59,928 bases of DNA from Halorubrum ezzemoulense DSM 17463. GTDB taxonomy: Archaea > Halobacteriota > Halobacteria > Halobacteriales > Haloferacaceae. The stretch lies in contig NZ_NEDJ01000013.1 of the NCBI RefSeq assembly GCF_002114285.1, forward strand, positions 1 to 59,928, written 5' to 3'. The notes below the pieces were generated by a model, which saw only the letters and a program-made list of their open reading frames with translations, did no database searches and was not told the DNA's origin. Positions 1-59,928 of this stretch are shown here, piece after piece (the stretch's first letter is position 1; each line of letters begins with the position of its first letter). Made by a program: the position numbers and the translations under genes.

Positions 1-277
1 TGTGCTGTTCATCAGAGAGTTCGGTTGGTCTGCCTTCGCGCGGATCGTCGTAGGCGACTTGCTCGACCGGCTCATCAGCGAGCCGGTCGAGCCGGCCAAC
101 CCACCGAGACAACCATGGACCGGTGTATCCGTATCGTTCAGCAACCTCCGCCATCGTTGCACCGTCTTCTTCAAGATAGTTGATCACCGCCATTAGCCGC
201 TGTGTCGGCTTTTTATCTTCGACCTCCGCGAGAGCGTCGCGGAGGTCGTCAAGAGTGGCGGCGTCAAGCGTAGACAT
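1..277 (-). CDS. IS630-family transposase, N-terminal part (cut by window edge)
   Basis: Reading leftward from an ATG at 277 gives 92 residues with no stop before the window edge, beginning MSTLDAATLDDLRDAL. Residues about 20-65 form a helix-turn-helix of the kind that opens IS630/Tc1-like transposases (motif MAEVAERYGYTGPWLSRWV), followed by the usual linker ending REGRPTELSDEQ. The DDE catalytic part would lie outside the window. The AT-rich 278-335 may hold the element's terminal repeat, but I cannot define it from one end. Family assignment is from remembered sequence pattern; whether the copy is intact is unknown. Confidence 0.75.
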   Translation of the reverse strand, partial: MSTLDAATLDDLRDALAEVEDKKPTQRLMAVINYLEEDGATMAEVAERYGYTGPWLSRWVGRLDRLADEPVEQVAYDDPREGRPTELSDEQH

Positions 278-378
278 ACTTGCTAATCACACTCTAACCT
301 AAAGAATATTTAGCTGACAGTATTAAGAATCGCGAACTCGGGCGGCGGGTCGCGCCGGCGCTACTTCCCTCGCCGTCG

Positions 379-810
379 TTACCCGTCTATCGCGGCCGCG
401 ACCTCGTCGGCGACCGCGTCGAGTTCGTCGTCGGAGAGGTCCGGCCGCCCGCCGGCGACCGCGTGGATCGCCGCGCCGCCGTCGCCCTCGAAGCGCGGGA
501 CGACGTGAACGTGGACGTGCGGGACCTCCTGCCCGGCCGCCTCGCCGTCGTTGACGCCGACGTTGGCCCCGTCGGCGCCGACGGCCGCTTGAATCTCCGG
601 CGTGAGCGACGCGGCCGCGCCGAACAGGTCGCTCGCGAGGTCGGCGTCGAGGTCGCCGACGTGGTGCGCGTGCGACTTGGGGATCACGAGCGTATGTCCG
701 CGCGCGAGCGGGTTCGCGTCGAGGAACGCCAGCACGGAATCGGTCTCGTAGACGGTGCGCGCCGGGATGTCGCCGGCGACGATCGAACAGAAGATACAGT
801 CGTCGGACAT
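379..810 (-). CDS. HIT family hydrolase
   Basis: The protein has 143 residues if begun at the internal Met (MSDDCIFCSIV), which matches the usual family N-terminus; an upstream Met at 840 would add ten atypical residues. The active-site signature HVHVHVV (histidine triad) lies near residue 100, and the N-terminal CxxC fits the zinc-site pattern common in this family. HIT proteins hydrolyse nucleotide phosphoramidates, AMP-lysine or dinucleoside polyphosphates in the cytoplasm; the exact substrate cannot be read here. It is divergent from the next gene, with about 128 nt between the starts. Confidence 0.92.
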   Translation of the reverse strand: MSDDCIFCSIVAGDIPARTVYETDSVLAFLDANPLARGHTLVIPKSHAHHVGDLDADLASDLFGAAASLTPEIQAAVGADGANVGVNDGEAAGQEVPHVHVHVVPRFEGDGGAAIHAVAGGRPDLSDDELDAVADEVAAAIDG

Positions 811-938
811 ACCCGAGCGATCGCTCGGCCGTCTCATCAAGGTTTCCCGGGGCGGCTGTCCCTCAAGATTTGCGCCGTCGCGGCGCCTGCGTCCCGCGCC
901 GCCAACGGACCTATATCCGCCGCGCCGAAACGGCGGGT

Positions 939-1241
939 ATGGACGACCGGCTCGAACGCGTGATCCGCCAGCAGCTCCGCAAGGCGGGCAAACAGTTCGA
1001 GGAGGCCAAACGCGCCTACGCCGAGGGGCGCGACGACCCCGAGGGCGACGCGGCGGCCGCGGCGCGGTTCGACCTCCCGACCGACGAGTCCGGCGCGGCG
1101 CGCATCGTCTGCCGCCGCCACGCGGAGCGACGGACCGTCCCGGTCGACGCCGAGGGCCGTCCGGCCTGCTTCGAGTCGGGTCACCCCGACTGCGAGGGGT
1201 GCGCCGAGGACGTCCGCGACGGCGTCGTCGAGACGTGGTGA
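939..1241 (+). CDS. small haloarchaeal protein (DUF7091-like)
   Basis: The product has 100 residues, starting MDDRLERVIRQQLRKAGKQF; an in-frame Met at 870 is less likely because the added residues are arginine-rich non-coding-like sequence. It has an N-terminal basic/acidic helix, then a compact part with a CRRHAERR segment and Cys residues in CFESGHPDCEGC that could bind a metal. I recall similar short proteins throughout haloarchaea under DUF7091; the number is from memory. Function unknown. It is separated from the lipoprotein gene by 361 nt. Confidence 0.75.
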   Translation: MDDRLERVIRQQLRKAGKQFEEAKRAYAEGRDDPEGDAAAAARFDLPTDESGAARIVCRRHAERRTVPVDAEGRPACFESGHPDCEGCAEDVRDGVVETW

Positions 1242-1602
1242 CGGGGGACCGGCGCTAGGCTCCCACCGATAGCGCCGCGGTCCGACACGCCCCGGTTTGT
1301 TTTCAGACGTACAGGTGCGGCGCATGAACCGGACCGCCGCCGTCGCCGGACTCCTCGCCGCAGTTGCCGGATTTGGTACCGGATTCCTCGTTGACTTCAC
1401 GGCGCTCGGGTTGCGGTTCCGCCTGCCCTTATCCCCCACGCGCGGGGCTCCTCGCCGAGCTGGCGCTCCCGCTGCCGAACGCCATCTGAGGCGGCTCGCC
1501 TCGGCGCTCGGGCGGCCCGACGGCGTCGGTGCGACCGCTCTCGGCGCGACGACGGCACAGAAGAGATATACCGAGCGGCTGAAAACAGGTGGAAACGTCC
1601 GA
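1242..1602 (+). other. non-coding gap with a possible gene remnant
   Basis: No confident gene. From ATG 1324 the frame gives a signal-like start (MNRTAAVAGLLAAVAGFGTG) that soon turns into arginine-rich nonsense. A plus-one shift near 1440 yields AGLLAELALPLPNAI and a stop at 1489, so this may be a small frameshifted membrane protein gene. A TATA-like stretch (gatatacc, 1565-1572) sits 30 nt before the lipoprotein start at 1603. Confidence 0.35.
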
Positions 1603-3498
1603 ATGACGCGATCGATCAGTCGACGAGCGGCGCTCGCAGGGCTCGGCCTCGCGGCCGCCAGCGCCGGCTGTCTCGGTCGCACGGAGAACATCGCCGGCCG
1701 CGATCCCCCCGAGCAGCTAACCCTCGAGATCAACGCCACGCCGGCGGACGCCGACCCCAACGGGATCCGCATCGCCAGACAGCTCGAAGAGCACCTGACC
1801 GCCGTCGGCATCGATGTCCGGCTCAACACCGTCGGACAGACCGACCTCTGGCGGAAGGTGCTCATCAACCAGAACTTCGACCTCTACGTCGGGCAGTTCG
1901 TGGAGACGGAGCCGTTCGACCCCGACGCGCTGTACGGGCTGACCCATTCGCGGTTCGTCGCGGAGTCGGGGTGGCAGAACCCCTTCGGCCTCACGGAGAT
2001 GGCCGTCGACGACCTGCTCGAACGGCAGCGCCGGGCGGCCGGCCGCGACCGCGACGACGCCGTCGACGCCCTCCAAGAGACGGTGTGTGAGCTTCAGCCC
2101 TTCTCCGTCGTCGCGTTCCCCGACGCGCTCACCGCCGTCCAAGAGAGCCGGTTCGACGGCTGGACGGAGGACCGACAGCCGCTCTCCGTCACCGGGCTCC
2201 TCGAACTCGACGACGTCGCCGCCGACGGCTCGGGAGGCGGCGGTTCCGCGACGAACGCGTCGGCGGGCGGCGTCGAGACGACGACCGACGCGGCCGCCGC
2301 CGACGCGACGGGGGACGCCCTCCGGCTCGTGACGACCGACGACCGGATCACGGAGAACTGGAACCCGATCGCCGCCGAATACCGGAACCACGGCACGTTC
2401 ACGGGTCTGTTGTACGACCCCCTCGTCCGCGCGGACGGCGACGAGTTCTTCCCGTGGCTGGCGACCGGCTGGGAACGGGTCGACGAGACCACGCTCGACG
2501 TCACGCTCCGAGAGGCCTGGTGGCACGACGGCGAGCCCGTGACGGCGAGCGACGTGGCGTTCACCTACGCGTTCCTCCGCGACACCTCCCTCGGGAACGT
2601 CGAGACCCCGGTTCCGACCCCCCGGTTCCGCGGCCGGAGTTCCGTCGTCGAGGGGGCGCGCGCCCGCGACGAGTCGACGGTCCGACTCACCGTGGCCGAC
2701 GTGAACGAGACGGTCGCCGCCAGGGCGCTCCGGGTGCCGATCCTCCCGGAACACGTCTGGTCAGAGCGGACCGGCGCGGCGACGATCGCCGGCTTCGAGT
2801 TCGACTTCGAGACCACGGAGGCGATCGTCTCGAACAACCCCGACCCCGTCGGGAGCGGGCCGCTCCGGTTCGTCGAGGCGACCGCCGGGGAGTCGGTCGC
2901 CTTCGAGCGGAACCCCGACCACTTCCTCGTCCGGTCGACGCCCGAGGACGACGCGGACGCGTCCGGGGAGACCGCTGACCCGCGAGCGGGGGTCCCGTCC
3001 CGATACCACGGGAAGCCCGCCTTCGACCGGCTCCGCATCGAGGTCCTGCCGTCGGACATCTCGGCCGTGGAGTCGGTCGCCGAGGGACTCGCGGACGCCA
3101 CCGTCTCGAACCTCGGGCCCGAGTCGGTCCCGCGGATCGGTCGCTCGGCCGACGCCCGGCTCGTGAGCGGGCGGTCGGCGGCGTTCTACCACGTCGGGTA
3201 CAACGTGCGCCGGAGCCCGCTGTCGAACCCCCGGTTCCGGGCGGTGATCGCTCGGCTGATCGATAAGACCGCGATCGTCGACGGCGCCTTCGACGGCTAC
3301 GCGCGGGCGGCGACCTCGCCGCTCGCGGCGTCCTCGGCTGATGTTCCGGAGTCGGTGGCGTGGGCCGACGGGAGCGACCCAGTCCACCCGTTCTTCGACG
3401 ACGGTGGGTCGCTGGATGTCGCGGCCGCCCGCGAGGCGCTCCGGGAAATCGGGTACCGGTTCGACGGCGAGGGGCGGCTGCTCTCGCGGGGGCGATGA
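1603..3498 (+). CDS. peptide/nickel-type ABC transporter substrate-binding lipoprotein, circularly permuted
   Basis: This 631-residue protein belongs to the OppA/DppA class (SBP_bac_5). The start at 1603 puts a twin-arginine leader (SRRAALAGLGLAAASAGC) with lipobox Cys23 at the N-terminus, so export by Tat and lipid anchoring outside the cell are likely. The two parts of the binding domain appear in reverse order. Residues about 38-205 resemble the normal C-terminal portion (LEEHLTAVGIDVRLNTV, FDLYVGQF). A Gly/Ser/Thr/Ala-rich linker (208-238) follows. Then comes the normal N-terminal portion (ENWNPIAAEY, YDPLVRADGDEFFPWLATGW, WHDGEPVTASDVAFTY), ending at REIGYRFDGEGRLL, where standard members continue into the part found here at the front. 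No permease genes are adjacent. The stop overlaps the PAP2 start. Confidence 0.85.
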   Translation: MTRSISRRAALAGLGLAAASAGCLGRTENIAGRDPPEQLTLEINATPADADPNGIRIARQLEEHLTAVGIDVRLNTVGQTDLWRKVLINQNFDLYVGQFVETEPFDPDALYGLTHSRFVAESGWQNPFGLTEMAVDDLLERQRRAAGRDRDDAVDALQETVCELQPFSVVAFPDALTAVQESRFDGWTEDRQPLSVTGLLELDDVAADGSGGGGSATNASAGGVETTTDAAAADATGDALRLVTTDDRITENWNPIAAEYRNHGTFTGLLYDPLVRADGDEFFPWLATGWERVDETTLDVTLREAWWHDGEPVTASDVAFTYAFLRDTSLGNVETPVPTPRFRGRSSVVEGARARDESTVRLTVADVNETVAARALRVPILPEHVWSERTGAATIAGFEFDFETTEAIVSNNPDPVGSGPLRFVEATAGESVAFERNPDHFLVRSTPEDDADASGETADPRAGVPSRYHGKPAFDRLRIEVLPSDISAVESVAEGLADATVSNLGPESVPRIGRSADARLVSGRSAAFYHVGYNVRRSPLSNPRFRAVIARLIDKTAIVDGAFDGYARAATSPLAASSADVPESVAWADGSDPVHPFFDDGGSLDVAAAREALREIGYRFDGEGRLLSRGR

Positions 3499-4361
3499 CG
3501 CCGTTCCTCTCGGTCCTCACGTCGGTCGTGGCGTGGGTCGTGGCGATGCTGGTCGTCGCGAGCGTCGCGGTGATCGGCCCCGCCCGGCTCCGCGAGACGT
3601 GGAGCGGGCTCCGCGACCGGCTCTGGGACGCGCGTCGGGCCGTCGCTGTCGTCTGCGCGGTGCTGATCGCCAGCGCCGTCGGGCGCCCCCCGCTACTGGA
3701 CGTCTCCAGGCTGTTCGGCCTTCAGGCGACGGCGTTCATTTACGGGCTGGAGGGCGGCTTCGTCGCGTGGGTTCAGGCGACGTTCGCGACCCCCGCGCTG
3801 ACCGCCTACTTCTCGTGGGTGTACGTGTACGGCTACGCGTTCCTGCTCGCGTTCCCGCCGGTCGCGTACCTCGCGCTCCCCCGGACAACGACGTTCAGCC
3901 GCGTCCTCGTCGCGTACGCGCTCAACTACGGGATCGGGCTGGTGCTGTACACGGCGGTGTTCGCCCACGGCCCGCGGAACGTGATGCCCGACATGGTGAC
4001 GCCGCTGCTGTTCACCACGCAGCCCGACGTGATGGCGCTGACGAGCGAGGTGAACGTGAACTCGAACGTCTTCCCGTCGCTTCACACCTCGCTGTCGGTC
4101 ACCGTCGGGACGTTCGCGGTGCTGACCCACGAGGAGTACCCCCGGTGGACGCCGGTCGCGGTCCCGCTCTCGCTGTCGGTCGTGGTCGCGACGATGTACC
4201 TCGGCATCCACTGGCTCACCGACGTCGTCGCCGGGTTCGCGCTCGCGTTCGGCTCGGTGGCGCTCGCGTACCGGCTGGTCGAACCGCGGTCCGACCCCGG
4301 AGTCCCGCGCGACGGCCCGGAGGACGACCAGCCGCCGTCGGAGCCGAACGCGAGCGACTGA
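3495..4361 (+). CDS. PAP2 superfamily membrane phosphatase
   Basis: The product has 288 residues. The ATG at 3495 overlaps the preceding stop (ATGA), so it is probably co-transcribed with the binding-protein gene. There are about six hydrophobic segments. The phosphatase signature is visible as FPSLHTS near residue 190 and GIHWLTDVVAG near residue 237, the two halves of the PAP2 active site (His-based phosphoryl transfer). Such proteins dephosphorylate isoprenoid or phospholipid phosphates or act as AUR1-like lipid phosphotransferases at the outer membrane face. Substrate unknown. The C-terminal 30 residues are hydrophilic and acidic. Confidence 0.85.
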   Translation: MTPFLSVLTSVVAWVVAMLVVASVAVIGPARLRETWSGLRDRLWDARRAVAVVCAVLIASAVGRPPLLDVSRLFGLQATAFIYGLEGGFVAWVQATFATPALTAYFSWVYVYGYAFLLAFPPVAYLALPRTTTFSRVLVAYALNYGIGLVLYTAVFAHGPRNVMPDMVTPLLFTTQPDVMALTSEVNVNSNVFPSLHTSLSVTVGTFAVLTHEEYPRWTPVAVPLSLSVVVATMYLGIHWLTDVVAGFALAFGSVALAYRLVEPRSDPGVPRDGPEDDQPPSEPNASD

Positions 4362-4388
4362 CCCCCTCGACCGCCGCCGAACACACCG

Positions 4389-4396
4389 TTTTGTAT
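4389..4396 (+). promoter_or_regulatory. TATA-like box of the DsbA-family gene
   Basis: TTTTGTAT lies 22-29 nt before the ATG at 4418, the spacing expected for a leaderless haloarchaeal transcript. It supports that start codon. Confidence 0.5.
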
Positions 4397-4417
4397 CGCC
4401 GGGCGTTACGCCCGTCC

Positions 4418-5047
4418 ATGAGCGCCGACCGACAGACCATCACGGTGTACTCGGACTACGTCTGCCCGTTCTGTTATCTGGGTCGTCAGTCCCTCTCACA
4501 GTATCAAGAGAACCGCGACGAGGAGCTCGCGATCGACTGGCGCCCGTTCGACCTGCGGAGCCAGAAGCGCCGCCCGGACGGGACGATCGACCACTCCGTC
4601 GACGACGGGAAAGACGACGAGTACTTCGAACAGGCGAAACAGAACGTCCGCCGGCTCGCCGACGACTACGGCGTGGAGATGGACCTCGACATCGCCGAGG
4701 ATGTCGACTCGCTCCCCGCCCAGATCGTCTCGTACTACCTCCGTGAACACCACGACTACGAGACGTGGCTCGCCTTCGACGAGGCGGTCTTCGCCGCGCT
4801 CTGGGAGGACGGTGAGGACATCGGCGACGCCGACCTCCTAGCCGAACTCGCCGTCGACGCGGGCGCCGAGGCCGACGAGGTGCGGTCGGCCCTCGACGAC
4901 GAGACGCTCCGCGAGACCGTCCGCGAGCGGTTCACCGAGGCGCAGCGGGAGGGGATTACCGGCGTGCCGACCTTCGCATACGACGGGTACGCGGCGCGCG
5001 GCGCCGTCCCGCCCGAGCAGCTCGAACGCCTCGTCGAGGGGACCTGA
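4418..5047 (+). CDS. DsbA family (FrnE-like) thiol oxidoreductase
   Basis: The protein has 209 residues. An N-terminal thioredoxin-fold strand leads straight into a CPFC motif (SDYVCPFCYLG, residues about 12-22), the redox-active dithiol. A helical insertion follows and the cis-proline loop is ITGVPTFAYDG near residue 185. This matches the FrnE/2-hydroxychromene-2-carboxylate isomerase-like branch of DsbA. There is no signal peptide, so it is likely cytoplasmic. FrnE-like proteins are tied to disulfide exchange and oxidative stress; the partner is unknown. Confidence 0.9.
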   Translation: MSADRQTITVYSDYVCPFCYLGRQSLSQYQENRDEELAIDWRPFDLRSQKRRPDGTIDHSVDDGKDDEYFEQAKQNVRRLADDYGVEMDLDIAEDVDSLPAQIVSYYLREHHDYETWLAFDEAVFAALWEDGEDIGDADLLAELAVDAGAEADEVRSALDDETLRETVRERFTEAQREGITGVPTFAYDGYAARGAVPPEQLERLVEGT

Positions 5048-5130
5048 ATCCGTTCGTCGTCGCGGTGAGGCACCGACCGTTCGCCGTCCGAGGAACCCGG
5101 TAGCTCGGCCGAGCGGGAAGAACACCACTA

Positions 5131-5138
5131 ATTAATAC
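5131..5138 (+). promoter_or_regulatory. TATA-like box of thiD
   Basis: An AT-rich attaatac stretch in an otherwise GC-rich spacer lies 21-28 nt before the ATG at 5159, fitting a leaderless or near-leaderless transcript. I see no clear thiamine riboswitch in the 111-nt spacer. Confidence 0.55.
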
Positions 5139-5158
5139 CACTAGGTTGTATCACGACT

Positions 5159-6016
5159 ATGCCCGAGTACGAGCCGGTCGAGCCGCCGGTCGCGCTGACG
5201 ATCGCCGGCAGCGACAGCGGCGGCGGGGCGGGGATCCAAGCGGACCTGACCGCGATGCGCGCGCACGGCGTCCTCGGCACATCAGTCGTGACGGCGACGA
5301 CCGCGCAGAACACCCGCGGCGTCGAGGACGTTCACCCCCTCCCCGCCGATCACGTCGCGAGCCAGTACGCGGCGGTCGCCGACGACTTCGCCGTCGGGGC
5401 GATCAAGACGGGAATGCTGGCGACCGCCGAGACCGTCGAGCAAGTGACTGAACTGGTCGCGGAGACGGACGCCCCGCTCGTCGTCGACCCCGTGATGGTC
5501 GCGGCGACCGGGGATCGCCTGCTCTCGCCCGCCGCGGAGGACGCCTACGAGGGGCTGATCGCGGACGCGACGCTCGTCACGCCGAACGCCGACGAGGCCG
5601 CGGTGCTGACCGACGCGCCGGTCGACACCCCCGCCGATGCCGAGCGCGCGGGCCGCGAGCTCGTCGCGCTCGGCGCCGACGCGGCGCTGGTGAAGGGCGG
5701 GCACCTCGACGGCGAATCCGCCGAGAGGGACGCTGTCGTCGACACCCTCGTCCGGGCCGACGACGCGGGTGGTAGTGCCCCGGAACGCGTCGCGCCGACC
5801 GTCGACCGCTTCGAGACGCCGCGGATCGACACCGAGGCGACGCACGGTTCCGGCTGCGCGCTGTCGAGCGCGATCGCCGCGCGACTGGCGAGAGGGGAGC
5901 CGCTCCGCGACGCGGTCGACGCCGCGGTCGCCGGGATGACCGAAGCGGTCCGACGCGGTTACGACGTGGGAGAGGGCCCGGGCGCGGTCAATCCCACGGC
6001 GTTGGGCGAGGAGTGA
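5159..6016 (+). CDS. thiD: hydroxymethylpyrimidine/phosphomethylpyrimidine kinase
   Basis: The product has 285 residues and converts HMP to HMP-PP by two phosphorylations in thiamine pyrophosphate synthesis (ribokinase superfamily). The N-terminal signature [17 protein letters not shown] (residues about 14-30) is typical of ThiD, as are [32 protein letters not shown] and the C-terminal anion-hole motif [14 protein letters not shown]. The length fits a single ThiD domain without the C-terminal ThiN fusion seen in many archaea. It converges with the ZIP gene 20 nt downstream. Confidence 0.95.
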
Positions 6017-6035
6017 CGGACCCCGCCGCCGGAAC

Positions 6036-6833
6036 TCACAGGTACGCGAGCGGGATCATAAGCGCGACGCCGAGCGCGACGCCGCCGACGAGGACCGGTT
6101 TGCCGCCGCGCGGGAGGTCGGCGCCCGTTTCGAGCGCCTCGGGGACGAACTCCGACAGGACGAGGTAGATCATCGCGCCCGCCGCGAAGCCGAAGCCGTA
6201 CGGGAGAAACTCGCGGGCGTACCGGACGAACGCGAACGCGATCACAGCGCCGATCGGCTGCGGGAGACTTGAGAACACCGACCACCACACCATCTTCCAC
6301 TTCGAGACGCCCATCGCCCGCAGCGGGATCGAGATGGCGGTCCCCTCGGGGACGTTGTGGATCGAGATGGCGACGGTCATGAACACGGCGAGCAGCGGGA
6401 CGGTGAAGCCGAACAGCGCGGTCCCGCCCTCTAGCCCGAGGTCGGCGAAGGAGACGCCGACCGCGATCCCCTCCGGAAAGCTGTGGACCGTCAGCACGCC
6501 GAGGATCAGGATCAGCTTCTTGAAGTCGGCCTCCTCGTACTCCCGCGGATCAATCTCGGTGTCCGCCAGGACCTCGTGCGCGATGACGACGAGGACGACG
6601 CCCGCGAGCATCCCGACGCCGATCTCAACCGCTGTCCCCTCCGCGAGCCCCTCTTGGATCAGCCCGAACAGCGACGCGGAGAGCATGATCCCCGACGCGA
6701 ACCCCCACAGCGCCACGTTCCCGCGGTCGCTGATCGTCTCGAAGAAGAAGAACGGCAGCGCGCCGATCCCGGTCGCCAGCGCCGTGATCAACCCGGCGAC
6801 GAACACGAACGCGTAGGCGTCGAGTGCGACCAT
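6036..6833 (-). CDS. ZIP family metal cation transporter
   Basis: A 265-residue membrane protein with about eight hydrophobic helices. The metal-binding helices carry HSFPEGIAVG (His117-Glu121) and HNVPEGTA (His159-Glu163), the conserved ZIP histidine/glutamate motifs, as in the ZupT/GufA branch. It is likely to import zinc or another divalent cation across the cytoplasmic membrane. The start at 6833 directly precedes the first helix. No metalloregulator is adjacent, and no operator is obvious in 6834-6924. Confidence 0.93.
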   Translation of the reverse strand: MVALDAYAFVFVAGLITALATGIGALPFFFFETISDRGNVALWGFASGIMLSASLFGLIQEGLAEGTAVEIGVGMLAGVVLVVIAHEVLADTEIDPREYEEADFKKLILILGVLTVHSFPEGIAVGVSFADLGLEGGTALFGFTVPLLAVFMTVAISIHNVPEGTAISIPLRAMGVSKWKMVWWSVFSSLPQPIGAVIAFAFVRYAREFLPYGFGFAAGAMIYLVLSEFVPEALETGADLPRGGKPVLVGGVALGVALMIPLAYL

Positions 6834-6924
6834 TCGTACGCGACGGTACGCCGCTCCGGGTCATAACTCCGAGGGACGCCCCCACGCGCTGGGAACTACC
6901 TACCCCTCCGAGGCGAAGCCGAGT

Positions 6925-7131
6925 TCACCCCAGGCCGTGAGCGAGACCGGAAATAAGCACCAACAGAAACAGCGCGACGAGGAGCAGGAGTACTGCGAGC
7001 TTGGTGCCGAGCGCGCAAGACGGACCGCCGCCTCGAACTCCGCTCCGTCGCGGTCGAATCGGTACGTCCACGTTCACGATCCGCCCTGCGGTCGAATCGA
7101 AGTCACCGGTCGGTCTCCGCCGCGACGGCAT
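6925..7131 (-). CDS. possible small single-span membrane protein
   Basis: The frame gives up to 68 residues ending in a strongly hydrophobic segment (LAVLLLLVALFLLVLI) two residues after GTK. The ATG at 7131 lies inside the end of the stalk-protein gene (29-nt overlap); GTG codons slightly downstream are alternative starts and would shorten the N-terminus by about 20 residues. It is the last gene of the apparent SipW operon. I do not recognise a family. The hydrophobic end and its place in the operon are the main support. Confidence 0.4.
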   Translation of the reverse strand: MPSRRRPTGDFDSTAGRIVNVDVPIRPRRSGVRGGGPSCALGTKLAVLLLLVALFLLVLISGLAHGLG

Positions 7132-8146
7132 CGACCGTGCTCGGCGAAGCGGCGGCGCCGGTCGCGTCCCCCGCGCTGGCCGATCCGTTCGCCGTCGGCT
7201 CGGTCGTGTTCTCCGGCGGCTCCGGCGACGGTTCGGACGGCTCCGACGCGTCGTCATCGTCCGTCTGGCTCGTCGCGTCGGTCTCCGACCTCTGCGCGTC
7301 AGACGTGCTGTCGTCGGTGTTCGACGTGTCGTCGGTGTTCGACGTGTCGTCATCGTCTGTCAGAGTCTTCGCGTTGGTCTCCGAACTCTGTGCGTCAGAC
7401 GTGCTGTCGTCGGTGTTCGACGTGTCGTCGGTGCCCGAGGATGTCACGGCCGGGTCGGACTCGTTGCTGTCCGTGTCTGCGGATGTCACGGCCGGGTCAG
7501 ACTCGTTGCTGTCCGTGTCTGCGGATGTCACGGCCGGGTCAGACTCGTTGCTGTCCGTGTCTGCGGATGTCACGGCCGGGCTCGACGCGCTCTCGTTCGC
7601 AGCGTCAGCCGTATCGGAATCCGTGGTGTCCGGCGTTTCAGACGGACTATCCTCGTTTTCCACGGTTGCCGTTTCGTTCCCCGACTGATCCGCTTCGGCT
7701 GTCGCCGAGTCGGTTACCGGGACCGAGGCGTTGGTGTCCGCGGTGGGTTCCGAGACGTTGCCGCCAGTGGGCGCCGAGACGTTGCCGCCAGTGGGCGCCG
7801 AGACGTTGCCGCCAGTGGGCGCCGAGACGTTGCTCCCAGCGGGCGCCGAAACGTTGCTCCCAACGGGCGCCGAGACATTCTGGTCCAGTCCGGCGCCGTC
7901 TCCGTCAGGGTCGCTCGTCCCGTTCTCGACGGCCACCGCGGTGAGATCGACATCGGCGGTCTCGTTGGTCTGGCTGCCGTTGGTCGAGGTCTCGTTGATC
8001 TGGTTCAGTTCGTCCGGGGTTTCGAACGTCGCGGTCACGTCGACGCTCGCCGAGAGGACGGCGACCGTGGCCCCTCCGGCGAACGCGACGCCCCACACGA
8101 GGACCGCCAGCGCGACGAGCGCGACGAGCCCACGGTTCGCGGCCAT
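7103..8146 (-). CDS. secreted/anchored low-complexity repeat (stalk) protein
   Basis: The protein has 347 residues. Residues about 7-32 form a hydrophobic leader or anchor, followed by a short strand-rich part (ASVDVTATFETPDELNQ). The rest is Ser/Thr/Asp/Asn-rich. It contains five or more copies of an 8-residue unit with an NVS glycosylation sequon (NVSAPTGG), three copies of a 14-residue unit (PAVTSADTDSNESD), and two long imperfect copies of a DTSNTDDSTSDAQ unit. NES/NVS/NET sequons are dense, so it is probably heavily N-glycosylated. The start overlaps the signal-peptidase stop by one base (TGATG). A role as a stalk or surface polymer is inference. Confidence 0.75.
   Translation of the reverse strand: MAANRGLVALVALAVLVWGVAFAGGATVAVLSASVDVTATFETPDELNQINETSTNGSQTNETADVDLTAVAVENGTSDPDGDGAGLDQNVSAPVGSNVSAPAGSNVSAPTGGNVSAPTGGNVSAPTGGNVSEPTADTNASVPVTDSATAEADQSGNETATVENEDSPSETPDTTDSDTADAANESASSPAVTSADTDSNESDPAVTSADTDSNESDPAVTSADTDSNESDPAVTSSGTDDTSNTDDSTSDAQSSETNAKTLTDDDDTSNTDDTSNTDDSTSDAQRSETDATSQTDDDDASEPSEPSPEPPENTTEPTANGSASAGDATGAAASPSTVDAVAAETDR
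7438..7581 (-). repeat. 42-bp tandem repeat, three copies plus a partial
   Basis: Units at 7438-7479, 7480-7521 and 7522-7563 are nearly identical; an 18-bp partial copy follows. The unit length is a multiple of three and encodes the 14-residue PAVTSADTDSNESD repeat of the stalk protein, so copy-number change would keep the frame. Confidence 0.9.
7752..7871 (-). repeat. 24-bp tandem repeat, five copies
   Basis: Units at 7752, 7776, 7800, 7824 and 7848; the first three are identical and the last two differ at a few bases. Each encodes an 8-residue NVSAPTGG-type unit with one N-glycosylation sequon. Confidence 0.9.
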
Positions 8147-9261
8147 CAGTCGCCCTCCCCGGCGGCCTCGGGACGTGAGACCGGTGTCGACCCGGGCGTC
8201 GACGCCGGCTCGGCCCCGTCCTCGGCCGCCGTCGTCTCCGCCCCGGCGGCGACCGCCGCCGAGTCGACGGTGTCGTTCGGCTCGGACGCGCCCCCGTCGG
8301 ACTCGGGGGAGTCTCCGTTACGCATCGCGTCTGTCGTCGGTCCGCTTGCGTCCGTCTCGACAGCCGGATCCGGCGTTCCACCGCTGCGGTCCAAGACACC
8401 GCTGGCGGGCACCCACGCGGCGAGCGCCCCGAGCAGCAGCGTCGACACGCCGATCGCGACCGATATCGCGACGGCGGTCCGGAGCTCGAACGCGACGTAC
8501 ACCGCGTACGGGGCGAACGCGGCGAGCACCGCCGCCGCGCCGCCGACGGCGTCGACCGAGACGCCCCCGGAACCGCTCGCCTCCTCCGTCGCCTGCGCCG
8601 TCACGATTTCGGCCGCGGGACCGGGTCCAGCCGCCGGGTCGGGCCCGACTACCGGATCGAGTCCGGCCGTCGCCCCGTCTCCGTCGCCGGGTTCGTCGAC
8701 GGGGTCGACCGGATCGACGGTCATCGAGGGTTGCGATTCAGATCCGTCGCGGCCCCGGACGATAGACCAGATCTCCGTCGCGGCGAGCAGCCCGAACGGG
8801 AACAGGACCAGCGCGACGAACCCCACTCGCGTCCCCGCGAACTGGATCACGTACCCGACGTACGGGATCGTCAGCGTCACGGCGCCGACGAGGCTCCCGG
8901 CGGGGACGAGCCCCGGATCCGGCCCCTCGTTGGCGTCGCCCATCGTCTCGAACGCGAGCGTGCCGGCCTCGTCGACCACGTCGATCACGCGGTGCGTCAC
9001 CGGCACGTCGCTCGTGCCGCGGACGAACGTGATCACGTCGCCCTCGGCGATCGCAGTCGGGTCGCGCTCGGCGACGATCACCACGTCGCCCGGCGCGATG
9101 GCGGGCGTCATGCTCGCCGTGAGCACGACGAAGCTCTCGTCCGCGCCGACGACCTCCGGCGCCGCGTACACCGCGAACGGTGCGACGAGGGCGATCAGCA
9201 GGACGATCCCGAGTACGTTCGCCGCGCGCTTCGTCCGTGGTGATGTGAGTAGTTTGGTCAT
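8146..9261 (-). CDS. SipW-type signal peptidase I with long C-terminal extension
   Basis: The protein has 371 residues from the ATG at 9261, which overlaps the upstream stop as TGATG (a Met at 9282 is the alternative). After an N-terminal membrane helix (17-36) come the S26B active-site boxes: VVLTASMTPAI with catalytic Ser50, VPVTHRVID with His90 in place of the bacterial Lys, and MGDANEGPD with the Asp box. A second hydrophobic segment follows near 125-165. The C-terminal half is acidic and disordered with a further hydrophobic stretch near 230-275. SipW-type peptidases process TasA/camelysin-like fibre subunits; here the neighbours carry such leaders, so they are probable substrates. Confidence 0.9.
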   Translation of the reverse strand: MTKLLTSPRTKRAANVLGIVLLIALVAPFAVYAAPEVVGADESFVVLTASMTPAIAPGDVVIVAERDPTAIAEGDVITFVRGTSDVPVTHRVIDVVDEAGTLAFETMGDANEGPDPGLVPAGSLVGAVTLTIPYVGYVIQFAGTRVGFVALVLFPFGLLAATEIWSIVRGRDGSESQPSMTVDPVDPVDEPGDGDGATAGLDPVVGPDPAAGPGPAAEIVTAQATEEASGSGGVSVDAVGGAAAVLAAFAPYAVYVAFELRTAVAISVAIGVSTLLLGALAAWVPASGVLDRSGGTPDPAVETDASGPTTDAMRNGDSPESDGGASEPNDTVDSAAVAAGAETTAAEDGAEPASTPGSTPVSRPEAAGEGD

Positions 9262-10370
9262 CAGTTCTCCTCCGTGCCGCACAGCGGCTCACCGCCCGTG
9301 GTCGCGGCCGCGGCGATCTCGTACAGCCCGCCGTAGACGTCGCCGACCCGGAGCGGAACCGAACAGCTCGTGTGGATGTTGACGCCCGCGTGGCCGCCGC
9401 CGTTGCCGCCATTTCCGTTTCCTCTGCTGCCGCCGCCGTTTCCGCCAGTACCGTCGGCGTCGGTCTCGGGGTCGGTGCCCGTCCCGCCGTCGTCGAGGTA
9501 GATGTTGGGGCCGATCCAGCCCGGGTCGCCGTTGGTCGGCGCGGCGGTCCCGTCGACCACGAAAGTCCCGTCCGGAGTCACCTCGCCGTCGAACACGGTC
9601 GTCCCGGCGGTGCCTCGACCGCCCGCGCCGCCGCCGGTGGCGACGACGACCACGGTCGCCGGGTCGTCGCCGAGGTACCGGAGCGTGAGCGAGCCGACCG
9701 CGACGCCGTTCTCGTCCTCGCAGGGGACGCACGCGGACGCGCACTCGGTCTCTACGAAGGGGTTCGACCTCGCCGCGTCCGCCTCGGCGACGTGGCGGCA
9801 CTGCTCCGCGTACACCCGGAACGTCAGGTCGGTCGCCGCGCCGCCCACGTCGGGCGAGTCCGCCGGGAGGTACGGGAACACCTCGACGGCGACCGGGTCG
9901 GCGTCGGGCCCGAGACACCGGGCGTCGATCCGCACCCCGGTCGCGAGGTCGCGCTCGACCTCGGCGAGGGGGCGGTACCCGCCGGTCACGGATTCGCCGT
10001 CGACGACGACATCGACCTCTAGGGCGTTCCCGAGGCGATCGCCGTCCGGACAGGGGGTCGCGAGCCACACCCGTACCGGGTTCGCCGACGCCCCCACGTC
10101 AAACGTCTCGGGTCCGGGACGCTCGTCGAACGTCGTCCGATCGACGGTCAGCGGGCCGAGCGAGACGGTCCCGTCGGTGGGGTCCCCATCGACCGTCAGT
10201 CCGACCTCGCCGGCGCCGAAGACATTGCCCGGGAACGTCTCCCGATCGGCGAGGTACGCGCCCGTGCCCATGCCGCTCGCCATGCCGACCGCGCCGACGC
10301 CGCCGATCCCGGCGAGCAGCCGTCGTCGGCTCAGCCCGCCCGGGCGCCGCCCGCCGTCGTCGGGGCTCAT
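9261..10370 (-). CDS. SipW-dependent-type exported protein
   Basis: The product has 369 residues, starting MSPDDGGRRPGG at 10370. The start forms an ATGA overlap with the upstream gene; the longer frame upstream is arginine-rich and unlikely. The leader LSRRRLLAGIGGVGAVG ends in GTGAYLADRETFPGN, followed by FGAGEVGLTVDG, the pattern of SipW-processed proteins (small-residue hydrophobic core, then an aromatic/D-x-E segment and N-x-hydrophobic-x-A-G). The mature part is a predicted beta-sandwich with Cys pairs (CPDGD, CLGPDAD, CASACVPC). A Gly/Asn-rich linker precedes a terminal module (NIHTSCSVPLRVGDVYG) of a type found in TasA-like surface proteins. Probably a surface or fibre protein. Confidence 0.75.
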   Translation of the reverse strand: MSPDDGGRRPGGLSRRRLLAGIGGVGAVGMASGMGTGAYLADRETFPGNVFGAGEVGLTVDGDPTDGTVSLGPLTVDRTTFDERPGPETFDVGASANPVRVWLATPCPDGDRLGNALEVDVVVDGESVTGGYRPLAEVERDLATGVRIDARCLGPDADPVAVEVFPYLPADSPDVGGAATDLTFRVYAEQCRHVAEADAARSNPFVETECASACVPCEDENGVAVGSLTLRYLGDDPATVVVVATGGGAGGRGTAGTTVFDGEVTPDGTFVVDGTAAPTNGDPGWIGPNIYLDDGGTGTDPETDADGTGGNGGGSRGNGNGGNGGGHAGVNIHTSCSVPLRVGDVYGGLYEIAAAATTGGEPLCGTEEN

Positions 10371-11137
10371 GCGTCGCCTCCGGCGCCGCCGCCCCCGGCC
10401 GCTACGTTCCCGTCGAAGGGGTTCCCCTCGGCGCCGCACTCGTCGGCGGCGAACTCCACGAGGAAGTCGACCGCGCCGCCCTGTCCGGCGTTGCCGCCCT
10501 CGCTGTCGAACTCCCACGCGAAGGTCAGGCAGCGCTGTTCGCCCGGGGCGAGGCAGCCGTCGCCGAGGAGCCCGGGGCGCAGTTCGATCCCGTCCGCGAG
10601 CGCGGAGCCGTCGATGTCCGCGAACGTCTCGTCGGCGATCAGCTCCCCGGCGCTCGCGAACTCGCCTTCGGCGCCGCCGCAGCTACCGATGCCGAATATC
10701 CCGGTGTCCTGCCGGACCGTGAGCGTGACGCGCTCCGCGAGCGCGGCGCTCGCGGCGTCGGCGCCGTCGAGGTGCGGGTCGATCCGCAGCCACACGCGGG
10801 CGGTGTCCTCCGGATCTTCGAGCCGGAGCCCGACGCTCGCGGTGCCGTAATCGTGCGGCAGCGCGTTGCCCACGTCGACGAGCCGGACGCCGACCGCTCC
10901 GACGTCGTCGACCGCGCCGACCGCGCTCGAATCAACGAGCGTCCCGTTCTCCGTGCGCCGCCACCCGACGAGCAGATTGAACGGCGTGTCCGTCTGAGCG
11001 TACGTGTAGTTCGTGTACTCGTCCCAGTTGTCCGTTCCCGTCGGTCGTCCGGAGGCGGCCCCGAGGGCCGCGAAGCCGACGGCTCCGGCGCCCGCGAGTG
11101 CCTCCCGCCGCGTGAGTCCCGATTCTTTCTGTGTCAT
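10367..11137 (-). CDS. exported TasA/SipW-type protein
   Basis: The product has 256 residues. The leader TRREALAGAGAVGFAALGAASG carries twin arginines and a small-residue core, followed by a mature part beginning near residue 30. The beta-rich body ends with the family trait of a Cys plus C-terminal LTFAWEF...VDFLVEFAADECG, like the ends of the larger vWA proteins (LEWELP, FTWEVP). It is the first gene of the overlapping run down to 6925 (ATGA/TGATG junctions). The 200-nt upstream spacer should carry the operon promoter. Confidence 0.7.
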   Translation of the reverse strand: MTQKESGLTRREALAGAGAVGFAALGAASGRPTGTDNWDEYTNYTYAQTDTPFNLLVGWRRTENGTLVDSSAVGAVDDVGAVGVRLVDVGNALPHDYGTASVGLRLEDPEDTARVWLRIDPHLDGADAASAALAERVTLTVRQDTGIFGIGSCGGAEGEFASAGELIADETFADIDGSALADGIELRPGLLGDGCLAPGEQRCLTFAWEFDSEGGNAGQGGAVDFLVEFAADECGAEGNPFDGNVAAGGGGAGGDA

Positions 11138-11337
11138 TGTGTGTCGTCGCGGCTCCGAACGGCCGTATCGTCGATACCCTTCCTACTCTCACGACGCTCG
11201 TATGTATGCGCGCCCTACCCGCCCGGACCGGTGACCGTTCCGGGCGGTACGGACGCCGTACCCGCCCGCGGTCGGCCGATCGGCAACAGACCTTCGTTCC
11301 CGCCCGCCGACGCCGCGACGCGGTCCGAGACGCGCTC
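11138..11337 (-). promoter_or_regulatory. spacer with likely promoter of the SipW operon
   Basis: No gene is visible. A perfect 6-bp palindrome with a 1-nt centre (gtatcg-t-cgatac) lies at 11166-11178. On the minus strand, a CATACATA element at about 11198-11205 is preceded by GC-rich sequence; similar elements precede the genes at 17988 and 16508. This could be a core promoter element with a leader of about 35 nt. Confidence 0.35.
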
Positions 11338-13044
11338 TCAGGCCGACTGAACCCCCGCGCCGTCGTTGTGGCGCGCCTGCTCGGTGTAGAAGCCGAGGTC
11401 GAAGCCGAGCGCGTCGCCCTGAACCTCGTTGCCCACGCCGATCGGCAGCTCCCATTCGAGCGCGACGCAGTGCATCACGCCGTCGCCCGCGAACGGGTCG
11501 CGGTTCTCGTCGTCGGCCGGGTCGGCCAGCTCGCCGTACGGCGTCGCGCGGTTCCCATCGAGCGGGATTCCGTCGCCGCTCTCGAGCTCGTCGAGCACGT
11601 CCGCGAGCGAGCCATCGATGATGATCTTCTCCTGTCCAGTCTGTGCCGCGAGGTTCCCGAACACCGAGGGAATGACGAGCAGGTCGTCGATGTCGTTGAA
11701 GAATGACGGATCGCCGCCCGGCCCCCCCGCGGGGCCGGCCATCGACGACAGCACCGCGTCGTTCGCGCTGCCGACGGAGATGGTGTACACGTTCGTCGCG
11801 GGGTTCGGCGACGCCGCGCGGGCGTCGTCGGCTGCGTCCACGGGGTCGGCGAACTGGGTGCTGCCGGTCCCGTTGAACGACTCCCCGTCGGAGAGGACGA
11901 TGTTCCGGAACTCGACGCCGCCGCGGCCGTTCGCGTCGAGTTCGGCCTGCGCGTCGTTGACGCCCTCGCCGATGTACGTCCCCGTCGCGATGCCGCTCGC
12001 GTTCGAGAACGGGTCCGCGTCGCTGTCGTCGATGTCGGGGTCGTTGTTCGTCCCGCTGACGACGTTCGCGAGCTTCTTCCGGAGCCCGTCGAGCGCGTCG
12101 TCGACATCGTCGAGGTCGGCCGTCAGCGGCTGGAGGAGCCCGGTCCTAGGCTCGGTGTCGCCGCTCCCCTCGCCGTCGAAGTACGTGACGCCGACCTGGA
12201 CGTCCGACCCCTGCGACTCGAGGTAGTCGACGAACTGGCGGGTGCCGAGCTCGACGAGGTCGATCTTCGTGGTCTCGTCGTAGGTGGTCCCGCCCACCGT
12301 GATGTTGTCCTCGCTCACCACGCCGTCGAACTGATCGTACAGCATCGACCCCGAGAAGTCCAGCGTGAGCATGATGTCGACCGGCTCCGCGCCGTCGTAC
12401 ACGTTGTCGCAGTCCTCGTCGTACCAGAGCTTCGCCTCAATGGCGTCGCCGAGGTCGCCGACGTTATCCGGGTCGACGGTCAGTTCCGGTTCGGTTTCGG
12501 TGCCGCCGTCGTCGTCGACGTTGGCCGCCTGCATCCAGATGTAGCCGGGGTTGTCACAGAGGTGGAGCGAGAAGGTGATCTCGCCGGAGTCGCCGGGCTT
12601 CACGTCGGTGAGCCGGACCAGCGTCTTCATCACCTCGCCCGTGACGGGGTCCGTGCCGAAGTCCGCCTCCGACAGCGGCGGGATGGTCTCGCAGTCCAGG
12701 ATCGGAAGGTTCGCGCCGTTGCTGTCCTCGTCGTCCTCGTCCGGGAAGTCGCTGTACGTGAACACCTCGCCGTCGATCTCGATCGACTGCTCGCCGTCGC
12801 CGTCGTGGTCCGGGTGCGCGCTGACGAACTGGTTGCCCTCGCCGAAGTCGTAGGTCTGTTGCCAGTCGACGAGCAGGTCCAGCTGGCCCGCGGTGAGGGT
12901 GTTCCCGTCGAACGACTCGGTGTCGTTGAAGTACGCCGTGGTACCGAGACCCGCGCCAGCCGAGGCCACGCCGACCGCGCCGAGGCCGGCCAGCACGGTC
13001 CGCCGCGACAGTCCGATGGAGTCGATGTTGTCGTTGTCTGCCAT
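11338..13044 (-). CDS. SipW-type surface protein with inserted von Willebrand A domain
   Basis: The protein has 568 residues from ATG 13044 (MADNDNIDSIGLSRR); the extra upstream frame to 13131 is not conserved. The leader SRRTVLAGLGAVGVASAGAG runs to GTTAYFNDTESFDGN and TAGQLDLLVDW, a clear SipW-type signal with a twin-arginine pair. A beta-sandwich half (60-220, DVKPGDSGEITFSLHLCDNP) is interrupted by a vWA domain (about 222-475) with MIDAS DFSGS at 229-233. The second half resumes at GQEKIIIDGSLADVLDEL and ends WELPIGVGNEVQGDALGF, EQARHNDGAG. Likely displayed on the cell surface, with the vWA domain binding a ligand through a metal ion. Confidence 0.85.
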   Translation of the reverse strand: MADNDNIDSIGLSRRTVLAGLGAVGVASAGAGLGTTAYFNDTESFDGNTLTAGQLDLLVDWQQTYDFGEGNQFVSAHPDHDGDGEQSIEIDGEVFTYSDFPDEDDEDSNGANLPILDCETIPPLSEADFGTDPVTGEVMKTLVRLTDVKPGDSGEITFSLHLCDNPGYIWMQAANVDDDGGTETEPELTVDPDNVGDLGDAIEAKLWYDEDCDNVYDGAEPVDIMLTLDFSGSMLYDQFDGVVSEDNITVGGTTYDETTKIDLVELGTRQFVDYLESQGSDVQVGVTYFDGEGSGDTEPRTGLLQPLTADLDDVDDALDGLRKKLANVVSGTNNDPDIDDSDADPFSNASGIATGTYIGEGVNDAQAELDANGRGGVEFRNIVLSDGESFNGTGSTQFADPVDAADDARAASPNPATNVYTISVGSANDAVLSSMAGPAGGPGGDPSFFNDIDDLLVIPSVFGNLAAQTGQEKIIIDGSLADVLDELESGDGIPLDGNRATPYGELADPADDENRDPFAGDGVMHCVALEWELPIGVGNEVQGDALGFDLGFYTEQARHNDGAGVQSA

Positions 13045-13158
13045 GATTGTGAATCCCCGAAGGGAGTCCCACCGACGGAGTCGAACCGTCGTCCCGGCCG
13101 CCCGCGCGGGTCCGGGGTGGGAGGCGATCACGCCGCTTCGAGCGACGTCGTCAGCACG

Positions 13159-14502
13159 TTAGTCGCTGAACTCGATCGCGTTCGCGCTGTTGTAGAAGTC
13201 CGGGCCCAACGAGGGGTCGACGTTGACCTCCGCGATGGGTCCCTCGCCGCCGGTGCTGCCGTACCCGAGCAGCCGGAACGTCGGGTTGATGTCGCTGTTC
13301 GGGATTCCGAACACGATCGTGTTCCCGACCTTCACTGCCGAGAAGCCGGCCGGAAGCGGTTCGGCGGCGCCGTAGCTCCCGCCGTTGTTCGGCTGGTAGC
13401 CGAACGGCGCGTCCGGGAACCCGGCGTTGGGCTGCCAGATGAGCTGCCAGTCGTGGGTGCCGTCATCGTCCGCGTCGACCGCGACCGGGAGATTCGTGCT
13501 GGAGTAGTCCGCGGTGTCGAGGAAGTCGACCCCGTCGCCGTCGTCGGCGAACGCGAAGCTCAGAACGGTCTGGTTCTGGCCGAACGAGACGCTGGTGTAG
13601 ACGTTGCCCTCGGTGGGGTTGCCGAGCGTCTGGCCCTTCCAGTCGTTGTCGTACGCCGTGACGACGGTCTCGTCGACGCAGGGGTTGTGCGCCCCGTCGT
13701 TGTGGCGAGCCTGAACCGCGTAGAACTCGAAGTCGAACATGACCGAGTCCGTCTGGATCTCGTTTTCGACGCTCGTCGGCACCTCCCAAGTGAAGCAGAC
13801 GCACTGCTCGTCGACGTTCGGTTCGCCGTCGGTGAACGCCTCCGTGACGCCATCGAAGGTGGGACGATCCGCGAGGGGCGCGTTCGCATCGCCGTCGCTG
13901 GACAGCGGGACGCCGGCCCGGAGCGCGAGCATCACGTCCCGCAGCGAGCCGGAGACGATTTCGTCGCCGATGTCGTTGCCGCCGTCGCCGTCGTCGGTAC
14001 AGTACGAGACGGTTACCTGCATCGCGTCCGCGAGTTCGCCCGTGCCGTCTCCGGGGTCGCCGCCGGTGTCGTCGTCGTCCATCTCGGGCTCGGACTGCCC
14101 GTTCTCCGCGTTCGCGGTCAGCTCGCCGCACATCCACATGTACGCGGGGTTGTCGACGATCGAGAAGCAGAACTCGCCCTCGCCGGAGTCGCCGGGTTTC
14201 AGGTCGGAGACCCGGATGCTGAGGGGGTCGCCCGTCGAGCCTTGGCCCTCGATCCCGACCACGTTCCCGTCGACGTACGTTCCCGGCTCCGTGGAGTACT
14301 GCGCGTAGCTGCCCTGGTCCTCAGAGTAGTCGACGTGGACGAACAGGTCGAGCGAACCGGCCGTCAGCTCGTTGTTCGCGAACGTCTCCGTGTCGTTGAA
14401 GTACGCCGTGGTGCCGAGGCCCGCGCCCGCGGAGGCCACGCCGACCGCACCGAGTCCGACCAGCATCTTGCGCCGCGATAGTCCGATTTTGTCGTCGTTC
14501 AT
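13159..14502 (-). CDS. SipW-type surface protein without vWA, with extra C-terminal domain
   Basis: The product has 447 residues from ATG 14502 (MNDDKIGLSRRKMLVG). It has the same leader as its two neighbours (GLGAVGVASAGAGLG, TTAYFNDTETF) and the same beta-sandwich: LKPGDSGEGEFCFSIVDNPAYMW, then DEIVSGSLRDVMLAL, then CFTWEVPTSVENEIQTD and VQARHNDGAHNP. The site where the two paralogs carry vWA is uninterrupted here. After residue about 280 there is an additional beta-rich region (VVTAYDNDWKGQTLGNP, then NPTFRLLGYGSTGGEGP) that the paralogs lack. Role as surface or fibre subunit is inferred. Confidence 0.8.
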   Translation of the reverse strand: MNDDKIGLSRRKMLVGLGAVGVASAGAGLGTTAYFNDTETFANNELTAGSLDLFVHVDYSEDQGSYAQYSTEPGTYVDGNVVGIEGQGSTGDPLSIRVSDLKPGDSGEGEFCFSIVDNPAYMWMCGELTANAENGQSEPEMDDDDTGGDPGDGTGELADAMQVTVSYCTDDGDGGNDIGDEIVSGSLRDVMLALRAGVPLSSDGDANAPLADRPTFDGVTEAFTDGEPNVDEQCVCFTWEVPTSVENEIQTDSVMFDFEFYAVQARHNDGAHNPCVDETVVTAYDNDWKGQTLGNPTEGNVYTSVSFGQNQTVLSFAFADDGDGVDFLDTADYSSTNLPVAVDADDDGTHDWQLIWQPNAGFPDAPFGYQPNNGGSYGAAEPLPAGFSAVKVGNTIVFGIPNSDINPTFRLLGYGSTGGEGPIAEVNVDPSLGPDFYNSANAIEFSD

Positions 14503-14624
14503 GATATGTTGTCCCCAGTGGGGGACTCCCGGTGGCGGTCGCGAACCGCCGCGTCGGCCGCCCGAAGGCGCCGAGCCGGGAACCGGACGTGTCTCGTCGT
14601 CCGGGGCCGCGTTGCTCCGAGGAG

Positions 14625-16112
14625 CTAGTTCGGATTGCTCACATTGCCGGTGCCGTTGGGGGCGGGACCGGGGCTGGTGCTGTTCACGTCGGTCCCGTTG
14701 AACGCCACCTGCGGGTCGTCGTTGTGCCGCGACTGCTCGGCGTAGACAGCGAGATCGAAGCTCACGGAGTCGGTCTGGATCTCGTTGCCGACATCCGCCG
14801 GGAGCGTCCACTCGAAGCCGATGCACTGGGTGGTCGCGCCGGGGTACGGCTGCCGACCCTCCTCCTGCCGGTTGCCGTCGAGCGCCTCGCCGTCGGCCAG
14901 CTCCGCGAAGACCTCGCTCATCGTGCCGGAGAGGATCTTCTGTTCGCCCGCTAAGACGATCTGCGCGATCTCGGCGTAGACCGTGTCGAGGTCGGCCGGG
15001 TCGGGCGCGAGGAACGCGTCGCCGGGCGACGACGAGATGTCCTGGACGAGGCTGGCGTCGACGTTGTTGCCGAGCCCGATCCCGAAGATACGCGTGCCGG
15101 CGTTCTTGGCCGCGGTGGCGGCCGTCCGAGCGTCGCCGACGTTCTCGAAGCCGTCGGTCAAGACGATCATGACCTTCGAGGCGCCGGGCGTCGCGTTCGT
15201 GCCGCTCGTGAGCTCGGTCTGTGCGACGTTGATCCCGCCCGCGACGTTCGTGCTGCCGGACGCGGTGTAGTTGTTGATCGCGTTGATGACGTCTTGGTAG
15301 GTGGTCGTCAGCTTCTGGTCCAGCGACGCGCCGCTCGCGAACGAGATCGCGGCGGCCTCGTCCGGCGACGAGAGGTTACCGACGAAGCTCGTTGCGGCCG
15401 CCTGTAGCGCCGAAAGGTTCGCGCCGCTCATCGAGCCGGAGGTGTCGCTGACCAAGGCGACCTCAAGCTCCTGCCGCTCGCCCGTGCCCGTGGGCTCGTA
15501 CACGTTGTCGCAGTCCTCGTCGTACCAGACGCAGACCTCGATGGCGTCGGCGAGGTCGCCCTGGTCGGGCGTGTCGTCCGCGTCCGCCTCGGGCTCGGAC
15601 TGCCCGTTCTCCGCCTGGGTTAGCTCGCCCGCGAGGTAGACGTACGCGGGGTTGTCACAGATGTGGAGGCTGATCGTCACCTCGCCGGAGTCGCCGGGCT
15701 TCACGTCGTCGAGCGTGAACACCGGGATCCCGTCGCCGTTGACGAGGAACTCGTCCATCGCCGGTGAACAGAAGTCGATCTCGCCGGTCACGTAGTCCTC
15801 CCAACTCTGCCCCTCTCCGGGCGCGGGCGTCTGGTCGAGCAGGTAGCGCCCGTCGCCGAGGTCCTCGACGTCAGGGTACCCCATCGCCTCGATGTCGTCT
15901 AGGCGCCCGGGGCCGCCGAGGTACGTCGACTTGTAGTCCAGCTTCAGGTCCAGCTCGCCCGCGGTGAGGGTGTTCCCGTCGAACGACTCGGTGTCGTTGA
16001 AGTACGCCGTGGTACCGAGTCCCGCGCCCGCGGACGCGACGCCGACCGCGCCGAGGCCCGCGAGCACCTTGCGCCGCGAGAGTCCGATTTTGTCGTTTGT
16101 GTCTTTGCTCAT
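14625..16112 (-). CDS. SipW-type surface protein with inserted von Willebrand A domain
   Basis: The product has 495 residues from ATG 16112 (MSKDTNDKIGLSRRKVLAG). The SipW/Tat-like leader ends in TTAYFNDTESFDGN. A beta-sandwich half (about 55-210; VKPGDSGEVTISLHICDNP) leads into a compact vWA domain (about 215-385) with MIDAS DTSGS at 223-227, a GSTNVAGGI threonine loop and VLTDGFENVGD. The sandwich resumes with GEQKILSGTMSEVFAEL and ends in WTLPADVGNEIQTDSVSFDL, EQSRHNDDP. It is the first gene of the leftward surface-protein series; 122-200 nt spacers separate it and the next two, so they may have their own promoters. Confidence 0.87.
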   Translation of the reverse strand: MSKDTNDKIGLSRRKVLAGLGAVGVASAGAGLGTTAYFNDTESFDGNTLTAGELDLKLDYKSTYLGGPGRLDDIEAMGYPDVEDLGDGRYLLDQTPAPGEGQSWEDYVTGEIDFCSPAMDEFLVNGDGIPVFTLDDVKPGDSGEVTISLHICDNPAYVYLAGELTQAENGQSEPEADADDTPDQGDLADAIEVCVWYDEDCDNVYEPTGTGERQELEVALVSDTSGSMSGANLSALQAAATSFVGNLSSPDEAAAISFASGASLDQKLTTTYQDVINAINNYTASGSTNVAGGINVAQTELTSGTNATPGASKVMIVLTDGFENVGDARTAATAAKNAGTRIFGIGLGNNVDASLVQDISSSPGDAFLAPDPADLDTVYAEIAQIVLAGEQKILSGTMSEVFAELADGEALDGNRQEEGRQPYPGATTQCIGFEWTLPADVGNEIQTDSVSFDLAVYAEQSRHNDDPQVAFNGTDVNSTSPGPAPNGTGNVSNPN

Positions 16113-16507
16113 GGTGTCTCCTCCGACTCGCCCCCCGTCCGCGCTGGGCTGACCGAATCGGTTACTTTCCCCTCCGAGGGACACCCACCTAGTTACGCGC
16201 CCCCACGTCACCGTCGAACGACCGATTCCAGCCGGTAGAACCCTTCACGCCACCGGTCAAATGTCGCGTTCGACGGGCGGTCCGGCGCCCCTACCGTGGC
16301 GGATCGCGACCGCATGCGATTCATACCCACACCCCAGATCGCCGCACGGACACCGTACTCGGCGGGTCGAACCCGGCAGGCGGCCCGTACCTCCCGCACC
16401 CGATCGGCGGTCCCCCCGGGTAGCCAGCCCATACATATACCCCCGTCAGACGCAGGAAGTAGCAGAACTCGGGCGCCGCCGGGCGCGGCCGCCCGGCCCC
16501 CATCTCC
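16113..16507. promoter_or_regulatory. divergent control region between the surface locus and the regulator gene
   Basis: No credible gene in 395 nt. A TATA-like catacatatac (16430-16440) lies 68 nt upstream of the rightward winged-helix gene, giving an estimated leader near 40 nt. The leftward gene has no obvious AT-rich box within 40 nt of its start; gttactttcc at 16161-16170 is the nearest candidate. Confidence 0.35.
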
Positions 16508-17038
16508 ATGAAACTCCGAAACGACGTGCTTCCGGCCGAACAGGTGTACGCCATCCTCGCGAACGAGCGCCGACGGCGCGCGATCGAACAGCTCAGCTCC
16601 GTCGGCGGGACGGTCTCGGTCAACGAGCTGTCGACGCTCGTCGCGCGCCGCGAGACGGGGGAGACCCCGCCCCCGAAGCGCTGTCGCGAGAGCGTGTACA
16701 CGTCGCTGGTCCAGACGCACCTCCCGAAGCTGGCCGAGGCGGGCGTGATAACGTACGACCGCGAGTCGCAGACGCTCGAACTCTCTCGACGCGCACGCGA
16801 CGTGCGCCTGTACACGGAGATTCTCGCGCCCGGCGGCGCGACGTGGTCGGAGCTGTACCGCGCGCTGGCGGTGGGATCGCTGCTCGTCGTGCTCGCCGCG
16901 CTCCTCGACGTCCCGCTCGTGTCGGCGGTCGACCCCATGCTGTGGACCAGCCTCGCGCTCGGCGCCTTCGCCGCCGCCAGCGCCGCCCAGCTGTGGGTCA
17001 ACCGCTTCTCGGTATTGCGACAGCTGCGGCTACGCTGA
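16508..17038 (+). CDS. membrane-bound winged-helix regulator (DUF7344-like), paralog 1
   Basis: The product has 176 residues. Residues about 8-105 form a winged helix-turn-helix of the haloarchaeal DUF7344 type (AILANERRRRAIEQLSS, VNELSTLVARRE, YTSLVQTHLPKLAEAGVI, YDRESQTLELS). Two hydrophobic helices follow (120-140 and 148-168), so it is probably anchored to the membrane with the DNA-binding part in the cytoplasm. It shares the layout with the protein at 18258-18812. Its position divergent to the surface-protein genes suggests it controls them; this is inference. Confidence 0.8.
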   Translation: MKLRNDVLPAEQVYAILANERRRRAIEQLSSVGGTVSVNELSTLVARRETGETPPPKRCRESVYTSLVQTHLPKLAEAGVITYDRESQTLELSRRARDVRLYTEILAPGGATWSELYRALAVGSLLVVLAALLDVPLVSAVDPMLWTSLALGAFAAASAAQLWVNRFSVLRQLRLR

Positions 17039-17124
17039 GGCCTCTCCGACGCGACTTCCCGGAAACCCACTCCCCGAAAACTGACCGTCCATTCCTCTCG
17101 ACTCGTCCGACCTCCCTCGGCTTC

Positions 17125-17988
17125 CTACTCGCTCGCGGCCGCGAGCGACGCCGGCAGTCGCAGTTCGAACACCCGCGCGTCACAGCCCGCACAGCGACCG
17201 GCGACCACGTCGTAGCTGGAACAGCAGGACTCGACGACGCGCTCTTCGAGCGCCACGTCCCCGGCGCACGACGGACACTCCGCGACGAACAGCCGGAGGG
17301 CGCCGAGGACCGCGCTCCGCTCGGCGAGCGGGCGATCCGCCCAGTCGCCGTCGAGCCCCGTCAGCACGCGGTCGGCCGCGGCGTCGGCCCGGAACGCCGG
17401 CCGCGACTCCCAGTGACCGATCCGCTCCTCGCCGGCGTACGCGAACCCCGCGCCGCCCCGCCAGTCGATTGAGAGTTCGTGCCGGTCGAGTCCGGTGAGC
17501 GCCGCGAGCGCCGCGAGGTCGTCGCGGTCGGTCCGTCTCCCCTCGTCGGGCGTCGCTCCCGCCCCGTCCTCGGCCGCCGCCCGCCACGACGCGGCGAAGT
17601 CGGGGGCGAACGCGAAGTCGTCGCCTGCGGGCGTCTCGACGAGGACGCCCGCGTCGAGGAGGTACGTTTCGGGGTCTACCTCACCGACGCCCAGCCCGCG
17701 GGGCTCGGCGTTGCCGGGCGCCTTGCCGAACAGCGCGAGCGCCCGCTCCGGGAGGTAGCGCTTCGTGAGTTCCGGCGTCCCGGGAACGAGGTACCCGCGG
17801 AGCCAGATGGCTCCGAGCGCGCCGCCGAACCCGACCGCCCCGAGTAGCGGCGCGCCCACCGCGGCCACCGCTCCCGCCCCGGCCGCCGCGATGCCGACGT
17901 TGACGGCCGTACAGGGGAGACACCGGTTCGCACCGGTGTACTCCGGCTGCCGGAGGCGACCGACGACCGAGTCTCGTGACACGTTCAT
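17125..17988 (-). CDS. haloarchaeal membrane protein with zinc-ribbon-like C-terminus
   Basis: The product has 287 residues from ATG 17988 (MNVSRDSVVGRLRQPEYTGANRC); the frame upstream to 18201 is not credible. An N-terminal Cys pair (CLPC) precedes two close hydrophobic segments (about 29-63). The soluble domain is acidic, and the C-terminus holds CPSC, CC and CAGC, suggesting a metal-binding ribbon. Similar proteins beginning with a QPEYTG-NRC segment are common in haloarchaea, but I know no function. It lies between two winged-helix paralogs. Confidence 0.7.
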   Translation of the reverse strand: MNVSRDSVVGRLRQPEYTGANRCLPCTAVNVGIAAAGAGAVAAVGAPLLGAVGFGGALGAIWLRGYLVPGTPELTKRYLPERALALFGKAPGNAEPRGLGVGEVDPETYLLDAGVLVETPAGDDFAFAPDFAASWRAAAEDGAGATPDEGRRTDRDDLAALAALTGLDRHELSIDWRGGAGFAYAGEERIGHWESRPAFRADAAADRVLTGLDGDWADRPLAERSAVLGALRLFVAECPSCAGDVALEERVVESCCSSYDVVAGRCAGCDARVFELRLPASLAAASE

Positions 17989-18013
17989 GCTGGTCCGAAC
18001 GCGACGCACCGAC

Positions 18014-18023
18014 CTATGTATGC
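18014..18023 (-). promoter_or_regulatory. CATACATA promoter-like element for the 17988 gene
   Basis: Read on the minus strand, gcgcatacata lies 26-35 nt before the ATG at 17988, the spacing of a TATA box for a leaderless transcript. The same core occurs before the SipW operon (about 11198) and, as catacatatac, before 16508. Confidence 0.45.
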
Positions 18024-18257
18024 GCCGCCTACCGCGTCCGACGCGGGCTCTCCGGCCCACAACATCGTTACAGCGCCCGGACAAATCCACTTGTATCGAT
18101 GTGATGAACTGTGTCGGAGACGTCAAGAACGCCCGAAGTACGGCGAGTGTGTACGGTTCTGTTCGGGCGAATCTTCCGGGGACCGGCTCTAGTGGGTACA
18201 ATGCGAAGTGATATATCCTCCCATGATAACCGTACTCTCATTCGGCATGTATGAGCT

Positions 18258-18812
18258 ATGACACCACAACTCGCCAAACAAGCGGCGTCGTCGGACACCG
18301 ACGGTGAGGGCCCCTCGCGCGACGAGGTGTTCACCGCGCTGAGCAATCGGCGGCGTCGCAACGTGATCAAGTACCTGAAGACCAACGGCACCGAGGCGCG
18401 CGTCAGGGATATCGCCGAGCAGCTGGCCGCGTGGGAGAACGACGTCGAGATTCCGGCGGTGACGTACAAGCAGCGCAAGCGCGTGTACACCGCGCTCCAC
18501 CAGTCGCACCTGCCGAAGCTGGCGGCGAGCGGGTTCATCGACTACGAGTCGGACCGGGGGCTGGTGTCGCTCACCGAGGAGAGCCGACAGCTGGAGGTGT
18601 ACCTGGAGATCGTCTCGGAGAACGAGATCCTCTGGGCCGAGTACTACGCGGGGCTCGCGGTCGTGTGCGGACTGCTGGCGACGGCGGGGTGGACCGGGAC
18701 CGCCCCGTTCGGCGCGGTCTCCGGGTACGCGTACGCGGCGCTCTTCACGCTCGTGTTCGGGGCGTCCGGGATCGCTCACCGGGCGTCGACGAAGCGGAAC
18801 CGGCTGGGATGA
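18258..18812 (+). CDS. membrane-bound winged-helix regulator (DUF7344-like), paralog 2
   Basis: The product has 184 residues. The DNA-binding part is FTALSNRRRRNVIKYLK, RVRDIAEQLAAWEN, KRVYTALHQSHLPKLAASGFI, DYESDRGLVSLT. Two hydrophobic helices follow near residues 130-150 and 155-172. It is clearly paralogous to the 16508 gene. A TATA-like gatatatcc at 18208-18216 lies about 45 nt upstream. It may regulate the nearby surface locus or its own expression; no direct evidence. Confidence 0.8.
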   Translation: MTPQLAKQAASSDTDGEGPSRDEVFTALSNRRRRNVIKYLKTNGTEARVRDIAEQLAAWENDVEIPAVTYKQRKRVYTALHQSHLPKLAASGFIDYESDRGLVSLTEESRQLEVYLEIVSENEILWAEYYAGLAVVCGLLATAGWTGTAPFGAVSGYAYAALFTLVFGASGIAHRASTKRNRLG

Positions 18813-18896
18813 CGGCGCGCCGGCGCGCGGCGGGGCTCGGGCCGACCGGACGGACACCCGCAGGGTTTTAGCCGCGCACGGCGGGAGTAGAGACAT

Positions 18897-21707
18897 ATGG
18901 CAACGGGGATCGTCGGGGAGTTCCTCGATCTCAAGGCGGAGACGGACGCGGACGTCCTCGCGATGCAGTGCGGCGACTTCTACGAGTTCTTTGCGGACGA
19001 CGCGGAGTTGGTCGCCGACGAGCTCGATCTGTCGATCTCGCAGAAGTCCTCCCACGGCTCGTCGTACCCGATGGCGGGCGTGCCCCTCTCGGAGCTGACG
19101 CCGTACGTGAACGCCTTGGTCGAGCGCGGCTACCGGGTCGCGGTCGCGGACCAGTACGAGACCGAGGGCGGCGACCACGCCCGCGAGATCGTCCGCGTCG
19201 TCACGCCGGGCACGGTGTTGGAGACGAGCGACGACGACGCGCGCTACCTCGCGGCGGTCGTCCGCGAGGAGGACGGGCGCGGCGCGGCGGACGGACCCGC
19301 CGACGACGGGCCGTACGGCCTCGCGTTCGCCGACGTGACCACGGGGCGGTTCCTCGCCACGACCGTCGACGACGGGGGCGACCTGCGCGCGGAGCTGTAC
19401 CGGTTCGACCCGGCCGAGGTGCTGCCCGGTCCGCAGGTCCGGAACGACGACGGCCTGCTCGGGGCGGTCCGCGAGGACCTCTCGGGACGCGTCACCGCCT
19501 TCGACGCGGAGGCGTTTGCGGCCGGGCGCGCGGAACACGCGGTGCGCGAGCAGTTCGGCCGCGAGACGACCGACAGCGTCGGGCTCGACTCGAAGCTCGC
19601 CGTCCGCGCCGCGGGCGCGGTCCTCTCGTACGTCGAGGAGACGGGGGCGGGCGTGTTGGCCTCGATGACCCGCCTGACGGCGTACGGCGCGGACGACCGC
19701 GTCGACGTGGACGCGACCACGCAGCGCAACCTCGAGATCACGGAGACGATGCGGGGCGACGCCGACGGCTCGCTGTTCGACACGGTGGACCACACACTCA
19801 CGGCCGCCGGCGGGCGGCTACTCCGCGAGTGGCTCACCCGGCCGCGACGTGACCGCGAGACGCTCGACGACCGGCTCGACGCGGTCGAGGCGCTGGCGTC
19901 CGCGGCGCTCGCGCGCGACCGGCTCCGCGAGGTGCTCGGCGACGCGTACGACCTCGAACGGCTCGCGGCGCGCACGACGAGCGGGAGCGCGGGCGCGCGC
20001 GAACTGCTCTCGATCCGCGACACGCTCGCGCTGCTGCCCGCCCTCGCGGACGCGCTCGACGACACCGCCCTCGCCGACTCGCCCGCGGCCGCCGTGCTCG
20101 GTAGGGTCGACCACGACCGCGCGGCCGCGCTCCGGGAAGAGCTCGCCGACGCCCTCGCCGAGGATCCGCCCAAGGCGAAGACGAGCGGCGGACTCCTGAA
20201 GCGCGGCTACGACGACGAGCTCGACGACCTGATCGACCGCCACGAGGGCGTGAACTCGTGGCTCGACGGGCTCGCGGAGCGCGAGAAGCGAGAGCACGGG
20301 CTCAGCCACGTCACCGTCGACCGCAACAAGACGGACGGCTACTACATTCAGGTCGGCAAGTCGGTCGCCGATCAGGTGCCCGAGCACTACCGCGAGATCA
20401 AGACGCTGAAGAACTCGAAGCGGTTCGTCACCGACGAGCTCGCGGAGAAGGAGCGGGAGGTCCTCCGCCTGGAGGAGGCCCGCGGCGATCTGGAGTACGA
20501 GCTGTTCGAGGAGCTCCGCGAGCGCGTCGCCGAACGCGCCGAACTGCTTCAGGACGCCGGACGAGCGGTCGCCGAGCTCGACGCGCTCGCCTCGCTCGCG
20601 ACCCACGCCGCGCGTCGCGACTGGACGCGCCCGGAGCTGACGACGGAGCGCCGGCTCGACGTGGAGGCCGGCCGCCACCCCGTCGTCGAGGGGACGACCG
20701 ACTTCGCCCCGAACGACCGGCGGCTCGACGCCGACCGCGGCTTCCTCATCGTTACCGGCCCGAACAGGGGCGGCAAGTCGACGTACATGCGGCAGGCTGC
20801 GCTGATCCAGCTGCTCGCGCAGGCGGGCTCGTTCGTCCCCGCGCGAGCCGCCGAGGTGGGGCTCGTCGACGGCATCTACACGCGTGTCGGCGCGCTCGAC
20901 GAGCTGGCGCAGGGTCGATCGACGTTCATGGTGGAGATGCAGGAGCTGTCGAACATCCTCCACTCGGCCACCGAGGACTCGCTGGTCATCCTCGACGAGG
21001 GCGGCCGCGGCACCGCCACCTACGACGGCATCTCCATCGCGTGGGCCGCGACCGAGTACCTCCACAACGAGGTCCGCGCGCGCACCCTTTTCGCCACCCA
21101 CTACCACGAGCTGACGACGCTCGCCGACCACCTTCCGCGCGTCGAGAACGTCCACGTCGCCGTCGACGAGCGCGACGGCGAGGTGACGTTCCTCCGCACC
21201 GTCCGGGACGGCCCGACCAACCGCTCGTACGGCGTCCACGTCGCCGACCTCGCCGGCGTCCCGGACCCCGTCGTCTCCCGCGCGGACGAGGTCCTTGACC
21301 GGCTCCGCGAGGAGAAGGCGATCGAAGCCCGCGGCTCGCGGACCGGGAGAAACGGGAGCCGCAGGGGCGCCGGCGGCGACGGCGAAGGCGGCACCCAGCA
21401 GGTCGTGTTCGACCTCTCGTCCGGGTCGTTCTCGGACGCGTCCGACGCCGACGGGGAAACGGGGGCGGACGCCCAGCCCTCGAACGCGCGTCGGAACGGA
21501 GGCAATTCCGCGGACACGTCGGTCGAATCCGGCGGCTCCGGCGGCGCTGCGAAGACCGCAGCGACCGGATCCGACGCCGAGGCGGCCGAGCGGCTCGACG
21601 CCGAGACCCGCGCCGTGATCGAGGAGCTGAGCGACGTCGACGTCGCGGAGACGCCCCCGGTGGAGCTGCTCTCGCAGGTCCAAGAGTGGCAGGAGCGACT
21701 CGACTGA
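18897..21707 (+). CDS. mutS: DNA mismatch repair protein MutS (MutS1-type paralog)
   Basis: The product has 936 residues. The mismatch-binding domain begins near the N-terminus with the Phe-x-Glu motif in CGDFYEFF (residues 24-31). The connector, lever and clamp regions follow. The ATPase has VTGPNRGGKST (Walker A), RSTFMVEMQE, LDEGGRGTATYDG (Walker B) and ATHYHEL. Compared with the usual GPNMGGKST and DEIGRGTST these have M-to-R, I-to-G and S-to-A changes. After about residue 810 there is an acidic Gly/Ser/Ala-rich disordered stretch of roughly 80 residues, then a short helical end (IEELSDVDVAETPPVELL). It recognises mispairs with MutL, which is not adjacent here. A TATA-like gttttagc lies about 30 nt before the ATG. 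Confidence 0.93.
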   Translation: MATGIVGEFLDLKAETDADVLAMQCGDFYEFFADDAELVADELDLSISQKSSHGSSYPMAGVPLSELTPYVNALVERGYRVAVADQYETEGGDHAREIVRVVTPGTVLETSDDDARYLAAVVREEDGRGAADGPADDGPYGLAFADVTTGRFLATTVDDGGDLRAELYRFDPAEVLPGPQVRNDDGLLGAVREDLSGRVTAFDAEAFAAGRAEHAVREQFGRETTDSVGLDSKLAVRAAGAVLSYVEETGAGVLASMTRLTAYGADDRVDVDATTQRNLEITETMRGDADGSLFDTVDHTLTAAGGRLLREWLTRPRRDRETLDDRLDAVEALASAALARDRLREVLGDAYDLERLAARTTSGSAGARELLSIRDTLALLPALADALDDTALADSPAAAVLGRVDHDRAAALREELADALAEDPPKAKTSGGLLKRGYDDELDDLIDRHEGVNSWLDGLAEREKREHGLSHVTVDRNKTDGYYIQVGKSVADQVPEHYREIKTLKNSKRFVTDELAEKEREVLRLEEARGDLEYELFEELRERVAERAELLQDAGRAVAELDALASLATHAARRDWTRPELTTERRLDVEAGRHPVVEGTTDFAPNDRRLDADRGFLIVTGPNRGGKSTYMRQAALIQLLAQAGSFVPARAAEVGLVDGIYTRVGALDELAQGRSTFMVEMQELSNILHSATEDSLVILDEGGRGTATYDGISIAWAATEYLHNEVRARTLFATHYHELTTLADHLPRVENVHVAVDERDGEVTFLRTVRDGPTNRSYGVHVADLAGVPDPVVSRADEVLDRLREEKAIEARGSRTGRNGSRRGAGGDGEGGTQQVVFDLSSGSFSDASDADGETGADAQPSNARRNGGNSADTSVESGGSGGAAKTAATGSDAEAAERLDAETRAVIEELSDVDVAETPPVELLSQVQEWQERLD

Positions 21708-21776
21708 GGCCGCGTCCGCTCGCCGGGGGGTGCGTCTGACGTAAGAACTAATGTCCGACCTCGTCGTGTGGTGTGT

Positions 21777-22127
21777 ATGGGCATCATGAGCAAGATCCTC
21801 GGCGGGGGTGGGAGCCGCTCCGTCGACGACTACGTCGAACTCGACGCGGACGACTTCGCCGACGCGCACGCGGAAACGGACACGCAGGTACACTTCGCGG
21901 AGATCGCCGACCAGAGCGACGTCATCCCGATCAAGGACGCGGTGTACGACGGCGACTTCGTCATCGCCGACATCACCCGCCACTCCACGTCGGACCGGAC
22001 GATAGAACACGTCTACGACGAGCTCCGGCAGGTCGTCCAGGAGGTCGACGGCGACATCGTCCAGAAGGGCGACGACCAGATCATCGTCACCCCCACCGGC
22101 GTCAAGGTCTCGCGGCAGAAGCTATAG
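21777..22127 (+). CDS. sepF: archaeal cell division protein SepF
   Basis: The product has 116 residues, starting MGIMSKILGGGGSRS (ATG 21777; an upstream Met at 21768 is less fitting). The N-terminal MGIMSKILG matches the membrane-targeting helix of archaeal SepF. After an acidic linker, the conserved SepF core spans about residues 30-112 (VIPIKDAVYDGDFVIADIT, GDQIIVTPTGVK class ending). SepF anchors FtsZ1/FtsZ2 rings to the membrane at mid-cell in haloarchaea. It stands alone between mutS and azf with its own promoter region. Confidence 0.9.
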   Translation: MGIMSKILGGGGSRSVDDYVELDADDFADAHAETDTQVHFAEIADQSDVIPIKDAVYDGDFVIADITRHSTSDRTIEHVYDELRQVVQEVDGDIVQKGDDQIIVTPTGVKVSRQKL

Positions 22128-22213
22128 GCGCGCCCTCCCGACCGCTCGTCCCCGTTTTCCTCTCGTGACCCCGGCCTCGCGGCCGGCATTCGGGCGTACC
22201 GGTCGAACCGTGT

Positions 22214-22220
22214 CATATAT
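22214..22220 (+). promoter_or_regulatory. TATA-like box of azf
   Basis: catatat lies 28-34 nt before the ATG at 22248 in a GC-rich spacer, consistent with a leaderless or very short-leader transcript. Confidence 0.5.
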
Positions 22221-22247
22221 GCCGTTCTCCCGCCCACGTAGAGTCGA

Positions 22248-23141
22248 ATGGACGAGCCGGTACTGCTGACGGGCGCCGGCGGACGGGTGGGACAGGCCAT
22301 CCTCCGCGGTATCGGCGACGACTACGACTGGCGGCTCCTCGACCGCGAGCCGCTCCCGGCGGCGAAGGTGCCCGACGGGGTCACCGACGCCGACCGGTAC
22401 GTCGCCGACATCACCGACGAGCGCGCCGTCCGCGAGGCGATCGCCGACGTCGGCGCGGTGATCCACCTCGCCGGCGACCCGCGGAAGACGGCGCCGTGGG
22501 ACTCCGTCCTCCGGAACAACATCGACGGGACGCAGGTCGTGATGCGCGCCGCCGCCGAGGCCGGCGTCGAGAAGTTCGCGTTCGCCTCCTCGAACCACGC
22601 CGTCGGCGGCTACGAGACCGACGAGCGGACGCCCGACCTGTACCGCCCCGAAGACGAGTACCGGCTCGACGGGAGCGAACTCCCGCGCCCCGGCAACCTC
22701 TACGGCGTCTCGAAGGCGGCCGGCGAGTCGCTCGGCCGCTTCTACCACGACGAGTTCGACATGAGCGTCGTCTGCGTCCGCATCGGGAACCTCACCAAGG
22801 ACCACCCGCCCCGCGAGTACGAGCGGGGGCAGGCGATGTGGCTCTCGCACCGCGACTGCGCGCACCTGTTCGACCGCTGTCTCCGGGCGACGTACGGCTA
22901 CGAGGTCGTGTACGGCATCTCGGACAACGACCGGCGCTACTACTCCATCGAGCGAGCCCGCGAGGCGCTGGGCTACGACCCCGCGGACAACTCGGGCGAC
23001 TACACCTTCGAGGGCGAACCCAAGCCGGACCGCGACACCGAGACGAACGGCGGCCGCTACGCCGCCGGCGCGGACGCCGCCGACGCGCCCGCTGAGCCCA
23101 ACTTCCCGGCTGCCCCGGACGCGCCGAGCGACGACGCCTGA
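22248..23141 (+). CDS. azf: NAD-dependent glucose-6-phosphate dehydrogenase Azf
   Basis: The product has 297 residues and is an extended short-chain dehydrogenase. The nucleotide-binding loop is TGAGGRVG (residues 8-15); the catalytic pair is Tyr152 and Lys156 in YGVSK, with Ser114/115 in FASSNHAVGGYE. The sequence closely follows the Haloferax enzyme that oxidises glucose-6-phosphate in the oxidative pentose phosphate pathway (unrelated to classical Zwf), including PRPGNLYGVSKAAGESLGRF. The C-terminal 40 residues are an Ala/Asp/Pro-rich tail beyond the enzyme core. In Haloferax the same gene lies near the RPA/histone cluster, as here. Confidence 0.92.
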   Translation: MDEPVLLTGAGGRVGQAILRGIGDDYDWRLLDREPLPAAKVPDGVTDADRYVADITDERAVREAIADVGAVIHLAGDPRKTAPWDSVLRNNIDGTQVVMRAAAEAGVEKFAFASSNHAVGGYETDERTPDLYRPEDEYRLDGSELPRPGNLYGVSKAAGESLGRFYHDEFDMSVVCVRIGNLTKDHPPREYERGQAMWLSHRDCAHLFDRCLRATYGYEVVYGISDNDRRYYSIERAREALGYDPADNSGDYTFEGEPKPDRDTETNGGRYAAGADAADAPAEPNFPAAPDAPSDDA

Positions 23142-23179
23142 GCGGCCGCCGCCGGCCGCCCTCGCGCCGGACCGCGCCG

Positions 23180-23860
23180 CTAGAACAGGTCCTCGACGTC
23201 CCGCCGCTTCCGCTCTTCTCGCTCCACGTGGTCGCCCAGTCGCGCGGCCACCTGCGGCCGCGCGTCCGGCGTCCGCAGGTACGCGAGCAGCAGTTCGGCG
23301 AACTCGGTCCGCCCGGTCCCGCGCTCCGCGGACGCGAACTCGGCCGCGGTCGCGAGCGTCGCTGCGTCGCCCGGCCCGCCCGTCGCCGCGAGCGCCGGCA
23401 CCGCGAGACCCGCCGCCCCGAGCGACAGATCGCCGAACGTCGGCGTCTCGCCGTCGACGCGGATCCGCGGCGGCGTCGCCGGCCCCGTCGCCTCTGGCGC
23501 CTCGGCGAGCCGCTCAGCCCACTCCCGGACGGGGGCCATCGCGACCCCCAGCGAGTCGGAGTCCGCCGTCAGCGCCGTGACGGCGTCCGCCGCGCGCTCG
23601 GAAGCGCCCGGCTCGTCGCCGTCGGCCGCGCGGTGCGTCGCCGTCGCGGTCGCGGTCAGCCCCCGAAGCAGTCGCTCGGCGTCCTCCGGTCGCTCTGCGT
23701 CTTCCCCGCCGCCGTCATCGATCGACGCCCCCGCCGCTTCCCAGACGTGACGCGCCGCGAGGGGGTGCCCCTCGTTGAACAGCGTGGCGCCGGCGACGAC
23801 GCGATCGCGATGGACGGCGTCCCCGCGGTCGCTCCGTGCCTCCGAGTCGCGGTCGCTCAC
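23180..23860 (-). CDS. DUF309 domain protein
   Basis: The product has 226 residues. Near the N-terminus is the DUF309 signature FNEGHPLAARHVWEAAG, normally FN-G-aa-EAHEvWE; two of the usual acidic/His positions are altered. The rest is helical with Ala/Asp-rich loops, ending in a basic EREERKRRDVEDLF. Function of the family is unknown. It is convergent with azf 38 nt away and divergent from the antiporter region. Confidence 0.8.
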   Translation of the reverse strand: MSDRDSEARSDRGDAVHRDRVVAGATLFNEGHPLAARHVWEAAGASIDDGGGEDAERPEDAERLLRGLTATATATHRAADGDEPGASERAADAVTALTADSDSLGVAMAPVREWAERLAEAPEATGPATPPRIRVDGETPTFGDLSLGAAGLAVPALAATGGPGDAATLATAAEFASAERGTGRTEFAELLLAYLRTPDARPQVAARLGDHVEREERKRRDVEDLF

Positions 23861-23993
23861 GCGTCGCGGTCGGTGGCGGCGAGTGATAAATGTCGAGTTC
23901 CGCGAACGGCTCGGGGGAGGGCGGAGCGTCAGCAGGAGGCGGAGGGTTCGTGAGTCAGCGGGAGGCGGAGGGTTCGTGTGTCAGCGGGGTCGG

Positions 23994-24242
23994 TCAGGTC
24001 TCTCGGATGCTCGCGTCGTCGGCCGGGAGGCGGAGCGTCTGGCCGACCGCGCTCGGATACCGTCGGTGGAGCGCCGCGCCGACGACCGCGCCGGCGAGGG
24101 CCGCCAGCGCAACCGCGGCCGCGATCGGAAACGCGAGGACCCCGACCACCACGGCCGGCAGCGCCGCCAAGGCGATCGTCGCGCCGAGCGACGGGAGGGA
24201 CTCGGTCGGGTGCGGGCACGCGTACAGGTCGGGGCGAACCAT
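23994..24242 (-). CDS. small two-helix membrane protein
   Basis: The product has 82 residues from ATG 24242 (MVRPDLYACPHPTESLPS); an in-frame ATG at 24272 would add ten. Two adjacent hydrophobic helices cover residues about 20-58, followed by a short hydrophilic end (QTLRLPADDASIRET). Unknown family; the codon pattern and helices support it. The 133-nt gap before it (23861-23993) has a near repeat (agcaggaggcggagggttcgtg then agcgggaggcggagggttcgtg at about 23931-23975) and no gene. Confidence 0.6.
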   Translation of the reverse strand: MVRPDLYACPHPTESLPSLGATIALAALPAVVVGVLAFPIAAAVALAALAGAVVGAALHRRYPSAVGQTLRLPADDASIRET

Positions 24243-24624
24243 GCGTCTGGAGGGGGGTCGATCTGCTGTCATCGTCGGATTGGGGTGGTGGTGCGAGGCG
24301 TGCGCCTCGCGGTCGGCGTCAGTTCGGCCGCCGGAGACCGCACCGCGCGGTCGGAGGGCGACGGATCGGTGTCGAGAGCAGTCCGGTAGAAGCGGTCGCT
24401 CGCGTCGGCAGCGAGCGGGCCGCCCCCGCGTCGGGGTCACGCGGCGACGGCACCGAGGAGAGCGGCGACCGGCCCGCGGACCCGTTTCCGGACGCTCCAG
24501 CGGGGGGCGAACGTCGGAATGGGGTCGCGGACGGTCATGGATTCGACCCGGCGGTGGGGACCGACTGGGCGTACGTTCACCGTGTGACGGAACCGGATTA
24601 ATAGTTTCCCGTGTGTGGAAACCA
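24243..24624. other. intergenic region upstream of the antiporter gene
   Basis: About 380 nt without a supported gene. All frames here look non-coding by composition. An AT-rich ggattaatag at 24595-24604 lies 21-30 nt before the ATG at 24625 and is the likely TATA box of the antiporter gene. Confidence 0.45.
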
Positions 24625-26568
24625 ATGTCGTGGCCGGTCTCCGCCACTCCGCTCGGCGTCGGCGGATCCACCAGTACACTAACCACGTGGGGGGTCGTAC
24701 TGTCGATCGACGTGTCCAGTAGTCTACTCCCAGTGATCGCGGTGATTCTCGTCTCGGGGCTCGCGGTCCAGCTGCTCGCTCACCGGCTCCGGGTGCCGAG
24801 CGTCATTTTCTACCTCGCAATCGGCGTGGTGCTCGGACCCGAGCTGCTCGGCCTCGTCACGCTGGAGACGTTCGGTGAGGGACTGGAGATCATCGTCGGA
24901 CTCAGTGTCGCGATCATCGTCTTCGAGGGGGCGTTCGCGCTCCGGATCGACCGGATCCGCCGCGCGTCGACGGTGTCGCTCCGGCTGGTGACGATCAGCG
25001 CGGTCGTGATGTTCCTCGGCACCGCGGCGGCGGTCCGCGCGTTCACGGACGGCACGTGGGAGATCGCGCTGCTGATCGGCGCGCTGCTGGTGGCGACCGG
25101 CCCGACCGTCATCACGCCGATCCTCAACGTGGTCCGGGTGCGGGACCACGTCGCGACCGCGCTGGAGACGGAGGGGATCGTCAACGACGTGACGGCCGCG
25201 ATCGTCGCGGTCGTCATCTTCGAGACGCTGCTGCTCGATGACCTCGGCGTCCCCGCGACGGTGCTCTCGTTCCTCCAGCGGTTCGGCGTCGGGGTCGCCG
25301 CGGGGCTGCTCGCCACGGGGATCATCTACCTGTTACTGGACAGCGACATCGTCCCCGAACGCGACGTACAGGCGTCGCAGTTCCTCGTGCTGTCGGCCGC
25401 GATCGGCTCGTTCGCGGCCGCCGAGGCCGTCGCCGCGGAGGCGGGCATCGCGGCGGCGGCGACGAGCGGGACCCTCCTCGGGAACCTCGGGATCGACAAC
25501 CGCGAGGAGATAGAGACGTTCGCGGAGAACACCACCACGATCGTCTTATCCTTCGTCTTCATCTCGCTCGCAGCGCTGATCGACGTCGAGGCGATCGCCG
25601 GCCTCGGGGTCGGCGTGATCGCGATCGTCGCCGTCATCATGCTCGTCTTGCGACCCCTCGGTGCGTTCCTCGCGACGTTCAGCGTCGAGCGGTTCACCCG
25701 CCCGGAGCGCCTGTTCATCGCGACCGTCGGGCCGCGGGGGATCATCCCGGCGAGCGTGGCGACGCTGTTCGCCATCGAGTTGGAGCTCGCTGGCAGCATC
25801 GCCGCCGGCGAACTGCTCGTCGGCACGGTGTTCGCGGTCATCTTCGCGACGGTCCTCGTCGAGGCGGGGTTCGCGCGGCAGATCGGAGAGTTTCTCGGAG
25901 TGTCACCAATGCGCACGATAATCATCGGCGGGGGCCGGGTCGGTCAGGCGCTCGCCACGCGACTGGAGAACAGGGGCGAGTACGTCGTCGTCGTCGAGAC
26001 GGACCCGGACGTCGCCGAACGGGCGCGCGCAGAGGGGTTCACCGTCTACGAGGGGGACGGCAGTGACACGGAGGCGCTTCGCGCCGCCGACATCGACGAC
26101 GCGAAGCGGTTCATCACGACGACGGCCGACGACGACATCAATCTCCTCGCGTGCCAGCTCGCCATCACCAAGTTCGACGTTGCGTCCGTCTACTCACGGG
26201 TGAACGACCCGGACAACGTCGACGCCTTCGACAGCATCGGCGTCACCGGCATCGACGCCACGACGGCGACCGCGGCGGCCATCGACGACGAGATAGAACG
26301 CCCCGCGCTCACCCACTGGATGAACGAGCTCGGCGACAGCCACGACGTTCAGGAGGTTGAGGTGACCTCTCGCGAATTGGCGGGGAAGAGCATCCGCGAC
26401 CTCAACGCGCGGATCCCGGACGACACCTTCGTCGCCGTGATCAGCCGCGACGGCGAGAACCGCGTTCCCTCGGCCGACAGCGTCCTCGAAATGGGCGACA
26501 GCGTGACGTTCATCGGCGCCACCGACGGGGTCCGCCGAGCGAGGGAGCGGTTCCACCCGCACGATTAA
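24625..26568 (+). CDS. cation/proton antiporter with RCK (TrkA-N and TrkA-C) domains
   Basis: The protein has 647 residues if it starts at ATG 24625 (MSWPVSATPLG), supported by the TATA spacing; GTG codons near 24690-24711 are alternatives. Residues about 30-425 form 11-13 membrane helices of the monovalent cation:proton antiporter family (VATGPTVITPIL, EGIVNDVTAAIVAVV, RPLGAFLATFSVERF, GPRGIIPASVAT). Then a TrkA-N/RCK_N Rossmann domain (from about 430; IIIGGGRVGQAL) that binds NAD(H) or another nucleotide, and a TrkA-C domain at the end (VEVTSRELAGKSIRDL). It probably exchanges Na+ or K+ for protons, gated by nucleotide or redox state. In a salt-in organism this would serve K+/Na+ balance. 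Confidence 0.9.
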   Translation: MSWPVSATPLGVGGSTSTLTTWGVVLSIDVSSSLLPVIAVILVSGLAVQLLAHRLRVPSVIFYLAIGVVLGPELLGLVTLETFGEGLEIIVGLSVAIIVFEGAFALRIDRIRRASTVSLRLVTISAVVMFLGTAAAVRAFTDGTWEIALLIGALLVATGPTVITPILNVVRVRDHVATALETEGIVNDVTAAIVAVVIFETLLLDDLGVPATVLSFLQRFGVGVAAGLLATGIIYLLLDSDIVPERDVQASQFLVLSAAIGSFAAAEAVAAEAGIAAAATSGTLLGNLGIDNREEIETFAENTTTIVLSFVFISLAALIDVEAIAGLGVGVIAIVAVIMLVLRPLGAFLATFSVERFTRPERLFIATVGPRGIIPASVATLFAIELELAGSIAAGELLVGTVFAVIFATVLVEAGFARQIGEFLGVSPMRTIIIGGGRVGQALATRLENRGEYVVVVETDPDVAERARAEGFTVYEGDGSDTEALRAADIDDAKRFITTTADDDINLLACQLAITKFDVASVYSRVNDPDNVDAFDSIGVTGIDATTATAAAIDDEIERPALTHWMNELGDSHDVQEVEVTSRELAGKSIRDLNARIPDDTFVAVISRDGENRVPSADSVLEMGDSVTFIGATDGVRRARERFHPHD

Positions 26569-26639
26569 CAGCTCGGTCAGATCGCCCGTGGAGTGAGGGT
26601 GACCGGCTCTGAGCCCCAGTCGCGGGGGCGACATACTCT

Positions 26640-26905
26640 CCACTGCGCCCGTCGTTTGGTGTGGCCGAAACGTCTCGACGGAGTCCGACGCGAGTGAAAC
26701 AAGCGTCGGGCACGTCGGGACCGAACGCAGTCGCTGCCGAACGAAGTGAGGCAGCCGCAAAGTGAGCGTCCTGACGGAGATTTGAACTCGGAAAGCCGTT
26801 CGGCCTCGCTTCGCTCGGCCGCTGCGACTTTCCTGCTCAAATCTTCGCGGAGTTTTCGGACACACGCACGGCTCGCTACGCTCGCCGTTTGGTTTGTCCG
26901 AAAAC
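26640..26905. repeat. nested palindromes and partial tRNA-Arg 3' copy
   Basis: A 23-bp copy of the tRNA-Arg 3' end lies at 26767-26789 and matches 26905-26927. It forms the left arm of an inverted repeat (26779-26795 against 26828-26843) with an inner stem at 26801-26805/26817-26821. A second palindrome follows (26852-26864 against 26893-26905, 12 of 13 paired) with an inner stem at 26868-26872/26884-26888. A degraded version of its right arm is at about 26651-26685. No gene is present in this stretch. Confidence 0.75.
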
Positions 26906-26977
26906 GTCCTGACGGAGATTTGAACTCCGGTCCCTGGCTCCGCAAGCCAAGAGGATAGTCCACTACCCTACCAGGAC
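26906..26977 (-). tRNA. tRNA-Arg (anticodon GCG)
   Basis: On the minus strand the 72-nt sequence folds into a cloverleaf: acceptor GTCCTGG with TCAGGAC (last pair G-U), anticodon stem TTGGC/GCCAG closing the loop TTGCGGA (anticodon GCG), and T arm CGGAG-TTCAAAT-CTCCG. CCA is not encoded. It would read CGC and, with inosine absent, CGT codons by wobble. Confidence 0.92.
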
Positions 26978-27223
26978 TCATCTCTACGTATCGCGGTGGA
27001 ACTTAAGACGGTTACGGTCCGGCGGCCGCGTGCCTGCGGTCCGCATACTCCCCGTGCCGGATGAACACCTTTTGTATCGACGGGACCCATGAACGCCCAT
27101 GAGACGCTTTCGAGCCGCGACCGCGACCCGCTCCGGTCCCCGTGCCGACCGGGGGGTGTCCGGCGCGCCCCCCGGCCAACGGCAACGCTTATGCGCGAAC
27201 CCGTCGACCACGGAGGGACGAGT
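26978..27223 (+). other. spacer between tRNA-Arg and RPA gene
   Basis: No gene seen. A TATA-like gcttatgcg at 27187-27195 lies about 30 nt before the RPA ATG, and a purine-rich cggaggga just upstream of 27224 could act as a ribosome binding site. Confidence 0.35.
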
Positions 27224-28714
27224 ATGGGCGCCATAGAGGAGGTGTACGAGGACCTCGACACCGACGTCGAGTTCGAGGAGTTCGAGGCCGCCGTCGAGGA
27301 CAAGGTCGAGCAGATGGGCGGGCTCGCGGACGAGGAGACCGCCGCGATGCTCATCGCACACGAGCTGCGCGACGAGGAGGCCGACACCATCGCCGACATC
27401 GAACCGGGGATGAACGAGGTGAAGTTCCTCGGCAAGGTGACAGCCATCGGCGAGATCCGGACCTTCGAGCGCGACGACGAGGACGCGGAGGAGGGTCGCG
27501 TGTGTAACGTCGATGTCGCCGACGCCTCCGGCTCCGTCCGGGTCGCACTGTGGGACGACATGGCCGCGGCGGCCGAGGAGGAGCTCGAAGTCGGGCAGGT
27601 CCTCCGCGTCATGGGCCGTCCCAAGGAGGGGTACAGCGGCCTCGAAGTGAGCGCGGACAAGGTCGAGCCGGACGAGGACGCCGAGGTCGACGTCCAAGTG
27701 CTCGACACCTACCGCGTCGAGGACCTGACGCTCGGGGCGTCCGACGTGGACCTCGTGGGGCAGGTGTTAGACACCGACTCGATCCGGACGTTCGACCGCG
27801 ACGACGGCAGCGAGGGACGCGTCGCCAACCTCACGCTCGGCGACGAGACGGGGCGCGTGCGCGTCACGCTCTGGGACGGGAAGGCCGACCTCGCCGAGGA
27901 GTTCGCGGCGGGCGAGGTCGTCGAGGTCGGCGACGGCTACGTCCGCGAGCGCGACGGCGACCTGGAGCTCCACGTCGGCGACCGCGGCACGGTCGAGCGC
28001 GTCGACGAGGACGTCGAGTACGTCCCGGAGACCACCGACATCGCCGACCTCGAGATCGGCCAGACCGTCGACATCGGGGGCGGCGTCATCGAGACCGACC
28101 CGAAGCGGACGTTCGACCGCGACGACGGCAGCGAGGGACAGGTCCGCAACGTCCGGATCAAAGACGAGACCGGCGAGATCCGCGTCGCGCTGTGGGGCGA
28201 CAAGGCCGACCGCGAGATCGAACTGGCCGACCGGGTCGTCTTCACCGACGTCGAGATCCAGGACGGCTGGCAGGACGACCTCGAGGCGTCCGCGAACTGG
28301 CGCTCGACCGTCTCCGTCCTCGACGAGGGGAGCGACGCGGCGGCCGGCGTCGCGGGCGGCGCGTCCGGGGCCGGAAGCACCGGGGGCGACGGAGACGGCC
28401 GCGGGTCGAACGAAACCGGTCTCGGTGCCTTCTCCGATGACGGCAAGAAGGCGGCGGCCGAGGCCGTCGCCGGTGAGGCCGGCGACGAGGAAGGGAGCGG
28501 TGCGAGCGGCGGCGCGGCGACCGCGGCGGCGGAGCGATCGGACGGCGCCGTCGAGTTCACCGGCACGGTCGTCCAGACCGGGGACCCGGTCGTGCTCGAC
28601 GACGGACAGCAGACGAAATCGGTCGACACCGACGCGAGCCTCCGGCTCGGCGAGGGGATAACCGTCCGCGGCCCGGAGCGCGACGGGACCATCGACGCCG
28701 ACGACGTCTTCTGA
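27224..28714 (+). CDS. single-stranded DNA-binding protein, RPA with three OB folds
   Basis: The protein has 496 residues from ATG 27224 (MGAIEEVYEDLD); an ATG at 27191 in the same frame is possible. Three OB folds follow one another at about residues 65-160, 175-270 and 285-370, each with the VRV-LWD or IRVALWGDKAD strand pattern of archaeal RPA. A Gly/Ala/Ser linker then leads to a fourth short OB-like end (TGTVVQTGDPVVLDDG). It coats single-stranded DNA in replication and repair. Folds two and three share a near-identical segment. There is no zinc-finger signature. In haloarchaea this stand-alone RPA is usually upstream of the histone gene, as here. Confidence 0.9.
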   Translation: MGAIEEVYEDLDTDVEFEEFEAAVEDKVEQMGGLADEETAAMLIAHELRDEEADTIADIEPGMNEVKFLGKVTAIGEIRTFERDDEDAEEGRVCNVDVADASGSVRVALWDDMAAAAEEELEVGQVLRVMGRPKEGYSGLEVSADKVEPDEDAEVDVQVLDTYRVEDLTLGASDVDLVGQVLDTDSIRTFDRDDGSEGRVANLTLGDETGRVRVTLWDGKADLAEEFAAGEVVEVGDGYVRERDGDLELHVGDRGTVERVDEDVEYVPETTDIADLEIGQTVDIGGGVIETDPKRTFDRDDGSEGQVRNVRIKDETGEIRVALWGDKADREIELADRVVFTDVEIQDGWQDDLEASANWRSTVSVLDEGSDAAAGVAGGASGAGSTGGDGDGRGSNETGLGAFSDDGKKAAAEAVAGEAGDEEGSGASGGAATAAAERSDGAVEFTGTVVQTGDPVVLDDGQQTKSVDTDASLRLGEGITVRGPERDGTIDADDVF

Positions 28715-28773
28715 CGCGCCCGACCGCCGCGGCGGCTCGTCCGGATCCGGCGGCAAAGCGGGTAACGGAAAGC

Positions 28774-28780
28774 GTTATAC
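28774..28780 (+). promoter_or_regulatory. TATA-like box of the histone gene
   Basis: gttatac lies 24-30 nt before the histone ATG at 28804, implying a leaderless transcript that probably continues into the deacetylase gene. Confidence 0.5.
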
Positions 28781-28803
28781 GACACACGGACGCGACTGTG
28801 TGT

Positions 28804-29235
28804 ATGAGTGTCGAGTTACCGTTCGCGCCGGTCGACGGGATCATCCGGCGGAACGCGGGGGAACTCCGCGTCAGCGCGGACGCCGCCGAGGAGCTCGCGC
28901 GACGGATCCAATCGCACGGCGCCGAGCTCGCCGTCGACGCGGCCGAGCAGGCGACCGCGGACGGCCGGAAGACGCTGATGGCCGCGGACTTCGGCGTCGA
29001 GCAGGTCGTCGGCCGGGAGGATCTCACGCTCCCGGTCGCGCCCATCGACCGGATCGCTCGACTCCGGATCGACGACCGCTATCGGGTCGGCGTCGACGCG
29101 CGCGTCGCGCTGGCCGACATTTTGGAAGACTACGCCGACAACGTCGCGAGCGCGGCCGCGACGCTGGCCCGGCACGCGGACCGACGGACCGTACAGGCCG
29201 AGGACATCGAGACGTACTTCGCGTTGTTCGAGTAG
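28804..29235 (+). CDS. archaeal histone, two fused histone folds
   Basis: The protein has 143 residues and contains two head-to-tail histone folds: residues about 5-68 (FAPVDGIIRRNAG, VSADAAEELARRIQ, KTLMAADFGV) and about 75-142 (LPVAPIDRIARLRID, YRVGVDARVALADILED, RRTVQAEDIETYFAL). This fused form is the haloarchaeal type and folds as an intramolecular dimer. It is acidic, unlike canonical DNA-wrapping histones; studies in other haloarchaea suggest it acts more like a regulator than a main chromatin protein. The stop is immediately followed by the deacetylase ATG. Confidence 0.95.
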   Translation: MSVELPFAPVDGIIRRNAGELRVSADAAEELARRIQSHGAELAVDAAEQATADGRKTLMAADFGVEQVVGREDLTLPVAPIDRIARLRIDDRYRVGVDARVALADILEDYADNVASAAATLARHADRRTVQAEDIETYFALFE

Positions 29236-30240
29236 ATGCAGTTTGGCTACAGCGAGCGGTGTCTCGACCACGACACCGGCGAGCGACACCCGGAGAACCC
29301 GGACCGACTCCGCGCGATCCGCCGCGGTCTCGCGAAGCGGCACGGCGTCGAGTACGTCGAGGCCGATCCCGCGGCGAAGGCGGCCGTCTCGGCCGTTCAT
29401 GACCCCGATTACGTCGACGAACTGGAGTCGTTCGTCGCGGACGGCGGCGGCAGCTGGGACCCCGACACCGTTGCCAGCGACGGGACGTGGGACGCGGCGC
29501 TCACCTCGGCCGGGCTCGCCCAGTGGGCCGCCCGCGCGGCGCTCGACGGCTCGACCGGGCGGCAGACCCCGTTCGCGATCGGCCGCCCGCCGGGCCACCA
29601 CGCCGTCACCGACGACGCGATGGGGTTCTGCTTCTTCAACAACGCCGCCGTCGCGGCCCAGACCGCCCTTGACGAGGACCTCGCTGACCGCGTCGCGATC
29701 TTCGACTGGGACGTGCACCACGGGAACGGCACGCAGGACATCTTCTACGACCGCGGCGACGTCCTCTACGCGTCGATCCACGAGGACGGCCTCTACCCGG
29801 ACACGGGGGACCTCGACGAGACCGGCGAGGGAGACGGCGACGGGACGACCGTGAACCTCCCGCTGGCGGCCGGTGCCGGCGACGCCGACTACCTCTACGC
29901 CGTCGACGAGGGGATCGGGCCTGCGATCGATCGGTTCGACCCCGACCTGCTGATCGTCTCGGCGGGGTTCGACGCGCACCGCCACGACCCCATCTCGCGG
30001 ATGCGCGTCTCCTCGGAGGGGTACGCGCTGTTGACCGACCGGATCCGGACGCTCGCCGATGACGCCGGCGCCGCCCACGCGTACGTGCTGGAGGGCGGAT
30101 ACGGCCTCGACACGCTCGCCGAGGGGGTCTCGATGGTCCACGAGACGTACGACGGGCGCCCCCCGGTCGACACCGACGAGGACCCGGACGCGAAGACCGA
30201 GTCCCTCGTCGACGACCTGCGGGCGGAACTGGACCTGTAG
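29236..30240 (+). CDS. histone deacetylase family hydrolase
   Basis: The protein has 334 residues, arginase/deacetylase fold, class II-like. Active-site features visible: GRPPGHHA with His121-His122, IFDWDVHHGNGTQ with zinc ligands Asp159 and His161, a further Asp in SAGFDAHRHDP, and the Gly-rich Tyr loop LEGGYGLD. Such enzymes remove acetyl groups from lysine, polyamines or acetoin-pathway proteins. The gene begins on the base after the histone stop codon, so the two are almost surely co-transcribed. Deacetylation of the histone is an attractive but unproven inference, since the histone has few lysines. Confidence 0.93.
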   Translation: MQFGYSERCLDHDTGERHPENPDRLRAIRRGLAKRHGVEYVEADPAAKAAVSAVHDPDYVDELESFVADGGGSWDPDTVASDGTWDAALTSAGLAQWAARAALDGSTGRQTPFAIGRPPGHHAVTDDAMGFCFFNNAAVAAQTALDEDLADRVAIFDWDVHHGNGTQDIFYDRGDVLYASIHEDGLYPDTGDLDETGEGDGDGTTVNLPLAAGAGDADYLYAVDEGIGPAIDRFDPDLLIVSAGFDAHRHDPISRMRVSSEGYALLTDRIRTLADDAGAAHAYVLEGGYGLDTLAEGVSMVHETYDGRPPVDTDEDPDAKTESLVDDLRAELDL

Positions 30241-30453
30241 CCCGGAAGATGGGTCGACGCCGGACTCGCCCGTCGCTGCCGCTCCTCGCTCGTAGTCGGC
30301 GTCGACAGAAACGCCCGGAGCGGGATTTGAACCCCGGTCGTTCCGCTCGCTACGCTCGCTTCACTCCCTGATTCAAATCCCTTCGACGGTTCCTGCTGTC
30401 GCGGTACTCACTCGTCGCTACCGCTCCTCGCTCGCAATTGCGACAGCAGAAAC
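30241..30453. repeat. partial tRNA-Asp 3' copy with nested inverted repeats
   Basis: A copy of the tRNA-Asp 3' end starts at 30312 and matches the true tRNA (30453 on) for about 23 bp. With the shared bases before it, the match is about 29 bp (cagaaa prefix). It makes a perfect 10-bp inverted repeat (30322-30331 against 30372-30381) around a ctcgctacgctcgc core at 30346-30359. A further 9-bp pair lies at 30394-30402/30440-30448. A second direct repeat, cgtcgct-ccgctcctcgctcg, occurs at about 30271 and 30413. Confidence 0.75.
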
Positions 30454-30525
30454 GCCCGGAGCGGGATTTGAACCCGCGTCACGACCGTGACAGGGTCGTA
30501 TGATGGGCCACTACACCATCCGGGC
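30454..30525 (-). tRNA. tRNA-Asp (anticodon GTC), copy 1
   Basis: The minus-strand 72-nt cloverleaf has acceptor GCCCGGA/TCCGGGC, anticodon stem CGACC/GGTCG with loop CTGTCAC (anticodon GTC), and T arm GCGGG-TTCAAAT-CCCGC. CCA is not encoded. It is identical to the second copy 31 nt away. Confidence 0.94.
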
Positions 30526-30556
30526 AACCAAGCGACAGCGCCCCGAAACCGGGGAC

Positions 30557-30628
30557 GCCCGGAGCGGGATTTGAACCCGCGTCACGACCGTGACAGGGTC
30601 GTATGATGGGCCACTACACCATCCGGGC
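30557..30628 (-). tRNA. tRNA-Asp (anticodon GTC), copy 2
   Basis: Same sequence and fold as the first copy. In the direction of transcription this is the upstream copy, so a promoter for the pair is expected in 30629-30700. The high demand for aspartate in halophile proteins makes a doubled tRNA-Asp gene plausible. Confidence 0.94.
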
Positions 30629-30814
30629 TTGTCGTACCAGTTCGTATCCCTGTCTGGCAAATAAGGCTTGTCATCGCCGACGAGGATGGGGTCCGGTGAC
30701 AGGGGGGTTGCCTCCGATATCCTTTTGTGTCAACCTCGCGTGTGTGGGAGTGTCGAACGCCCCGCGACCCGTGAGCCGCGCGCGGCGGCGCTTGGTAAGT
30801 CTTATGACGCTGGC

Positions 30815-30822
30815 GCATATAC
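30815..30822 (+). promoter_or_regulatory. TATA-like box of the RNA polymerase operon
   Basis: gcatatac lies 46-53 nt upstream of the rpoH ATG (30868), implying a leader of about 20 nt. Another AT-rich element, cttatgac at 30801, is an alternative. No gene is supported in 30629-30867. Confidence 0.45.
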
Positions 30823-30867
30823 CTACCTGTAGTATCTCGTGATAGCTTCTCCCCACCACCAGCACCC

Positions 30868-31098
30868 ATGGTAGACGTAAGCCAACACGAACTCGTCCCG
30901 GACCACGTCCTCCTCGACGACCCCGAGGAGGTCGAAGAGGTCCTGGCGGAGTACGACGTGAAGAAAACGAACTTACCGAAGATCAAACGCACGGATCCCG
31001 CGCTCCCCGACGAGGCCGAGGTCGGGGACGTGGTGAAGATCGTCCGCGACTCCCGCACGACCGACGAGGCGGTCGTGTATCGACTGGTCGTCTCATGA
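30868..31098 (+). CDS. rpoH: DNA-directed RNA polymerase subunit H
   Basis: The product has 76 residues, archaeal Rpo5 equivalent to the C-terminal domain of eukaryotic Rpb5. It has the conserved [14 protein letters not shown] start and the [10 protein letters not shown] and [11 protein letters not shown] segments. It sits at the jaw of the polymerase. It leads the operon and its stop overlaps the rpoB'' start (ATGA). Confidence 0.97.
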
Positions 31099-32660
31099 AC
31101 AGGCAAGACCGACGCGTGGTTTCACGCGAATACTTCTCCGACGAACGGCTCGCCGAACACCACTTCCGCTCGTTCAACAACTTCCTGGACCGCGGCATGC
31201 AGGAAGTCGTCGACGAGAAGGAGACGATCGAGACGGACATCGGCGACAAGGAGGGCCAGGAGCCCGTCTACGTCGAGCTCGGCGACGTGCGGATGGTCAC
31301 CCCGCGCGTCCGCGAGGCCGACGGCTCCGAGGAGCTGCTCTATCCCCAGGAGGCGCGCCTCCGCAACATCACCTACTCGGCGCCCGTGTTCATGGAGATG
31401 TCCATCGTCCGCGGCGGCGAGGACGAACCGGAGCAGGTCGTCGACACGACCGAGACGAAGGTCGGTCGGATGCCGATCATGGTCGGCTCGGACAAGTGTA
31501 ACATGGCGGGCTTTTCCGACGAGGAGCTCATCGACATCGGCGAGGACCCCGTCGACCCCGGCGGCTACTTCATCGTCAACGGCTCCGAGCGCGTGCTGAT
31601 GACCTCGGAGGACCTGGCGCCGAACAAGATCCTCGCCGAGTACGACTCGAAGTACGGCGACGAGATCCAGGTCGCGAAGACGTTCTCCCAGCGCCGGGGC
31701 TACCGCGCCTTAGTGCTCTGTGAACGCAACCGCGAGGGGCTGCTCGAAGTGTCGTTCCCCTCCGTCTCCGGCTCCATCGACTTCGTGACGCTCGTCCGCG
31801 CGCTCGGGCTCGAATCCGACGAGGAGATCGTCCACCGCGTCTCGGACGACCCCGAGATCGTGAAGTTCATGCTGGAGAACTTAGAGGAGGCCTCGGTCCA
31901 GACGACCGAGGAGGCAATCGAGACCCTCGGCGAGCGCGTCGCGAGCGGTCAGGGGAAGAACTACCAGCTCAAGCGGGCGAACTACGTCATCGACCGCTAC
32001 CTCCTCCCGCACCTCCACGAGGAGGGCGTCGACGAGGAGGACGTGCGGATCAACAAGGCGTACTACCTCTGCCGGATGGCCGAGGCGTGCTTCGAGCTCG
32101 CTCTCGACCGCCGCGAGGCCGACGACAAGGACCACTACGCGAACAAGCGCCTGAAGGTCTCCGGCGACCTGATGCGCGACCTGTTCCGGACCGCTCTCAA
32201 CAAGCTGGCGCGCGACGTGAAGTACCAGCTGGAGCGCGCGAACATGCGGAACCGGCAGCTCACCGTCAACACGGTGGTCCGCTCCGACGTGCTGACCGAG
32301 CGCCTCGAACACCCGATCGCGACGGGGAACTGGGTCGGCGGCCGCTCGGGCGTCTCCCAGCTCGTCGACCGGACCGACTACATGGGCGTGCTCTCGCACC
32401 TGCGGCGCCTGCGCTCGCCGCTGTCGCGGTCGCAGCCGCACTTCGAGGCGCGGGACCTCCACGCGACCCAGTGGGGTCGCATCTGTCCCTCCGAGACGCC
32501 GGAGGGGCCGAACTGCGGGCTCGTGAAGAACTTCGCGCAGGCGATGGAGCTCTCGCAGACGGTCGAGGACGAACAGGGGCTGAAACGAGAACTGGCGTCG
32601 ATGGGTGTCGAGGGGATCCCCGGCATCGAGGGCGTCGAACGACAGACGGCGGACGACTGA
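31095..32660 (+). CDS. rpoB2: DNA-directed RNA polymerase subunit B''
   Basis: The product has 521 residues and forms the N-terminal half of the split second-largest subunit (protrusion, lobe and fork). Features include [25 protein letters not shown] at the start (only partly quoted families vary), [23 protein letters not shown], and the fork region [16 protein letters not shown], then [20 protein letters not shown]. The split from B' falls shortly after the fork, as usual in haloarchaea and methanogens. Only 2 nt separate it from rpoB'. Confidence 0.97.
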
Positions 32661-32662
32661 TC

Positions 32663-34492
32663 ATGGCACAAGCAGAACGCGAAGCGAAGGTGTACGTCAA
32701 CGGGAGCCTCGTCGGCACCCACGAGAACCCGGACGAGCTCGCCGAACAGATACGCGAGGCGCGCCGCCGCGGCGACGTCTCGGAGATGGTGAACGTCTCG
32801 GTGAAAGACCGGACCCGCGAGGTCATCGTCAACGCCGACGCGGGGCGGGCGCGACGCCCGCTCATCGTCGTCGAGAACGGCGAGCCGCTCCTCGGCGACG
32901 AGGAGATCGAGGCCCTCGAACGCGGCGACGTCGAGTTCGAGGACCTCGTCGAGCGCGGCTACGTCGAGTTCATCGACGCGGAGGAGGAGGAGGACATCCT
33001 CGTCGCGGTCGACGAGGAGGACGTGACCGAGGACCACACGCACCTCGAGATCGACCCGCAGCTCGTCTTCGGCATCGGCGCGGGGATGATTCCGTACCCC
33101 GAGCACAACGCGAGCCCGCGGATCACCATGGGCGCGGGGATGATGAAGCAGTCGCTCGGGCTCCCCTCGGCCAACTACCGCATCCGGCCGGACACACGTC
33201 AGCACCTCCTGCACTACCCGCAGCTGGCGATGGTGAAGACGCAGACGTCCGACCAGATCAGCTTCGACAAGCGGCCGGCGGCGCAGAACTTCGTCGTCGC
33301 CGTGATGTCCTACGAGGGCTTCAACATCGAGGACGCGCTGGTGATGAACCAGGGCTCCGTCGACCGCGCGCTCACCCGCTCGCACTTCTTCCGGACCTAC
33401 GAGGGCGAGGAGCGCCGGTACCCCGGCGGCCAGGAGGACCGCTTCGAGATTCCGGACCAGGACGTTCGCGGCGCGCGCGGCGAGGACGCGTACACCCACC
33501 TCGACGAGGACGGCCTCGTCAACCCCGAGACGAAGGTCGACGAGTCGTCCGTCCTGCTCGGGAAGACCAGCCCGCCGCGCTTCCTTGAAGAGCCGGACGA
33601 CATGGGCGGGCTCTCACCGCAGAAGCGCCGCGAGACCTCCGTGACGATGCGCTCGGGCGAATCGGGCGTCGTCGACACGGTGACGCTGATGGAAGGCGAG
33701 GACGGCTCCAAGCTCTCGAAGGTGAAGGTGCGCGACCAGCGCGTCCCCGAACTGGGCGACAAGTTCGCGTCCCGACACGGACAGAAGGGCGTCGTCGGCC
33801 ACCTCGCGCCCCAGGAGGACATGCCGTTCACCGAGGAGGGGGTCGTCCCGGACCTCGTGATGAATCCGCACGCGCTGCCGTCGCGGATGACGGTCGGCCA
33901 CGTGCTGGAGATGCTCGGCGGGAAGGTCGGCTCGCTCCGCGGCTCGCGCGTCGACGGGACGCCGTTCCAGGGGGAAGACGAGGAGGAGCTCCGCGGTCAG
34001 CTGGAGGAGTACGGCTTCGAGTCCTCCGGCAAGGAGGTCATGTACTCCGGCGTCACCGGCGAGAAGATCGACGCCGAGATCTTCGTCGGGACGATCTTCT
34101 ACCACAAGCTGTACCACATGGTGTCGAACAAGCTCCACGCCCGCTCGCGCGGGCCGGTCCAGGTGCTCACGCGCCAGCCGACCGAGGGGCGCGCCCGCGA
34201 GGGCGGGCTGCGCGTCGGGGAGATGGAGCGCGACACGATCATCGGCCACGGCGCGTCGATGGTGCTCAACGAGCGGCTGCTGGAGTCCTCTGACGCCGAG
34301 ACGGTCCACGTCTCAGCGGAGACCGGGCTCGTCGCCGTCGAGGACCGCGAGCAGCGCCGCGTGTACGACCCGGTCACGGGCGACGAGGACGACATCCACG
34401 AGCTGGAGGTCAGCTACGCGTTCAAGCTGCTGCTCGACGAGATGATCGCCCTCGGCATCCGACCGAAACTCGAACTGGAGGACGCGATTTAG
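32663..34492 (+). CDS. rpoB1: DNA-directed RNA polymerase subunit B'
   Basis: The product has 609 residues and forms the C-terminal half of the second-largest subunit: external domains, hybrid-binding region, wall, anchor and clamp. Conserved segments include [17 protein letters not shown], the catalytic-centre region [16 protein letters not shown] followed by ASRHGQKG, and the final [18 protein letters not shown]. The ATG at 32663 gives [14 protein letters not shown]. The stop is directly followed by the rpoA' start. Confidence 0.97.
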
Positions 34493-37426
34493 ATGTCAAT
34501 GCAAACACCGAAAGTGCTCGGCGGGATCGACTTCGGCCTCATGGACCCGGAGACGTACCGGGACATGTCCGCGACGAAGGTGATCACGGCCGACACGTAC
34601 GACGACGACGGCTATCCGATCGACATGGGGCTGATGGACCCGCGACTGGGGGTCATCGACCCCGGCCTGGAGTGCCGGACCTGCGGCTCGCACTCCGGCT
34701 CCTGTAACGGCCACTTCGGCCACATCGAGCTGGCCGCGCCGGTCATCCACGTGGGCTTCACGAAGCTCATCCGGCGGCTGCTGCGCTCGACGTGCCGCGA
34801 GTGCGGTCGGCTCGCCCTGGACGACGCCCAGCGCGACGAGTTCCGCGACCGCTACGAGCGGGCGAAGGAGCTCGGCGACGACGAACACGACGTGCTGAAG
34901 GCCGCCGTCCGGCAGGCCCGCAAGGCGTCGACGTGTCCGTTCTGCGGCGAGCCGCAGGCGGACATCAAACACGAGAAGCCGACCACCTACTACGAGGTTC
35001 AGGACGTGCTCTCCGGAGACTACTCCGAGCGAATCGCGGCCGCGATGCAGCCCGATGAGGAGGAGGACGACCCGGGCACCTCGCCGCAGGAGCTCGCCGA
35101 GAAGACGGACATCGCCGTCGACCGGATCAACGAGATCATGGCCGGCGAGTTCCGCCCGCGCAAGGAGGACCGCCGCGCCATCGAGAAGGCGCTGGACGTC
35201 GACCTCACCGAGGAGGACATGAACAAGCTGATGCCCTCGGACATCCGCGACTGGTTCGAGGACATCCCGGACGAGGACCTCGAGGTCCTCGGCATCGACT
35301 CCGAGCACTCCCGCCCCGAGTGGATGATCCTGACGGTGCTCCCGGTCCCGCCGGTGACCACTCGTCCCTCGATCACGCTCGACAACGGCCAGCGCTCCGA
35401 GGACGACCTCACCCACAAGCTGGTCGACATCATCCGGATCAACCAGCGGTTCATGGAGAACCGCGAGGCCGGCGCCCCGCAGCTGATCATCGAGGACCTC
35501 TGGGAGCTGCTCCAGTACCACGTCACAACCTTCGTCGACAACGAGATCAGCGGGACACCGCCGGCGCGACACCGCTCCGGCCGTCCCCTCAAGACCCTCA
35601 GTCAGCGGCTGAAAGGGAAGGAGGGCCGCTTCCGCGGCTCGCTCTCCGGGAAGCGCGTCAACTTCTCCGCCCGGACCGTCATCTCGCCGGACCCGACCCT
35701 CTCGCTGAATGAGGTCGGCGTTCCGGACCGGGTCGCCAAGGAGATGACCCAGACGCTCAACGTCACCGAGCGCAACGTCGAGGAGGCGCGGCAGTACGTA
35801 CGCAACGGGCCCGAGGCCCACCCCGGCGCGAACTACGTGCGCCGTCCCGACGGCCGCCGGCTGAAGGTGACCGAGAAGAACTGCGAGGAGCTCGCCGAGA
35901 AGGTCGAGGCCGACTGGGAGGTGAACCGCCACCTCGTGGACGGCGACATCGTGATCTTCAACCGACAGCCGTCGCTCCACCGGATGTCCATCATGGCCCA
36001 CGAGGTCGTGGTGATGCCGTACAAGACGTTCCGGCTCAACACCGTCGTCTGCCCGCCGTACAACGCCGACTTCGACGGCGACGAGATGAACATGCACGCG
36101 CTCCAAAACGAGGAGGCCCGCGCCGAGGCCCGCGTCCTCATGCGCGTCCAAGAGCAGATCCTCTCGCCCCGGTTCGGCGGGAACATCATCGGCGCGATCC
36201 AGGACCACATCTCCGGCACCTACCTGCTCACCCACTCGAACCCCGAGTTCACGGAGACGCAGGCGCTGGACCTGCTCCGCGCCACGCGCGTGGACGAACT
36301 GCCCGAGGCGGACGGCGTCGACGACGACGGCCGCGAGTTCTGGACCGGCCGGACGCTGTTCTCGGAGCTGCTCCCGGACGACCTCGACCTCTCCTTTACC
36401 TCCTCGGCCGGCGACAGCGTCGTCATCGAGGACGGACAGCTGATAGAGGGGACCATCGACGAGGACGCGGTCGGCGCGTTCGGCGGCGAGGTCGTCGACA
36501 CGCTCACGAAGGAGTACGGCGAGACCCGCGCCCGCGTGTTCATCAACGAGATCGCGTCGCTGGCGATGCGCGCGATCATGAACTTCGGGTTCTCGATCGG
36601 GATCGACGACGAGTCGATCCCGCCGGAGGCCGAAGAGCAGGTCGACGAAGCGATCGAGAGCGCCTACGACCGCGTTCAGGAGCTCATCGCGACGTACGAG
36701 GCCGACGAGCTGGAGTCGCTGCCGGGCCGCGGCGTCGACGAGACGCTCGAGATGAAGATCATGCAGACGCTCGGGAAGGCCCGCGACTCGGCCGGGGAGA
36801 TCGCCGACCAGCACTTCGGCGACGACAACCCGGCGGTCGTGATGGCGCGCTCGGGCGCCCGCGGTTCGATGCTGAACCTGACGCAGATGGCCGGGTCGGT
36901 CGGCCAGCAGGCGGTCCGCGGCGAGCGGATCAACCGCGGCTACGAGGACCGGACGCTCTCGCACTACCGACCGAACGACCTCTCCTCTGAGGCGCACGGC
37001 TTCGTGGAAAACTCCTACCGCGGCGGGCTCACCCCGCAGGAGTTCTTCTTCCACGCGATGGGCGGCCGCGAGGGGCTCGTCGACACGGCGGTCCGGACCT
37101 CCAAGTCCGGTTACCTCCAGCGTCGGCTCATCAACGCGCTCTCCGCGCTGGAGGCGCAGTACGACGGCACGGTCCGGGACACCTCGGGCCGGATCGTCCA
37201 GTTCGAGTTCGGCGAGGACGGCACCTCGCCCGTGAAGGTCTCCTCCGGCGAGGAGGACGGCATCGACGTCGACGGGATCGTCGACCGCGTGGTCGACGCG
37301 GAGTTCGCCTCCGACGAGGAGAAGGAGCGGTTCCTCGGCGAGCGCGAGCCGCCGACGAACCTCTCGGAGCACGCCGGGCCGGGACTCAACAAGGCCGGCG
37401 GGCCGGGGGTGGAGTCCGATGACTGA
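34493..37426 (+). CDS. rpoA1: DNA-directed RNA polymerase subunit A'
   Basis: The product has 977 residues and is the N-terminal part of the largest subunit. Zinc-binding clamp motif ECRTCG...CNGHFGH is near residues 60-80, with a second set CRECG and CPFCG. The catalytic magnesium loop is [12 protein letters not shown], and the bridge-helix region contains [23 protein letters not shown]. It ends soon after, as expected for the haloarchaeal A'/A'' split. It overlaps rpoA'' by 8 nt. Confidence 0.97.
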
Positions 37427-38633
37427 GTACGACAACGTCACCGACGACATGGAGGCGGTCGTGGAGGCGACCGAGCTCCCCCGCCGACTCAGGACGAAGG
37501 TGTACGAGGCGATCGACCGGAAGGCCGAGGAGGCCGGCGAGGTCACCATCGAGCAGGCGACCGACATCGCCGAGGGCGTCGAGAACCGCTACGAGCAGAC
37601 GCGGGTTGATCCCTTGGACCCTGTGGGCACTGTTTCTGCCCAATCGATTGGTGAACCCGGTACTCAGATGACAATGAATACTTTTCACTACGCTGGCGTC
37701 GCAGAAATCGACGTCACGCAGGGGCTCCCCCGACTCATCGAGCTGGTGGACGCCCGGAAGACGCCGGACACGCCGATGATGACGGTCCACCTCGACGGGG
37801 AGTACGCGACGGATCGCGAGAAGGCCCACGAGGTCGTCTGGTCGATCGAGGCGACGCGCATCCTCGCGCTCGGCGACGTATCGACCAACGTCGCGGACAT
37901 GCTGGTCCGGATCGATTTAAACGACGACACCCTCTTGGAGCGGTGGCCCACCCACTCCGACCCGACGGAGATCGCGGGGATCATCGCCGAGACGATCGAG
38001 GACGCGTTAGGCGTCGACGCCCGGCAGGCCGGCACCGTGATCGAGTTCGGCCCCAACGAGCCGAGCTACCGCGAGCTGCTCCAACTCGTCGAGCGGCTCC
38101 GGGAGATCGTCTTCAAGGGGATCGAAGAGATCGAGCGCGTCGTCATCCGCAAAGAGGAGATCGACGGCGACGAGGAGTTCGTCCTCTACACCGAGGGGTC
38201 GGCGTTCGGCGACACCCTCGACATCGAGGGCGTCGACGCCTCGCGGACGACGTGTAACAACATCCACGAGATCTACCGCAACCTCGGCGTCGAGGCGGCC
38301 CGCGAGACGATCATCGACGAGACGAAGAACACGCTCGAAGAGCAGGGGCTCGACGACGTGAACGTCCGCCACCTCATGCTCGTCGCCGACATCATGACGA
38401 ACAACGGCGAGATCGAGTCCATCGGCCGGCACGGCATCTCCGGCAACAAGGACTCCGTGCTGGCGCGCGCGGCGTTCGAGGTGACGGTGAACCACCTGCT
38501 CGACGCCGCGATCCACGGCGAGTACGACGACCTCGACGGGGTCATCGAGAACGTCATCGCCGGCAAGCCCATCTCGATGGGGACCGGCGACGTCGACCTC
38601 CGGATGGGGTCGCGCGTCGTGAGCGACGACTAA
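37419..38633 (+). CDS. rpoA2: DNA-directed RNA polymerase subunit A''
   Basis: The product has 404 residues and is the C-terminal part of the largest subunit, including the trigger-loop region ([20 protein letters not shown], then [15 protein letters not shown]) and the jaw/cleft parts to [27 protein letters not shown]. Codons between about 37605 and 37706 depart sharply from the rest of the gene: by my count 19 of 34 end in A or T, against almost none elsewhere, while the protein is fully conserved. The TAATG overlap joins it to nusA. Confidence 0.97.
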
Positions 38634-39052
38634 TGCGCGTCGAGCTCTCCGACGAGGCGCGGCGCTACATCGGTCGGTTCGACGAGCTGACCGGCGTCAC
38701 GCCGACCGACTGCCTCGTGGAGGGCGACCGGCTCGTGTTCGTGGTACCCGCGGGCGAGATGGCGGCCGCGATCGGGCAGGCCGGCGAGACCGTCACGGAG
38801 GCGGAGCGGCGGCTCGACAAGTCGATCGAACTAGTCGAGGACGCCGACACCGCCGAGGCGTTCGTCGCGAGCACGCTCGCGCCGGCGGCCGTCAACGCGG
38901 TCACCATCTCGGAGCAGAACGACCGCGTGGCGTACGTCGAGGTTCCGGAGGCGGACCGCGGCGTCGCCATCGGCGCGGAGGGTGCGAACATCGAGACCGC
39001 CCGCCGGCTCGCCGAGCGTCACTACGACGTCGACGACGTACAGCTGACCTGA
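38633..39052 (+). CDS. nusA: NusA-like KH-domain transcription factor
   Basis: The product has 139 residues with two KH domains. The GxxG-like loops are in MAAAIGQAGETVTEAER (about 45-60) and VAIGAEGANIETARRLAERH (about 112-130). Archaeal NusA-like proteins consist only of the KH pair and are found in the RNA polymerase operon; a role in transcription elongation or termination, or in RNA binding, is assumed from bacterial NusA. It starts on the last base of the rpoA'' stop. Confidence 0.9.
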   Translation: MRVELSDEARRYIGRFDELTGVTPTDCLVEGDRLVFVVPAGEMAAAIGQAGETVTEAERRLDKSIELVEDADTAEAFVASTLAPAAVNAVTISEQNDRVAYVEVPEADRGVAIGAEGANIETARRLAERHYDVDDVQLT

Positions 39053-39200
39053 GGGGAGCGACGCTCCGCCGGTCGTCCCGGGTCCCCCGGTTCGCGCGCC
39101 GAGGGCGCCCGAACCCGCGCACTCTTCCGCCGGCTTCGACCGGAGAACGAACGCGTCTCTCGGCGGCTTATCGCCTCAACGTTGTTTTGCGCCCGTCGTT

Positions 39201-39268
39201 CCGCCGCGAAACGCCCTCAGATCCGTCGAGAGGTACCGCTCGGGGAATCTGAGGGCGTTTCGCGGCGG
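39201..39268. repeat. perfect 22-bp inverted repeat before rpsL
   Basis: The arms at 39201-39222 and 39247-39268 are exact reverse complements over 22 bp, separated by 24 nt. The structure ends 12 nt before the TATA-like box of rpsL, so it may be a terminator-like hairpin for the polymerase operon transcript or an operator for the ribosomal-protein promoter. There is no T-tract after the right arm. Confidence 0.9.
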
Positions 39269-39280
39269 CGAAAGACGACG

Positions 39281-39288
39281 CTTAAGTA
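39281..39288 (+). promoter_or_regulatory. TATA-like box of rpsL-rpsG
   Basis: cttaagta lies 25-32 nt before the rpsL ATG (39313), the classical spacing for a leaderless transcript; purine-rich cgaaaga just upstream is a candidate BRE. Confidence 0.6.
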
Positions 39289-39312
39289 GCTCCGTTCGGA
39301 AGTAGACGTACG

Positions 39313-39741
39313 ATGGCGAACGGCAAGTACGCGGCCCGTAAGCTCAAAAAGGACCGGCAGAAGCGACGCTGGTCCGACTCCGAGTACGCTCGGCGCGAGC
39401 GCGGGCTCAAGACGAAGTCCGACCCCCTGGAGGGTGCCCCGCAGGCGCGCGGCATCGTCCTCGAAAAGGTCGGCATCGAGGCAAAGCAGCCGAACTCGGC
39501 GATCCGAAAGTGCGTCCGGGTTCAGCTCATCAAAAACGGGAAGCAGGTCACCGCGTTCTGCCCCGGTGACGGCGCGATCTCGTTCATCGACGAGCACGAC
39601 GAGGTCACGATCGCCGGGATCGGCGGCGCGAAGGGTCGCGCGATGGGCGACCTCTCCGGCGTCAACTACAAAGTCGAGAAGGTCAACGGCGTGTCGATGA
39701 TCGAACTGGTTCGCGGCAACGCGGAGAAGCCGGTCAGATGA
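39313..39741 (+). CDS. rpsL: 30S ribosomal protein S12 (uS12)
   Basis: The product has 142 residues, with the decoding-site loops [19 protein letters not shown] and [15 protein letters not shown], and the archaeal/eukaryotic-type N-terminus ([15 protein letters not shown]). The C-terminal [18 protein letters not shown] is typical. It overlaps rpsG by ATGA. Confidence 0.98.
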
Positions 39742-40391
39742 GCGGCGAGGAAACCGAGGCGCCGTCCGAGGAGGACGTCGCCGCCGAGGAGCCGGACCCG
39801 GACGCGCCCGCGTCGAGCGAGGCCGCCAACGAGAACGCCAAGCTGTTCGGCGTCTGGGACGTCACCGAGATCGCCTACGAGGATCCCTCGACGAAGCGGT
39901 ACATGACGGTGACGCCCATCGCGCACACGATGGGCCGCCACGCGTCGAAGCAGTTCAAGAAGTCGGAGATCTCCCTGGTCGAGCGGCTGATCAACCGCCT
40001 GATGCAGACCGAGGAGAACACCGGGAAGAAACAGCAGGCGACGCGGATCGTCCGCGACGCCTTCGACATCGTTCACGACCGGACCGAGGAGAACCCGGTC
40101 CAGATCCTCGTGAGCGCCGTCGAGAACGCCGCGCCCCGCGAGGAGACCGTCCGCCTGAAGTACGGCGGCATCTCTGTCCCGAAGGCGGTCGACGTCGCGC
40201 CCCAGCGCCGCGTCGATCAGGCGTTGCTCTTCATCTCCGACGCCGTCGCGAGCGCGACGTACAAGTCGACGACCGCCGCCGCCGAGGCGCTCGCGAACGA
40301 ACTCGTCGCCGCCGCCGACTACGACGTCGAGGGCTCCTACTCCATCTCGCAGAAGGAGGAGCGCGAACGCGTCGCCGCCGCGGCCCGCTGA
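39738..40391 (+). CDS. rpsG: 30S ribosomal protein S7 (uS7)
   Basis: The product has 217 residues. An acidic, disordered 30-residue N-terminal extension, typical of halophiles, precedes the S7 core ([74 protein letters not shown]). It binds the 16S rRNA 3' major domain. The usual next gene in str operons, elongation factor 2, is absent; aconitase converges from the other side. Confidence 0.98.
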
Positions 40392-40486
40392 CGCCGCCGG
40401 CGTTTTCTACATCTCTTTCCGACCGCCCACCGACGGGTCCGCCTCGATCTCGCCGCGTCGGGCGCGTCGCCGCCGCTGGTGAGGAG

Positions 40487-40499
40487 CGAAAAAAGAAAG
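40487..40499 (-). terminator. T-rich termination signal after aconitase gene
   Basis: On the minus strand a ctttcttttttcg tract lies 27-39 nt after the aconitase stop, the kind of oligo-T signal archaeal RNA polymerase terminates on. For the opposite direction, a short cgttttct at 40401 after rpsG may serve the same purpose. Confidence 0.6.
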
Positions 40500-40525
40500 T
40501 CGGGTTCGGCCGCGCGGTCGCGGCG

Positions 40526-42511
40526 TCAGTCGTCGGCCGGCGTTGCGCCGGAGCCGCCGTCGGCGTGCTGCTGTTTGACCCACGAGAGCTTGCCGCCGGC
40601 CGCGAGGATGTCGCGCTCGCGCTCGGAGGCGTCGAGGTCGGCGGTGAACTCCCACTCGCCGTTGACGCTCACGGTGAACTCCTCCTGCCCGGAGCGGACG
40701 CCCGCGGGCACGTCGTCGACGATTTCGAGGTCGTCGCCCTGGTCGATCTCCTCGTACGTCTCCTCGTCGATCGCCAGCGGGACGATCCCGAAGTTGAACA
40801 GGTTCGCCTTGTGGATGCGGGCGAAGCTCTGCGCGAAGACGGCCTCGATGCCGAGGTACATCGGACAGAGCGCGGCGTGTTCGCGCGAGGAGCCCTGGCC
40901 GTAGTTCTCGCCGGCCACGAGGACGCCGCCGTCGGCGTCGAGCGCGCGGTCGGCGAACGTGTCGTCGACGCGCGAGAGCGTGAACTCGGAGAGCTTCTCG
41001 ATGTTCGAGCGGAACTTCAGGATGTCCGCCGTCGCCGGGATGATGTGGTCGGTGGTGATGTTGTCCTCCATCTTGAGGAGGGCCTCGCCGCCGTCCACGT
41101 CGATGTCGTCCTTCAGCGGCACGTCGCCGATGTTCGGACCCTTGACGAGCCCGTCGTCGATCGCCTCGTCGGGCGAGATGATGTCGGAGTCGTCCTCTCC
41201 CATGCCGGGGCCGTACTTCGTACCCATTTCGAGACCGGGCGCTTCGAGGTCGCCGAGCTCGTCCGCGAGGTCACGCGGGTCGACGATCTCGCCGGTGATG
41301 GCCGCCGCGGTGGCGACCTCGGGCGAGCAGAGGAAGACGGAGTCGTCCTCGATGCCCGAGCGGCCCTCGAAGTTGCGGTTGAAGGTGCGCAGCGAGACGG
41401 AGTCGGAGGCGGGCACGTGACCGATGCCGGTACACGCGCCGCAGGTCGCCTCGGAGAAGTTGACGCCGGCCGCCATCATCTCCGCGGTCCAGCCCTCGCG
41501 TGCCAGCATCTCGGAGGCCTGCTTCGAGCCGGGCGCGACGATCATCTCGGTCTGCTTGGCGACCTCGCGGTCCTCCAGCATCTTCGCGCTGGGGAGGATG
41601 TCCTCGTAGGCGCCGTTGGTACAGGAGCCGACGATGACCTGCTCGACGTCGGTGCCCTCGTACTCGCTGACGGGGGCGACGTTGTCGGGCATCGAGGGGG
41701 CGGCCACGAGCGGCTCGAGCTCGGTCAGGTCGACCTCGATCGTCTCCGCGTACTCCGCGTCCTCGTCGGGCTGGAGGTCGACGAACTCGTCCTCGCGGTC
41801 CTGGCGCGCGAGCCAGTCCTTCGTCTTCTCGTCGGTCGCGAAGATCGAGGAGGTGGCGCCGAGCTCGGTGCCGAGGTTCGTGATCGTGGTGCGCTCGGGG
41901 ATCGTGAGCTTCTCGGCGCCGGGGCCGGTGTACTCGAAGATCTTGCCGACGCCGCCCTTGACGGTCAGCTCGCCGAGCAGGTGGAGCGCGATGTCCTTCG
42001 CGGTCGCCCACTCGGGGAGCTCGCCCTCGAGGTGGACGTTGACGACCTCCGGCATCTCGACGTAGTAGGGGCCGCCGCCCATCGCGACGGCGATGTCGAG
42101 CCCGCCGGCGCCGATCGCGAGCTGGCCGAGCCCGCCGGGGGTCGGCGTGTGCGAGTCGGAGCCGAGCAGCGTCTTGCCGGGCGCCGCGAAGTTCTCCTTG
42201 TGGACTTGGTGGCAGATACCGTTGCCGGGCCGCGAGAAGTACGCGCCGTACGTGCCGGCCGCGGAGCGGAGGAAGCGGTGGTCGTCGGTGTTCTTGAAGT
42301 CGAACTGGTACGTCTGGTGGTCGCAGTACTGCGCGGCCAGCTCCGTCTGGACCTCGTCCATTTCGAGGGCCTCGAACTGGAGCCACACCATCGTCCCCGT
42401 GGTGTCCTGCGTCAGCACTTGGTCTATCTCGATGCCGATCTCCTCGCCGGGCGTCAGCTCGCCCTCGACGAGATGCTCATCGAGGATCTTCTCTGTAATC
42501 GTTTGTCCCAT
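40526..42511 (-). CDS. acn: aconitate hydratase
   Basis: The product has 661 residues and interconverts citrate and isocitrate in the citric acid cycle with a [4Fe-4S] cluster. Cluster cysteines are in VGSCTNGAYED and CGACTGIG. Other family segments are LGSDSHTPTPGGLGQLAIGAGGLD (substrate binding; partly quoted families), FEGRSG, and the swivelling domain VLVAGENYGQGSSREHAAL near the C-terminus. Length matches the mitochondrial-type short aconitases used by haloarchaea. Homoaconitase or LeuC are less likely given the length and segments. The upstream 275-nt gap is shared with the divergent dUTPase gene. Confidence 0.93.
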   Translation of the reverse strand: MGQTITEKILDEHLVEGELTPGEEIGIEIDQVLTQDTTGTMVWLQFEALEMDEVQTELAAQYCDHQTYQFDFKNTDDHRFLRSAAGTYGAYFSRPGNGICHQVHKENFAAPGKTLLGSDSHTPTPGGLGQLAIGAGGLDIAVAMGGGPYYVEMPEVVNVHLEGELPEWATAKDIALHLLGELTVKGGVGKIFEYTGPGAEKLTIPERTTITNLGTELGATSSIFATDEKTKDWLARQDREDEFVDLQPDEDAEYAETIEVDLTELEPLVAAPSMPDNVAPVSEYEGTDVEQVIVGSCTNGAYEDILPSAKMLEDREVAKQTEMIVAPGSKQASEMLAREGWTAEMMAAGVNFSEATCGACTGIGHVPASDSVSLRTFNRNFEGRSGIEDDSVFLCSPEVATAAAITGEIVDPRDLADELGDLEAPGLEMGTKYGPGMGEDDSDIISPDEAIDDGLVKGPNIGDVPLKDDIDVDGGEALLKMEDNITTDHIIPATADILKFRSNIEKLSEFTLSRVDDTFADRALDADGGVLVAGENYGQGSSREHAALCPMYLGIEAVFAQSFARIHKANLFNFGIVPLAIDEETYEEIDQGDDLEIVDDVPAGVRSGQEEFTVSVNGEWEFTADLDASERERDILAAGGKLSWVKQQHADGGSGATPADD

Positions 42512-42786
42512 ATCATCCGCAGTTGGCTCTCCCGTGGATATAAAACCCGCGAGTTTCCCGAAGATCGACCGTGTTAGATCGTCCGATGCGGCAACGTTCG
42601 CTGTGAACTCACAGTGGTACCATACACCGTGAAATACGTAGCCGTGCCGAGTATTTTAGGTCATTAAACGCCTGAAACGGCCGAAAACCACCGTCTCAGC
42701 GCCTCCGGCGAGAGCTGCCGCTTTCCGCGCGAGCGACCCGCGGCGCGGTCGACACCGTTTAGGCTCGGCCGCGGTTCCGGACGCGC
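42512..42786. promoter_or_regulatory. divergent promoter region between acn and the dUTPase gene
   Basis: No gene. A short palindrome ctgtga-ac-tcacag lies at 42600-42613, and AT-richer sequence (gtattttagg, 42651-42660) is nearby. A TATA-like cgtttagg at 42757-42764 is 23-30 nt before the ATG at 42787. Confidence 0.35.
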
Positions 42787-43260
42787 ATGTTCGATTCGGG
42801 AGCCGCGGTCGCGGCGGCGCTCTCCGCGGCCGGCGCCGACCTCGACGACGCGCAGCGACAGCCGAACGGCGTCGACCTCACCGTCGACGCGCTGTTCGAA
42901 CAGGCGGAACCGGGCCGGCTCGGGCGCGACGGGAAGCGCGTGGGCGAGCGCCGGGAGCTGGAGCCGCGGGGCGACTGTTACCGGCGCGAACGCGGGAGCT
43001 ACGTCGTCCGGTACGGCGAGCCGGTGCGGATCCCGGACGAGCGGATCGGCTTCGTCCTCCCGCGCTCGACGCTGCTGCGGAACGCCTGTACCCTCGACAC
43101 CGCGGTGTGGGACGCGGGCTACGAGGGGGTCGGCGAGGGGCGCCTCGACGTGGGACACCCGATCGAGATCGAGCCGGGCGCGCGGATCGCGCAGCTGGTG
43201 CTCGCAGAGGCCGACCACGACGGGACGTACGACGGCGCGTACCAGCAAGAGAACCTCTGA
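42787..43260 (+). CDS. deoxyuridine triphosphatase (dCTP deaminase-like family)
   Basis: The product has 157 residues of the dUTPase/dCTP deaminase superfamily. Conserved segments are IGFVLPRSTLLRNACTLDTAVWDAGYEG (quoted in part: PRSTLLR at 92-98), the HPIEIEPGARIAQLVL strand, and the C-terminal GAYQQENL motif seen in archaeal members. It removes pyrophosphate from dUTP to keep uracil out of DNA. Distinguishing it from dCTP deaminase by eye is uncertain, but the short length and missing deaminase Glu context favour dUTPase. Confidence 0.85.
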   Translation: MFDSGAAVAAALSAAGADLDDAQRQPNGVDLTVDALFEQAEPGRLGRDGKRVGERRELEPRGDCYRRERGSYVVRYGEPVRIPDERIGFVLPRSTLLRNACTLDTAVWDAGYEGVGEGRLDVGHPIEIEPGARIAQLVLAEADHDGTYDGAYQQENL

Positions 43261-43651
43261 AACGATCGGTTGGCGCCCGTCGGCCACATCCACCGCCGCG
43301 CGCGAGTGCGACGCCGCTGGGCGCACCGGTCGGTGACGAGCGCTTCCACCACTACCACGCCGTCGTCGCAAACGGACGGAACACCCGTAGCTCGGGAGTC
43401 AAAGGAACGAACGGCACGCCCGTGCCGGGAAAAGGTGGCACGAGCGTGTCGTTCAGTAGGTCCCCGCTGACGCTTCGGCCCTCCAAGCGAAGCGTCACCT
43501 GAAACAAGCGGAGGTAGATACTTAAGCGTGCCGGGGGCGGCAGCGTTATCGTATTAGCTAGCGGCAAGATGTTCACAACACGTGACCAACAGGAACCGAA
43601 ACAGCCCGACTGCGGTCCGGTCCCGTCGACTCGGCGGCGGACTCTCTCCCG
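43261..43651. other. 391-nt spacer with inverted repeat and promoter-like element
   Basis: No gene can be defended. A perfect 10-bp inverted repeat (43468-43477 against 43488-43497) is followed by a TATA-like acttaagc at 43519-43526. Rightward from it, an ATG at 43569 opens a frame starting MFTTRDQQEPKQPDCG that soon becomes the antisense of the monooxygenase gene. A small RNA or remnant is possible. Confidence 0.35.
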
Positions 43652-45016
43652 CTACTGGCGGGCGGGGTGGTCGGCGCGGAGCCCCGTCTGTCCTTCGCCG
43701 AGGAGTCGCTCGCGGAGCGTCTCACCCGGCGGCTCGGCGTCGGCCGGGGGGACGAGCCCGCGCTCGCGGAGCTCCGGGACGACGAGGTCGACGAAGTCGA
43801 CGAGCGAGTCCGGGCGGACGACCTCCTTGACGTTGAACCCGTGGACGCCGACCTCTTCGTGCCAGCGCTGGAGCTCGTCGGCGATCACCTCCGGGGTGCC
43901 GACGATCTTCGGCGAGGTGGTGCCGAGCCCGCAGAACTCCGCGACTTCGCGGACCGTCCACTCGCGGTCCGGCTGCGCCTTCGTGAACGCGTTCATCGTC
44001 CCTTGGATCGCGTCCGTCTCGATGTGTTCGACCTTCTGGTCGGGGTCGAGTTCGGATAGGTCCATGTCGAGGAAGCCGGACAGCAGCGCGAGCGTCGCCT
44101 CGACGTCGACGTGCCGCTTGTACTCCGCGTGCTTCGCCTCCGCGAGCGCCTGCGTCTCGCCGACGATCGGCACCACGCCGATGAAAAAGCGGAGGCTCTC
44201 GGGGTCGCGCCCGGCGTCGGCCGCGCGCGACTTCACGTCCGACATGTACTCGACGACGCCCTCCTCGGTCGGCTGGCTGGCGAAGACGGCCTCGGCGTTG
44301 CGCGCGGCGAACGACCGGCCGTAGTCGGAGGAGCCGGCCTGGTAGACGACGGGGGTGCGCTGAGGCGACGGCTCGCAGCCGTGCGGCCCCGGCACAGAGA
44401 AGTGATCGCCCTCGTAATCGATCGCGTGGACCTTCTCCGGGTCGCTGTACCGCCCGGCCTCGCGGTCGACCTCGACCGCGTCGTCTTCCCACGACTCCTC
44501 CCACAGCTCGTAGCAGACGTCGAGGAACTCGTCGGCGCGGTCGTAGCGCGTCTCCTTGTCCATCCGATCGTCGAGGCCGAGGTTCGCCGCGGCCGACTCC
44601 AGGTACGAGGTGACGACGTTGATCGCCACCCGGCCGTCGGTGAGGTGATCGAGCGTCGAGAACTCCCGCGCCAGCTGGTAGGGGTGGGTGTACGTCGTCG
44701 AGCGCGTCACCGCGAAGCCGAGGTCGTCCGTGACCTCCGCCATCGCGGGCACGACCAGCTGCGGGTCGTTCGCTGGCGTCTGGACCGCCCGCTCGACGGC
44801 CGTCTCGCGGTCGTCGCCGTACACGTCGTAGATTCCGCGCACGTCGGCGAAGAACACCGCGTCGAAGCCGCCGCGCTCGGCGGTGCGCGCGACCTCGGTC
44901 CAGTACTCGCGGTCGGCGTAGTCCGCCGACCGGTCGCCGGGGTACCGCCACGACCCGGGCGAGACGTGCTCCACAGAGGTCATGGTGAAGAGGTTGAGGT
45001 GTAGGTGATCGGACAC
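43652..45016 (-). CDS. LLM-class flavin-dependent monooxygenase (NtaA/SnaA/DszA type)
   Basis: The product has 454 residues of the bacterial luciferase-like fold. Segments typical of the nitrilotriacetate/dibenzothiophene-sulfone monooxygenase branch are WRYPGDRSADYADREYW, GGFDAVFFADVRGIYDVYG, HPYQLAREFSTLDHLTDGR, NVVTSYLESAAANLGLD and TPVVYQAGSSDYGRSFAARN. These enzymes use reduced FMN and O2 to oxidise sulfur or nitrogen compounds. The substrate here is unknown and no dedicated flavin reductase is adjacent. It is a single gene, with about 120 nt to the CBS gene. Confidence 0.92.
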   Translation of the reverse strand: MSDHLHLNLFTMTSVEHVSPGSWRYPGDRSADYADREYWTEVARTAERGGFDAVFFADVRGIYDVYGDDRETAVERAVQTPANDPQLVVPAMAEVTDDLGFAVTRSTTYTHPYQLAREFSTLDHLTDGRVAINVVTSYLESAAANLGLDDRMDKETRYDRADEFLDVCYELWEESWEDDAVEVDREAGRYSDPEKVHAIDYEGDHFSVPGPHGCEPSPQRTPVVYQAGSSDYGRSFAARNAEAVFASQPTEEGVVEYMSDVKSRAADAGRDPESLRFFIGVVPIVGETQALAEAKHAEYKRHVDVEATLALLSGFLDMDLSELDPDQKVEHIETDAIQGTMNAFTKAQPDREWTVREVAEFCGLGTTSPKIVGTPEVIADELQRWHEEVGVHGFNVKEVVRPDSLVDFVDLVVPELRERGLVPPADAEPPGETLRERLLGEGQTGLRADHPARQ

Positions 45017-45138
45017 GGACCACCGTACGCGTTCCGGGGTAATACGGCCACAGGAAGTGGCGTCACTTGTCGCGGTCGCGGACGCCTCGCGACGGAGACG
45101 CGCGGGGCGACCGCCGACCGGACGCCGACCCGCGGGCC

Positions 45139-45546
45139 CTACGCGGAGACCGACTCCGGCGAGGAGACGTACGCGGCGAAGTCGGAGGTGGTGATGATGC
45201 CGATGGGGGTCCTCCCGTCGACGACCGGGACGTGGTGGAACCCGCGTTCCAGCATCGTCGCGGCGACCGCCGACACGTCGTCTTGCGCGCCGGTGGTGAT
45301 CGGGTCGCGCGTCATGTACCGCTCGACGGTCGTCTCGGCTTTCGGTTGGCTCTTGGCGACGATGTCGACGAAGTCCGTCGAGGTGAGGATCCCGACGAGG
45401 TCGCCGTCGTCGTCGACGACCAGCACGGAGCTGATGTCGTTTTCGAGCAGCACCGCGGCCGCGTCCTCGACCAACGTGTCCGGCGTCACCGTGTGGAGGT
45501 CCGTCGACATCAGTCGCGCGACGAAGACGTCTTCGATCTCGTCCAT
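45139..45546 (-). CDS. CBS-pair domain protein
   Basis: The product has 135 residues from ATG 45546 (MDEIEDVFVARLMSTDL), consisting only of two CBS domains: LMSTDLHTVTPDTLVEDAAAVLLEND, then YMTRDPITTGAQDDVSAVAATMLERG (each quoted in part as family pattern). CBS pairs bind adenine nucleotides or act as sensors for partner proteins; no fused effector is present. Its start lies 34 nt after the stop of the DUF5787 gene in the same direction. Confidence 0.9.
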   Translation of the reverse strand: MDEIEDVFVARLMSTDLHTVTPDTLVEDAAAVLLENDISSVLVVDDDGDLVGILTSTDFVDIVAKSQPKAETTVERYMTRDPITTGAQDDVSAVAATMLERGFHHVPVVDGRTPIGIITTSDFAAYVSSPESVSA

Positions 45547-45580
45547 ACCGGAGAGACCCGCCCTCGCCGTATAAGCGTTC

Positions 45581-46537
45581 TCACAGATACCGTGAGAGCC
45601 CGGACTGACGGCGCGGGCCGTCCCCCTCGGGAGCCGCGACCCACGCCGTCCGTTCGTCGCGGAGGCCGTCGCGCTCGGCCGCCGGCGGGTCGGCCGCCTC
45701 GAACGCGGGACACCCGCCTCCGCACTCGCGGCCGGGGTCGACGACGCGGTCGAAGTGCGCGCAGCGCGGTCGCCCGTCGGCGGTCGCCTCGCCGTGCGCG
45801 CACGCCGGCGGCTCGGGGCGCCACCCCTTCCCGTAGGCGCGCTCGGCGACCCGCCGCCGCTTGCGGGCCTTCGCCTCGGGGCCGACGAGCGCCACGTCCG
45901 TGCGGGAGGGCCGCTCGTCGCGGATCTCGACGCCCGGCGCCGCCGGGTCGAGCGGCGTCGGCTCGCGGACGACCTCGCGCTCGCCCGTCTCCGGGTCGAA
46001 CCGCCAGACGCCGACCGCGTCCGGGATCCGATTGAGGTGCGCGCGGGTGACGTACGAGGCGGTGGCGAGGACCACCTCGTCGAAGAGTCCGAGCGCGGCG
46101 TCGTACCGGAGCTGCGCCTCCAGGTCGCCCGGCGTCCCGAGGTCGGGCTTGTTCTCGACGGCGACGAGCTCGCCCACCCAGTCGTCCGGGTAGCGCGCGG
46201 TCGCGCGGACGACCTCCCGGCCGTTCCGCCGCTCGCGTTCGAGGTAGCCGACCTCGACCGCGCGGTCGACGACGGCTGCGGCCCGGTCCGGCGGGAGGTC
46301 GAAGGCGTCGGCGACGGGGACGGCCTCGCCCGGGCCGACCGCGGCCTCGACGGCCGGACCGGGGATCCGCTCGGCGCTGATCGCGGCGCGGTCGTCGAAG
46401 CCGGGTCCCGGCGACAGCAGACAGACATCGACGATGCGCGCGCCGGGCGTCTCGACGCCCGCCCCGAGCTGGCGGGCGACGACCCGGTCAGGCGATTCGA
46501 GCGCGGCGCACAACGCCAGCTCGAACCGGTACTCCAT
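45581..46537 (-). CDS. DUF5787 family protein
   Basis: The product has 318 residues from ATG 46537 (MEYRFELALCAALESPDRVV); the arginine-rich frame upstream is excluded. The central part, residues about 95-180, has VGELVAVENKPDLGTPGDLEAQLRYD (quoted in part: VAVENKPDLG), reminiscent of PD-(D/E)xK nuclease-like folds with E-N-K and later LATASYVTRAHL. A C-terminal Cys/His cluster (CAHG, CAH, CGGGCPAF) could bind zinc. I recall it as DUF5787 in haloarchaea. Function is unknown; the nuclease-like fold is my inference. Confidence 0.75.
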   Translation of the reverse strand: MEYRFELALCAALESPDRVVARQLGAGVETPGARIVDVCLLSPGPGFDDRAAISAERIPGPAVEAAVGPGEAVPVADAFDLPPDRAAAVVDRAVEVGYLERERRNGREVVRATARYPDDWVGELVAVENKPDLGTPGDLEAQLRYDAALGLFDEVVLATASYVTRAHLNRIPDAVGVWRFDPETGEREVVREPTPLDPAAPGVEIRDERPSRTDVALVGPEAKARKRRRVAERAYGKGWRPEPPACAHGEATADGRPRCAHFDRVVDPGRECGGGCPAFEAADPPAAERDGLRDERTAWVAAPEGDGPRRQSGLSRYL

Positions 46538-46702
46538 ACCGCGAACAAGGCGGCCTCGGGCTAAAACGCGTCGCCGCCCTCTCGCCGTGAGTCGCCGCCG
46601 TCGCGGTCGCGTCACCGCGAGTCGTCACCCACGCGGTCGCGTCCCGCCGACCGCGGTCCGGTCGTCCGAAACCGGTATTCCCCGCGGGACCCTACGGCGA
46701 CC

Positions 46703-47086
46703 ATGCGCCGGGTCACCCGGAACCTCCTCATCGCCATCGTTCTCGTCGTCGTTGCGCTGCTCGCGCTCGGCGCGCTCCCGAGCTACCTCGGGAGCGGCGA
46801 CCCCTACTACCTCACCGTCGAACCGATCGAGACGAACGGCACCGCCGCCGACGTGAACAACGTTTCCGACCGCCGGTACCCGTACCTGATCGGTGCGATA
46901 GAGAGCCCTGACGGGCGCTCCGACGGCTACCAGGCCGGGCCGTACGGGATGAAAGAGTGGTTCACCCACACCCCGTTCGACGAGGTCGACGCGCTCACCC
47001 AACAGGTGCCGAACGCCTCGACTGAGACCGGCGTGCGGGTGCGCCGCGGCGGCGAGGTGTACCACGCCGAGGTGGTTCGCCCGTGA
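46703..47086 (+). CDS. membrane-anchored haloarchaeal protein of unknown function
   Basis: The product has 127 residues. One N-terminal hydrophobic helix (residues 8-28, LLIAIVLVVVALLALGAL) is followed by an extracellular-looking domain with two or three N-glycosylation sequons (NGT, NVS, NAS). The TGA stop overlaps the NUDIX gene's GTG start (GTGA), so the two are co-transcribed. I do not recognise a named family. Confidence 0.75.
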   Translation: MRRVTRNLLIAIVLVVVALLALGALPSYLGSGDPYYLTVEPIETNGTAADVNNVSDRRYPYLIGAIESPDGRSDGYQAGPYGMKEWFTHTPFDEVDALTQQVPNASTETGVRVRRGGEVYHAEVVRP

Positions 47087-47730
47087 CGGACGAAGACGGG
47101 GCGCCCGGCGCGGACGAGGGACCCGCCGGCGCCGACGCGCCGGCCGCCGACCTCCGCGAGCTCCCCGCGTTCTCCGACGGGCGCAACCACTCGCTGCCGG
47201 GCGAGCCCGAGTGGCCGGTGGAGGAGGTCGTCGTCGAGTACGACGAGGGGTGGTTCGTCGGCGGTTACGACCGCGTCGAGCAGCCCGACGGCACGGAGAA
47301 GAAGTACTACTGGGCGGAGCTGTCGCCCGCGACGGTGATCGTCGCGGTCGCCGACGACCGGGTGCTGTTCGTCGAGCAGTACCGGCCCACCGTGCGGAAC
47401 ACGCAACTGGAGCTCCCGGCCGGAATCGTCGAGTCCGGCGAGTCCTACACCGAGGCCGGTGCGCGCGAACTCGCCGAGGAGACCGGCTTTGCGCCGTCCT
47501 CGACGTCGCTGCTCCAGGAGGTGTGGTGTTCGACGGGCGTGTTGCGCCACACGCGCGGCTACGTGTTCGCCGAGGGGTTGGAGCCGGTCGACGTCGACCA
47601 CGACAGCAACGAGTTCCTCGCGCCGCGAGCGGTCCCGGTCGACGAGGCGCTGGACATCGCCCGGGAGCCCCCGACGAACGACGCGACGCTCGAAGGGCTC
47701 CTGCTCGCCGAGCGCGAGGGGCTGTTGTAG
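47083..47730 (+). CDS. NUDIX hydrolase (ADP-ribose pyrophosphatase-like)
   Basis: The product has 215 residues with a GTG start at 47083 overlapping the upstream stop. The Nudix box runs from Gly114 to Phe136 with Glu120 and the REL-EE core (ARELAEETGF), the Mg2+ and pyrophosphate-binding loop. VEQYRPTVRNTQLELPAG before the box is typical of the ADP-ribose pyrophosphatase subgroup. It hydrolyses nucleoside diphosphate derivatives. A 40-residue acidic N-terminal extension is extra. NAD synthetase downstream (105 nt) hints at a role in NAD or ADP-ribose turnover, which is inference. Confidence 0.9.
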   Translation: MTDEDGAPGADEGPAGADAPAADLRELPAFSDGRNHSLPGEPEWPVEEVVVEYDEGWFVGGYDRVEQPDGTEKKYYWAELSPATVIVAVADDRVLFVEQYRPTVRNTQLELPAGIVESGESYTEAGARELAEETGFAPSSTSLLQEVWCSTGVLRHTRGYVFAEGLEPVDVDHDSNEFLAPRAVPVDEALDIAREPPTNDATLEGLLLAEREGLL

Positions 47731-47803
47731 GCGACCCCTCCGGGCGTCCGCCGGCGACCGGACAGAACCCGACACGCGTCCAGTTCACGGGGCCAACGCG
47801 GAG

Positions 47804-47811
47804 GTATTAAT
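47804..47811 (+). promoter_or_regulatory. TATA-like box of nadE
   Basis: gtattaat lies 24-31 nt before the ATG at 47835, supporting both a separate promoter and the chosen start. Confidence 0.55.
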
Positions 47812-47834
47812 CGCTGCGGCCCCTCAATAGACGT

Positions 47835-48674
47835 ATGAGCCACGCATCGGAGCAGTCGGTGTTGCTGTCGGACGACCCCCCGCTCGATCTCCGCCTCTCG
47901 GACGACGAACTTGCGGCGACCCGCGAGCGCATCGTCTCGTTCATCCGCGACGTCGTCGACGACGCGGGCGCCGAGGGGGCGGTCCTCGGCCTCTCGGGCG
48001 GTATCGACTCGACGCTCACCGCCCACCTCGCGGTCGAGGCGCTCGGCGAGGACGGCCTCCACGGCCTCACGATGCCCTCGGCGGTGAACGACGCGGACGT
48101 GATGAGCGACGCGGAGCGCGTCGCCCACGACCTCGGCGTCGAGTACGACGTGATCGAGATCCAGCCGATCGCGGAGGCCTTCTTCGACGCGGTCCCGGAG
48201 GCCGCGACGGACCAGATGGCGGCCGGGAACGTCTACGTCCGCACCCGCGCCGTGTTGAACTACTTCGTCGCTAACGCCGAGAACCGGGTCGTCCTCGGCA
48301 CCGGGAACCGCGCCGAGGCGATGACCGGCTACTACACGAAGTACGGCGACCAGGCGGTCGACTGTAACCCCATCGGCAACCTCTACAAACAGCAGGTGCG
48401 CCAGCTGGCCGCCCACGTCGGCGTCCCCCGCGACCTCGTGATGCAGGAGCCGACCGCGGGGATGTGGGAGGGCCAGACCGACGCCGAGGAGATGGGGCTC
48501 GACTACGACACCGTCGACGCCATCCTCGCGGTCCACGTCGACGGCGGACTCTCGCGGTCGGCGACGGTCAGCGAACTCGACGTGCCCGAAGAGGCCGTCG
48601 CCCGCGTGGTCGACCTCCACGAGCGCAGCGCCCACAAGCGGGCGATGCCCCCGGCGCCCGCCCGCGAACTGTAA
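47835..48674 (+). CDS. nadE: NAD+ synthetase
   Basis: The product has 279 residues and converts nicotinate adenine dinucleotide to NAD+ with ATP and ammonia. The N-type ATP pyrophosphatase loop SGGIDST is at 54-60. NYFVANAENRVVLGTGNRAE and GYYTKYGDQAVDCNPIGNLYK (quoted in part) and MWEGQTDAEEMGLDYD are hallmarks. There is no glutaminase domain, so it uses free ammonia. It converges with the TrpD2-like gene 18 nt away. Confidence 0.96.
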   Translation: MSHASEQSVLLSDDPPLDLRLSDDELAATRERIVSFIRDVVDDAGAEGAVLGLSGGIDSTLTAHLAVEALGEDGLHGLTMPSAVNDADVMSDAERVAHDLGVEYDVIEIQPIAEAFFDAVPEAATDQMAAGNVYVRTRAVLNYFVANAENRVVLGTGNRAEAMTGYYTKYGDQAVDCNPIGNLYKQQVRQLAAHVGVPRDLVMQEPTAGMWEGQTDAEEMGLDYDTVDAILAVHVDGGLSRSATVSELDVPEEAVARVVDLHERSAHKRAMPPAPAREL

Positions 48675-48692
48675 CGCCCGCGTCGCGCCCCT

Positions 48693-49784
48693 TCAGAACT
48701 CCCGCATCGCTTCGAGCACGTCGTGCGCGGAGCCGTCGTCGATGGCCTCGCGGGCGGCGTCGAGACCCTCCTCGATGGAGTCGGCGTCGCCGCCGGCGTA
48801 GATCCGAAGCGCGGCGTTGACCGCGACCGCGTCCGCGAAGGCGCCGTCTCGCTCGCCCGCCAGTACCTCCTCGGTGATCGCGGCGGAGTCGGTCGCGACG
48901 TCGTCGACCGCGAGGTCGTCTTCCTCGAGGTCCATCCCGTACTCCGCGGTCTCGATCTCGAAGTCGTCGAAGGACGCGCCCTCGCTGCCCTCGCCGTCGT
49001 CGCCCGACGCGTCCCACTCGGCGACCTTGGTGTAGCCGGGGCGTACGTCGTCGTACCCCTCCATGCCCTGGAACATCAGGACGCGGTCGAGGTCGTGGAA
49101 CTCGCTTTCGACGAACGTGTCGACCACCTTCTTCGCGAACGCGAGGTGGTAGAAGGAGCCGAGGTGGACGGACGCGCCGGCGGGGTTCGCCAGCGTCTCG
49201 ACGGTGTTGACGAACGACCGGACGCCCATCTGGTCGCGCCGGTCGAACAGGTCGTCGATGGCGGGGTTGAACGCGGGCTGGTAGTAGAAGCCGAAGCCGG
49301 TCTCGTCGACCATGTCGGCTGAGTCGGCGGGGGTCAGCTCCGTGTGGACGCCGAGCTCGTCGAGGACGTGTTTGTACGCGTCCTGCTTCTGCGTGGGCAC
49401 GCGGTCGCCCGAGTGGACGACGACGGGAGTGCCCGCGGCGGCCGCGACCGCGCCCGCCGCGACGCCGAGGATCGCCGTCCGTCCCTTCCCGTCGTAGTTC
49501 GCGCCGCAGTCGACGGGGTCGGCGTCGGGTTCGGCGTACTCGACGCGGTCGCACATCACGTCGACGTACGCGCCGAGCTCCTCGGCCGTGTTCCGCTTCC
49601 AGCGGTTTGAGAGCCAGAACGCCCCGAGCGTCGTCGGGTCGGGCTCGCCCGCGAGGATGCGCTCGAACGCCTCGGTCGCCTGCGCGCGCGTCAGGTCGTC
49701 GGCCGACTTGTGGCCGGAGCCGCAGACCTCGGTCATCAGCCGCTTGAGGGGCCAGTCGCCGAACTCCTGAGTCGCCTGAGCCAT
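48693..49784 (-). CDS. TrpD2/YbiB-like anthranilate phosphoribosyltransferase homolog
   Basis: The product has 363 residues of the glycosyltransferase family 3 fold: an N-terminal helical part (LTRAQATEAFERILAGE, LGAFWLSNRWKRNTAEEL) and an alpha/beta part. Where true TrpD has the PRPP loop GTGGD, this protein has CGANYDGKGRTAILG, and HSGDRVPTQKQDAYKHVL follows. That resembles the YbiB/TrpD2 group, whose bacterial member binds nucleic acid and is not a tryptophan enzyme. An acidic insertion of about 30 residues (near 255-285) is halophile-specific. Enzymatic role unknown. Confidence 0.8.
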   Translation of the reverse strand: MAQATQEFGDWPLKRLMTEVCGSGHKSADDLTRAQATEAFERILAGEPDPTTLGAFWLSNRWKRNTAEELGAYVDVMCDRVEYAEPDADPVDCGANYDGKGRTAILGVAAGAVAAAAGTPVVVHSGDRVPTQKQDAYKHVLDELGVHTELTPADSADMVDETGFGFYYQPAFNPAIDDLFDRRDQMGVRSFVNTVETLANPAGASVHLGSFYHLAFAKKVVDTFVESEFHDLDRVLMFQGMEGYDDVRPGYTKVAEWDASGDDGEGSEGASFDDFEIETAEYGMDLEEDDLAVDDVATDSAAITEEVLAGERDGAFADAVAVNAALRIYAGGDADSIEEGLDAAREAIDDGSAHDVLEAMREF

Positions 49785-50085
49785 ACGCTCCGTTAGGCTT
49801 CTCGCACGAAAAGTCCCCCGTTCGACTCCCGCACCGCGGGAACGAGAAGGACCGCCTCCGCCCTCCGACTCGACGCGGCAACACCGCGCGCGAGCGATGA
49901 GCCGGGACGGCGCGACCGCTCTCGCCCGATCTGTGGTACTTACTCACACAGTACAAATGAACGAATGTCTTGTTCTGTGAGAAAATATATGAATAAAAAC
50001 TAATCTTGCTCTGTAAGTGTGCCGTATCGGAGTCAAAATAGCGTTAGAGTTATATGCTTGTCCAGATAGTTAGCGATCGTACCCG
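49785..50085. promoter_or_regulatory. AT-rich control region before a small gene
   Basis: No gene in 300 nt. From about 49930 to 50060 the DNA is strikingly AT-rich for this chromosome (tgagaaaatatatgaataaaaac at 49977-49999 in part). It holds an imperfect inverted repeat, ctcacacag/ttctgtgag, and a TATA-like ttatatgc at 50050-50057 placed about 30 nt before the ATG at 50086. Confidence 0.45.
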
Positions 50086-50244
50086 ATGACGTCCAAATCC
50101 GTCGCCACCGCGCTCACGCTGTATCGGTCCCGCACGCTGACGCTCGAACAGGCCGCGACCGTCGGCGGCTGCTCGACGGCGCAGTTGGAGAAGAGCGCCC
50201 GGGCGTTCGCGCCGACGCCCGGCGAGGCCCCCGCCGACGACTGA
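50086..50244 (+). CDS. small helix-turn-helix-like haloarchaeal protein (DUF7317-like)
   Basis: The product has 52 residues, MTSKSVATALTLYRSRTLTL..., continuing EQAATVGGCSTAQLEKSAR. The pattern of a helix, a turn and a second helix starting at LEQAAT resembles short haloarchaeal proteins that I recall as DUF7317, possibly DNA-binding by analogy with sigma-70-like or UPF0175-type HTH units. The TATA element upstream supports the start. The last codons and the following spacer share a direct repeat (gacgcccggcgaggccccc at about 50212 and 50259). Confidence 0.65.
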   Translation: MTSKSVATALTLYRSRTLTLEQAATVGGCSTAQLEKSARAFAPTPGEAPADD

Positions 50245-50385
50245 ATCACCGTCGCGACGCCCGGCGAGGCCCCCCGCCGACGACCGACGCTCCACCCCGA
50301 CCGACGCTCCGCCCCGAACGTGGTGTCCCCCTGACGGTCGGCGCCCTCCGAAACCCGTACGTACACTCCGCCCCAAGCGTTTCCA

Positions 50386-51444
50386 ATGAGTTTGGACGCC
50401 GACTGGCGGGCCGACCTCGACGCGGTCGACGCGGCCCTCATCGACGAGTACCAGAGCGGCTTCCCCGCCGAACGCCGTCCGTTCGAGCGGGTCGCCCGCG
50501 AGATCGCGGCCGAGACGGGCCTCGCGGTCGACGCCGACGACCTCCTCGACCGCGTCCGCGACCTCCGCGAGCGCGGCGTGTTCCGCCGGTTCGGTGCGGT
50601 GCTCAACCCGCCGGTCATCGGCTCGTCGACGCTCGCGGCGGTGCGCGCGCCGGACGACCGGTTCGACGAGGTCGCCGAGGTGATCAACGGGTACCGGCAG
50701 GTGAACCACAACTACCGCCGCGACCACGAGTGGAACCAGTGGTTCGTCGTCACCGCGGGCTCCCGCGAGAAGCGCGACGAGATCCTCGCGGAGATCGAGG
50801 AGCAAACCGGCTGCGAGGTGCTCGCGCTCCCGATGCTCACGGACTACTACATCGACCTTGAGTTCCCCGTAGTCAACGCCGACCGGTTCGCGCGGGAGTC
50901 GCTCGACCACACCGACGTCTCCGCCACCCGCATCTCCGAGGACGCGCGCGGCGACCTGAGCCCGCTCGAAGCGGACCTCCTCTTGGCGATCCAGGACGGC
51001 TTCCCGCTGTCCGCGACCCCCTACGCCGACGTGGCGAACGAGATCGACGCGCCCGTCGACGACGTGCTCGCGGCGGTCGAGCGCCTCCTCGCCGACGGCT
51101 GTATCAAGCGGATCGGTTGCGTCGTCAACCACGTCGTCACCGGCTTCACGAACAACTGTATGGTGGTTTGGGACGTGCCGGACGAGGAGCTCGACGAGCG
51201 CGGCGAGGCGGTCGGCAGCCTCCCGTACGTCACGCTCTGTTACCACCGCCCGCGTCGCCCCGACCAGGACTGGGAGTACAACCTGTTCACGATGATCCAC
51301 GGTCGGGAGGCGGAGGCGGTCGACGCGAAGATCGACGAGCTGGCGACCGACCACCTCCCGTTCGACCACGAGCGACTCTACTCGACCGAGACGCTGAAAC
51401 AGACCGGCGCGCGCTACGAGGACCTCGTCGCGGACGACGGGTAA
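50386..51444 (+). CDS. ahbAB: fused siroheme decarboxylase AhbA/AhbB
   Basis: The product has 352 residues in two homologous halves, each an AsnC/Lrp-like winged helix plus ferredoxin-like domain. The first half begins LDAVDAALIDEYQSGFP and has GVFRRFGAVLNPPVIG and NHNYRRDHEWNQWFVV. The second half begins LSPLEADLLLAIQDGFPL and has CIKRIGCVVNHVVTGF and CYHRPRRPDQDWEYNLFTMIHG. These are the signatures of AhbA and AhbB, which remove acetate carboxyls from siroheme to give didecarboxysiroheme in the alternative heme pathway. Usually they are two proteins; a single fused chain is common in haloarchaea. No other heme genes are adjacent. Confidence 0.9.
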   Translation: MSLDADWRADLDAVDAALIDEYQSGFPAERRPFERVAREIAAETGLAVDADDLLDRVRDLRERGVFRRFGAVLNPPVIGSSTLAAVRAPDDRFDEVAEVINGYRQVNHNYRRDHEWNQWFVVTAGSREKRDEILAEIEEQTGCEVLALPMLTDYYIDLEFPVVNADRFARESLDHTDVSATRISEDARGDLSPLEADLLLAIQDGFPLSATPYADVANEIDAPVDDVLAAVERLLADGCIKRIGCVVNHVVTGFTNNCMVVWDVPDEELDERGEAVGSLPYVTLCYHRPRRPDQDWEYNLFTMIHGREAEAVDAKIDELATDHLPFDHERLYSTETLKQTGARYEDLVADDG

Positions 51445-51463
51445 CGCAAAAAATCTCCGCGGC

Positions 51464-52213
51464 TCAGTCGTCGCCGAGGGCGGCCGTCCGCTCTTCTGCC
51501 GCCGAGTCGGCGGCGGCGAACTCACCGGCGCCGAGGCGGTCGAGCGCGTCCGCGCCCGCGACCGCGATGACGACGAAGCCGACCTTCGAGACGATGTCGA
51601 GGTAGACGAACACGAGCATCTCCGTCGCGGGCGTCAGCAGGCCGAAACCGGTGGGCGCGAGCAGCCACACGACCGGGTACAGCGTCCACAGCACCACGGT
51701 GATGTTCCGCAGCGTGCCGAAGACGGCGCGGACCCGGTCGCCCTCCGCCGATGCCGACCGCGGGAGCGCGACGAGCAGCCCGTAGACGAGCGCGAGGTAC
51801 GCGGCTCCGCCGACGGCGAAGGCGGCCCACGACACCGCTCCGCCGGTGGCGGCGGCGGTGACCCCGCCGGCGATGACCACCACGTCGACGCCGATCAGCC
51901 CGGTGAGCACCCGTCGGGACGGGCGGGCGAGCAGCCCGAGGTAGAGGAGTATGAGCGGCGTGGTCACGAGCCAGTCGACGTACCGGACGACCTCCAGCTC
52001 GCCGGCCGCCGTCGACAGCGTGCCGACGCCGAGCGCCATCGCGAGGTACGCGAGCGCCGCGACGCCGGTGACGCCGGCGAGGGTCCCGTAGTAGACGCCG
52101 TGCGACTCGTCGGTCGCCGACGATCCGGAGAGCCACGCCCACAGCGGGGGAACCGTTCCGGCGCCCATCGCGAGCGCGCCGATCCACGCCCAGACGGTGG
52201 TGTCGACGAGCAT
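51464..52213 (-). CDS. sop2: sensory rhodopsin II
   Basis: A 249-residue seven-helix retinal protein. Helix C contains RYVDWLVTTPLILLYLGLL, with Arg77 and counter-ion Asp80; the position of the bacteriorhodopsin proton donor (Asp96) is Tyr, as in sensory rather than pumping types. Helix F/G (LRNITVVLWTLYPVVWLL, LLTPATEM, VYLDIVSKVGF) closely resembles Natronomonas SRII, with retinal lysine Lys210. The gene follows htrII by 1 nt in the same direction. With the transducer it would steer the cell away from blue-green light. Confidence 0.92.
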   Translation of the reverse strand: MLVDTTVWAWIGALAMGAGTVPPLWAWLSGSSATDESHGVYYGTLAGVTGVAALAYLAMALGVGTLSTAAGELEVVRYVDWLVTTPLILLYLGLLARPSRRVLTGLIGVDVVVIAGGVTAAATGGAVSWAAFAVGGAAYLALVYGLLVALPRSASAEGDRVRAVFGTLRNITVVLWTLYPVVWLLAPTGFGLLTPATEMLVFVYLDIVSKVGFVVIAVAGADALDRLGAGEFAAADSAAEERTAALGDD

Positions 52214-52214
52214 C

Positions 52215-53891
52215 TCAGTTCACCCCCTCCCCGGCGGGCGCGTCGTCGCCCCCGCCGCGCGAGAAGTCAAACTCGCTCCCGTCGCCGTCGCCTCCCCCGT
52301 CGGGGACGGCGGTGGCGCCGTCGGCCGCCGCGCCGCGGCCCGTCCCGTCGCCCGCGGCGCCGAGACCGTCGCCGGCCGCGAACTCGAAGTCGTCGACCGC
52401 GTCGCGCAGCGCGAGCGCCCGGTCGGAGAGCGACCCGGCCGCGGTCTCGACCGCCCCGAGAGTCCGCTCCTGCTCGTCGACCGCACCGGTGACGTCGCCG
52501 GCCGCGCTGGCCGTCTGCGCGCTGATCGCGGAGACGTCCTCGACGTGGCCGACCACCGCGTCGACGGAGTCGGCCTGCGTCTCCGTCGTCCGGGTGATCT
52601 CGGTCATGCTCGCGTCGGTGCGCTCGGAGGCCTCCGCGAGGCGTTCGAGGGCGTCGATCGAGGTCTCGACCGTGTCGACGCCGGCCGAGATCCGCTGTTC
52701 CGTGCGCGCCATCGCGTCGGCGCCCGTCTCCGCGCGCTCCTGGACGGAGCGGATCCGGGCCTCGATCTCGCTCGCCGACTCCTGGGTCTCCTCGGCCAGC
52801 GCCTTCACCTCCTCGGCGACGACCGCGAAGCCGGCGCCGTCGGCCCCGGAGCGGGCCGCCTCGATGGAGGCGTTCAGCGCGAGCAGGTTCGTCTGCTCGG
52901 CGATCCCCGAGATGGTGTCGCCCACCTCGCCGATCTCCTCGACCCCCGCGGCGAGCGCCCCGACCTCCGCGGTCGTCTCCGCGGTCGTCTCCTCGACCGC
53001 GTCCATCTCCGCGAGCGCCTCCTCGGCGGCCTCGCGACCCTCGTCGCCGACCTCCGCCGCGTGTTCCGCGGTCTCCGCCACGTCGGTGACGGTGGAGGCG
53101 ACCTCCTCGGCCGAGGACGCGAGGTTCTCGGCCTCGTCGGTCGCCGCCCGCAGGTCGTCGCGCTGGGTGCGCGCGCCCTCGGCGATCTCCTCGACCGCCT
53201 CGCTCACGGTCCCTGTCGTCGCCCGCAGGTCCTCCGTGCGGTCGTCGACGGTCCCGGCCACGTCGGCGGTGTCCTCGGCGACGGTCGCGACGGACGCGAC
53301 CGTCCCCTCCAGCTCGTCGGCCATCTCGTTGAACGCGGCGCCCACCCGCGCCATCGCCTCGTTGTCGCTCTCGGGGTCGACCCGGCGCGTCAGGTCGCCG
53401 TCGGCGAGCGCGCGCATGGCGGACTCGTACTCGGTCGCCTTGTGTTCGACCGTCTCGGCGCGCGTGTCGGCCTCCCGTCGCGCTCGTTCCGCCTCCTCGC
53501 GGGCCGCTTCGGCGTCGGAGATCTCCGAGCGCAGCGAACCGCGCATCTCGTCGAACGCGTGGAACAGCCGCCCGATCTCGTCGGTTCGCCCGGTGTCGAG
53601 ACGCACGTCGAGCTCTCCCTCGGCCATCCGCTCGGCCTTGTCAGTCAGTTGCCGCAGGGAGATGACCGTGTTCGAGCCGACGGTGACGCCGATGAGCGCG
53701 AGCCCGATCACCGTCAACAGCGTCATCCCGACCAGTCCGGAGCGCACTTCGGCGCCCGCGGCGCCGGTCCCCTCCGCGCGTAGATAGACGATGACTCCGT
53801 ACGAAACTGAGACCGCCATGACCCCGATCAGCGACAGAGCGAGCTTCGCACCGTAGCTCGATCGGACGCCCGAGGCCGATCCCTCTTGCAT
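52215..53891 (-). CDS. htrII: sensory rhodopsin II transducer HtrII
   Basis: The product has 558 residues. Two membrane helices (about 15-37 and 50-73) are separated by only about 12 residues, so there is no extracellular ligand-binding domain, as in the Natronomonas transducer. A HAMP domain ([20 protein letters not shown]) is followed by a second HAMP-like part and a long coiled coil. The signalling tip ([20 protein letters not shown]) binds CheA/CheW, and methylatable Glu pairs are likely either side. The C-terminal 70 residues are Gly/Asp-rich and disordered. Upstream, 53920-53945 is AT-rich (cataataactcctccccgaatatta in part) and probably holds the promoter. Confidence 0.93.
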
Positions 53892-54089
53892 GTATACCGA
53901 ACGGCAGAGATCCTATCGTCATAATAACTCCTCCCCGAATATTACCAGTGATACTCTGCTCGCGGTCGAGTCGGGCGGTACCGGCGGCTCGGCGAGCGGA
54001 AAGCGAGCACGTGCGCGAGGCCGCCGGGCCTGACACCCCGATCCGCCGGGACCGGTACGTTGAGGGCGTCGCCGCCCGCACGGACGCGC

Positions 54090-54905
54090 ATGGTGACCGC
54101 CTTCGACAGACTCGGATACGGGACGTACAAGCTGGCCGCCGGCGAGGAGTGCGCGGCCGGCGTCGCCCACGCGATCGAGACCGGCTACCGCCACGTCGAC
54201 ACCGCCCAGGGGTACGACAACGAGGCCTCGGTCGGCGACGGGATCGGCCGGAGCGACCGCGACCGCGAGGACCTGTTCGTCGCGACGAAGCTCTCGACGG
54301 ACAACCTCTCGTACGACGACGCGGTCGAGACCGCCCGCGCCAGCCGCGACCGGCTCGGTGTCGACTCGATCGACCTGCTGTACGTCCACTGGCCGATCAA
54401 CACCTACGAGCCCGCGGAGACGCTGCCCGCGCTCGACGACCTCGTCGACGACGGGGTGATAGATCGGATCGGGCTCTCGAACTTCGAGCCCGACGAACTC
54501 GACGAGGCGCTCGACCGCCTCGACCACGACGTGTTCGCCCACCAGGTGGAGTGTCACCCCCTGCTTCAACAGGAGCGGCTCCGCGAGTACGCCGTCGAAC
54601 ACGACCACTGGCTCGTCGCCTACTCGCCGATCGCGCGCAACCGCGTCGCCGAGGTCGACGCCCTCCGAGAGATAGCCGCGGCCCACAACGCGACCCCGGC
54701 CCAGGTGAGCCTCGCGTGGCTGCTCTCGAAGGAGCGCGTCGCGCCGATCCCGAAGGCGGCCGACTTCGGCCACGTCGAGGACAACTGGGCGGCCCGTGAG
54801 ATCGACCTGACGGACGAGGAACTCGCCCGGATCGACGCGCTTGACCGCCGCGAGCGGATCGTCGACTTCGAGGAGGCGTCGTGGAACCGAGACCGATCTC
54901 CGTAA
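54090..54905 (+). CDS. aldo-keto reductase
   Basis: The product has 271 residues from ATG 54090 (MVTAFDRLGYGTYKL). This TIM-barrel reductase has the catalytic tetrad in view: Asp in YRHVDTAQGYDNE, Tyr in the same segment, Lys in VATKLSTDNL, and His in LLYVHWP. Cofactor segment IPKAADFGHVEDN lies near residue 225. It reduces aldehydes or ketones with NADPH. Substrate unknown. The start lies 198 nt from htrII on the opposite strand. Confidence 0.94.
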   Translation: MVTAFDRLGYGTYKLAAGEECAAGVAHAIETGYRHVDTAQGYDNEASVGDGIGRSDRDREDLFVATKLSTDNLSYDDAVETARASRDRLGVDSIDLLYVHWPINTYEPAETLPALDDLVDDGVIDRIGLSNFEPDELDEALDRLDHDVFAHQVECHPLLQQERLREYAVEHDHWLVAYSPIARNRVAEVDALREIAAAHNATPAQVSLAWLLSKERVAPIPKAADFGHVEDNWAAREIDLTDEELARIDALDRRERIVDFEEASWNRDRSP

Positions 54906-54969
54906 CGCTCAATACCGGTATTGTGGCCTCATAGTCGGTTTAACGAGGATTCGGATCGAACCCCCGCCC

Positions 54970-55197
54970 GTGTCGGACCCGAACTCGCGGACCGACGCCG
55001 GCCCGCCCGCCGGCGGCTCCCCGAGCGGCGACTCGGACCCGGACGGCGAGTCCGGTCTCCGCGACCGTCCCGCCCTCCTCGCGGCGACGCCCGGGACGGA
55101 CGCGGTGCTCGATCAGCTCCGGACGCTCGCGGTCCTCGCTGGCCTTCTCGTCCTCCTCGTGACGCTGATCGCTGTCGAGCTGCTCGTTCGCATCTGA
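54970..55197 (+). CDS. small C-tail-anchored membrane protein
   Basis: The product is 75 residues if it starts with GTG at 54970 (the codon-pattern boundary), reading VSDPNSRTDAGPP, then a hydrophilic Ser/Gly/Asp part and a single C-terminal helix (LAVLAGLLVLLVTLIAVELL). The frame extends upstream into the aldo-keto reductase, so the start is a guess. Unknown family. Confidence 0.55.
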   Translation: MSDPNSRTDAGPPAGGSPSGDSDPDGESGLRDRPALLAATPGTDAVLDQLRTLAVLAGLLVLLVTLIAVELLVRI

Positions 55198-55321
55198 GCC
55201 CGCCGGCCGACCGAAACTGAACGCGAGACCCGCCCGATCCGGCACTCGACCCGTCCTCTCCGTCGGTTTCACTTCCGCTTTCGGGCGCGTTTTTAAAAGG
55301 CGCGGGCGAGACAGGTCCGGT

Positions 55322-55720
55322 ATGGGCCAGTCCACGTTCGATGACGACGACCTGTTCGGCGAGGCGGCCGCGGAGACCCGCGCGGAGGTCGAAGATCACC
55401 TCGCCGCGGCGCGCGAGGAACTCCCGGACCCGGACGCGGTGTGGGAGACGGACGCGGACAACGTCCTCGGCGCGCTCAACGGACTGAAATCCGCGCTCGA
55501 CGCCGGCGACGCCGTCGACAGCGTCCGCTCGGCGAAGAAGGCGTACGTCCTCGGCGAGCGCGCCGACGCCTTCGAGGACGCCGCCGACCTGAAAGCGGAG
55601 ATCGAGGAGCTCGAATCGCTCGTCGGCGACATCGAGAGCGCCGCCGACGAGGTCGCCTCCCTCACCGGCACCGTCCCCGCGATCCGCGGGGCGCTTCAGG
55701 ACGCGGCGGACGAGGAGTAA
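55322..55720 (+). CDS. DUF5790 family protein
   Basis: The product has 132 residues, acidic and almost wholly helical, with likely coiled coil: RAEVEDHLAAAREELPDPDAVWETDADNVLGALNGLKSAL (quoted in part as pattern AVWETDADNVLGALNGL). I recall this family as DUF5790 in haloarchaea; its role is unknown. A TATA-like gttttaaaa at 55290-55298 lies 24-32 nt upstream of the ATG, so the transcript is probably leaderless. It converges with the creatininase gene. Confidence 0.8.
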   Translation: MGQSTFDDDDLFGEAAAETRAEVEDHLAAAREELPDPDAVWETDADNVLGALNGLKSALDAGDAVDSVRSAKKAYVLGERADAFEDAADLKAEIEELESLVGDIESAADEVASLTGTVPAIRGALQDAADEE

Positions 55721-55735
55721 CCCTCCGGCCGCGCC

Positions 55736-56515
55736 CTACGTCGACTTCCGGTCAGCGACCGCTTCCGCCAGCGCCGCGAGCGCCGCGCTCGCGCGGTCGA
55801 GCAGGACCGCGCCCCGCTCGGCGTCGCCCTCCCGCGGGTCGCCGACGACGCCGTTGTCGGTGAACTCGGCAGAGTCGTGCGCGAGGTTCACCCCAGACAC
55901 CCACTCGCCCCACCGGTCGGCGGCGCCCGCGCTCGCATCGTCGACCCGCTCCTCGCGGACCAAGTCCGGATTCGTCGCGCGCAGCAGCGCCGTCTCCAGC
56001 GGGCCAGCGTGACCCATGTCGCTCGCGTGGTCGCCGACCGACTCGAACCACGTGAACGCCACCCCGTACCCCGCGTGGGCGTCGTCGCGCGAGAAGCGGT
56101 GGGCGACCTCCGCCAGCGCCTCGACGTTCCCCCCGTGCCCGTTGACGAACACGACGCGGTCGACCCCGTGCGAGACCAGCGACTCCGCGGACTCCCGGAC
56201 GTACGCCCGGAACGTCTCCGGGGAAACCCACATCGTCCCGTCGAAGGCGCGGTGCTCCTCCGCGACGCCGACCGGGATCGGCGGCGCGACCGCGACCTCC
56301 CCGCGGTCCGCTCCCGGCTCGCCGCCCGACCCCTCGTCGTCCGTTCCCGTCTCCTCGTAGGCGTCCGCGCTCGCCTCTGCGACCGCGACGGCGTTCAGCG
56401 CGTCGGTGCCGAGCGGGGCGTGCGGCCCGTGCTGTTCCGTGCTGCCGACCGGGAGGAACGCGACGTCGATGTCGGCGTCGCGAACGTCGGTCCACGTGAC
56501 CTCGCTGAGGCGCAT
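55736..56515 (-). CDS. creatininase family amidohydrolase
   Basis: The product has 259 residues. Metal-binding motifs are LPVGSTEQHGPHAPLGTDAL (Glu27, His29, Asp37 region), VVFVNGHGGNVEAL, and HAGPLETALL towards the end. The family includes creatininase, the archaeal formamide hydrolase ArfB of flavin and F420 synthesis, and MftE-like peptidases. The archaeal context makes the ArfB reaction (deformylation of 2-amino-5-formylamino-6-ribosylaminopyrimidinone phosphate) a good possibility but not proven. It has an acidic insertion near residues 55-72. It is divergent from the DUF5789-like gene. Confidence 0.88.
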   Translation of the reverse strand: MRLSEVTWTDVRDADIDVAFLPVGSTEQHGPHAPLGTDALNAVAVAEASADAYEETGTDDEGSGGEPGADRGEVAVAPPIPVGVAEEHRAFDGTMWVSPETFRAYVRESAESLVSHGVDRVVFVNGHGGNVEALAEVAHRFSRDDAHAGYGVAFTWFESVGDHASDMGHAGPLETALLRATNPDLVREERVDDASAGAADRWGEWVSGVNLAHDSAEFTDNGVVGDPREGDAERGAVLLDRASAALAALAEAVADRKST

Positions 56516-56691
56516 ACCGACGCCTCGGTGGCCGGCGTCGTATAGCCGGCGGTCATCGCCGATGCCGAGTGGTCACCGCCGGCGTCTGGTGGTCGCCGCG
56601 GCGCAGGGGCGGTCGACCGCTCGCGAGACATGGGCGCTCGCCCCGCGGCCGCTCCCGGGGTATTATGACGCTTCCCGCGGATCGCGGCTCC

Positions 56692-57003
56692 ATGAGCGGT
56701 GACAACGCGGATCGCGACACGGGGACACGCGACTCGGCTCCGGCCGTGACGTTCGGCCCGCTGAAGCGGGCGCTCCGCGAACACCGCTATCCGGTGACCG
56801 CGGCGGAGTTGATAGAGCAGTACGGCGCCGCGACGTTGGAGACGCCGACGAGGACAGCGCGGCTCGACGGGCTGCTCGAAGGGCGCGAGGAGACGCAGTT
56901 TCGGGATCCGTCGGAGGTCCGCGAGGCCGTTCTCGATGCGCTCGGGCACGCCGACGCGTCCCCGGAGGCGGCCGCCGACGAGTGGACGCGGCTTCCGCGG
57001 TGA
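56692..57003 (+). CDS. DUF5789-like small protein
   Basis: The product has 103 residues from ATG 56692; an ATG at 56665 is possible, since gggtatta at 56658-56665 could also be the TATA element. After a disordered start, the pattern LKRALREHRYPVTAAELIEQYG and ETQFRDPSEVREAVLDALGH resembles haloarchaeal DUF5789 proteins, which start with VG-LdeH-YP-TaeElv. Function unknown. It converges with the broken ABC gene. Confidence 0.65.
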   Translation: MSGDNADRDTGTRDSAPAVTFGPLKRALREHRYPVTAAELIEQYGAATLETPTRTARLDGLLEGREETQFRDPSEVREAVLDALGHADASPEAAADEWTRLPR

Positions 57004-57049
57004 CTCTTCGGTCGAGCCCCGCCCCGTTCCGCTCGGCGCGCGGCCCCGA

Positions 57050-57986
57050 TCAGTCGTCGTCGGTATCGGCCTCTTCGACTATCCGCGCCGTGCGCTCCTG
57101 CGCGCGGTCGATGAACTCCTGCGGGAGCTCGTCGATCTCGCCCGCCTGAACGCCCCAGAGGTGCGCGTACAGCCCGTCGTTGTCGAGCAGCTCGTCGTGC
57201 GTCCCCCGCTCGGCGATCTGCCCGCCCTCCAACACGAGGATCGTGTCTGCGTCCTTGATCGTCGAGAGCCGGTGGGCGATCGCGAACGTCGTCCGCTCCT
57301 CGGTGAGCCGGTCGAGCGAGCGCTGGATCAGCATCTCCGTCTCCGTGTCGACGTCCGAGGTCGCCTCGTCGAGGATGAGGATGTCCGGGTCCTTGAGCAC
57401 CGCCCGCGCGATGGTGACGCGCTGGCGCTGCCCGCCGGAGAGCTTCACGCCGCGCTCGCCGACCATGGTGTCGTAGCCGTCGGGGAGGTTCTGGATGAAC
57501 TCGTGCGCCTCGGCGGCCTCGGCGGCCTCGCGGACCTCCTCGTCGGTGGCGTCGAAGGTACCGTAGGTGATGTTCTCGCGGACCGTCCCGTAGAACAGGT
57601 ACGAGGACTGCCCGACGTAGCCGATCGAGCGACGGAGCGACTTGAGCGTCACGTCGCGGACGTCCTGTCCGTCGATCTCGATCGACCCCTCGTCGACGTC
57701 GTACATCCGGAGGAGCAGCTTGAGCACGGTCGACTTCCCCGCGCCGGTCGGGCCGACCAGCGCGAGCGTCTCGCCGCCCTCGACGGCGAAGTCGACGTCC
57801 TCGACGATCGTCTCGTCGTCGTAGCCGAAGGAGACGTCGTCGTACACCACGTCGCCGTCGCCGACCGTCAGGTCCTCCGCGCCCGGGTCCTCGGCGAGCC
57901 GCGACGGCTCGTCCATCAGCCCGAAGATCCGCGCGGAGGAGGCGCGGGCGCGCTGGTACATGTTGATGATCTGCCCGAACTGCGCC
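57050..57986 (-). pseudogene. ABC exporter ATP-binding half, cut by an integrated element
   Basis: About 312 residues of chromosomal coding remain: a short end of the transmembrane domain (AQFGQIINMYQRARASSARIF) and a full nucleotide-binding domain. That domain has Walker A GPTGAGKST, Q-loop YVGQSSY, signature LSGGQRQRV, Walker B ILILDEATSDVD and the His switch AIAHRLSTI. A normal exporter of this type has about 300 more N-terminal residues with six membrane helices. Upstream of AQFG the frame enters AT-rich foreign DNA and reads only a few unrelated residues (start at 58057 inside the integrase gene region). The missing part presumably lies beyond the far end of the element. Confidence 0.85.
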
Positions 57987-58017
57987 TTTACACAGAATTG
58001 GTTTGGAACAATCTTTT

Positions 58018-58026
58018 TCAATATCC
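58018..58026 (+). promoter_or_regulatory. TATA-like box of the integrase gene
   Basis: tcaatatcc lies 18-26 nt before the integrase ATG (58044), downstream of an oligo-T run (cttttt, 58013-58018). This fits a leaderless start and lies close to the attachment junction. Confidence 0.4.
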
Positions 58027-58043
58027 GGGTAGAAGCGTGATTC

Positions 58044-59330
58044 ATGGCTAACACCAAACGCGGGCGGTTACAGAATGAGCAAAGAAGATTAAAACGAAAT
58101 CACGGGAGAGGATACGGTCCTATCCCTGAAATCGATAGAAACGGGATTACTGAACTAATAGAAGCTTACGATGAAGAGAACCTTAGTGCATCCAAACCTT
58201 CGGGAGAGTCCTACAGAACCGTAGCAACACTATCAGCATGGCTTGAGAGGTTAATCACTACCTCAAAGCGTATGGACTCTCCTTTAATGGAAGCTTCTTC
58301 GGACGAAATCAATCAGGTAATGATGAATATGCACAAAAAAGACGGGTTATCAAAAACTACAGTCAGAAATTACCAATATGCTGTAAGACGGCTTATCAGA
58401 TTTCACGACTTAGAACATATAGAACCCGAAGAAGTATCGGCATATGAACCGGACGGGGAAGGTATCGATCCGTCAGATATTCTGAACCGAGAGGAAATAG
58501 AAGAATTGAAAGAAGCAGTTGATTCTAGTCGTGATAATGCTATTCTTCATTTATTACTATATACAGGTATGAGAAACACGGCTTTGAGAACATTACGCTG
58601 GAAAGATATTAGACTAGAAGAAGGTGCATCGGGTAGATACCGAGTTAATCCCGAAGCAGAGGGAACCAAAGGCGCGGGAGAGGTAGGAGAGTTTAGACCA
58701 TTACTCGGTGCGACCGGCGCACTAAGAGACTGGAAGCAGTATCACCCTGAACCAAAGGCGGATAACTATGTTATCACTCAAAAGCCGGGATATAGGGGGA
58801 AGATAGATCCAACTGAACCCGTTACGTCGGAAACTATCCGATATACGACTCACAAAATCATGGATGAAGCAGAGATCGATAAACCCGCGAAACCACACTT
58901 CTTTCGGCATAATTTCGTTTCTATCTGTAGGAGAGATTACGATATGGATGACGACGTAATAAAGTGGTTAATTCATCACGGTGATTCTTCGGACGTTATG
59001 CGAACTACTTACAAACATTTGTCTGACGATGAATGGATACACAAAGCAGAGGTTTCCGCCGGATATGCTGAACCCGAAGAAGAATCCTCTCTTACTCCTA
59101 TGTCATGCGACGTTTGTGGTCACTCTCTCGGTCCTAATGATGTAGCCTGTAGTATCTGTGGTAATGTGTTCTCTCCCGAAGCTCATAGCACTAAACAAGA
59201 AATTGAAGAGGATATGTATCAAGCAAAAGGAGAGTTAGACGGGGAAGAAGAAATCTCTCTGGATAATATGAATGATGAAGTAGTTAATCAACTCAAAGAA
59301 GAAGTATTGAAAGAGCTTACCGACAACTAG
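58044..59330 (+). CDS. int: tyrosine recombinase/integrase with C-terminal zinc ribbon
   Basis: The product has 428 residues. A SAM-like core-binding domain covers about 33-130 (KTTVRNYQYAVRRLIRFH). The catalytic domain has Arg177 in LLYTGMRNTALRTLRW, His285-x-x-Arg288 in KPHFFRHNF, His311/312 and the nucleophile Tyr323 in TTYKHL. Then comes a zinc ribbon with Cys355, 358, 369 and 372 (CDVCG...CSICG), and an acidic helical tail. Codons are AT-rich and the protein is less acidic than chromosomal ones, so it is of foreign origin. It is adjacent to the junction inside the ABC gene and probably catalysed the insertion. The intact gene means integration does not split it, unlike SSV-type integrases. 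Confidence 0.93.
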   Translation: MANTKRGRLQNEQRRLKRNHGRGYGPIPEIDRNGITELIEAYDEENLSASKPSGESYRTVATLSAWLERLITTSKRMDSPLMEASSDEINQVMMNMHKKDGLSKTTVRNYQYAVRRLIRFHDLEHIEPEEVSAYEPDGEGIDPSDILNREEIEELKEAVDSSRDNAILHLLLYTGMRNTALRTLRWKDIRLEEGASGRYRVNPEAEGTKGAGEVGEFRPLLGATGALRDWKQYHPEPKADNYVITQKPGYRGKIDPTEPVTSETIRYTTHKIMDEAEIDKPAKPHFFRHNFVSICRRDYDMDDDVIKWLIHHGDSSDVMRTTYKHLSDDEWIHKAEVSAGYAEPEEESSLTPMSCDVCGHSLGPNDVACSICGNVFSPEAHSTKQEIEEDMYQAKGELDGEEEISLDNMNDEVVNQLKEEVLKELTDN

Positions 59331-59536
59331 TAAGCAAAGACACTACCCTCTGCTTGTTTCTCTGTCGGCTCTGTCGGACTCTCTAGCGATTCTTTGGGTT
59401 CAGTAGTAGTTTGGGACGTATCCAAATCAAACGACTGTAGAAGCTCTTTAGCGATCCATGAAGCAGAACAATCAGCATTAGCCACTACCCGAAGATCCTC
59501 CTTATTTTCTTTAACTGCTTCTTCTAAATCACTCAT
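59327..59536 (-). CDS. small acidic protein of the integrated element
   Basis: The product has 69 residues, MSDLEEAVKENKEDLRVVAN, followed by ADCSASWIAKELLQSFDLD and a Thr/Glu/Pro-rich tail. The first part is helical and the tail is disordered. Its TAG stop shares bases with the integrase TAG in the opposite strand (ctag, 59327-59330). The start is preceded on its strand by AT-rich sequence (59537-59560). No family recognised; small genes next to integrase in haloviruses often encode regulators or excision factors, which is only a guess here. Confidence 0.55.
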   Translation of the reverse strand: MSDLEEAVKENKEDLRVVANADCSASWIAKELLQSFDLDTSQTTTEPKESLESPTEPTEKQAEGSVFAY

Positions 59537-59928
59537 ATCTATTTGCGGCTTGTAGCATACTCAATAAATGGCTTTCGTGAGAAACGTTACCAAAACAGAA
59601 AAAGACGCCCCTTCCTAACATGGTGGAAAAGGAAGAGAAGGCGGCTTGTTTTTTCCCTTATTTCAGGGAAAGGGTAGTGAATTACCCTCATCATATAGTT
59701 TGAGCTACAGGTATAAATATTTGTTCATTTTCTTTGGATATTTTTGGACAAATGTGAATCTCAGTTTTATTATATGTCTCAAAATTGGGACTTAACTAAA
59801 AAGCCATATTAGACCCATAGGGATTGGGTCGATATCCGTCGCTTAAGAGAATTTAACCCCCCTATCCCATTCAAACCCCTGAAAATGACTGTTTCAGAGA
59901 GTCAACCCCCCATTTTACAGATTATTAT
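59537..59928. other. AT-rich non-coding end with hairpins and a promoter-like box
   Basis: No supported gene. Features: an imperfect stem at 59606-59616/59630-59643 followed by six T (59649-59654), terminator-like; a stem ttccct/agggaa (59653-59658, 59665-59670); a strong TATA-like gtataaatatt at about 59710-59720; short perfect stems gaccca/tgggtc (59812-59817, 59825-59830) and ctgaaa/tttcag (59879-59884, 59892-59897). It may be a regulatory or replication-control region of the element. Confidence 0.45.

Follow-up and report, generated by a model that had tools for sequence, protein, structure and literature searches.

A seven-gene cluster in the haloarchaeon Halorubrum ezzemoulense DSM 17463 probably codes for a TasA/SipW-type surface fibre, built by donor-strand assembly and adapted to Tat export and to domain display. 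This reading builds on computed gene content, domain homology, domain insertion, leader types, conservation, and a sequence motif. The cluster lies in the window, which refers here to the whole 59,928-nucleotide stretch of DNA that was analysed. An earlier note on this DNA had proposed an archaeal SipW-type system with TasA-like cargo, and this proposal survived the tests that could be run, namely the fold of C4 and the co-occurrence of the genes. Calling the system undescribed, as the note did, overstates the case. Archaeal homologues of TasA, as well as TasA-like bundling pili of archaea, have already been published (PMC10903470, PMC10151520), NCBI names the parts as 'SipW-dependent-type signal peptide' and 'vWA domain-containing' proteins, and islands 4/5 of H. 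ezzemoulense have been reported (PMC11078007). Our literature search found no published functional test of the cluster, and neither von Willebrand nor signal peptidase proteins are named in the main text of a Halorubrum lacusprofundi biofilm proteomics study (PMC5118699).

Gene organization of the cluster

The cluster consists of seven leftward genes (16112-7103) that encode three TasA-like subunits (C1-C3), two TasA-related proteins (C4 and C5), a Ser/His SipW-type signal peptidase (SipW), and a sequon-rich, SipW-cargo-like protein (REP). The features of the cluster and its flank are the following:

14625..16112, minus strand: C1, 495 aa, TasA-like subunit with an inserted vWA domain and a Tat/SipW-type leader, SRRKVL...GTTAYFNDTESF
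14976..15461, minus strand: vWA domain inside C1, residues 218-379
13159..14502, minus strand: C2, 447 aa, TasA-like, no vWA; uninterrupted domain at residues 3-267 and a further, unnamed domain at the C-terminus
11338..13044, minus strand: C3, 568 aa, TasA-like, interrupted between residues ~211 and 467 by a divergent vWA
10367..11137, minus strand: C4, 256 aa, TasA-like domain, twin-arginine leader lacking the AYFxD core
9261..10370, minus strand: C5, 369 aa, SipW-type Tat leader, partial TasA-like signal, C-terminal DUF7467
8146..9261, minus strand: SipW-type signal peptidase, 371 aa, Ser50/His90, long C-terminal extension
7103..8146, minus strand: REP, 347 aa, Asn-sequon-rich protein
6925..7077 (GTG start at 7077) or to 7131 (ATG), minus strand: possible, weakly supported tiny membrane ORF
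16508..17038, plus strand: HTH1, winged-helix protein (DUF7344), hydrophobic segment at the C-terminus, oriented divergently to C1
17125..17988, minus strand: W17, unnamed protein, hydrophobic segment at the N-terminus, CxxC pairs, preceded by the private motif described below
18258..18812, plus strand: HTH2, second DUF7344 protein, syntenic, without the motif

Eight leftward genes had been counted previously; seven of these stand, and the eighth, the tiny membrane ORF, was recognisable in only one of the 14 genus loci tested. Overlaps are limited to four genes at three junctions (C4/C5, 4 nt; C5/SipW, 1 nt; SipW/REP, 1 nt), fewer than the five or six overlapping genes claimed. The remaining genes are separated by gaps of 122 nt (C1/C2), 114 nt (C2/C3), and 200 nt (C3/C4), the last of which contains a conserved promoter-like element. 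The interval 6925-16112, to which the system had been assigned, does hold the leftward genes, but the conserved unit runs past it and reaches HTH1, W17, and HTH2.

TasA-like subunits with an inserted vWA domain

C1-C3 all pass the threshold of TIGR04088, the SipW-leader model. The vWA-bearing cargo reported in the earlier note was recovered with Pfam, which matched C1 at E 3.6e-24 and C3 at E 1.5e-4, the latter slightly under the cut-off. What the note missed is where the vWA domain sits. Profiles built from vWA-less members match C2 in one piece, and C1 and C3 in two pieces that flank vWA, while profile comparison revealed that the domain of C4 is common to C1-C3. Judged from these profiles, C1 and C3 are TasA-like domains with a MIDAS-bearing vWA inserted in one loop. 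The MIDAS (DxSxS...D) residues D223, S225, S227, and D320 of C1 are invariant in 49 homologues. Among 178 classifiable subunits of the C1-C3 kind (majors), 81 carry an insert of >130 aa at the vWA position, and a MIDAS-like motif is present in ~73 of these 81. In some lineages the inserted domain may be propeller-like.

Pfam PF12389 matched C2 with a score of 23.7 (cut-off 22.5) over the leader only; C1 and C3 fell under the cut-off, and C4 and C5 had no match. By sequence, the short majors match TasA marginally (E ~0.3). Since the structural matches of C1 were dominated by vWA, C4 was chosen to address the relationship with TasA. A Foldseek search with the C4 model (mean pLDDT 75) returned the TasA fibre 8aur_A as rank 1 of 350,542 chains (E 2.4e-5, prob 1.00), a match with a TM of ~0.4 that was obtained for C4 only. 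Lower ranks included the archaeal thread 7pnb, the bundling pilus 7ueg (rank 32, E 0.025), and CanA. The modelled C4 is a TasA-like beta-sandwich. Comparison of the predicted cargo folds with TasA had been suggested in the earlier note, which had itself overlooked the TasA-like nature of C4. C5 is TasA-like only in part by profile and scores 18.4 with TIGR04088, just under the cut-off of 19.

Leaders, signal peptidase, and REP

The sequence AY(F/L)xDxExF is present in four leaders. The SRR...AYFxDxExF pattern had been ascribed to five, of which C4 drops out, being twin-arginine but without the AYFxD core. The twin-arginine pairs themselves proved to be a consistent feature, as the Tat pattern (twin arginines before a hydrophobic stretch) fits 191 of 195 majors, 44 of 51 C4, and 41 of 44 C5, compared to 2 of 40 REP proteins. 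The genome has three matches to TatC. The leaders of relatives outside Halobacteria are Sec-type, and TasA of Bacillus is likewise exported with a Sec-type leader.

SipW is an S26 signal peptidase with Ser/His in place of Ser/Lys, in agreement with the type first assigned to it. It scores 101 bits with the archaeal signal peptidase I model TIGR02228 (cut-off 51.9), and S50 and H90 are invariant across 13 homologues. With the Bacillus SipW model NF046067 it scores 93 bits (E 1.7e-26), and the cut-off of 190 is not reached; by these profile scores, SipW is homologous to Bacillus SipW but is not the Bacillus equivalog. The long C-terminal extension, also pointed out in the earlier note, adds two hydrophobic segments (236-255 and 259-288). 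SipW measures 300-411 aa in nearly all loci that contain C4, compared to ~133-203 aa in short loci, and its C-terminal half is not conserved. Viral contigs scanned with this half gave no match, a result that is uninformative on viruses.

REP is sequon-rich as had been described, with 18 sequons versus a mean of 6.9 and a maximum of 12 in shuffled sequences. Its orthologues retain a SipW-type leader (GTLAVFSDEVTVQGN) that lacks twin arginines.

Conservation and variation

SipW was found in 86 of 194 genomes, and the cluster is kept in many Halobacteria. The order majors-C4-C5-SipW-REP recurs across families, and C4, C5, SipW, and a major occur together in 44 of 80 loci, so the co-occurrence in other genomes that the earlier note had asked for is seen in many. 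Megaplasmid copies of the cluster exist. When locus L034 is compared with the window, the three majors are only 37-48% identical, whereas HTH1 is 93% and C4 84% identical. In H. ezzemoulense, islands 4/5 were described as mutually exclusive 'homeocassettes' with peptidase and vWA genes, with a predicted role in adhesion/signaling, an unknown specific function, and a flanking 'Peptidase S24' gene (PMC11078007). These islands probably contain the locus studied here. A search of the genome with the Peptidase_S24 model gave 0 matches and was uninformative.

Such variation could indicate that the cluster is an accessory, recombining cassette for surface variation (virus escape, mate or strain recognition), with surface adhesion secondary. 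The divergent majors of L034, the mutually exclusive islands, and the megaplasmid copies all point in this direction, but the identity of islands 4/5 with the locus is inferred, and no tie connects the variation to viruses or mating. We consider this possible, though doubtful. A cassette is also compatible with a fibre, and the two explanations thus overlap.

A proposed fibre and its assembly

For the fibre that we favour, the export route, cleavage, polymerisation, adhesion, and the roles of the minor parts are predicted as follows. C1-C3 (and C5, probably C4) would fold in the cytoplasm and exit via Tat by means of their twin-arginine leaders. The membrane peptidase SipW would then cut the leader at the A-Y-F junction and release an N-terminal strand, which could complete the following subunit's sandwich in a donor-strand polymerisation like that of TasA. 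Since vWA lies in a loop of the sandwich in C1 and C3, it may be displayed along the fibre or at the fibre end, where its MIDAS could bind other cells, matrix, or surfaces. C4, being without the SipW cut motif, could be an initiator, anchor, or cap in a TapA-like role, and REP may be a Sec-type SipW cargo that serves as a glycosylated accessory or stalk.

TasA-like folds by themselves are no proof of polymerisation, and the proteins could instead be single adhesins or enzymes that, once processed by SipW, remain unpolymerised at the membrane or S-layer. This would suit vWA proteins, which are frequently monomeric, and a cluster that has several different subunits and not one major one. However, the N-terminal segment, which in TasA acts as the donor strand, ranks with the best-conserved regions of the majors, and the Bacillus SipW-TasA pairs that have been studied form fibres (PMC9674648, PMC13082335). 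Solitary adhesins are judged unlikely.

A private motif and candidate regulators

A putative regulatory unit with a private motif went unnoticed in the earlier note. The 3.6-Mb genome has exactly three copies of this motif, GTA-N7-CATACATA, which precede C4, HTH1, and W17:

11201..11218, minus strand: motif whose CATACATA starts 71 nt upstream of C4
16420..16437, plus strand: motif 78 nt upstream of HTH1
18015..18032, minus strand: motif 34 nt upstream of W17

Of 23 congeneric genomes, 15 have a close SipW, and these same 15 are the ones that carry the motif (agreement 23/23). It was noticed on inspection of alignments, and the genome-wide test, which came afterwards, was clean. The wrong spacing (N6), which serves as a control, gave 8 scattered matches in the 23 genomes and 0 in the genome studied here. 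DNA folding revealed no hairpin at the C4 site. W17 lies within 16 kb of 45 of 87 SipW places, where 0.87 would be expected. The W17 family is present in 165 of 194 genomes, which rules out W17 as a cluster-specific protein, and only linkage and the motif therefore tie it to the locus.

In most motif-bearing loci the motif sits 33-34 nt before the W17 start, the place of a TATA box for a leaderless transcript, and it could be a mere basal TATA-type promoter with no cluster-specific control. We find this improbable given that the only three copies in the genome studied here all lie in the cluster and that the motif tracks close SipW in all 23 congeneric genomes. As candidate assignments, C4-C5-SipW-REP would form a transcription unit of its own that is co-switched with HTH1 and W17 via the private promoter element, with HTH1 as the regulator.

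Implications

That the locus is part of a provirus or type IV pilus system is hardly credible: it is syntenic on the chromosome, between mutS and a ZIP transporter gene, in many congeners, and pilin, ATPase, platform, and prepilin-peptidase genes were recognised neither by Pfam/NCBIfam among the proteins of the unit nor in the conserved gene order. Nothing positive speaks for it.

If the donor-strand fibre is real, haloarchaea, whose surface filaments have so far been studied chiefly as type IV pili and archaella, gain one more widespread type of fibre, whose link to the bacterial TasA fibre can be tested. If Tat export also holds, subunits would already be folded when exported, and polymerisation would have to wait for cleavage of the leader, a simple safeguard against premature assembly. 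More speculatively, haloarchaea may have moved a TasA fibre from Sec to Tat export and made it a display fibre, with foreign domains inserted in a loop (vWA, or propeller-like in some lineages) and with strain-swapped subunit cassettes, the secretion genes and private element staying constant. Because subunits would fold before export, whole foreign domains could be inserted in one exposed loop. The domain-accepting loop and the private promoter element of the secretion unit make the system amenable to genetic tests.

Comparison with known systems

The tapA-sipW-tasA genes of B. subtilis and the sipW-tasA, capP, and calY genes of B. cereus likewise place a SipW-type Ser/His peptidase beside TasA-like cargo, and donor-strand assembly of TasA and the role of TapA have been described (PMC9674648, PMC10151520). 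The likeness extends to the A-F/Y leader junction on the cargo, a separate partner protein, and the resemblance of the predicted C4 fold to the TasA fibre. Unlike the Bacillus systems, the haloarchaeal cluster has twin-arginine leaders, several subunits, some with inserted vWA, a long SipW C-terminal extension, and its own candidate archaeal regulators and motif.

Within archaea, the bundling pili of Pyrobaculum calidifontis (AbpA, 7ueg) are TasA-like donor-strand filaments; they appear in the C4 fold search, and the sequence searches that were run gave no match to AbpA. TasA-SipW clusters from non-halophilic members of the same phylum (L155-L164) have the same TasA-like domain adjoining a SipW-type peptidase. 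Their leaders, unlike those of the haloarchaeal majors, lack twin arginines, and nearly all of their cargo, at ~200-310 aa, leaves no room for an insert the size of vWA, with one 468-aa exception. Islands 4/5 share peptidase and vWA genes with the cluster. The pilus-tip adhesins SpaC and Mfa5, both of which appear in searches with C1, also place a MIDAS vWA on a surface-fibre protein. Their fibre scaffolds are unrelated, whereas in the haloarchaeal cluster vWA lies inside the TasA-like domain.

Gene organization and conservation of the SipW locus

The genome that carries this contig (59,928 bases) is 3.6 Mb in size, and the nearest named relatives of the locus are found in Halorubrum. Based on start sites and gene calls, the cluster consists of seven solid genes, all leftward: C1, C2, and C3 (the TasA-like subunits, or majors), C4 and C5 (further TasA-related proteins), the SipW-type signal peptidase, and REP (a sequon-rich protein). 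The earlier note had proposed a leftward run of eight genes; the seven stand, but the tiny ORF at the cluster end is weak, recognizable in only 1 of 14 genus loci. Of the five or six overlapping genes proposed there, four remain. Overlaps occur only at C4/C5 (4 nt, ATGA), C5/SipW, and SipW/REP (1 nt each), whereas C1/C2, C2/C3, and C3/C4 are separated by gaps of 122, 114, and 200 nt. The leader pattern ascribed to five proteins holds for C1, C2, C3, and C5, but C4 retains its twin-arginine part only. When the C1 leader was compared across the own genome, the good matches were the five cluster genes only.

SipW relatives are present in 86 of 194 genomes of the class, representing 39 of 65 genera. 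The search of haloarchaeal genomes for this gene order, which the earlier note had called for, drew on 20 fetched regions as well as 80 named loci (Halorubrum, Halobellus, Halopenitus, Natrialbaceae, Haloarchaeobius, Haloglomus, and others). This order does recur, as HTH2(-) W17(+) HTH1(-) majors(1-5)+ C4+ C5+ SipW+ REP+ with local losses, and C4, C5, SipW, and majors occur together in 44 of the 80 named loci. HTH1 and HTH2 are DUF7344 proteins, and C5 contains DUF7467.

SipW scores above the TIGR02228 cut-off and matches the Bacillus SipW model below its cut-off, while S50 and H90 are invariant across 13 homologues. Nearly all SipW proteins adjoining C4 are 300 to 411 aa long and those of short loci about 133 to 203 aa, which marks the C-terminal extension, with its two extra hydrophobic segments, as a feature of the C4-bearing locus class. 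The short loci of Haloferax species (L109, L114, L117, L121, and L126), each of which pairs a single TasA-like gene with a short SipW-type peptidase, are a simpler version of the TasA/SipW system.

Locus L034 differs from the window in its three majors (37-48% identical), as compared to HTH1 (93%) and C4 (84%). A megaplasmid copy of the locus in Halorubrum ezzemoulense is annotated piecewise only. A pan-genome study of H. ezzemoulense reported mutually exclusive islands 4 and 5, which carry peptidase and vWA genes described as "adhesion/signaling" and sit beside a "Peptidase S24" gene (PMC11078007). These islands are probably the locus described here.

A vWA domain within the TasA-like domain

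AlphaFold models were built for C1 (49 aligned relatives, pLDDT 77.9) and C4 (47 relatives, pLDDT 75.2). In the structural comparison suggested in the earlier note, run against 350,542 solved chains, the TasA fibre was the top match of C4 (E 2.4e-5, probability 1.00), followed at lower rank by Pyrodictium CanA, Sulfolobus threads, and Pyrobaculum bundling pili. The matches of the C1 model are to vWA domains, one of them being the pilus adhesin SpaC, over most of its length. In sequence, C1, C2, and C3 pass the SipW-leader model TIGR04088, the vWA match is strong in C1 and weak in C3, and profiles of vWA-less majors match TasA weakly (E about 0.3).

The C4 profile links C4 to the majors by sequence. 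It matches C2 in one piece and splits either side of the vWA domain in C1 (8-201 and 388-467) and C3 (11-210 and 468-558), so that the vWA domain is an insertion into a single loop of the TasA-like domain. An insert of >130 aa lies at this position in 81 of 178 classifiable majors, about 73 of which carry a MIDAS-like motif; the MIDAS residues are invariant in a 49-sequence alignment. In a few majors from some lineages, the same loop carries a different repeat sequence that is propeller-like by eye and in which no Pfam family scored above cut-off.

Propeller-like loop sequences
L103:2366-4084
L119:4984-6729
L079, from 6061

A private motif shared by C4, HTH1, and W17

An alignment of intergenic gaps revealed the block CATACATA upstream of HTH1 and of C4. 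This octamer occurs 71 times in the named loci (3.08 Mb, both strands counted), and genes that have a site ≤150 nt upstream, namely W17 (12), HTH1 (22), and C4 (24), account for 58 of these. One lies upstream of HTH2, and none upstream of majors, C5, SipW, or REP in these loci. The extended form, GTA-N7-CATACATA, has three copies only in the whole own genome.

Copies of GTA-N7-CATACATA in the own genome (window positions)
11201-11218, - strand, before C4
16420-16437, + strand, before HTH1
18015-18032, - strand, before W17

The motif is present in 15 of 23 genus genomes, the very set that has a close SipW (E about 1e-68 or better), an agreement of 23/23. In the other eight, SipW is absent, stop-bearing, or present as divergent copies only. 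The stop-bearing copy (G439:C19:4891-5223, in-frame stop) is from a motif-less genus member, which suggests that SipW and the motif decayed jointly there. Because of the placement and co-occurrence of the motif, C4-C5-SipW-REP is probably a separate transcription unit under shared control with HTH1 and W17. HTH1 is the putative binder of GTA-N7-CATACATA.

The haloarchaeal family of W17 is large and unnamed, with one to eight copies in each of 165 of 194 genomes; W17 has no Pfam family above cut-off. It lies ≤16 kb from at least 45 of 87 SipW places (0.87 expected), a lower bound since W17 places were counted strongest match first. Elsewhere in the own genome (G000:C10; L137 2087-3075), another DUF7344-like gene adjoins the gene of a protein with a leader (MKRRTLILLLGG...GTGAFSNVSAER); the start of this protein is similar to that of the solved "Pilin" 9p0a (E 0.0016).

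Export of the cargo

After gene starts were extended, the Tat pattern fit 191 of 195 majors, 44 of 51 C4, 41 of 44 C5, and 2 of 40 REP proteins; TatC is encoded in the own genome. REP orthologues keep a SipW-type leader and lack the twin arginines, and REP is thus most likely an additional cargo, judged by its leader. Haloarchaea use Tat heavily. Since same-phylum relatives outside Halobacteria have TasA-SipW neighbours with leaders that lack twin arginines, the Tat route of the TasA-like cargo would most simply be a haloarchaeal change, in line with this usage. In four non-halophile clusters of the phylum (L155, L156, L161, and L162), two SipW-like peptidases lie beside TasA-like cargo genes.

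Comparison with known systems

In TasA, the mature subunit lends its N-terminal strand to complete the one that follows, and TapA has been proposed as the chain starter (PMC9674648, PMC10151520). By analogy, C1-C3 would likely form the polymer, C4 would likely be its initiator, anchor, or cap, and C5 and REP would be accessory cargo; the vWA domains may mediate adhesion, like those of pilus-tip proteins. No description of this TasA/SipW-type system was found in the searchable open-access papers. The parts and the kind of system are already known; to our knowledge, the domain insertion, the Tat/Sec contrast, the C4 assignment, and the private motif are new.
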